A DNA stretch of 21,365 bases from positions 1-21,365 of IMG/VR virus record IMGVR_UViG_3300042332_001946. One strand, given 5' to 3'. The notes beneath the pieces were generated by a model, which was given only the letters and a program-made list of their open reading frames with translations, searched no databases and was not told the origin of the DNA. The position numbers were made by a program, and so were the translations under genes. This DNA is from a virus. Of this stretch, positions 1 through 21,365 are shown in pieces. The stretch's first letter is position 1. Every line of letters starts with the position of its first letter.

Positions 1-40
1 TTTTAAAAGAATGGCAGATGTAATTCCTTATAATCCGCAT
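1..40 (-). CDS. Possible start of next minus-strand gene (partial)
   Basis: An ATG at 38-40 opens a minus-strand frame that stays open to the window edge and reads MRIIRNYICHSFK. It lies 9 bases after the stop codon of the methyltransferase gene, a spacing normal for this tightly packed operon. It has no good ribosome-binding site, and 13 residues are too few to assign a family. It is probably the next member of the glycan island, but it could be an untranslated stretch. Confidence 0.3.
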   Translation of the reverse strand, partial: MRIIRNYICHSFK

Positions 41-49
41 CCTATGATG

Positions 50-667
50 TTAGCTTTCATACACCCAGTAATTATTATTCTTTACTTGTATAGAGTCACC
101 AAAACTTTCACTGACGGCTTGTTTGACGCCTGGCCAAGCTCCAAAATCGTCTCCAAACATAATGCCTGTTGGTTTTAAAATTTGTTTGTAATTTTTGATA
201 TCTTGCAATACGTCTTCGTAGGTATGTGATGCATCAATATATATTAAATCGGCTTGTATGTTTTTATGCTTTAATACATTAAAGGCAATGTTAGAGGGCA
301 GCGGAAGAGGTAAAATATAATGTTGAAAATTGTTGTGAACAATATTTGACAAAAATTGGTAGTAAATTTGCGGATACCCATGCTTTAACATTAAGTTTCT
401 GTCTTCTGTATGACTCAGCGTTGTCCAAAATTCTTCTGCTCCCAACCAAGTATCTATGCAATAAATTGTGCAATTTAAATTAAACTTTTGCAACGCTCTG
501 CACATGGTTATGGCGGAAGCACCTTTCCAAGAACCAACCTCTACAATAATAGATGGTTTACTTTTTTCGATCAATTGTTCAAATATTATTCCGTGACTAT
601 TCCAACCTCTACTATCTTCAGGTAAAGGTGAAAAGTTATCATATATATGTGTTGTAATATTATTCAT
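50..667 (-). CDS. Class I SAM-dependent methyltransferase (Methyltransf_24-like)
   Basis: 205 residues from the ATG at 667. A longer frame exists only from a TTG at 709, and the ATG gives an ATGAATAA overlap with the stop of the upstream gene, so I chose the ATG. Residues 42-51 (VEVGSWKGAS) form the glycine-rich SAM-binding loop. Residues 144-156 (IDASHTYEDVLQD) and GDD at 172-174 are the conserved acidic segments seen in Methyltransf_24 and cephalosporin-hydroxylase-like enzymes, which often sit in sugar and surface-polysaccharide clusters. Its place at the end of a glycosyltransferase operon suggests that it methylates a sugar or glycan intermediate. The substrate is not visible from sequence. 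There is no signal peptide or membrane segment, so it is probably cytosolic. Confidence 0.8.
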   Translation of the reverse strand: MNNITTHIYDNFSPLPEDSRGWNSHGIIFEQLIEKSKPSIIVEVGSWKGASAITMCRALQKFNLNCTIYCIDTWLGAEEFWTTLSHTEDRNLMLKHGYPQIYYQFLSNIVHNNFQHYILPLPLPSNIAFNVLKHKNIQADLIYIDASHTYEDVLQDIKNYKQILKPTGIMFGDDFGAWPGVKQAVSESFGDSIQVKNNNYWVYES

Positions 668-1301
668 GTGTAAATATGAGTTCCCAAGTTCTTTCCAGCA
701 TAGTTGCAACGTGATAAAATTGCTTAGGTCTTCCGGATTTTACGTCATCGTCTTCATATGCTTTTTTGTATATATTTGAATCAAATTGTTTTAATATATT
801 TTCGTAAAAAGACAGAGGACGTTTCATTATCAATTCTTTGCTTACTAAAAACTGAGCTCCTGGGCCAAATTTAAATTTTTCTGTACTAAGGGTTAGTCCA
901 ATTGCATGAAAGAATTCTCTTATATCAGTAGATATATGGTGGTGTGGTTTTCCGAATTGGTCAGAATCAAATAGTGAGTTGCATAGCCATTTAAATTTTG
1001 CATCACTCAGCACAGGAAGCTCATTATTTAAAAAATTAATCATATGTCTGCAATGATCAAACGGATTACCTTGACAAAAAATATTAATGTCTGATAAATT
1101 ATCATAATTGTTGATGATGTGGACAATATAGGTATGAGCTTCTCTGCCTATATTTTCTAGCAAAAAAGATTTATTTGTTGCATTGGAGGATTTCTCACAC
1201 TTGTCGTAAACAAAAATACATTCGTTCGGAATACTATTAACTTGTGACAACCAGCCAACATCTTCTTTGTATCTAGCAACTATTAAATTAAATTGTTTCA
1301 C
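660..1301 (-). CDS. DUF3431-like protein in glycan island
   Basis: 213 residues from a GTG at 1301. The next in-frame Met is over 80 residues in, so the GTG (or a nearby rare codon) is the likely start. It overlaps the upstream gene by 14 bases. Residues 49-84 contain ENIGREAHTYIVHI, then NIFCQGNPFDHC, which I recognise as the signature of the DUF3431 family (a GREAHTYL block followed by a F.QG block). That family is often linked to polysaccharide loci and has no established reaction. Here it lies between a methyltransferase and a glycosyltransferase-like gene, so a role in glycan synthesis is inferred. It has no membrane segments. The family call is fairly secure and the function is unknown. 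Confidence 0.65.
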   Translation of the reverse strand: MKQFNLIVARYKEDVGWLSQVNSIPNECIFVYDKCEKSSNATNKSFLLENIGREAHTYIVHIINNYDNLSDINIFCQGNPFDHCRHMINFLNNELPVLSDAKFKWLCNSLFDSDQFGKPHHHISTDIREFFHAIGLTLSTEKFKFGPGAQFLVSKELIMKRPLSFYENILKQFDSNIYKKAYEDDDVKSGRPKQFYHVATMLERTWELIFTHE

Positions 1302-1962
1302 TTGTATAATTATCTAACAATTTGTAGTTTGATTCTTCGTAAACCGCTCCGTAAAGATCTTTTCCGGCTGTGTGTAAGTTGCAAGGAGTGCAAGCGCTAT
1401 TCAACAACCAAAATTCACAATACCATCTTGGATCGTTAACAGAACCTCTCTTCAAGCCTTCTTCAAAAGTTGGCAGAGTCTTAATATAGTTACTGTTAGC
1501 CCACCAAAAATTACCCGAGTAGTGATTCATCGGCTTATTATAAAGATCTACTCCAACTGTATCATGCTCCTTAAGTTTTTCTAAACAATTTGAATATTGT
1601 TCGATTAAAAAGTATTCCATGTAGTTTACCCAAGACTCGATATTTTTATTTTTACCTCTTGATACTCCTTTACTGTGCAAATACAAAACCTGGACGTCCT
1701 GTGCACTTTGACAAAAGTCTTGAATTGTTTTAAGAGTATTCATCTCTCCTTTTATGTCACTAGAAAAACAAGTGGTTTTAACTTTTTTTAAAAAATTTAT
1801 TTTTGTTTTATATCTTTCGACCTTATCATCTCCTACCAAAACAACGTTAACATTATTGCAGACCTCGAGCAAACCAGACTCTTGGATTTTGTTGTATGTT
1901 TTAAGGAATCTGTCAACACAATCATTGACACAATACATATGATAAAAGATTTCAATACTCAT
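1288..1962 (-). CDS. Putative glycosyltransferase (rhamnan-synthesis/RgpF-like motifs)
   Basis: 224 residues from an ATG that overlaps the end of the upstream gene by 11 bases. Residues 94-99 (YLHSKG) and 147-155 (HYSGNFWWA), with DTVGVDLYN before the second, recall the segments of RgpF/rhamnan-synthesis-type glycosyltransferases, where an 'HtK' block is followed by a 'h..GnfFWa' block. Asp45-Asp46 (VGDD) may serve as an acidic metal-binding site, but no clear DXD can be assigned. The ending NSACTPCNLHTAGKDLYG contains two cysteines. The family call rests on these short motifs only. Donor and acceptor sugars are unknown. Its position inside a run of glycosyltransferases supports the assignment. 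Confidence 0.55.
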   Translation of the reverse strand: MSIEIFYHMYCVNDCVDRFLKTYNKIQESGLLEVCNNVNVVLVGDDKVERYKTKINFLKKVKTTCFSSDIKGEMNTLKTIQDFCQSAQDVQVLYLHSKGVSRGKNKNIESWVNYMEYFLIEQYSNCLEKLKEHDTVGVDLYNKPMNHYSGNFWWANSNYIKTLPTFEEGLKRGSVNDPRWYCEFWLLNSACTPCNLHTAGKDLYGAVYEESNYKLLDNYTSETI

Positions 1963-2812
1963 GAGTCGTAATCGTTTTTATGAAATTTGAGGCCATTGCC
2001 TTCGTTGTGTTATTATTCAGAAAGTGTTCTTCAAATTTACTTGCGTATTTTTCATAAACGTTAGGTGCACTGTTTGATTTAGAATCAGAAAATATATCCA
2101 AGCACAGTTGTTTAGGAAAAGAAGCCATTGTTAGTTCCGGACACTTATCTATGTTTATGAAATAAGGCAAACAGCCATTTGCTAAAATCTCATAGTGTCT
2201 CATACAATCCCAACCAGCCTTCTTGATGGTTACAGCAAAGCAAGACTCTTGATAACCTTTATAGTAATCTGTTTCATTATTATAAATATAAGTTGAACGA
2301 TCTCTCGGATCGCAAATGGCCACGTCCCTTGTTTTTTCTTTAACAAAATTTACCTTACACGTCGGAATAGCAAATGAAATTGGAAATAGTCTTTCGTGCT
2401 TATAAACAAGCTCTCTCTTGAAGTATAAAATACCGAGATCAAAAACTTTATGAATATTTGTTTCATCTTCTCCATCAACTGCAATAACTTTATTCTTCGG
2501 ATAGTATTCTAAAATTTGTTGAATGTGATCACTACATCTCCAAATAGAACCATAAACAATGTAGTCAAAATATTTGTTTTTAATCTTCGAAGTAATGTCT
2601 GTTCTATCTACTTCAATATCTGGAAGAATTCTTGTAACAGACATGCCCATTCCGTAGAGCTTCTTTGCTGCTTCCTCATCATAAGAAACATAATTGTGAT
2701 CTCTCTTATTATAATCGACAACGTCTGATCCAAATAGCTCTCTTAAACCAATCAACAAACAATCATCTTGATAATCAACATGATCTCCCTTTGTCAAATA
2801 CAAAATTTTCAT
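1952..2812 (-). CDS. Glycosyltransferase-like protein (CgeB/exostosin-type C-terminal block)
   Basis: 286 residues. The start at 2812 forms an ATGA overlap with the FkbM gene. The N-terminus (MKILYLTKGDHVDYQDDCLLIGLREL) resembles the first beta-alpha unit of a GT-B enzyme. Residues 197-221 (KKAGWDCMRHYEILANGCLPYF, shown in part) are the most diagnostic block: an aromatic/basic stretch, then an E-I-x-A-x-G-C-x-P segment like the nucleotide-sugar site of CgeB-like and exostosin-like transferases. That block is followed by CPELTMASFPKQL. These proteins usually lie in polysaccharide or phage glycan clusters. The exact sugar is not inferable. It is soluble, with no signal peptide. Confidence 0.6.
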   Translation of the reverse strand: MKILYLTKGDHVDYQDDCLLIGLRELFGSDVVDYNKRDHNYVSYDEEAAKKLYGMGMSVTRILPDIEVDRTDITSKIKNKYFDYIVYGSIWRCSDHIQQILEYYPKNKVIAVDGEDETNIHKVFDLGILYFKRELVYKHERLFPISFAIPTCKVNFVKEKTRDVAICDPRDRSTYIYNNETDYYKGYQESCFAVTIKKAGWDCMRHYEILANGCLPYFINIDKCPELTMASFPKQLCLDIFSDSKSNSAPNVYEKYASKFEEHFLNNNTTKAMASNFIKTITTHEY

Positions 2813-3564
2813 ATTTGATTTAATTTAAAAGTTTTAAAATTTGTATTAACCTTAGCACCTTTAGGAACGCACAAAAAGTCTGCTGGATATTTTGTCATCA
2901 TTTGGTACATATCATACTGCAAATCTTCCTTAATAAAAGTAATAAGATTATCAGGAGTATAGCCAAATTTTGCTAATTGAAAATCTTCAATCTCGACAAT
3001 CATTACTGGTTTGTCTTTCAGAATTTTATTTTTGGCTCCTTTCAACACAGGCAACTCACAACCTTGCACATCGAGCTTGATAAAATTAATTTTAGGTAGT
3101 TCTAAAGCATCGACAACGACCATCTTGACTTGTTGTCCAACATTATTTTTTGATATGGATGTATCTCCGTGATTGATAGACTCCCCCGGATTTGTATTTG
3201 GTTCTGGAATAAAAACTTCCTGCTCTGAGTCTCCTACTGCATTATTGAACACACGGACGTTTGACAATTTATTCAGATGAGCATTTGCATCGACTTGGTG
3301 ATAAAACAAGTTCATTGGCTCAAAAGAAAATACCGATCCTTCTTTTGTCAGAAGACCCATTGTTACAGAATGGTAACCAAAATTAGCTCCGATATCCAAG
3401 CAGTTATGTGTTGACTTCAAATAACCAACAAGAAGTTCTGTAATATGTTCTTCCCAGCAACCTTCTCTTTTAATCGTATCTCCAATCGCATCATTTGACA
3501 AAAATACATAATTCTTATCAAGACCAAATTCTGTTAAACTAATTGTTGTAAATATCGATTTCAT
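2809..3564 (-). CDS. FkbM family SAM-dependent methyltransferase
   Basis: 251 residues, with ATGA overlaps on both sides. CLDIGANFGYHSVTMG near residue 56 is the SAM-binding loop. It is followed by SFEPMNLFYHQVDAN, the 'EP' block, and later by INFIKLDVQGCELPVLKGA and VMIVEIEDFQ. This order is typical of FkbM-type O-methyltransferases, which methylate hydroxyl groups on sugars or polyketides. The length is normal for the family. Among glycosyltransferases it probably O-methylates a sugar, perhaps to cap a chain. The target is inferred, not seen. Confidence 0.88.
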   Translation of the reverse strand: MKSIFTTISLTEFGLDKNYVFLSNDAIGDTIKREGCWEEHITELLVGYLKSTHNCLDIGANFGYHSVTMGLLTKEGSVFSFEPMNLFYHQVDANAHLNKLSNVRVFNNAVGDSEQEVFIPEPNTNPGESINHGDTSISKNNVGQQVKMVVVDALELPKINFIKLDVQGCELPVLKGAKNKILKDKPVMIVEIEDFQLAKFGYTPDNLITFIKEDLQYDMYQMMTKYPADFLCVPKGAKVNTNFKTFKLNQI

Positions 3565-4511
3565 GTTAAAAATATTTCTTCGAAGCGCTTCATTACGTTT
3601 TTTGGCGAAAATTGTTCAACGATTGTTTTACAATCTGCAGGAGTTATTTTATCATGTCGCTTTTTAAGGTTCGTGAGAATTACATTAAGCTGGCTTCCGT
3701 TCTCATACCAAATTCCTTTATCATTCAACAATTCAATATGATGCTTATCAAGACCACCTTTCCAGCTAATAACAGGCTTTCCTCCATGCAGGAACTCGCA
3801 AATCGCAAGACCAAAGCTCTCGCCATGATTTCTTCCGTGAATCATGTAATCACAGGTGTTAATAAAGTTAGATTTATTCTGAAGATTATGTGTTCCGTTA
3901 ACATGAATAATATTTGGATGTTCCGGTCCAAACGGTCTCGTGTTCATAAACAAGAAAGTAATATTTTTTCTAAATTGCAAAACATTATAAATTTCTTGGT
4001 GAACAAACGAAAGGTCAAATTCGCTTTGGCCACCATATCTTCCGATAACAATACTATCTTTTGGAATGTTGAGTGCTTCTCTGTAATTTTCACTTGGTTC
4101 TGGCAAGGAAACAATGTGAGGCACATAACTACCTTCCATGTTCATTTTGCTCGCTAGCCACTTTGAAACATATGCGTATTTGTCTCCGTGAATATCTTTA
4201 TTTTGGAATACTACATGAATCAAATTTTTGGCATTCGGAACAACTTTGCCGTCATTATCTCCAGCTTTAATATAATAAACGCAATCAATATTTTTATCTT
4301 CAACAAATTGATAGCAATCTTTGAAGTCTTCATACAAAAATACTTCAAAGCGCTTTTCGAATTTTTTCAAAGTTGCGAGATCTGCCTTTGCACTAGAAAT
4401 AATATAAGATTTATTTCCTAAAATTTCTTCATTGTAATGAGCATAATCATACAAAGCAACTTCTGTTCCTCGTATACCTAATTGATTTGAATGGAATGCA
4501 ATCGTTTTCAT
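3561..4511 (-). CDS. GT-B fold glycosyltransferase (GT4/GT1-like)
   Basis: 316 residues. The start at 4511 forms an ATGA overlap with the GT-A gene. The N-terminus (AFHSNQLGIRGTEVALYDYA) has the G-x-x-G-T-E loop common in GT-B enzymes. The middle (IVIGRYGGQSEF near 155-165) starts the C-terminal Rossmann domain. Residues 226-250 hold GRNHGESFGLAICEFLHGG and KPVISW, where the E-S-F-G-L...E segment is the classic donor-nucleotide site of family 4 transferases. It is slightly shorter than typical GT4 enzymes (350-400), as often in phages. It is expected to add a sugar from an NDP-sugar to a growing glycan in the cytoplasm. The sugar identity is unknown. Confidence 0.8.
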   Translation of the reverse strand: MKTIAFHSNQLGIRGTEVALYDYAHYNEEILGNKSYIISSAKADLATLKKFEKRFEVFLYEDFKDCYQFVEDKNIDCVYYIKAGDNDGKVVPNAKNLIHVVFQNKDIHGDKYAYVSKWLASKMNMEGSYVPHIVSLPEPSENYREALNIPKDSIVIGRYGGQSEFDLSFVHQEIYNVLQFRKNITFLFMNTRPFGPEHPNIIHVNGTHNLQNKSNFINTCDYMIHGRNHGESFGLAICEFLHGGKPVISWKGGLDKHHIELLNDKGIWYENGSQLNVILTNLKKRHDKITPADCKTIVEQFSPKNVMKRFEEIFLT

Positions 4512-5257
4512 TTATAAGGTTTAAATTGTTTGTAGCCCCCAGATTTAAAAGGTTCTTTATTCCATTTTTGCATAAGCAAATCACCTTGATTATTCATATT
4601 TTTTGGAGTGTACTTCAAACGATCATCAGCAATTCTGTTAGAATGTCCAGAATGATGTGAAACTCTTGAACCAGTAAATACACCATGTCTCAGTCCGCAG
4701 CGCTCTAGAGACATTACATAATCATTGTCTTGATAGAAGAAGTAGAAGGTTTCATCGAGATATCCAATTTTTTCGAAGACCGATCTCCTGCAACAAAATA
4801 CGCAACCAAACATATGAAGGGATACTTCATAACCATAATACAGTTTGTTTTCGGAAGGCAGGAACATCTTTGTGTGTCGGTGCCATTCTCTATCTACTGG
4901 TGAAATGGAATCAATGTCTGGATTGGAATCAAATTCTTTAACAATATTCTGAATACAATCTTTATGAATTACAAGATCATTATTTGGACCAAACACAAAC
5001 TCTGCTGTGCATTTTTCCAAAGCAAAATTATAAAAACGATTATAATTAAATTTTTCTCCAGGAATAATTAGCTCAACTTTTGGCTGCTGATAATCTTTGT
5101 TAAAATCTTTATTCGTCTCAACAATATAAATTTTATTGATTAGCTCGTCTGCAGATTCAATATAAGAATCTACGCATTTTTTTGTAGTCTGGAAAGACTC
5201 TTCATCAGCTGCTAAGGAAAGGATAATAACGTCAACTCTATTTTGCATATACTTCAT
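4508..5257 (-). CDS. GT-A glycosyltransferase, family 2-like
   Basis: 249 residues from ATG 5257; a second in-frame ATG at 5248 is an alternative. It overlaps the upstream gene by 20 bases. VDVIILSLAADEE opens the fold. FNYNRFYNFALEKCTAEFVFG followed by PNNDLVI (Asp94) is the usual N-x-G/N...D segment with the metal-binding acid. FGCVFCCRRSVFEKIGYLDETFYFFYQDNDYVMSLERCG is the typical GT2 acceptor-site block with a catalytic acidic cluster (shown here by D-E-T-F and D-N-D). This matches rhamnosyltransferase-like GT2 enzymes. It acts on an NDP-sugar, and donor and acceptor are not determinable. Confidence 0.85.
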   Translation of the reverse strand: MKYMQNRVDVIILSLAADEESFQTTKKCVDSYIESADELINKIYIVETNKDFNKDYQQPKVELIIPGEKFNYNRFYNFALEKCTAEFVFGPNNDLVIHKDCIQNIVKEFDSNPDIDSISPVDREWHRHTKMFLPSENKLYYGYEVSLHMFGCVFCCRRSVFEKIGYLDETFYFFYQDNDYVMSLERCGLRHGVFTGSRVSHHSGHSNRIADDRLKYTPKNMNNQGDLLMQKWNKEPFKSGGYKQFKPYK

Positions 5258-6020
5258 AAAGGTAGGTTTCGAGGGTTTTAATTACATCGTATTGATGAAT
5301 TACATAAGGTTCTTTATTATCAATTTTTACTTTATTGTCTGAAGTAACTTCTACAACGGACTTGCCAAAATGTGCAAGGTTGAATATTTCAAAATTGTTT
5401 AAAATATTATAACGGAAAGCATCGAATCGAACAACTTTATTGAGGGATGCTTGATCAATATTTGGATAATTTCCAATACGTGAAATAATCTGAGTCATGT
5501 CAGCACACATTTCCTTAAGAAGTTGGAGCGATGAAATTCTATTACCAAGAATGCTTCCACCATTAAGAACTTCGTATTTCTTGAGAAGGTTATAAGCATC
5601 AGGATTATAACAAACATTCAGCCAAGTAGAATTGGTTTGACAATTTTGTGTTATAAAATTCTCGCTTGTAATATACGGCTTTTCGTTTTGAATTAATTCA
5701 AAAACATCATTTTGAATAAAAACGTCAGTAAAATCGCACAAATAAACATTGGTTGCTTGTGAATAATGCTTGCAATACAAGTAAAAGAAAATAACTTTCA
5801 GTGTATATGGCGAAATGTCCTTATTCACATTATGCTTTTTAACAAGTTCTTGCGTATCAATAAAGTTGACACCAGATTCTGCAATAAAAGAATGCAACTC
5901 TTCACTAAGATTGTTCCCAAGAATTGTTAGTTTGTCACAAAACCTCTTTGCACTATTTACAAAAACTTTAATTCCTGGTTGTAGTTTATAACCTTGACCA
6001 AATACTATAACTTCGTTCAT
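5238..6020 (-). CDS. Putative GT-A glycosyltransferase (DXD-like, nucleotide-diphospho-sugar type)
   Basis: 260 residues. YLCDFTDVFIQNDVF at 93-107 has the shape of a DXD-type metal site (Asp96, Asp99) after a hydrophobic strand. NGGSILGNR and NIDQASLNKVVRFD downstream match the 'GG..G' and 'DQ' blocks found in nucleotide-diphospho-sugar transferases of the GT8/GT34/GT77 type. The start lies 19 bases downstream of the predicted right end of the tnpB element. The sequence CTGAAGAAAAATAA before the ATG gives only a weak ribosome-binding site, so the insertion may have replaced its original upstream region. Family level is uncertain, but a glycosyltransferase is likely from context. Confidence 0.6.
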   Translation of the reverse strand: MNEVIVFGQGYKLQPGIKVFVNSAKRFCDKLTILGNNLSEELHSFIAESGVNFIDTQELVKKHNVNKDISPYTLKVIFFYLYCKHYSQATNVYLCDFTDVFIQNDVFELIQNEKPYITSENFITQNCQTNSTWLNVCYNPDAYNLLKKYEVLNGGSILGNRISSLQLLKEMCADMTQIISRIGNYPNIDQASLNKVVRFDAFRYNILNNFEIFNLAHFGKSVVEVTSDNKVKIDNKEPYVIHQYDVIKTLETYLYEVYAK

Positions 6021-6190
6021 TTATTTTTCTTCAGTTGTTGTGAACTGCCAGTAGGCTAAAGACCTACTGGCTTCAGGGTATAAATTCTACCCTTCTTTTT
6101 AAGAACTTCAACGCCAGTGCCTCTAGAAACCTTTGAGATCTCCTTTGGTCTTACCTTAGCTCCATTCCTGTTATCGACAGTTCCTGCCGA
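6020..6190 (-). ncRNA. Predicted omega RNA of tnpB (extent uncertain)
   Basis: In studied TnpB systems the guide RNA spans the 3' end of tnpB, the right-end hairpin and about 16-20 bases of flanking DNA as guide. Here that gives a scaffold ending at GTTCAC (6040) and a guide starting AACAACTGAAGAAAAATAAA (6039 downwards), just before the next gene's ATG at 6020. The 5' limit at about 6190 is a guess. I infer this from the family; the sequence shows only the hairpin and the element end. Confidence 0.4.
6047..6071 (-). repeat. Right-end hairpin of the tnpB element
   Basis: A perfect 9-bp stem (GCCAGTAGG at 6047-6055 with CCTACTGGC at 6063-6071) closes a 7-base loop. The tnpB stop codon (TAG on the minus strand) lies at the edge of the loop. 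This arrangement, with AGTTCAC just beyond it, is typical of IS200/IS605 right ends. In TnpB systems the hairpin forms the 3' scaffold of the omega RNA. Confidence 0.8.
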
Positions 6191-7279
6191 TTGAATTGCT
6201 AATGCTCTTCTTAAAATATTCTTTGAGGCATTAACATCTCTATCATGTATCGTGTTGCACTTTGAACAAGTCCAAGTTCTTTCATCTAATGAAAGACTTT
6301 CTTTGATATGATCACAGCAACTACATGTTTTGGAAGACGGATAGAAACGATCTATAACGATCACTTCCTTATCATTCCAGTGTGCTTTGTATTTTAATTT
6401 GGAGACAAAACTACTCCATGCTACATCTGATATTGCTTTAGAAAGACAATGGTTTTTAACCATTCCTTTTACATTTAGGTCTTCTATTGCTATCAGATCG
6501 TAGTCTTTTACTAACTTTGAAGAAACTTTGTGTTGCATGTCGTTACGAGAATTGGTTATCTTCTCGTGTACTTTAGCAACGCTCAAACGAGCTTTGTCTC
6601 TTCCTTTTGATCCTTTTTGTTTTCTACTTAAAATTCTTTGTTTTTTAGCTAACTTTGCTTCATACTTCTTAGTGAACTTAGGATTGCAGTATCTTTGTCC
6701 CTCTGAAGTAATAAGAAAGTCCTTTAATCCCAAATCTATTCCAATGCTTTTTCCAGTCTTTTTGTGTTTAGTTGGTTTTTCTACAACACAAAGAAAGGAG
6801 ATATAATATTTTCCAGAAGGATTTTTAGAAATATTTGCGCTCTTAATAACTCCTTTTAGTTCTCTATGCTTAATGAATTTCAACCCCTCTTTGAACTTTG
6901 GGACTTGAACTACGTTGTGTTCTTTCAAAGTTACATGTTGAGGAATCTGAAAAGAATTTTTGTTCTTTTTGGACTTGAATTTTGGAAATTTAGTTTGTTT
7001 TTTAAAAAAGCCTGTAAAAGCAGTTTCTAAATTCAACAGAGTAGAAACCAAGCATTGAGAATTGACTTCTTTGAGCCATTCATAACCCTCATCTTTTTTC
7101 TGCTTTATGAGCATATTTTGACAAGCATTGAATTTTAGTGTCTCTTTGTTTTCTAAGTAATGCTTTTGTTTTTCTTCGAGAAAGTGATTGTAAATGAACC
7201 TTGTGCAACCGAAGTGCTTTGCTAAAAGAACTTCTTGCTCCTTTGTAGGGAGCAAACGGAACTTGAATGCTTTGTGCAT
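6056..7279 (-). CDS. tnpB: TnpB, RNA-guided RuvC nuclease of IS200/IS605 family
   Basis: 407 residues from ATG 7279, chosen because AAAGAGAATGAA precedes it as a fair ribosome site and MHKAFKFRLLPTKEQE matches the usual TnpB start. A longer frame begins at 7315. RuvC I is GIDLGLKDF with Asp182, RuvC II is IAIEDLN with Glu266, and RuvC III is HDRDVNASKN with Asp348. A CxxC...CxxC zinc ribbon (Cys319/322 and 338/341) lies between II and III. All catalytic residues are present and the length is normal, so the protein looks active. TnpB cuts DNA using an omega RNA made from its own 3' end and right flank. Its last codons (TLKPVGL) run into the right-end hairpin. Confidence 0.93.
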   Translation of the reverse strand: MHKAFKFRLLPTKEQEVLLAKHFGCTRFIYNHFLEEKQKHYLENKETLKFNACQNMLIKQKKDEGYEWLKEVNSQCLVSTLLNLETAFTGFFKKQTKFPKFKSKKNKNSFQIPQHVTLKEHNVVQVPKFKEGLKFIKHRELKGVIKSANISKNPSGKYYISFLCVVEKPTKHKKTGKSIGIDLGLKDFLITSEGQRYCNPKFTKKYEAKLAKKQRILSRKQKGSKGRDKARLSVAKVHEKITNSRNDMQHKVSSKLVKDYDLIAIEDLNVKGMVKNHCLSKAISDVAWSSFVSKLKYKAHWNDKEVIVIDRFYPSSKTCSCCDHIKESLSLDERTWTCSKCNTIHDRDVNASKNILRRALAIQSAGTVDNRNGAKVRPKEISKVSRGTGVEVLKKKGRIYTLKPVGL

Positions 7280-7381
7280 TTCATTCTCTTTTAGTTCTTG
7301 TCCTTTCCCGATCATCTGTTATTACTTATCTCAGACGATGGTATTTTTTACAAAAAATATGAAAAAATATAAAAATATTTA

Positions 7382-7424
7382 GCTGATTCATCTAGGCGAC
7401 TAAAGATCACCTAGATTTCTCAGC
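7382..7424 (-). repeat. Long hairpin at the end of a glycosyltransferase gene, upstream of tnpB
   Basis: Outer stem GCTGA/TCAGC, symmetric GAA/GAA internal loop, then an 11-bp inner stem with a 5-base loop, read on the minus strand. The inner stem begins ATCTAGG/CCTAGAT and is extended by four more pairs, two of them U-G wobbles that pair only in a minus-strand RNA. The stop codon of the 7407-8261 gene lies in it. It could be the left end of the tnpB element, or a processing/termination structure. No T-run follows directly; a T-rich stretch starts about 10 bases later. Confidence 0.6.
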
Positions 7425-8261
7425 CATTTTTGTTAAAATTTCGATTACTTGCTCCTGTGTATATTGAGGAGGTTGATTTGGATAATATCCATGTTTATTT
7501 TTATAGATCTCTCGACCAGCCATTACATCCTTCATCCATTCTGATTTATCTTTCGCAATAGATGAATTTTCAATTGCGCCCGGCGCTTCTTCGATCAACT
7601 CATGACTATCGGCAAGATCAGCAAACCACCAAAACGGAGGATGATAACCTGCTTTGATAATGTAGTTTGTTGAGCTTACGTGCTCCCAACAATTTTTAAA
7701 GTCTTCGCACATGTAGCCCAGACCTTGCTCCAACAATGTTTTTGTAAAAAACGAGAACATTGCAACAGTGTGCTCGTATAGAGCAATTTTACAAACTTTA
7801 TAATCTACGATTAATTTTGGGTTCGGTTCAGTTTTTTCATCGAGCAAGTGTCTGTTATGTAGATCAAAATCTTTAATAGTCTGTTTGCGGTTAAATGGAG
7901 AACCTGGGCCGTAATTGAAGTGATGTATGCCGCTAACCTTATGAGCTTCCACATATTTTTGAAAGATTGCCTTATCTTTAATTATCATGTCATCTTCGAT
8001 AATAAAGATATAATCACAATCTTTATCAAGTAGATGCTTCATTGCTCTGTTTTTAGACTTAGCGACTCCTTGATTAGTTTCATTTTGCAACCACGTTCCA
8101 AAGTCTAATTTAAACCCATCGATTGGTTTTCCGTCATTAACAACAACCAGCTCATCAATAACATCTTCACAAGGTGCTAAAGACTTCAGTAAACCCTTCA
8201 AATAGCTTATTCTCTCATGGGTTACGATTCCGACGGCAATTTTTTCTTTTGTATCATTCAT
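7407..8261 (-). CDS. GT-A glycosyltransferase, family 2
   Basis: 284 residues. IAVGIVTHERISYLKGLLKSL opens a GT2 fold. ELVVVNDGKP carries the first acidic pair. NETNQGVAKSKNRAMKHLL is the N-x-G-x-x-x-x-x-N-x-G-like segment, and FIIEDDM (Glu89-Asp90-Asp91) is the DXD-type metal site. The C-terminal part is rich in Trp (WWFADLADSHEL) and may form an acceptor site. Its ATG overlaps the end of the gp47-like gene as ATGAATGA, so it is translated with the recombination block. It heads the glycan island that the tnpB element splits. The sugar is unknown. Confidence 0.85.
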   Translation of the reverse strand: MNDTKEKIAVGIVTHERISYLKGLLKSLAPCEDVIDELVVVNDGKPIDGFKLDFGTWLQNETNQGVAKSKNRAMKHLLDKDCDYIFIIEDDMIIKDKAIFQKYVEAHKVSGIHHFNYGPGSPFNRKQTIKDFDLHNRHLLDEKTEPNPKLIVDYKVCKIALYEHTVAMFSFFTKTLLEQGLGYMCEDFKNCWEHVSSTNYIIKAGYHPPFWWFADLADSHELIEEAPGAIENSSIAKDKSEWMKDVMAGREIYKNKHGYYPNQPPQYTQEQVIEILTKMAEKSR

Positions 8262-9333
8262 GAGATGTTTGACAGATTTTATATAATTCTAAACATTTAT
8301 CAAGCACTTCTTTTTTGGTAGCTAGCGTTTCTACATGATCAACAAATTCATGAAATGCTGTTTCGATATCAATTGAAAGTTTTTTAACTTCCTTTGTATC
8401 AATTTGAGCATCGTCCAAGATATTGAACTCTGTGCGAAATTGAAGAGGACCATATTGAGTAAGCTTTGTAATAAGCATATCAAGAGTCAACGTGTCAATC
8501 TTCGTATCAACATAAACACTAACAATATTTCCTTTAACGATACTCGGAAGGTCTTGATATTTCTTTTCAATCAATTCAGAAATTTTTAGTCGATAATGTT
8601 TAGGACTCACTGGATTTTCAACAAACTCTATATCGTTCAAGTCATCAAAGTTGATAATTGAAACTCCTTTTGTTTGACCTCTGTCTCCAAAATCCATTTC
8701 ATAAGGAGAACCAAGATACAAAACATAGCGATTTTCATAAATTCTATGATCTCTGCAATGAAAGTGACCGCTGACAACAGCACAGACTTTCTTGAGTAGC
8801 TCAGACGAAGACTCGCCATGATCACAAATCTTTGTTGCGTTCATTTTAAAGTTGGTTATTTCAAAGTGACCGAGAAGCATATCTGCTTGATCTAACAAGC
8901 TTGTATCAGTTTTCCATGGACAAAACGTAACCTTCTTTTCTCCAACCAAAAGAGTCGTTGGTGTAGAATATACATGCACGTTACTTCTCTCTAAAATTTC
9001 TATCGAGTTAATCTCAACAGTTGAAGACAAAAATGCATCATGATTACCAGGAATCATATGAATCTCGAACTCTTGCAATTCATCAAAAAATTTCTTAGCA
9101 ACATGCAGAGTATTAACACCAATCTCGTGTCGATCATGGAAGACATCTCCTCCAAAGAAGATTGTATCTAGCTTATGATATTTCATCACACTCTTAATCC
9201 ACTGAGCAATACCAAGTGCGGTATTGTGCCAGGTCTGAGAGTTTTGATGCACTCCCAAATGCAAGTCAGAAAAGAAAAGAACCTTATTGTTTCTCGGATT
9301 AATCTTCAGAGTATCCATTTTGTGTATAATCAT
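8254..9333 (-). CDS. 47: SbcD/Mre11-like nuclease subunit (T4 gp47-like)
   Basis: 359 residues from ATG 9333 (ATGAGCG before it is a weak ribosome site); ATG 9318 is an alternative. The metallophosphoesterase motifs are intact and in order: FSDLHLG (Asp23, His25), GGDVFHDRHE (Asp63), GNHD at 96-99, GHFE at 155-158 and SGHFH at 188-192. T4 gp47 is 339 residues and works with the SMC-like ATPase gp46 in DNA end resection, recombination and host DNA breakdown. No gp46 is in this window: the next gene downstream is a glycosyltransferase, unlike T4, where 46 follows 47. It overlaps the gp55-like gene by 35 bases, as a 55-47 pair would. Confidence 0.9.
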   Translation of the reverse strand: MIIHKMDTLKINPRNNKVLFFSDLHLGVHQNSQTWHNTALGIAQWIKSVMKYHKLDTIFFGGDVFHDRHEIGVNTLHVAKKFFDELQEFEIHMIPGNHDAFLSSTVEINSIEILERSNVHVYSTPTTLLVGEKKVTFCPWKTDTSLLDQADMLLGHFEITNFKMNATKICDHGESSSELLKKVCAVVSGHFHCRDHRIYENRYVLYLGSPYEMDFGDRGQTKGVSIINFDDLNDIEFVENPVSPKHYRLKISELIEKKYQDLPSIVKGNIVSVYVDTKIDTLTLDMLITKLTQYGPLQFRTEFNILDDAQIDTKEVKKLSIDIETAFHEFVDHVETLATKKEVLDKCLELYKICQTSHE

Positions 9334-9787
9334 CGCTCATCGCATTGTGAGTATTTTTCCGACAGGGAATTTCCCCACTACATACATGACTCTCATAAAC
9401 GTCTTCTTGATATCTCTTAAGCGTTTCAAAGTCTCGCTTATGCTTTTTAATACAATTCTGAAAAGCATGGTAAGCAACTTTAGTAAAATATGAAAAAGGA
9501 TTGTAACCAGAATTGCATTTAAAACGCTTCCTGCGAAGAGCAGTCATCATCTTTACAATTGCATCTCCCTGCATTTCCGTTTTGAAAGAATACGAGTAAA
9601 AGTTTCGAGCAAGTCCGAGACGAACAGCAATCATCTGAACCATAGCAGCCAAACTTTCAGACAAAACATCCGTGTCATAATATTCCCGAATCTGTCTTTC
9701 CATTTCTACTGGATCGATATAAACATCCTTCAGTTCTTCTTTGGTTCTCCTTACTCTTTTAATTGGTACAATTTTTTCATTTTTCAT
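9299..9787 (-). CDS. 55: Late-transcription sigma factor (T4 gp55-like)
   Basis: 162 residues (T4 gp55 is 185). Residues 67-121 align by eye with the T4 core, where RFNFSGYTQSWKQEM...IEASIKGL and [23 protein letters not shown] correspond to ARNFYSYSFKTEMQGDAI and NPFSYFTKVAYHAFQNCIKKHKR here. This is the diverged sigma-70 region 2 that recognises the TATAAATA late -10 element. The N-terminus is basic (IKRVRRTKEELK) and the C-terminus is Ser/Asn/Asp-rich. It binds host RNA polymerase core and, with gp33- and gp45-like partners not seen here, starts late transcription. It lies just upstream of the gp47-like gene. It has no clear ribosome site. Confidence 0.82.
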   Translation of the reverse strand: MKNEKIVPIKRVRRTKEELKDVYIDPVEMERQIREYYDTDVLSESLAAMVQMIAVRLGLARNFYSYSFKTEMQGDAIVKMMTALRRKRFKCNSGYNPFSYFTKVAYHAFQNCIKKHKRDFETLKRYQEDVYESHVCSGEIPCRKNTHNAMSDDYTQNGYSED

Positions 9788-9816
9788 AACGGTTTGTAGA
9801 CTATATGTTAGTAAAT

Positions 9817-11259
9817 TTACTTTTCAACTAACTGATTCAAAATTAATGGAATTTTTTCTGATTCATATAATCTTTTCCTTTCTTCGAAGTGTTTATAACC
9901 ATAATTTAAGCAAGTATCAGCAATATCAAAAATTGTTGCCATTTCTTTTGTGTGATGCAAGCGCAAACTACGACCAATTGACTGAATGATTTTAATGCGA
10001 GCTTTTCCAATAGAAGCAAAAATAATATTGTGCAAATTTTTAATTGAAATGCCAGTAGAAAAGATTTTAGAAATTGCTATACAAACAACTCCGCTCGTTG
10101 TCTCCATAATTTGCTTGATTTTCTCTCGCTCCTCAACCTCAACAGACCCTTGCACGAAAAATACTTGCCTTTCTGTTTTATCTTTTAGATATTCAAGTAG
10201 GTGCTCACCGTGAACAATACGGTCAACAAGAATAAGAGTATTTGTTTCTAGATTATTAACAAGTTTTGTAATAACGGAATTTCTATACTCATTTGTGTGA
10301 AGCCAAGTAGTTTCTTCTTCATAACCAGCTGTTGGATTTGACATTGAAGGCTTGGTAAATTTTGGAATATTTTTGTACTCTAGTTCTAAACCAACAACTC
10401 GAACTTTTGAAATAAATTGTTCTTGGCGGAGATCGATTGATTTCTTTCTATAAAGGATTGGTCCGAAGATTCTATTGATAGACCAAACGTCATATTTGTT
10501 TTCTGGTAAGGAACCAGTGAAGCCAAACATATGTTTGCACTTAAGATCTTTTATAAGTTTGGCTATCTTATCTGCCGTTCCCATTTTGTGGCACTCGTCG
10601 CAAATAACAACTTGAAAATTATTCAAAACACTTTGATCTTGCTTCTTTGAAAGAAGAATTTGATTATTTGCAACAACAATTTTTGTATTTTGAAATTCGT
10701 AACTTCCGGTCCACTTTGAAACTAAACTTGGATCAATACCATAATCTAAAAAGTCTTGAAATGTTTGCTGAACAAGTTGAATGTCTGGAACAAGAACAAG
10801 AATGTTATAATCTTTATTTTTTAAAACTGTGCTTGCCATCAAAGCAATAACAAGAGTCTTTCCAGCAGATGTCGGAAGAACAATAACTCCTCTTCCTTTT
10901 TGCAGGGCAACTGTTGCTGACTCGATTTGATAATCTCTCGGAGTCAAATTAAGATCAATTGGAGAATCGCCTAACGAATCAATTTTTGTTGCATCTAAAA
11001 ATGCTTGTGAAGCTTTTAGTTTTAAAGAAGGAAATTTAATCTTGATTTCTGCGCAAATTTCTTCAAAAAATGGATCATCAAAATTGCCTTTGTTTGTTAT
11101 TGCATATTTCCGAACTGGCATGTTTCTTCCGGTTCTTCTTTTGAGAAACAAAAGCGCTTTATCTTCAGCAGAAAAGTGCTCTCTAATTTGTCCCAAATAT
11201 TCAGAAACAATTTGAGGCTTTCTTGCAACAGAATCATAATCAAATAAAACTTCATTCAT
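9817..11259 (-). CDS. uvsW: UvsW-like superfamily 2 DNA helicase
   Basis: 480 residues, shorter than T4 UvsW (587). Motifs in order: LTPRDYQIES (Q-motif region near 105-114), PTSAGKT at 129-135 (Walker A), DECH at 221-224 (motif II), GFTGSLPEN (motif III), and QSIGRSLRLHH at about 426-436 (motif VI arginine fingers). UvsW is an ATP-dependent branch-specific helicase that unwinds R-loops and reverses forks, helping the shift from origin- to recombination-dependent replication. Its ATG overlaps the stop of the AAA ATPase gene as ATGAATGA, and a 29-base gap separates it from the gp55-like gene. Confidence 0.88.
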   Translation of the reverse strand: MNEVLFDYDSVARKPQIVSEYLGQIREHFSAEDKALLFLKRRTGRNMPVRKYAITNKGNFDDPFFEEICAEIKIKFPSLKLKASQAFLDATKIDSLGDSPIDLNLTPRDYQIESATVALQKGRGVIVLPTSAGKTLVIALMASTVLKNKDYNILVLVPDIQLVQQTFQDFLDYGIDPSLVSKWTGSYEFQNTKIVVANNQILLSKKQDQSVLNNFQVVICDECHKMGTADKIAKLIKDLKCKHMFGFTGSLPENKYDVWSINRIFGPILYRKKSIDLRQEQFISKVRVVGLELEYKNIPKFTKPSMSNPTAGYEEETTWLHTNEYRNSVITKLVNNLETNTLILVDRIVHGEHLLEYLKDKTERQVFFVQGSVEVEEREKIKQIMETTSGVVCIAISKIFSTGISIKNLHNIIFASIGKARIKIIQSIGRSLRLHHTKEMATIFDIADTCLNYGYKHFEERKRLYESEKIPLILNQLVEK

Positions 11260-12466
11260 AACAGATCTTTGCTAAAATTTGTTCTGCTGAAAAATTCTCA
11301 AGAACCATTTCTTGCAATGACGCAACAGTTATAGCTGGTTTGATTTTAATATCTTTCAAAGATTTGTCAAATAGCGGGAAAAAATTCTTAAAAAATGATT
11401 CAAGAATTTCGTTGCTAACATAGTTGATACCAATCTTTAAATCAAAACGACCAGGCCTCAGCAAAGCAGAATCAAGTTTTTCAATGTGATTTGTCGTGGC
11501 TATCAAGATTCTTCCATCAACTCCTGCAAAGCCATCAATTGCATTCAAAATTTCTGATAATCCAGCCATTCCTAGACCGCTTTTGAGTTTATCTGTATTG
11601 GTCTTGTGAACAAATTCTTCTTTAAAATCATCATCTTCTCGCGAATGCGTAAATGTTTGACAATCAATGTCCTCAATAACAATTACGCACTTTTCTTGCA
11701 ATTTTTCAAATGCATCTTCAATTTTAAGAAATGCATTTGTCGGAATATAATAAATTGGATAACTAAAGTGTGAAGCAATTGCTTTAATGAGGCTCGTTTT
11801 TCCGGTTCCCGGCGGTCCGTAAAGCATAATGCCAAGTTGATACGGAATCCCTTTCTCAAGGTACCAGTTTTCGTCCTTAATGAAAGATTCAATTCTTGAA
11901 ATTAACAAGTCTTTCTTTTCTTGCTCAATAAAAATAGAATCAAGACTTCTTTTATTGACATCTTTCAACCAATGCCAATCTCCATTATATTTGTGCAATT
12001 TAACTTTATTTTTCAAGTCGTGTTGCTTCTCAATTTCTGTGAGCAGATCCTGAAACAACGCTTTTGATCTTCCAAATTTAGTTATAACAACCAATTCCTT
12101 ATCTCTTTCTGTTTGATTTGCTTGATCTTTTTCTAACCAAACGAACAAAGGAGTTCTTTTAAACCAAATTACGTGCCAACCATAACCAACTGTAAATACA
12201 ACATTCTCTTCTCCCCATCTTCCGTTCGAGATTTTTAATTGACGAAAATTTTCATTCTTATAATTTGTTTCAATCCACTTTAAAAAATTATAAAAGCTGT
12301 TGTGTTGACTCGTTATCGTAACAGAAGTTGTAAACTCTCTCTTAAAGAAATTGACAATCTTTCCGGGAACATCTTTTAGCCAAAATGAAATAATGCCAGC
12401 ACTTCCCAAGCCCAAACCGGTCTGAAGAATGTGATTGTTAGCAATTATTTCAGTCAATAAACTCAT
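11252..12466 (-). CDS. BCS1-like AAA ATPase with N-terminal membrane segment
   Basis: 404 residues. Residues 12-30 (HILQTGLGLGSAGIISFWL) look like a membrane segment, as in mitochondrial BCS1, followed by a BCS1-N-like domain (about 45-200). The AAA core has GPPGTGKT at 217-224, VIVIEDID at 261-268, ATTN at 323-326 (sensor 1) and LRPGR at 336-340. GLSEILNAIDGFAGVDGRI is the BCS1 subgroup signature. BCS1 moves a folded protein across a membrane. Phage homologues are known, but their job is not established. It lies between uvsY and uvsW, where T4 has small genes, with ATGA overlap on one side and ATGAATGA on the other, so it is co-expressed with recombination genes. The link to recombination is inference. 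Confidence 0.85.
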   Translation of the reverse strand: MSLLTEIIANNHILQTGLGLGSAGIISFWLKDVPGKIVNFFKREFTTSVTITSQHNSFYNFLKWIETNYKNENFRQLKISNGRWGEENVVFTVGYGWHVIWFKRTPLFVWLEKDQANQTERDKELVVITKFGRSKALFQDLLTEIEKQHDLKNKVKLHKYNGDWHWLKDVNKRSLDSIFIEQEKKDLLISRIESFIKDENWYLEKGIPYQLGIMLYGPPGTGKTSLIKAIASHFSYPIYYIPTNAFLKIEDAFEKLQEKCVIVIEDIDCQTFTHSREDDDFKEEFVHKTNTDKLKSGLGMAGLSEILNAIDGFAGVDGRILIATTNHIEKLDSALLRPGRFDLKIGINYVSNEILESFFKNFFPLFDKSLKDIKIKPAITVASLQEMVLENFSAEQILAKICYE

Positions 12467-12876
12467 GTCGTTTCAAGAATTATAATCTTTGATAAATTAT
12501 TCATACCAAATTGTGCATCTCGCAAATTCATTTCTACCTTTGAAAGATACTCAACAAGAAATTCGTTGTTAGCAATTTCTTCATCAATTCTCACAATGGC
12601 TTCATGAGAAGCAATTGAATCTGAAATTGTTTTTGCATTCAGACCAACAGGAGATTCGTGTTCAATCTTTTGACGGAGTTTCTTGCAAGCAGATTCTTTA
12701 AGTTTTTTATAGCGTCCAATCTCTTGCTTATGGAACATTAGACGGCCAACCCAATAGTGCCTAACAGAAGCCAGGGTCATTTGAGCATCTTTCAAATTGA
12801 GTTCATCAAACTTTAGAAACTCAGCAATTTTTTCGTGATATTCGAGAAATAGATCAGCAGAAGATTTTTCAGACAT
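12463..12876 (-). CDS. uvsY: Probable UvsY recombination mediator
   Basis: 137 residues, the same length as T4 UvsY. It is helical and highly charged, with a central HYWVGRLMFHKQEIGRYKKLKESACKKLRQKIEHESP block that resembles the W...K...L...K..R pattern of the UvsY core, followed by a coiled-coil-like C-terminal half. Sequence identity to T4 is low, so the call relies on length, composition and position: in T4 uvsY is the neighbour of uvsW, separated only by tiny genes; here only the AAA ATPase separates them. UvsY loads the UvsX recombinase on gp32-coated single-stranded DNA. It forms an ATGA overlap with the ATPase gene. Confidence 0.6.
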   Translation of the reverse strand: MSEKSSADLFLEYHEKIAEFLKFDELNLKDAQMTLASVRHYWVGRLMFHKQEIGRYKKLKESACKKLRQKIEHESPVGLNAKTISDSIASHEAIVRIDEEIANNEFLVEYLSKVEMNLRDAQFGMNNLSKIIILETT

Positions 12877-13507
12877 AAAAATAGGCTAGATTGAATTGTT
12901 GATTAGAATTTTCGTCAACATAATAATTTTTAAAGCGTGGAAATATACCTTCGATCATTTTTATAAAAAAATTTAATTTTCTTTGTTCGCTTTTCAAAAT
13001 GTGGAAGTAAAGAATATCAGGAAACCTTTCGTTTCTTTCGTGAAGACTTGTTATAATTGCATCTCCAATGCCTTGAATAACCGAATAAGCATAATTCCCA
13101 AGTTTGTTCGTCGTTTTTATTTCATTTTCAGAATCTTTAAAATTTATAGTAATAATTGGATGATTGGTTTCGTCAACAGCTTTTTGCAAGCCAGCTAAAA
13201 AACGTCTATCTTCAAAATTCAAAAAAAGAGTATTTAACAAATTTTTATATATATGCTGCTTATCATAAAAGCTTACGCTTAACTCAAAAGACATACCATT
13301 AGTTGCAATTACTTCATACAAATCAGTATTTGCGTTCGAATCCACTTTTTCAAAAGACTCGTACAGCGGATACAAACTTTGTTTACAAATAATAAAAACA
13401 TCCCAAAAACGATCCCAGTTAAAATTATCTACGTTTTCAATTAGTAAATAATCATAGTTAGGGGCCTTTGTAGAATCATAAACTAACTCTAAGATTCTGT
13501 CGTTCAT
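12869..13507 (-). CDS. Unknown protein, paralogue of the 20585-21250 gene
   Basis: 212 residues, with no domain I can name. It aligns over its whole length with the protein at 20585-21250: shared blocks include LYESF/LYESL, DLYEVIATNG/DVYELVITNG, DILYFH/DIMFVH, FPRFKNYYVDEN/FPKFDKMFVDQT and the aromatic end LAYFYV/VAWFWK. It is soluble, aromatic-rich and acidic, with no signal or membrane segment. It lies just before uvsY, overlapping it by 8 bases. The paralogue opens the QueE block. A duplicated gene kept in two different operons suggests a real function, but I cannot say which. Confidence 0.9.
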   Translation of the reverse strand: MNDRILELVYDSTKAPNYDYLLIENVDNFNWDRFWDVFIICKQSLYPLYESFEKVDSNANTDLYEVIATNGMSFELSVSFYDKQHIYKNLLNTLFLNFEDRRFLAGLQKAVDETNHPIITINFKDSENEIKTTNKLGNYAYSVIQGIGDAIITSLHERNERFPDILYFHILKSEQRKLNFFIKMIEGIFPRFKNYYVDENSNQQFNLAYFYV

Positions 13508-13517
13508 TTAGTAAATC

Positions 13518-13871
13518 TTAGCGACTGTTCAAAATGCGATCAACGACTTTATAAATATTTGTAGCAGCTCTCTTCAAATGAGCTTCGGAAAGAGCTTCAG
13601 AAAGAACACTGCAACTATCAGTTTCAGTTTTTTCTAAGACATAGGGAGCAACTGCAACAATGAGATTATTTCTCATTAAAGGATTATTTACAGAAGAAGG
13701 AGTTTGCCTGCAAGAATTATTTGAGGAAGCATTCGAAAGCTCGTTTTTTAAACTTTTATTTTCTGATTCAAGAAGAGTATTTTCAGTCTCAAGAGCATCA
13801 ATATGTCCTTCAAGAGATTTAATAGTTCCAATAAGTTTATTAATGCATTCTGTAATTTCTGACGTTTCCAT
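13518..13871 (-). CDS. Small coiled-coil protein, unknown
   Basis: 117 residues from ATG 13871; the frame extends to a TTG at 13889 but ATG is preferred. Residues 3-46 form a strong coiled coil with regular leucine/isoleucine spacing (LIGTIKSLEGHIDALETENTLL and then LESENKSLKNEL). A Ser/Asn-rich linker follows, then a helical tail (ALSEAHLKRAATNIYKVVDRIL). I do not recognise the family. It is the first gene of the minus-strand run and lies 10 bases before the unknown gene. The coiled coil suggests it oligomerises or acts as an adaptor. Confidence 0.75.
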   Translation of the reverse strand: METSEITECINKLIGTIKSLEGHIDALETENTLLESENKSLKNELSNASSNNSCRQTPSSVNNPLMRNNLIVAVAPYVLEKTETDSCSVLSEALSEAHLKRAATNIYKVVDRILNSR

Positions 13872-14042
13872 GAAGAAATAATAAAACAAAAATTAAGAAT
13901 TTCAACAAAAAATACTAAACATGAATTTTAAAATTTTCTATGTCTTAAACATCCAATAAATCTATAAAAATATCTTAGAACGTATAAAAAAATATTTTCA
14001 GACCAAAACAAGATTTTTAAGTCATTTTGATTAAGTAAAATA
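13872..14042. other. AT-rich divergent intergenic region
   Basis: This 171-base stretch separates the start of the minus-strand recombination block from the plus-strand second tnpB. It is very AT-rich, with A- and T-runs, and no open frame of note. One weak minus-strand promoter-like pair exists (TTGAAA at 13905-13900, TATTAT at 13883-13878, 16-base spacer), but a start there would fall on the ATG. Promoters for both directions are expected here. I cannot assign them firmly. Confidence 0.5.
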
Positions 14043-14111
14043 TAGAGAGTGATCTTTAAAGCGTCAACTTCAAAGAAACTAAGCTGGAATAAAACCTAGC
14101 TGTCCTCTCTA
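14043..14111 (+). promoter_or_regulatory. Structured leader of the second tnpB-like gene
   Basis: A 7-bp stem (TAGAGAG at 14043-14049 with CTCTCTA at 14105-14111) encloses a second hairpin, AGCTGG at 14082-14087 with CC-T-AGCT at 14095-14101. The ATG follows 10 bases later. It may be the left-end structure of a transposon-like unit or a translation-control leader. There is no good ribosome site after it (GAAATTACTT). Confidence 0.4.
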
Positions 14112-14121
14112 GAAATTACTT

Positions 14122-15489
14122 ATGGAATATGAATTAGAAATAAACTCTGAAAACGAGCAAGCTCGAAAGACTAAGGTCTCTTATAGAACCTCTCGTCATA
14201 AGATCTTTCCTAACAAAGGAAAACAAGATTCTCTGAGCAATTTTATTTTTGAATATAAAGATTTAGTTTCTAAGCTAGTAGATCATGTTTGGTCAGTAGG
14301 ATATGCTGACTACCATCCTTCTAAAGGATCTTTTGAGGCACCAAAGTTCTTTGATAGTACTTTTTTAGAAACATTTAAAACTTCTTTAGGAGGAATGTTG
14401 AGACAAACAGCAGGTCTTCAAGCTCTTGCTATTTTAAAATCTGCTACTACAAAACACTCTAAAAGAGTTTATCAATTGAAAAAACTTCAAAAGAAACAGA
14501 GCAAAGGAGAAGCTTCTTCAAAGGAACAAAAGAGCATAAAGATCCTCCAAAGCAAAGTTAACAAGAATTCCCTCGTTAAGCCTTCTCTTCCTAACGACTT
14601 TAAAATAACCATTTCAAGACCAGACGTTATCAAGGTCTTTAAACAGAACAAGGAAGGATCTAATTTTTCTTTTGATGAGTTCATAAGACTTTCATTAGCA
14701 GGAAATCATGGAACACTAGCAGTTCCTTTAAATCACCACAAGCATTCTAAGAAACTTTTAAAGAAATGTGCTAAAAGAAAGATATCTGCTATAACGCTTT
14801 TAAATGACAAAGAAGTGGATTTGATCTGGGAAATTGAAGTAAAAGAAAAGACTGAAGGAGAAGTAGTTGGATGTGATCAAGGAGTCACTACTTGTTTGAG
14901 CATGTCTGATGGACAGACTACTCCGAAGAACAAACACGGAAAAGACCTTTCAGACATTCAAAAGACCCTTTCGAGAAGAAAGCCAGATTCCAAAGGATAC
15001 AAAAGAGCACAAGCTGAACGAAAGAACTACGTAAATTGGTGCTTGAATGAGCTTAACTTCAGCAACGTAAAAGAAGTTCGCTTAGAAAAGATTTTTCAAA
15101 TAAGAAAAGGAAAAAACACCTCTTCGTATTTGAAGAGATGGAAATACACTCTGATAAAAGAGAAGCTAGAAAGACTCGGCGAGACAGAAGGTTTCTGTGT
15201 AACTGAAGTTCCTAACAAGTTTCGTTCTCAGAGGTGTAATCAGTGCGGTTATGTTAACAAGAAGAATAGAAAAGGAAAGACATTCCTCTGTAAAAAGTGC
15301 TCTTATAGTGCTGATGCAGATATGAATGCTGCTGCCAATCTAAGACTCTGCCTCTGCGAGGTCCCGTTATGGGTGTTTGATCGACAAATCAACAGGACAG
15401 GATTTTTCTGGACTGAAGATGCAGTGATCATGGAGGAGCAAGTAATCCCTCCAAACAGCAAAAGCTTAGATAAAATTAAACATTTATGA
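14122..15489 (+). CDS. Divergent TnpB-like nuclease (OrfB, zinc ribbon)
   Basis: 455 residues. The C-terminal half has the TnpB/RuvC order: VVGCDQGVTT with Asp252, VKEVRLEKI with Glu322, the zinc ribbon RCNQCG...FLCKKC (Cys372/375 and 390/393), and YSADADMNAAANL with Asp400. The N-terminal 240 residues are Lys-rich and unlike the first TnpB. The fold should bind a guide RNA and cut DNA, and all catalytic residues are present. There is no TnpA. The 45-residue tail after the RuvC III motif (PLWVFDRQINRTGFFW...) is unusual for TnpB. It stands alone on the plus strand against the surrounding minus-strand blocks, flanked by a structured leader and a long structured gap, which suggests a mobile or domesticated unit. 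Confidence 0.85.
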   Translation: MEYELEINSENEQARKTKVSYRTSRHKIFPNKGKQDSLSNFIFEYKDLVSKLVDHVWSVGYADYHPSKGSFEAPKFFDSTFLETFKTSLGGMLRQTAGLQALAILKSATTKHSKRVYQLKKLQKKQSKGEASSKEQKSIKILQSKVNKNSLVKPSLPNDFKITISRPDVIKVFKQNKEGSNFSFDEFIRLSLAGNHGTLAVPLNHHKHSKKLLKKCAKRKISAITLLNDKEVDLIWEIEVKEKTEGEVVGCDQGVTTCLSMSDGQTTPKNKHGKDLSDIQKTLSRRKPDSKGYKRAQAERKNYVNWCLNELNFSNVKEVRLEKIFQIRKGKNTSSYLKRWKYTLIKEKLERLGETEGFCVTEVPNKFRSQRCNQCGYVNKKNRKGKTFLCKKCSYSADADMNAAANLRLCLCEVPLWVFDRQINRTGFFWTEDAVIMEEQVIPPNSKSLDKIKHL

Positions 15490-15506
15490 TAATTTTATAT
15501 GTTAAA

Positions 15507-15865
15507 AGCGATTATATATAATTCTTATAAGTTATAAGAAGCAATTAATAATAATCTCCTCAATTCAGATCGAAGGAGGGAGGTCCCCCATTGCTGGGAA
15601 AACCTTCCTCCTGTATTTTACTCCTTCAAACGAGTCTCAGTCGGGTTAACAAACTTCAGATAGTCTTTCTCTATCAAGCTCCCTCGGTTGTCCTGTAAGA
15701 GCATTTTGTTTGAGTGGTCCTAGCTTTCGCTAGACAACGGTCACGCAATAGCGCACTTCGAGATGTGTTTTTAATTTATGAATCGCTGATCCTTGTTGTT
15801 TATCTCACTACTGAGACCCGCTATAACGCTTTGGCTAGGGCTAACAGACGATGAAAGAAACGTCG
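15507..15865 (+). ncRNA. Candidate structured RNA downstream of the second tnpB
   Basis: This lies in the 417-base gap 15490-15906, which has no ORF of note. It is GC-richer than its surroundings (about 44% by hand count over 15541-15840, against roughly a third in genes). Helices seen: 15574-15584 with 15602-15612 (11 bp, one wobble), with CCCA/TGGG inside; GTCTCAGT 15634-15641 with ACTGAGAC 15810-15817 (8 bp, long range), continued by AACAA 15648-15652 with TTGTT 15793-15797; GATAG/CTATC 15659/15671; GTTGT 15687 with ACAAC 15734; CTAGC/GCTAG 15720/15729; GACG/CGTC 15847/15861; AGCGATT 15507 with AATCGCT 15781. It could be a long omega RNA of the TnpB, or an unrelated phage RNA. The class was not recognised. 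Confidence 0.55.
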
Positions 15866-15893
15866 AACAGTTATTGTAAAAGTCAACCAATTT

Positions 15894-15901
15894 GATAAAT
15901 A
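15894..15901 (+). promoter_or_regulatory. T4-type late promoter-like element
   Basis: GATAAATA, followed by CT, differs from the T4 late consensus TATAAATA at one base. It faces the two tagged small genes. A start about 6 bases downstream would fall almost on the ATG at 15907, so the mRNA would be leaderless or the element may not be used. The gp55-like factor in this window would be its reader. Confidence 0.35.
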
Positions 15902-15906
15902 CTTTC

Positions 15907-16140
15907 ATGGAATTTCAAAAAATAGTCGAAGAGCTTCTACAGGAAGACATGACAGCTGGAGGAGAAGGTTCTTCTTTTGGTCCGGGAGTTGTTAATACTG
16001 CCGATCAATTTAGCAGTGACTCTTATGCTCCAGGAGATGCTCGCACCCCTTCGAGTATTTTTGGAGGAGCTGTTCTTGCAAGAGGTGGTCTGAAAAAAAT
16101 CAAAAAGAGAAAATTAAAAAAGAAATCTCGTAAAAAGTAA
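15907..16140 (+). CDS. Small basic protein with capsid-targeting-like N-terminus
   Basis: 77 residues from the ATG at 15907; the frame opens at a TTG at 15892, but the ATG matches the next gene's start. MEFQKIVEELLQE is an amphipathic helix ending in an LQE tripeptide, which fits the (L/I)xE cut site of T4-type prohead protease gp21. T4 internal head proteins carry a similar short capsid-targeting tag removed by gp21. The middle is Gly/Ser-rich with SYAPGDART, and the last 17 residues (GLKKIKKRKLKKKSRKK) are strongly basic, suited to DNA binding. An internal head protein packed with the DNA is a reasonable inference. One base separates it from the next gene. Confidence 0.75.
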   Translation: MEFQKIVEELLQEDMTAGGEGSSFGPGVVNTADQFSSDSYAPGDARTPSSIFGGAVLARGGLKKIKKRKLKKKSRKK

Positions 16141-16170
16141 TATGGAATTTCAAAAAATAGTCGAAGAGCT
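15907..16170 (+). repeat. 29-base direct repeat at two gene starts
   Basis: Positions 15907-15935 and 16142-16170 are identical and encode the same first nine residues (MEFQKIVEE) with no silent change, then the sequences diverge. The copies are 235 bases apart. This implies a recent duplication, gene conversion, or selection on the nucleotide sequence at the start. Confidence 0.9.
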
Positions 16171-16504
16171 GTTAGATGAAAATGTTGCTCTAGGAAAAGA
16201 TGACAAGAAGAAGGGAATTATTGCAGTAAATTTTACAACAAAAACAGGTCTGTATGCTTCTGCACAAACCGGAACTTCTGCTGGTGTGCTTGCTCCTCAA
16301 TTTCAAACTGCTTCTAGCGGAGGTTCGAAGAGCTCTGGTGAACAATCTAATATCGGAGCGGAAGAGGATACATCAGCAACAAGAAAGTCAAATTATCGAA
16401 AGAATTCTTCCAGAGGTTGTAGAGGCAGCACAAAAAATAATTCAAAGGGAAGTAAAAGAACGATTGTCAAATATAAACCAGTAGATTTTGGAGGCAAATT
16501 GTAA
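16142..16504 (+). CDS. Second tagged small protein, possible internal head protein
   Basis: 120 residues. It starts with the same MEFQKIVEELL as the gene before it, followed by DE, so an LDE tripeptide ends the tag at residue 13, again matching the gp21-type site. The rest is low-complexity, Ser/Gly/Thr-rich (TASSGGSKSSGEQSN), then basic (RKSNYRKNSSRGCRGSTKNN). There are no recognisable domains. The shared tag, late-promoter-like element upstream and basic tail suggest co-packaging into the head. Its stop overlaps the next ATG by one base (TAATG). Confidence 0.75.
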   Translation: MEFQKIVEELLDENVALGKDDKKKGIIAVNFTTKTGLYASAQTGTSAGVLAPQFQTASSGGSKSSGEQSNIGAEEDTSATRKSNYRKNSSRGCRGSTKNNSKGSKRTIVKYKPVDFGGKL

Positions 16505-16926
16505 TGGAAGCAGATTTAGGACATTGGGTGCTTTCTGAGGGTCTAGAATATGATCCGGAAGCTTTTGGCATGATATACTTGATTACAAACAAAGTAACAA
16601 ACAAAAAGTATATTGGGAAAAAGCAGTGCGTTTCCAAAGTCAAAAGACCACCATTGAAAGGAAAGACAAGAAAACGCATAACAATGAAAGAAAGCGATTG
16701 GAGGACCTATACTGGCTCATCAAACGAGCTGAATGCTGACATTGTAAAGTATGGAAAAGAAAACTTTTCTTTTGAAATCTTAGAATGGGGTGGATCAAAG
16801 TGGGAGCTTGCTTATGCTGAAGCAAAAAAGCAAATAGAATGTTCGGTATTGTTCGACGATAGTTTCTATAACGGCATGCTGAATCTTCGAATCGGAAAGG
16901 CTCCTAAGACATTACGTAAATCATAG
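16504..16926 (+). CDS. GIY-YIG-like endonuclease family protein
   Basis: 140 residues. GMIYLITN at 22-29 and KKYIGKK at 34-40 are the two halves of the GIY-YIG motif. ESDWRTYTGSS at 63-73 and a conserved Glu near 106 (YAEAKKQ) with YN at 122-123 (FYNGML) complete the family's acidic and Asn positions. The expected Arg of the active site could be in RPPLKGKTRKR. GIY-YIG proteins include homing endonucleases and repair nucleases. Phages carry many small stand-alone members whose role is often unknown. It starts at the stop of the tagged gene (one-base overlap), so it is co-expressed with it. It may be a free-standing homing endonuclease or a late-expressed accessory. Confidence 0.65.
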   Translation: MEADLGHWVLSEGLEYDPEAFGMIYLITNKVTNKKYIGKKQCVSKVKRPPLKGKTRKRITMKESDWRTYTGSSNELNADIVKYGKENFSFEILEWGGSKWELAYAEAKKQIECSVLFDDSFYNGMLNLRIGKAPKTLRKS

Positions 16927-16961
16927 TGCTTTTTTGAATATTTTGTGCTATCATATTCCAC

Positions 16962-17378
16962 ATGAGAACAAAAACCTTTCCGAAAGCTAGAGTTTGTGTT
17001 ATTGATATCTATCCTTCGTTCGAAGAAGGTCTAAAAAAGGCTATAAAATTCTCTCAAGAGCACAACATAATGCTCAATAGTGCTGATGGCAGAAAGCTTA
17101 TTGTTAGTTATTGCATCAAAGCAATAGAAAATGATTATACTCAAACCCCCAGTCCTTTTCCAAAAGTTCTCTGTATGGCTTCAGAGCCAGTTAATAAAAA
17201 GATTCAAACATTCATTGATAACTATTTTAAAAGTATCATGAAATATGTTCCAATGCCCTATTGTGGAGCTATAAAGCTTGAGTCTCCAGATTTAGAAAGT
17301 GCTGCTGAAAATAGTTTGAAACAACAGAAGACTCAAAGAAAGTTTCAGAAGCTTAGCACCAGACTAAAGTTAAAATAA
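16962..17378 (+). CDS. Unknown small protein
   Basis: 138 residues, 35 bases after the GIY-YIG gene and ending one base before the convergent gene at 17380. I see no known domain. RVCVIDIYPSFEEGLKKAIKF looks like a beta-alpha unit and the C-terminus is basic (LKQQKTQRKFQKLSTRLKLK). No ribosome site is clear upstream (TATCATATTCCAC). No membrane segment. Confidence 0.7.
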   Translation: MRTKTFPKARVCVIDIYPSFEEGLKKAIKFSQEHNIMLNSADGRKLIVSYCIKAIENDYTQTPSPFPKVLCMASEPVNKKIQTFIDNYFKSIMKYVPMPYCGAIKLESPDLESAAENSLKQQKTQRKFQKLSTRLKLK

Positions 17379-17402
17379 TCTAATTTTTAAAAGTTATTTT
17401 AA
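17370..17402. terminator. AT-rich hairpin between convergent genes
   Basis: TTAAAATAA (17370-17378) and TTATTTTAA (17394-17402) form a 9-bp perfect AT-only stem around a 15-base loop, between the ends of the plus and minus operons. The position suits a bidirectional terminator, but the stem is weak and lacks GC pairs. Confidence 0.3.
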
Positions 17403-17982
17403 ACAGTCTGTCTCTCGAAGCAACAAAAGCAGCAAAAGTGGGAATGTCTTGATTGACGTTTCTCCAAAAATTTTCGAACGTCTCAACATCATAAGGAACT
17501 TCTTTCTTCAAACTTCCTTCAAGAACTGTTACCGTGTGTCCGAGTGCTTTTGCTTGCTCAAGAAGTTTTTTCCAAAAGTTTTTACCGAACTTATTTGCAG
17601 ACTTGTCTGAAATTATTGATGAAAAATAATTTGGCAACCCCTCCAAATAAAAACTTCTTAATAAACCTCTGTTACTTTCTGACTTTCTTTGCCAAACTCC
17701 TAAGCAAAAATTATTCTGTTTCTTAGAAATAATTTCTGTTGCTCCTTGAATAAGGTCATCCTTAATAAGAAAAAATGACACGTTATCTTCATCGAAGCTA
17801 TCTGTTCTCTTAAAAACTTTATAGCCTTTGAAAGATGCTAATTCTTCGCAGCTCGGAAGTAGCAATTGCAATCTGTCTTTATTGAAAGAATCGTCATTCA
17901 TTTCACCATGAAACACACCATCCTCATAGTAATCAGGACTTTCTGTGAAGAAAGACAAATTTATGTTAGTGTGTTTAGACAC
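17380..17982 (-). CDS. Unknown protein, possibly acetyltransferase-like
   Basis: 200 residues from a GTG at 17982; the first in-frame ATG comes 28 codons later. GVWQRKSESNRGLLRSFYLEGL followed by SSIISDKSANKFGKNFWKKLLEQAKALGH resembles a block (ISD...G..FWKKL) I have seen in phage proteins annotated as N-acetyltransferase-like. No GNAT Q-x-x-G-x-G motif is present, so the fold is unproven. It lies 11 bases after the P-loop kinase gene and is the last gene of the minus-strand QueE operon. Confidence 0.7.
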   Translation of the reverse strand: MSKHTNINLSFFTESPDYYEDGVFHGEMNDDSFNKDRLQLLLPSCEELASFKGYKVFKRTDSFDEDNVSFFLIKDDLIQGATEIISKKQNNFCLGVWQRKSESNRGLLRSFYLEGLPNYFSSIISDKSANKFGKNFWKKLLEQAKALGHTVTVLEGSLKKEVPYDVETFENFWRNVNQDIPTFAAFVASRDRLFKITFKN

Positions 17983-17993
17983 AAGACTGCTTG

Positions 17994-18638
17994 TTAGATC
18001 TCAGCAGAAGCAATTAGAGAACCGTCTTCTTCAGCAAAACCACGTCCGTCGTCTTTGAGATAAAGCTTAATTTGTGGAAGACGAAGGTCTGGAGGTCCGT
18101 CTAAACGGATTACTGCAGGAGAGTCTTCTTTAGGAAAAAAGGCTCCTGTATTCTTTTCATAAGACAAAACCATTGCATTATAAATGTTATCAATCTCTTC
18201 TCGATAAACTTCATCAATTTCTCTACCTTCTCTTGGAGTAATTGGAATTTCTTTGCGAACAGGAAGATAAAAAATTACATCAATGTGCTTCATTGCAAAT
18301 GCGGCAATTGTTTTGCAATCCATGATAAAGTTTTCATCAAATCCTGGAGTTTCTTTTCTATAGTGCCACAAAGAATAAGCAATATTGTCAATTGGACATC
18401 TATCAAAAATTACGAACTTGTCTTCAGAAGTAGAAGCAATTTGAACTTCATCAACAAGAGCATCAAGAATAGCTCTCTGAGATTCAGCACTTGCTTCTTT
18501 ATTGAGTTTAATATTTTTCTCTTTGATAATGTCTCTATAAGTCTTTTCTGGCTTTTTGTACATTGGCCATTGTTTGAGAAATTGTTCAATGAGTGTAGAT
18601 TTTCCACTCGCTTGGCATCCCGAAATAGCTATACGCAT
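17994..18638 (-). CDS. P-loop nucleotide-kinase-like ATPase (AAA_28/NadR-like)
   Basis: 214 residues. GCQASGKST at 7-15 is a Walker A loop of the kinase type. VIFDRCPIDNIAYSLW carries the DR-type base or lid site, and PREGREIDEVYREEIDNIYNAM is a lid-like helical block common in NadR-like, AAA_28 and nucleoside/nucleotide kinase proteins. It probably phosphorylates a (deoxy)nucleoside or nucleotide, and the exact substrate is not clear. An AAAGGA ribosome site lies within the 3' end of the homing-endonuclease gene. Its neighbours are a mobile nuclease and QueE, so a link to nucleotide or modified-base supply is possible but inferred. Confidence 0.75.
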   Translation of the reverse strand: MRIAISGCQASGKSTLIEQFLKQWPMYKKPEKTYRDIIKEKNIKLNKEASAESQRAILDALVDEVQIASTSEDKFVIFDRCPIDNIAYSLWHYRKETPGFDENFIMDCKTIAAFAMKHIDVIFYLPVRKEIPITPREGREIDEVYREEIDNIYNAMVLSYEKNTGAFFPKEDSPAVIRLDGPPDLRLPQIKLYLKDDGRGFAEEDGSLIASAEI

Positions 18639-18640
18639 AA

Positions 18641-19720
18641 TTATTTTTTTCCTTTTGTTGCAAATATTACGTCTCCGGTTTGTTCAAGATTATATATTTC
18701 AAATTTTGAAAGTATACGAAAATCTTTTTCTGTATAAATTTTATATTGTTTATTCATTTGATTTGCAAAAATTATTGCTGCTTCTTTTTTATTTAGATTG
18801 TTTCCGAAATTTAACAACCTGCTAGGTTTGACTTCTATTATTTCAGTTTCGGTAATAAAATCCGGAAAGTAATTTCTGTTTCTGTTTTCTGTCGAAAGGT
18901 AGGGTATTTTGTGTTTTGTCTGCTCACCAGATTCCCATTTGATGTTGTTGGCGTTCAAATAATTTACTATAAAAGATAATTCCATAACGGACCTAAAAAA
19001 TGTTCCTTTGTAATGACCCTTCCAACCCCTACCGGAAAATTCAGCTGCCGGCTTGCCAAATTGAGGATTGTCTTTACCGTATCTCGGTTTTCTCACAACG
19101 TTCTTCTGTGTTACGGAAAACTTTTTATATAATTCTTCAGCTTTTTCGTTTCCGAACAATTGTACGTAATTTTTACCTTTTTTATATTTGTTGAATTCTA
19201 TTATTTGCTTATATGAATCTGGATTACTTTTCATGCGTTCTGAGGCATTCTGTTTAAATTTTTTTGCCTTTTCTTCTCCATATAATTGCTCAAACGTTTT
19301 TCCTGCAGTGGATTTGTTTCTTTCGGTTGTGATTCTACTGTGTATGCAGTGGTGACACTCATAAGCACGACCAGCTGGCTTGCTTAGCATGTATTTTTTG
19401 TGACTATAATAGTCCGTATTTACGATTTTGTTACAAACAGAACACCTTACATCAATTCTTTGCATGGTAACTAATAAACCTTTTTTATTTCTTTTTAGTA
19501 CGGTTAATATTTCTGGACCAGCATATTCTATGGTGGCTGGTAATTCACTCTTGCAATTGCGACATGTCCACTCGACGAAAACATTTTCAGCTGTTTTTAT
19601 TAAATCACTATAATTTCCGCGTTGATGGGTCTTACAAATGTTGCACTCCAAAATTATTTTTTGCCACTTGAGAATTTCACCATTTGAATCTACTTTTAAT
19701 TTTGATACGAGCATAAGCAT
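18641..19720 (-). CDS. Homing-endonuclease-like protein, zinc fingers plus PD-(D/E)XK
   Basis: 359 residues from ATG 19720; the frame extends to a TTG at 19762 inside the palindrome. Two CxxC...CxxC pairs lie at 26/29-53/56 and 93/96-122/125. Two repeats of the NUMOD type follow (TFEQLYGEEKAKKF and NYVQLFGNEKAEEL), then GKDNPQFGKP, a NUMOD3-like block. The C-terminus has Glu247 (MELSF), Asp287 (YFPDF) and Glu296-Val-Lys298 (IIEVKP), the PD-(D/E)XK core. Such zinc-finger/NUMOD/PD-(D/E)XK proteins are free-standing phage homing endonucleases. It is inserted between QueE and the kinase gene with only 2 bases to the kinase ATG. Confidence 0.75.
   Translation of the reverse strand: MLMLVSKLKVDSNGEILKWQKIILECNICKTHQRGNYSDLIKTAENVFVEWTCRNCKSELPATIEYAGPEILTVLKRNKKGLLVTMQRIDVRCSVCNKIVNTDYYSHKKYMLSKPAGRAYECHHCIHSRITTERNKSTAGKTFEQLYGEEKAKKFKQNASERMKSNPDSYKQIIEFNKYKKGKNYVQLFGNEKAEELYKKFSVTQKNVVRKPRYGKDNPQFGKPAAEFSGRGWKGHYKGTFFRSVMELSFIVNYLNANNIKWESGEQTKHKIPYLSTENRNRNYFPDFITETEIIEVKPSRLLNFGNNLNKKEAAIIFANQMNKQYKIYTEKDFRILSKFEIYNLEQTGDVIFATKGKK
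18650..18656 (-). promoter_or_regulatory. Ribosome-binding site of the kinase-like gene
   Basis: AAAAGGA, read on the minus strand, lies 11 bases before the ATG at 18638 and inside the last codons of the upstream endonuclease gene. It is the clearest Shine-Dalgarno-like site in the window and supports the chosen start. Confidence 0.6.
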
Positions 19721-19729
19721 ACTTAAACG

Positions 19730-19774
19730 GAAACACGAAATTTGCAACACCAAAAATTGCAAATTTCGTGTTTC
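19730..19774 (-). repeat. 18-bp perfect palindrome before the endonuclease gene
   Basis: Arms 19730-19747 and 19757-19774 are perfectly complementary (18 bp) around a 9-base spacer. It lies between the QueE stop and the ATG of the endonuclease gene, and the alternative TTG start at 19762 is within it. As RNA it would be a very stable hairpin 9 bases before the ATG. It may terminate or attenuate read-through or hide the endonuclease start, as early-transcript hairpins do for I-TevI in T4. It could also mark a recombination or insertion site. No T-run follows it on the minus strand. Confidence 0.85.
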
Positions 19775-19800
19775 TGAACAAATTGCTTTTTTTTAGCTCA

Positions 19801-20568
19801 TTATACTTTTAAGGCCATGTTCCAGATTAACAGATGCAGTCTTGGACTAAAGTTGACATGCATGGCTTTTGCATATTCTGCAACAGCAGGAGCTCTTTCA
19901 ATATGCTCTTGTCTAGAACCACAACAAGGCATGAACCAAATTCTGTTCAGAGGAACATTAATGCCGTGTTCATCATTAACATACTTCCTCCAAATTTCTT
20001 CGATGTCTCTATCAGAAGTAATAACAAACTTGAAACCTGAATTGTGCTCTCTATGCCATTTGAGAACTTCTGGCTTATAAGTCTTTTCCTCTGGATCTCC
20101 GTTAGTAGAAAGTTTTGGTGAAGTCGTAAAGGTAGCCTTGAATTCTGTTACCCAGCGCTCGTCTGGTTGTAGAGTAGCATTAGTCTCAAAATCAATCCGA
20201 GGAAGGAAGTTATAGCGACTCACAAACGCTTCTGTAAAGCGAAGCATGGCTTTTTCTTGAATGAAAACCTCTCCTCCTGTGTATTTGAAGATTGCACGAT
20301 TCTTGAGCTTCTCGATAAAGTTTTGCTCTTCCATTAGCTTGAAGATTTCTGCAAAAGTCATTTTGTTTTTAACAGACCAAGAAATGAAAGAGTCACAACC
20401 ATGAGGACTTGCAGGAGAAGCAAAACTAGGACAACGGAGATTGCACATAGAGAGCCTCATGAAGATTGAAGGCTGGCCCACGAATTCGCCTTCCCCCTCG
20501 ATCGTACTGAACAAAAAATCTGAGCTAATAAACAAACTTTCTTTTTCTATATCAATATTATTATTCAT
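19801..20568 (-). CDS. queE: 7-carboxy-7-deazaguanine synthase QueE-like radical SAM enzyme
   Basis: 255 residues from ATG 20568; a longer frame at 20634 would overlap the upstream gene by 50 bases. STIEGEGEFVGQPSIFMRLSMCNLRC holds the substrate region and first two cysteines (42, 46). The third (Cys58, GCDSF) comes after an 11-residue insertion instead of two residues. Phage QueE proteins commonly have such an extended loop. TGGE at 97-100 and ETNA at 128-131 are the usual later motifs. PRLHLLIWNMALKV at the end matches phage QueE. It converts 6-carboxy-tetrahydropterin to CDG, the base precursor of preQ0 and related modified deazaguanines. Confidence 0.88.
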   Translation of the reverse strand: MNNNIDIEKESLFISSDFLFSTIEGEGEFVGQPSIFMRLSMCNLRCPSFASPASPHGCDSFISWSVKNKMTFAEIFKLMEEQNFIEKLKNRAIFKYTGGEVFIQEKAMLRFTEAFVSRYNFLPRIDFETNATLQPDERWVTEFKATFTTSPKLSTNGDPEEKTYKPEVLKWHREHNSGFKFVITSDRDIEEIWRKYVNDEHGINVPLNRIWFMPCCGSRQEHIERAPAVAEYAKAMHVNFSPRLHLLIWNMALKV

Positions 20569-20584
20569 GTGGTTAAATTTTAGC

Positions 20585-21250
20585 TTACAAAATACTTTTT
20601 TCAACAGAACTTTTCCAAAACCAAGCAACATCATAATCTGCTGCAGTTTGATCTACAAACATTTTATCAAATTTAGGAAAAGCATCTTTGAAAAATCTTT
20701 GATAAATTTTCAAGCGTCTCGGTTCTCTTTTATCTAGATGGACAAACATAATGTCTGAAGGATGATCAAATCTTTTTAATTTGCTTTGATTGATTGCATC
20801 CAAGACACCTCCAAATACGCCTGTTGAATAATTTCTGACAAGATTTGTTTGATTTGTATTTTTGTGTTCGTCTTCAAAATAAACATGCATTATTGGTTGT
20901 TGCGTGTTCGAAAAGGCGTTGGATAAACTAACTACATCTTCATTCGTTCTGTTATCAAAAGCAAGCATCATGATATTATTTGATAATTTTTGCTTTTGGA
21001 TGAAGTTAACAGCAACTTTAAATTTCAAACCATTTGTTATTACAAGTTCATAAACATCTTGTTCAGGCGTGTCTTTAAGAAGTGTTAAAGATTCATATAG
21101 TTGGAAAATTGCAGTCTGACAAAGAACAAATCTTGACCAAATAAAATCCCAATCTTTTTCAATGGTTAGATGTTCAAACAAAAGAATATCTGTCCGCTCT
21201 CTACAGGTAGCATCATAGAGCATTTCTAACTTTTGAATATCTCTGTTCAT
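20585..21250 (-). CDS. Unknown protein, paralogue of the 12869-13507 gene
   Basis: 221 residues, 16 bases before the QueE ATG and 12 bases after the partial gene upstream, so it belongs to the same operon. It shares with the 12869-13507 protein the blocks LYESL, DVYELVITNG, DIMFVH, FPKFDKMFVD and an aromatic C-terminus (VAWFWK), spread over the whole length. I know no domain with these motifs. It is soluble with no signal or membrane segment. Position next to QueE hints at modified-nucleotide metabolism, but the paralogue sits next to uvsY, so the role is open. Confidence 0.88.
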   Translation of the reverse strand: MNRDIQKLEMLYDATCRERTDILLFEHLTIEKDWDFIWSRFVLCQTAIFQLYESLTLLKDTPEQDVYELVITNGLKFKVAVNFIQKQKLSNNIMMLAFDNRTNEDVVSLSNAFSNTQQPIMHVYFEDEHKNTNQTNLVRNYSTGVFGGVLDAINQSKLKRFDHPSDIMFVHLDKREPRRLKIYQRFFKDAFPKFDKMFVDQTAADYDVAWFWKSSVEKSIL

Positions 21251-21262
21251 TATTGCAGAGTG

Positions 21263-21365
21263 CTAATTGCTTTTGCTAAAGATTGAAGAATTTGCTTCAT
21301 GTTCAAAAGCTTCTACTGATTCTACCCAGCAACGATCTCCATAACTTTCTTTAATCATTTCAGAA
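21263..21365 (-). CDS. C-terminal fragment, possibly QueD
   Basis: A minus-strand frame runs from the window edge to a TAG at 21263-21265, reading S-E-M-I-K-E-S-Y-G-D-R and then CWVESVEAFEHEANSSIFSKSN. The E-H-E-x-N-S-x-I-F end resembles the last strand of QueD/6-pyruvoyl-tetrahydropterin-synthase-like proteins, where E...NSA.Y is common. QueD makes the QueE substrate, so such a neighbour would make sense. Only 33 residues are visible, so this is a tentative call. Confidence 0.4.
   Translation of the reverse strand, partial: SEMIKESYGDRCWVESVEAFEHEANSSIFSKSN

Follow-up and report, generated by a model that had tools for sequence, protein, structure and literature searches.

The window analysed here, a 21,365-nt stretch of viral DNA, contains a predicted structured RNA gene of about 300 nt that covariation beyond controls identifies as a conserved structured RNA. 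The gene would be non-coding, would be read from 15852 to about 15545 on the minus strand, and belongs to an uncultured T4-like phage lineage. Judged by its sequence and its homologues, the predicted product is a previously undescribed folded RNA matching no recognised class, and it is most likely a new structured phage RNA that has its own promoter and acts in trans, a reading given a probability of roughly 0.55. To our knowledge, few phage non-coding RNAs of such size have been described, and their roles are poorly understood. The RNA is located at the recombination/late-transcription cluster of this lineage, and its conservation above the surrounding genes, promoter-like box at fixed spacing, and covariation-backed fold make concrete tests possible.

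Homologues and fold of the RNA

The RNA lies in the gap between tnpB2 and the next CDS, where the 417-base length and raised GC content (42–46% vs 17–36% in most AT-rich stretches nearby) that had drawn attention to the locus in a sequence-only reading are both confirmed. One sequence by itself makes a weak case and would not have proved a structured RNA. The plus-strand fold of the gap reaches −98.4 kcal/mol with a z-score of −1.70, a borderline result in that 6 of 100 shuffles fold equally well, and local z-scores from sliding windows in the gap are no better than those of neighbouring coding DNA. The sole notable piece of the gap by single-sequence folding is the 11-bp hairpin already pointed out in the sequence-only reading, found at 15574–15612 with a z-score of about −3 when folded alone.

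The route to relatives led from the window gene at 16962–17378 to contig L252, and an alignment of the window and L252 UvsW proteins then recovered 17 contigs with UvsW 59–77% identical, nearly all of which carry the RNA region. Scans of IMG/VR with single proteins, a broad UvsW alignment or a conserved 16-mer missed the relatives or found L252 alone. By blastn, homologues of the RNA region occur in 14 or more contigs from related, uncultured T4-like phages, a lower bound from metagenomic contigs that are all mutually related. In nearly all relatives the RNA is positioned between the uvsY-like gene and a gene whose product begins with MEFQKIVEELL. Mean DNA identity to the window RNA is 78.3%, compared with 65.1–73.0% for seven flanking genes; in L252, from which TnpB2 is absent, the RNA region is 76–77% identical, again above the coding genes of that contig. 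This conservation fades near 15545. A covariance model of the RNA core identifies a single copy in this T4-like lineage only, a search with the RNA model of about 45 other T4-like contigs found none, and BLASTN of the RNA against isolate phages and plasmids returned nothing. Indels are not confined to multiples of three, and no small ORF on the RNA strand is conserved across relatives, suggesting that the region is unlikely to be coding. Both flanks of the RNA gene resemble insertion hot spots (window, L270, L272, L276, L277, L280, L283, and L284), with genes that differ between phages, including TnpB2, a methyltransferase, capsid-type genes, and genes of unknown function.

Covariation was found in a 13-phage alignment in the minus orientation, in which eight helices including one pseudoknot (Table 1) are paired in 96.7% of 636 base-pair cells, the helices having been chosen on the same alignment on which they are counted. 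Both-sided, compensatory changes occur at 17 of 49 pairs (40 cells), a level reached by 0 of 500 shuffles, and slid structures, used as a control, are paired in 42–50% of cells. A first pass in the plus orientation gave 98.9% of cells paired for five core helices including the pseudoknot, with 11 of 21 pairs compensatory, and 94.7% for the other domain, with 6 of 12; the core and the 5′ domain, scored separately, agree with the eight-helix result. Chance folding of ordinary intergenic DNA would fit the single-sequence z-score of only −1.7, but is ruled out by covariation and is hardly credible for a region that is conserved above coding genes and shows compensatory changes in seven helices.

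In the predicted fold, helix G would close the 5′ domain, the pseudoknot would lock a central three-way junction made of helix B and hairpins C and F, and hairpin E would form a strong stem toward the 3′ end. Long-range pairing is supported for helix G, ATCG(T)CTG with CAGCGAT, and for helix B, CAAAC with GTTTG, the latter paired in 100% of cells with compensatory changes in two of five pairs. Hairpin E is paired in 93% of cells with one-sided changes only, and its support is thus weaker; hairpin F, which lies within helix B and varies, was spotted by eye. The structured RNA anticipated from the single sequence has gained covariation support in eight helices, although the 8-bp long-range closure then proposed differs from the supported one. 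A proposed CTCCT/AGGAG switch lacks conservation, with TTCCGG at that place in relatives, and the original extent of 15507–15865 is corrected to about 15545–15852.

Table 1. Positions of the predicted RNA, its helices and promoter-like elements, and neighbouring features in the window.
Feature	Position	Strand	Remarks
Structured non-coding RNA gene, ~300 nt	15545..15852	−	blastn homologues, covariation; minus favoured
−35-like box TTGACT	15881..15886	−	28 nt upstream of RNA 5′ end
−10-like region GACGTTT	15858..15864	−	relatives gAyATTa
5′ domain	15782..15852	−	helix G (15852-15845 with 15788-15782) closes hairpin A (15816-15812 with 15807-15803)
Hairpin J	15742..15755	−	TGCGC/GCGTG
Pseudoknot	15687..15738	−	GUUGU (15738-15734) with ACAAC (15691-15687, loop of hairpin C)
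Hairpin D	15720..15733	−	CTAGC/GCTAG
Helix B	15650..15712	−	15712-15708 with 15654-15650; encloses hairpins C and F
Hairpin C	15678..15702	−	GCUCUU/GGGAGC; 100% of cells paired, compensatory changes
3′ hairpin E	15579..15607	−	GAAGGUUUUCC/GGGGGACCUCC with U-G pairs; the 11-bp hairpin of the sequence-only reading
Gap from tnpB2 to next CDS (15907)	15490-15906		417 bases
TnpB2, divergent TnpB/Cas12f-like nuclease, independent mobile element	14122..15489	+	RuvC D252, E322, D400 present
Putative TnpB2 guide-RNA hairpin inside tnpB2 coding end	15431..15453	+	TGGAGG, 11-nt loop, CCTCCA
ATTAT, putative 3′ pseudoknot strand and scaffold end	15511..15515	+	pairs with loop GTAAT (15442-15446); one G-U
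Expected TnpB2 guide segment, just outside element	15516..15535	+	inferred from homology break at ~15520
UvsY-like gene	12463..12876	−	synteny and weak profile match
Small protein, MEFQKIVEELL N-terminus	15907..16140	+	divergent neighbour of RNA in relatives

Strand, candidate promoter and possible function

Contrary to the plus strand implied by the sequence-only reading, the minus strand is favoured by consensus folding (−51.6 vs −39.4 kcal/mol), including in each of three sub-regions, and by the tally of G-U versus A-C cells in the minus orientation (95 vs 9), a count with some circularity, since the extension of helices C, E, and J was made in that orientation. The pairs first picked in the plus orientation give a tally of about 6 vs 3, also favouring minus. 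A plus-strand RNA leading into the MEFQKIVEELL gene at 15907 as its 5′ leader would account for the several relatives in which the RNA stops a few bases short of this gene; it is very unlikely, however, given the clearly worse consensus fold on that strand, the TTAAATA-type box between RNA and gene just before the ATG, and the 337–957 nt that separate gene and RNA in L272, L276, L277, and L283.

The box in question (15893–15907; TTAAATA/ATAAATA in the window and relatives) resembles T4 late promoters, and its closeness to the ATG means that the transcript might be leaderless. The genes at 15907–16140 and 16142–16504 encode tandem small proteins sharing the MEFQKIVEELL N-terminus, with similar starts in relatives; this sequence resembles the T4 capsid-targeting sequence of internal proteins. 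Elsewhere on the window contig, 12869–13507 and 20585–21250 are apparent paralogues of unknown function.

Ahead of the RNA, as the minus strand is read, each of the 14 sequences has a TTGAC-type box at a spacing of 27–28 nt from helix G, and among the promoter-like positions T is invariant at −33 and −7 (14/14) and A occurs at −11 in 10 of 14. The box and the weak −10 fit a candidate sigma-70 promoter, which a simple consensus promoter scan did not call, and the position of the box places the RNA 5′ end near 15852. The 3′ boundary, at about 15565–15545, is not fixed. No intrinsic terminator was found at the RNA 3′ end, the only terminator-like matches being weak ones within hairpins J and E, such that the RNA may continue into downstream genes.

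In the favoured reading, a sigma-70-type promoter belonging to the RNA itself would direct synthesis of a discrete transcript, working in trans as a folded RNA that binds either protein or itself. Conservation above protein genes, the RNA's own promoter-like box, and persistence beside varied neighbours together favour action in trans. In most relatives, the uvsY-like gene, whose profile match is weak (PHROG 231, E ~1e-4 in relatives), follows the RNA in the same orientation, starting 57–100 nt beyond it. This arrangement is also compatible with a cis-acting leader that controls transcription or translation of the uvsY-uvsW-gp55-gp47 operon in the manner of a riboswitch or attenuator, as is the failure to find a terminator between the RNA and uvsY; however, this reading is unlikely, as the RNA is not always upstream of the same gene and the fold is kept where other genes lie directly downstream (L270, L280, and L284) or where TnpB2 opposes it (window), which favours an independent RNA, and no alternative terminator/antiterminator pairing was seen.

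Another reading takes the locus for the counterpart of a T4 replication origin. The T4 oriF, or ori(uvsY), combines a promoter with an A+T-rich unwinding element in about 100 bp; R-loops serve as primers there, and UvsW acts in unwinding (PMC3016281). A counterpart here would be a structured primer whose 3′ part is R-looped in the A+T-rich stretch before uvsY, and on the way toward uvsY the locus presents first a promoter-like box, then a G run (in most relatives), and lastly T-rich DNA. The box is found in all sequences and the T-rich and G-run stretches in most; some relatives lack G and T runs, however, and T4 oriF is not described as requiring a structured RNA. GC skew in a 217-kb relative has no turning point at the locus and is uninformative. 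An origin RNA of this kind is an unlikely explanation, and the same low probability attaches to its extension, in which the RNA would found a new pseudoknotted phage class of structured origin or primer, read toward uvsY and resolved by UvsW, making this an RNA-structured ori(uvsY).

The adjacent TnpB2 element and its predicted guide RNA

TnpB2 matches PF07282 with its three catalytic residues aligned and is related to Cas12f-like proteins; members of its family occur in phage records and IMG/VR contigs. The closest relative, in L181, is 65% identical and occupies a different insertion site, and the two elements are homologous at the DNA level as far as about 15519–15520 and no further, which marks the right end of the TnpB2 element. 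Across the family, the end of tnpB carries a hairpin with a constant 11-nt loop and many differing stems (AGAGG/CCTCT, ATGGG/CCCAT, TTGGG/CCCAA, CAGGG/CCCTG, CGGGG/CCCCG, and GGAGG/CCTCC), and five loop bases pair with the strand directly before the guide (ATAGT/ACTAT, ACAGT/ACTGT, ATAGC/GCTAT, ATAGA/TCTAT, ATCAT/ATGAT, and GTAGT/ACTAC). TnpB omega RNA carries this kind of pseudoknot (PMC10097598). An automatic test found a perfect pseudoknot partner in 19 of 30 loci, where 5.0 would be expected, and a hand-made table gave 105 of 105 cells paired, but with pairs picked by eye. In the window the automatic search picked another hairpin, and GTAAT/ATTAT was assigned through homology to L181 and the family pattern. 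As a by-product of the analysis, the guide-RNA end of a divergent phage TnpB family is now defined with support from covariation.

With the TnpB2 guide RNA placed at 15431–15515, the structured region beyond 15520 would not be guide RNA. The proposal that the RNA is the omega RNA, or guide scaffold, of this divergent TnpB drew on its location directly downstream of tnpB2 and is now exceedingly improbable: the L181 element shares DNA only to about 15520 and the RNA starts beyond that point, the family hairpin and pseudoknot lie upstream of it, the RNA is on the strand opposite tnpB2, and RNA homologues exist without TnpB2, which apart from the window is carried by no phage found with the RNA, L252 included, and for which contigs L270–L287 gave no match. 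Folding the empty site, its two sides joined as if TnpB2 had not inserted, gave a result no better than chance. TnpB2 has no connection with the RNA; it would be an RNA-guided element of the homing type that inserted immediately 3′ of the RNA gene and faces the other way.

Several observations concern TnpB elements more broadly. Near-identical divergent TnpB elements occupy different insertion sites in L007, L008, L010, and L011, with two in one contig; three have a small ribbon-helix-helix-like ORF immediately upstream of tnpB, and the L008 element splits an HNH-like gene of which both flanks read through in frame. In L014 (~2520–2560 and 3750–3765), a TnpB element lies between 13-bp direct repeats (TACATCGCATCAA), and the repeat rebuilds the end of the upstream gene that the element interrupts, a pattern that homing by repair would leave and classical transposition would not. 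A small C2H2 zinc-finger-like ORF (YKCSVCNKEFEKSQQLNGHSHAH) is found just upstream of the TnpB2 relative in L181 (2780–2920). In L184, L185, L186, and L192, in-frame stops break tnpB at or after the DAD motif, with the guide-RNA hairpin and pseudoknot retained. The window carries a second TnpB at 6056–7315, of the ordinary IS200/IS605 type, in a glycosyltransferase cluster, with no TnpA noticed.

Comparison with known RNAs

With E allowed up to 10, the window, L252, L283, and L276 showed no meaningful match to Rfam covariance models, ARAGORN identified no tRNA or tmRNA in the window or eight relatives, and a literature search of partial coverage found no such RNA named. The absence of any Rfam match beyond noise in these four phages, together with the strong covariation, upholds the earlier description of a large structured RNA outside any recognised class. 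A group I intron was considered because of the crossed helices and rejected, with no R/S motifs by eye and no Rfam match.

ColE1 RNA II, a structured transcript with a G run after it, can prime replication; it serves here as an analogy only, belonging to a plasmid and not a phage and having no sequence relation to the RNA described here. The suggested likeness to GOLLD and ROOL holds in that these are likewise large, multi-helix, pseudoknotted, non-coding phage RNAs of unknown function, whereas the present RNA is much shorter at about 300 nt, is without nearby tRNA genes, and has no detected homology to them, with no Rfam match to either model. Many GOLLD members exceed 800 nt (PMC12286853). 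The omega RNA of ISDra2 TnpB likewise has a pseudoknot and a tnpB gene next to it, but overlaps the tnpB 3′ end and the element right end on the tnpB strand (PMC10097598); the RNA here is encoded beyond the TnpB2 element and on the strand opposite tnpB2, with the omega role probably filled by 15431–15515. No structured RNA is described at T4 oriF (PMC3016281), but its transcript is likewise read toward uvsY from just upstream in a T4-like phage, as the RNA predicted here from sequence would be.
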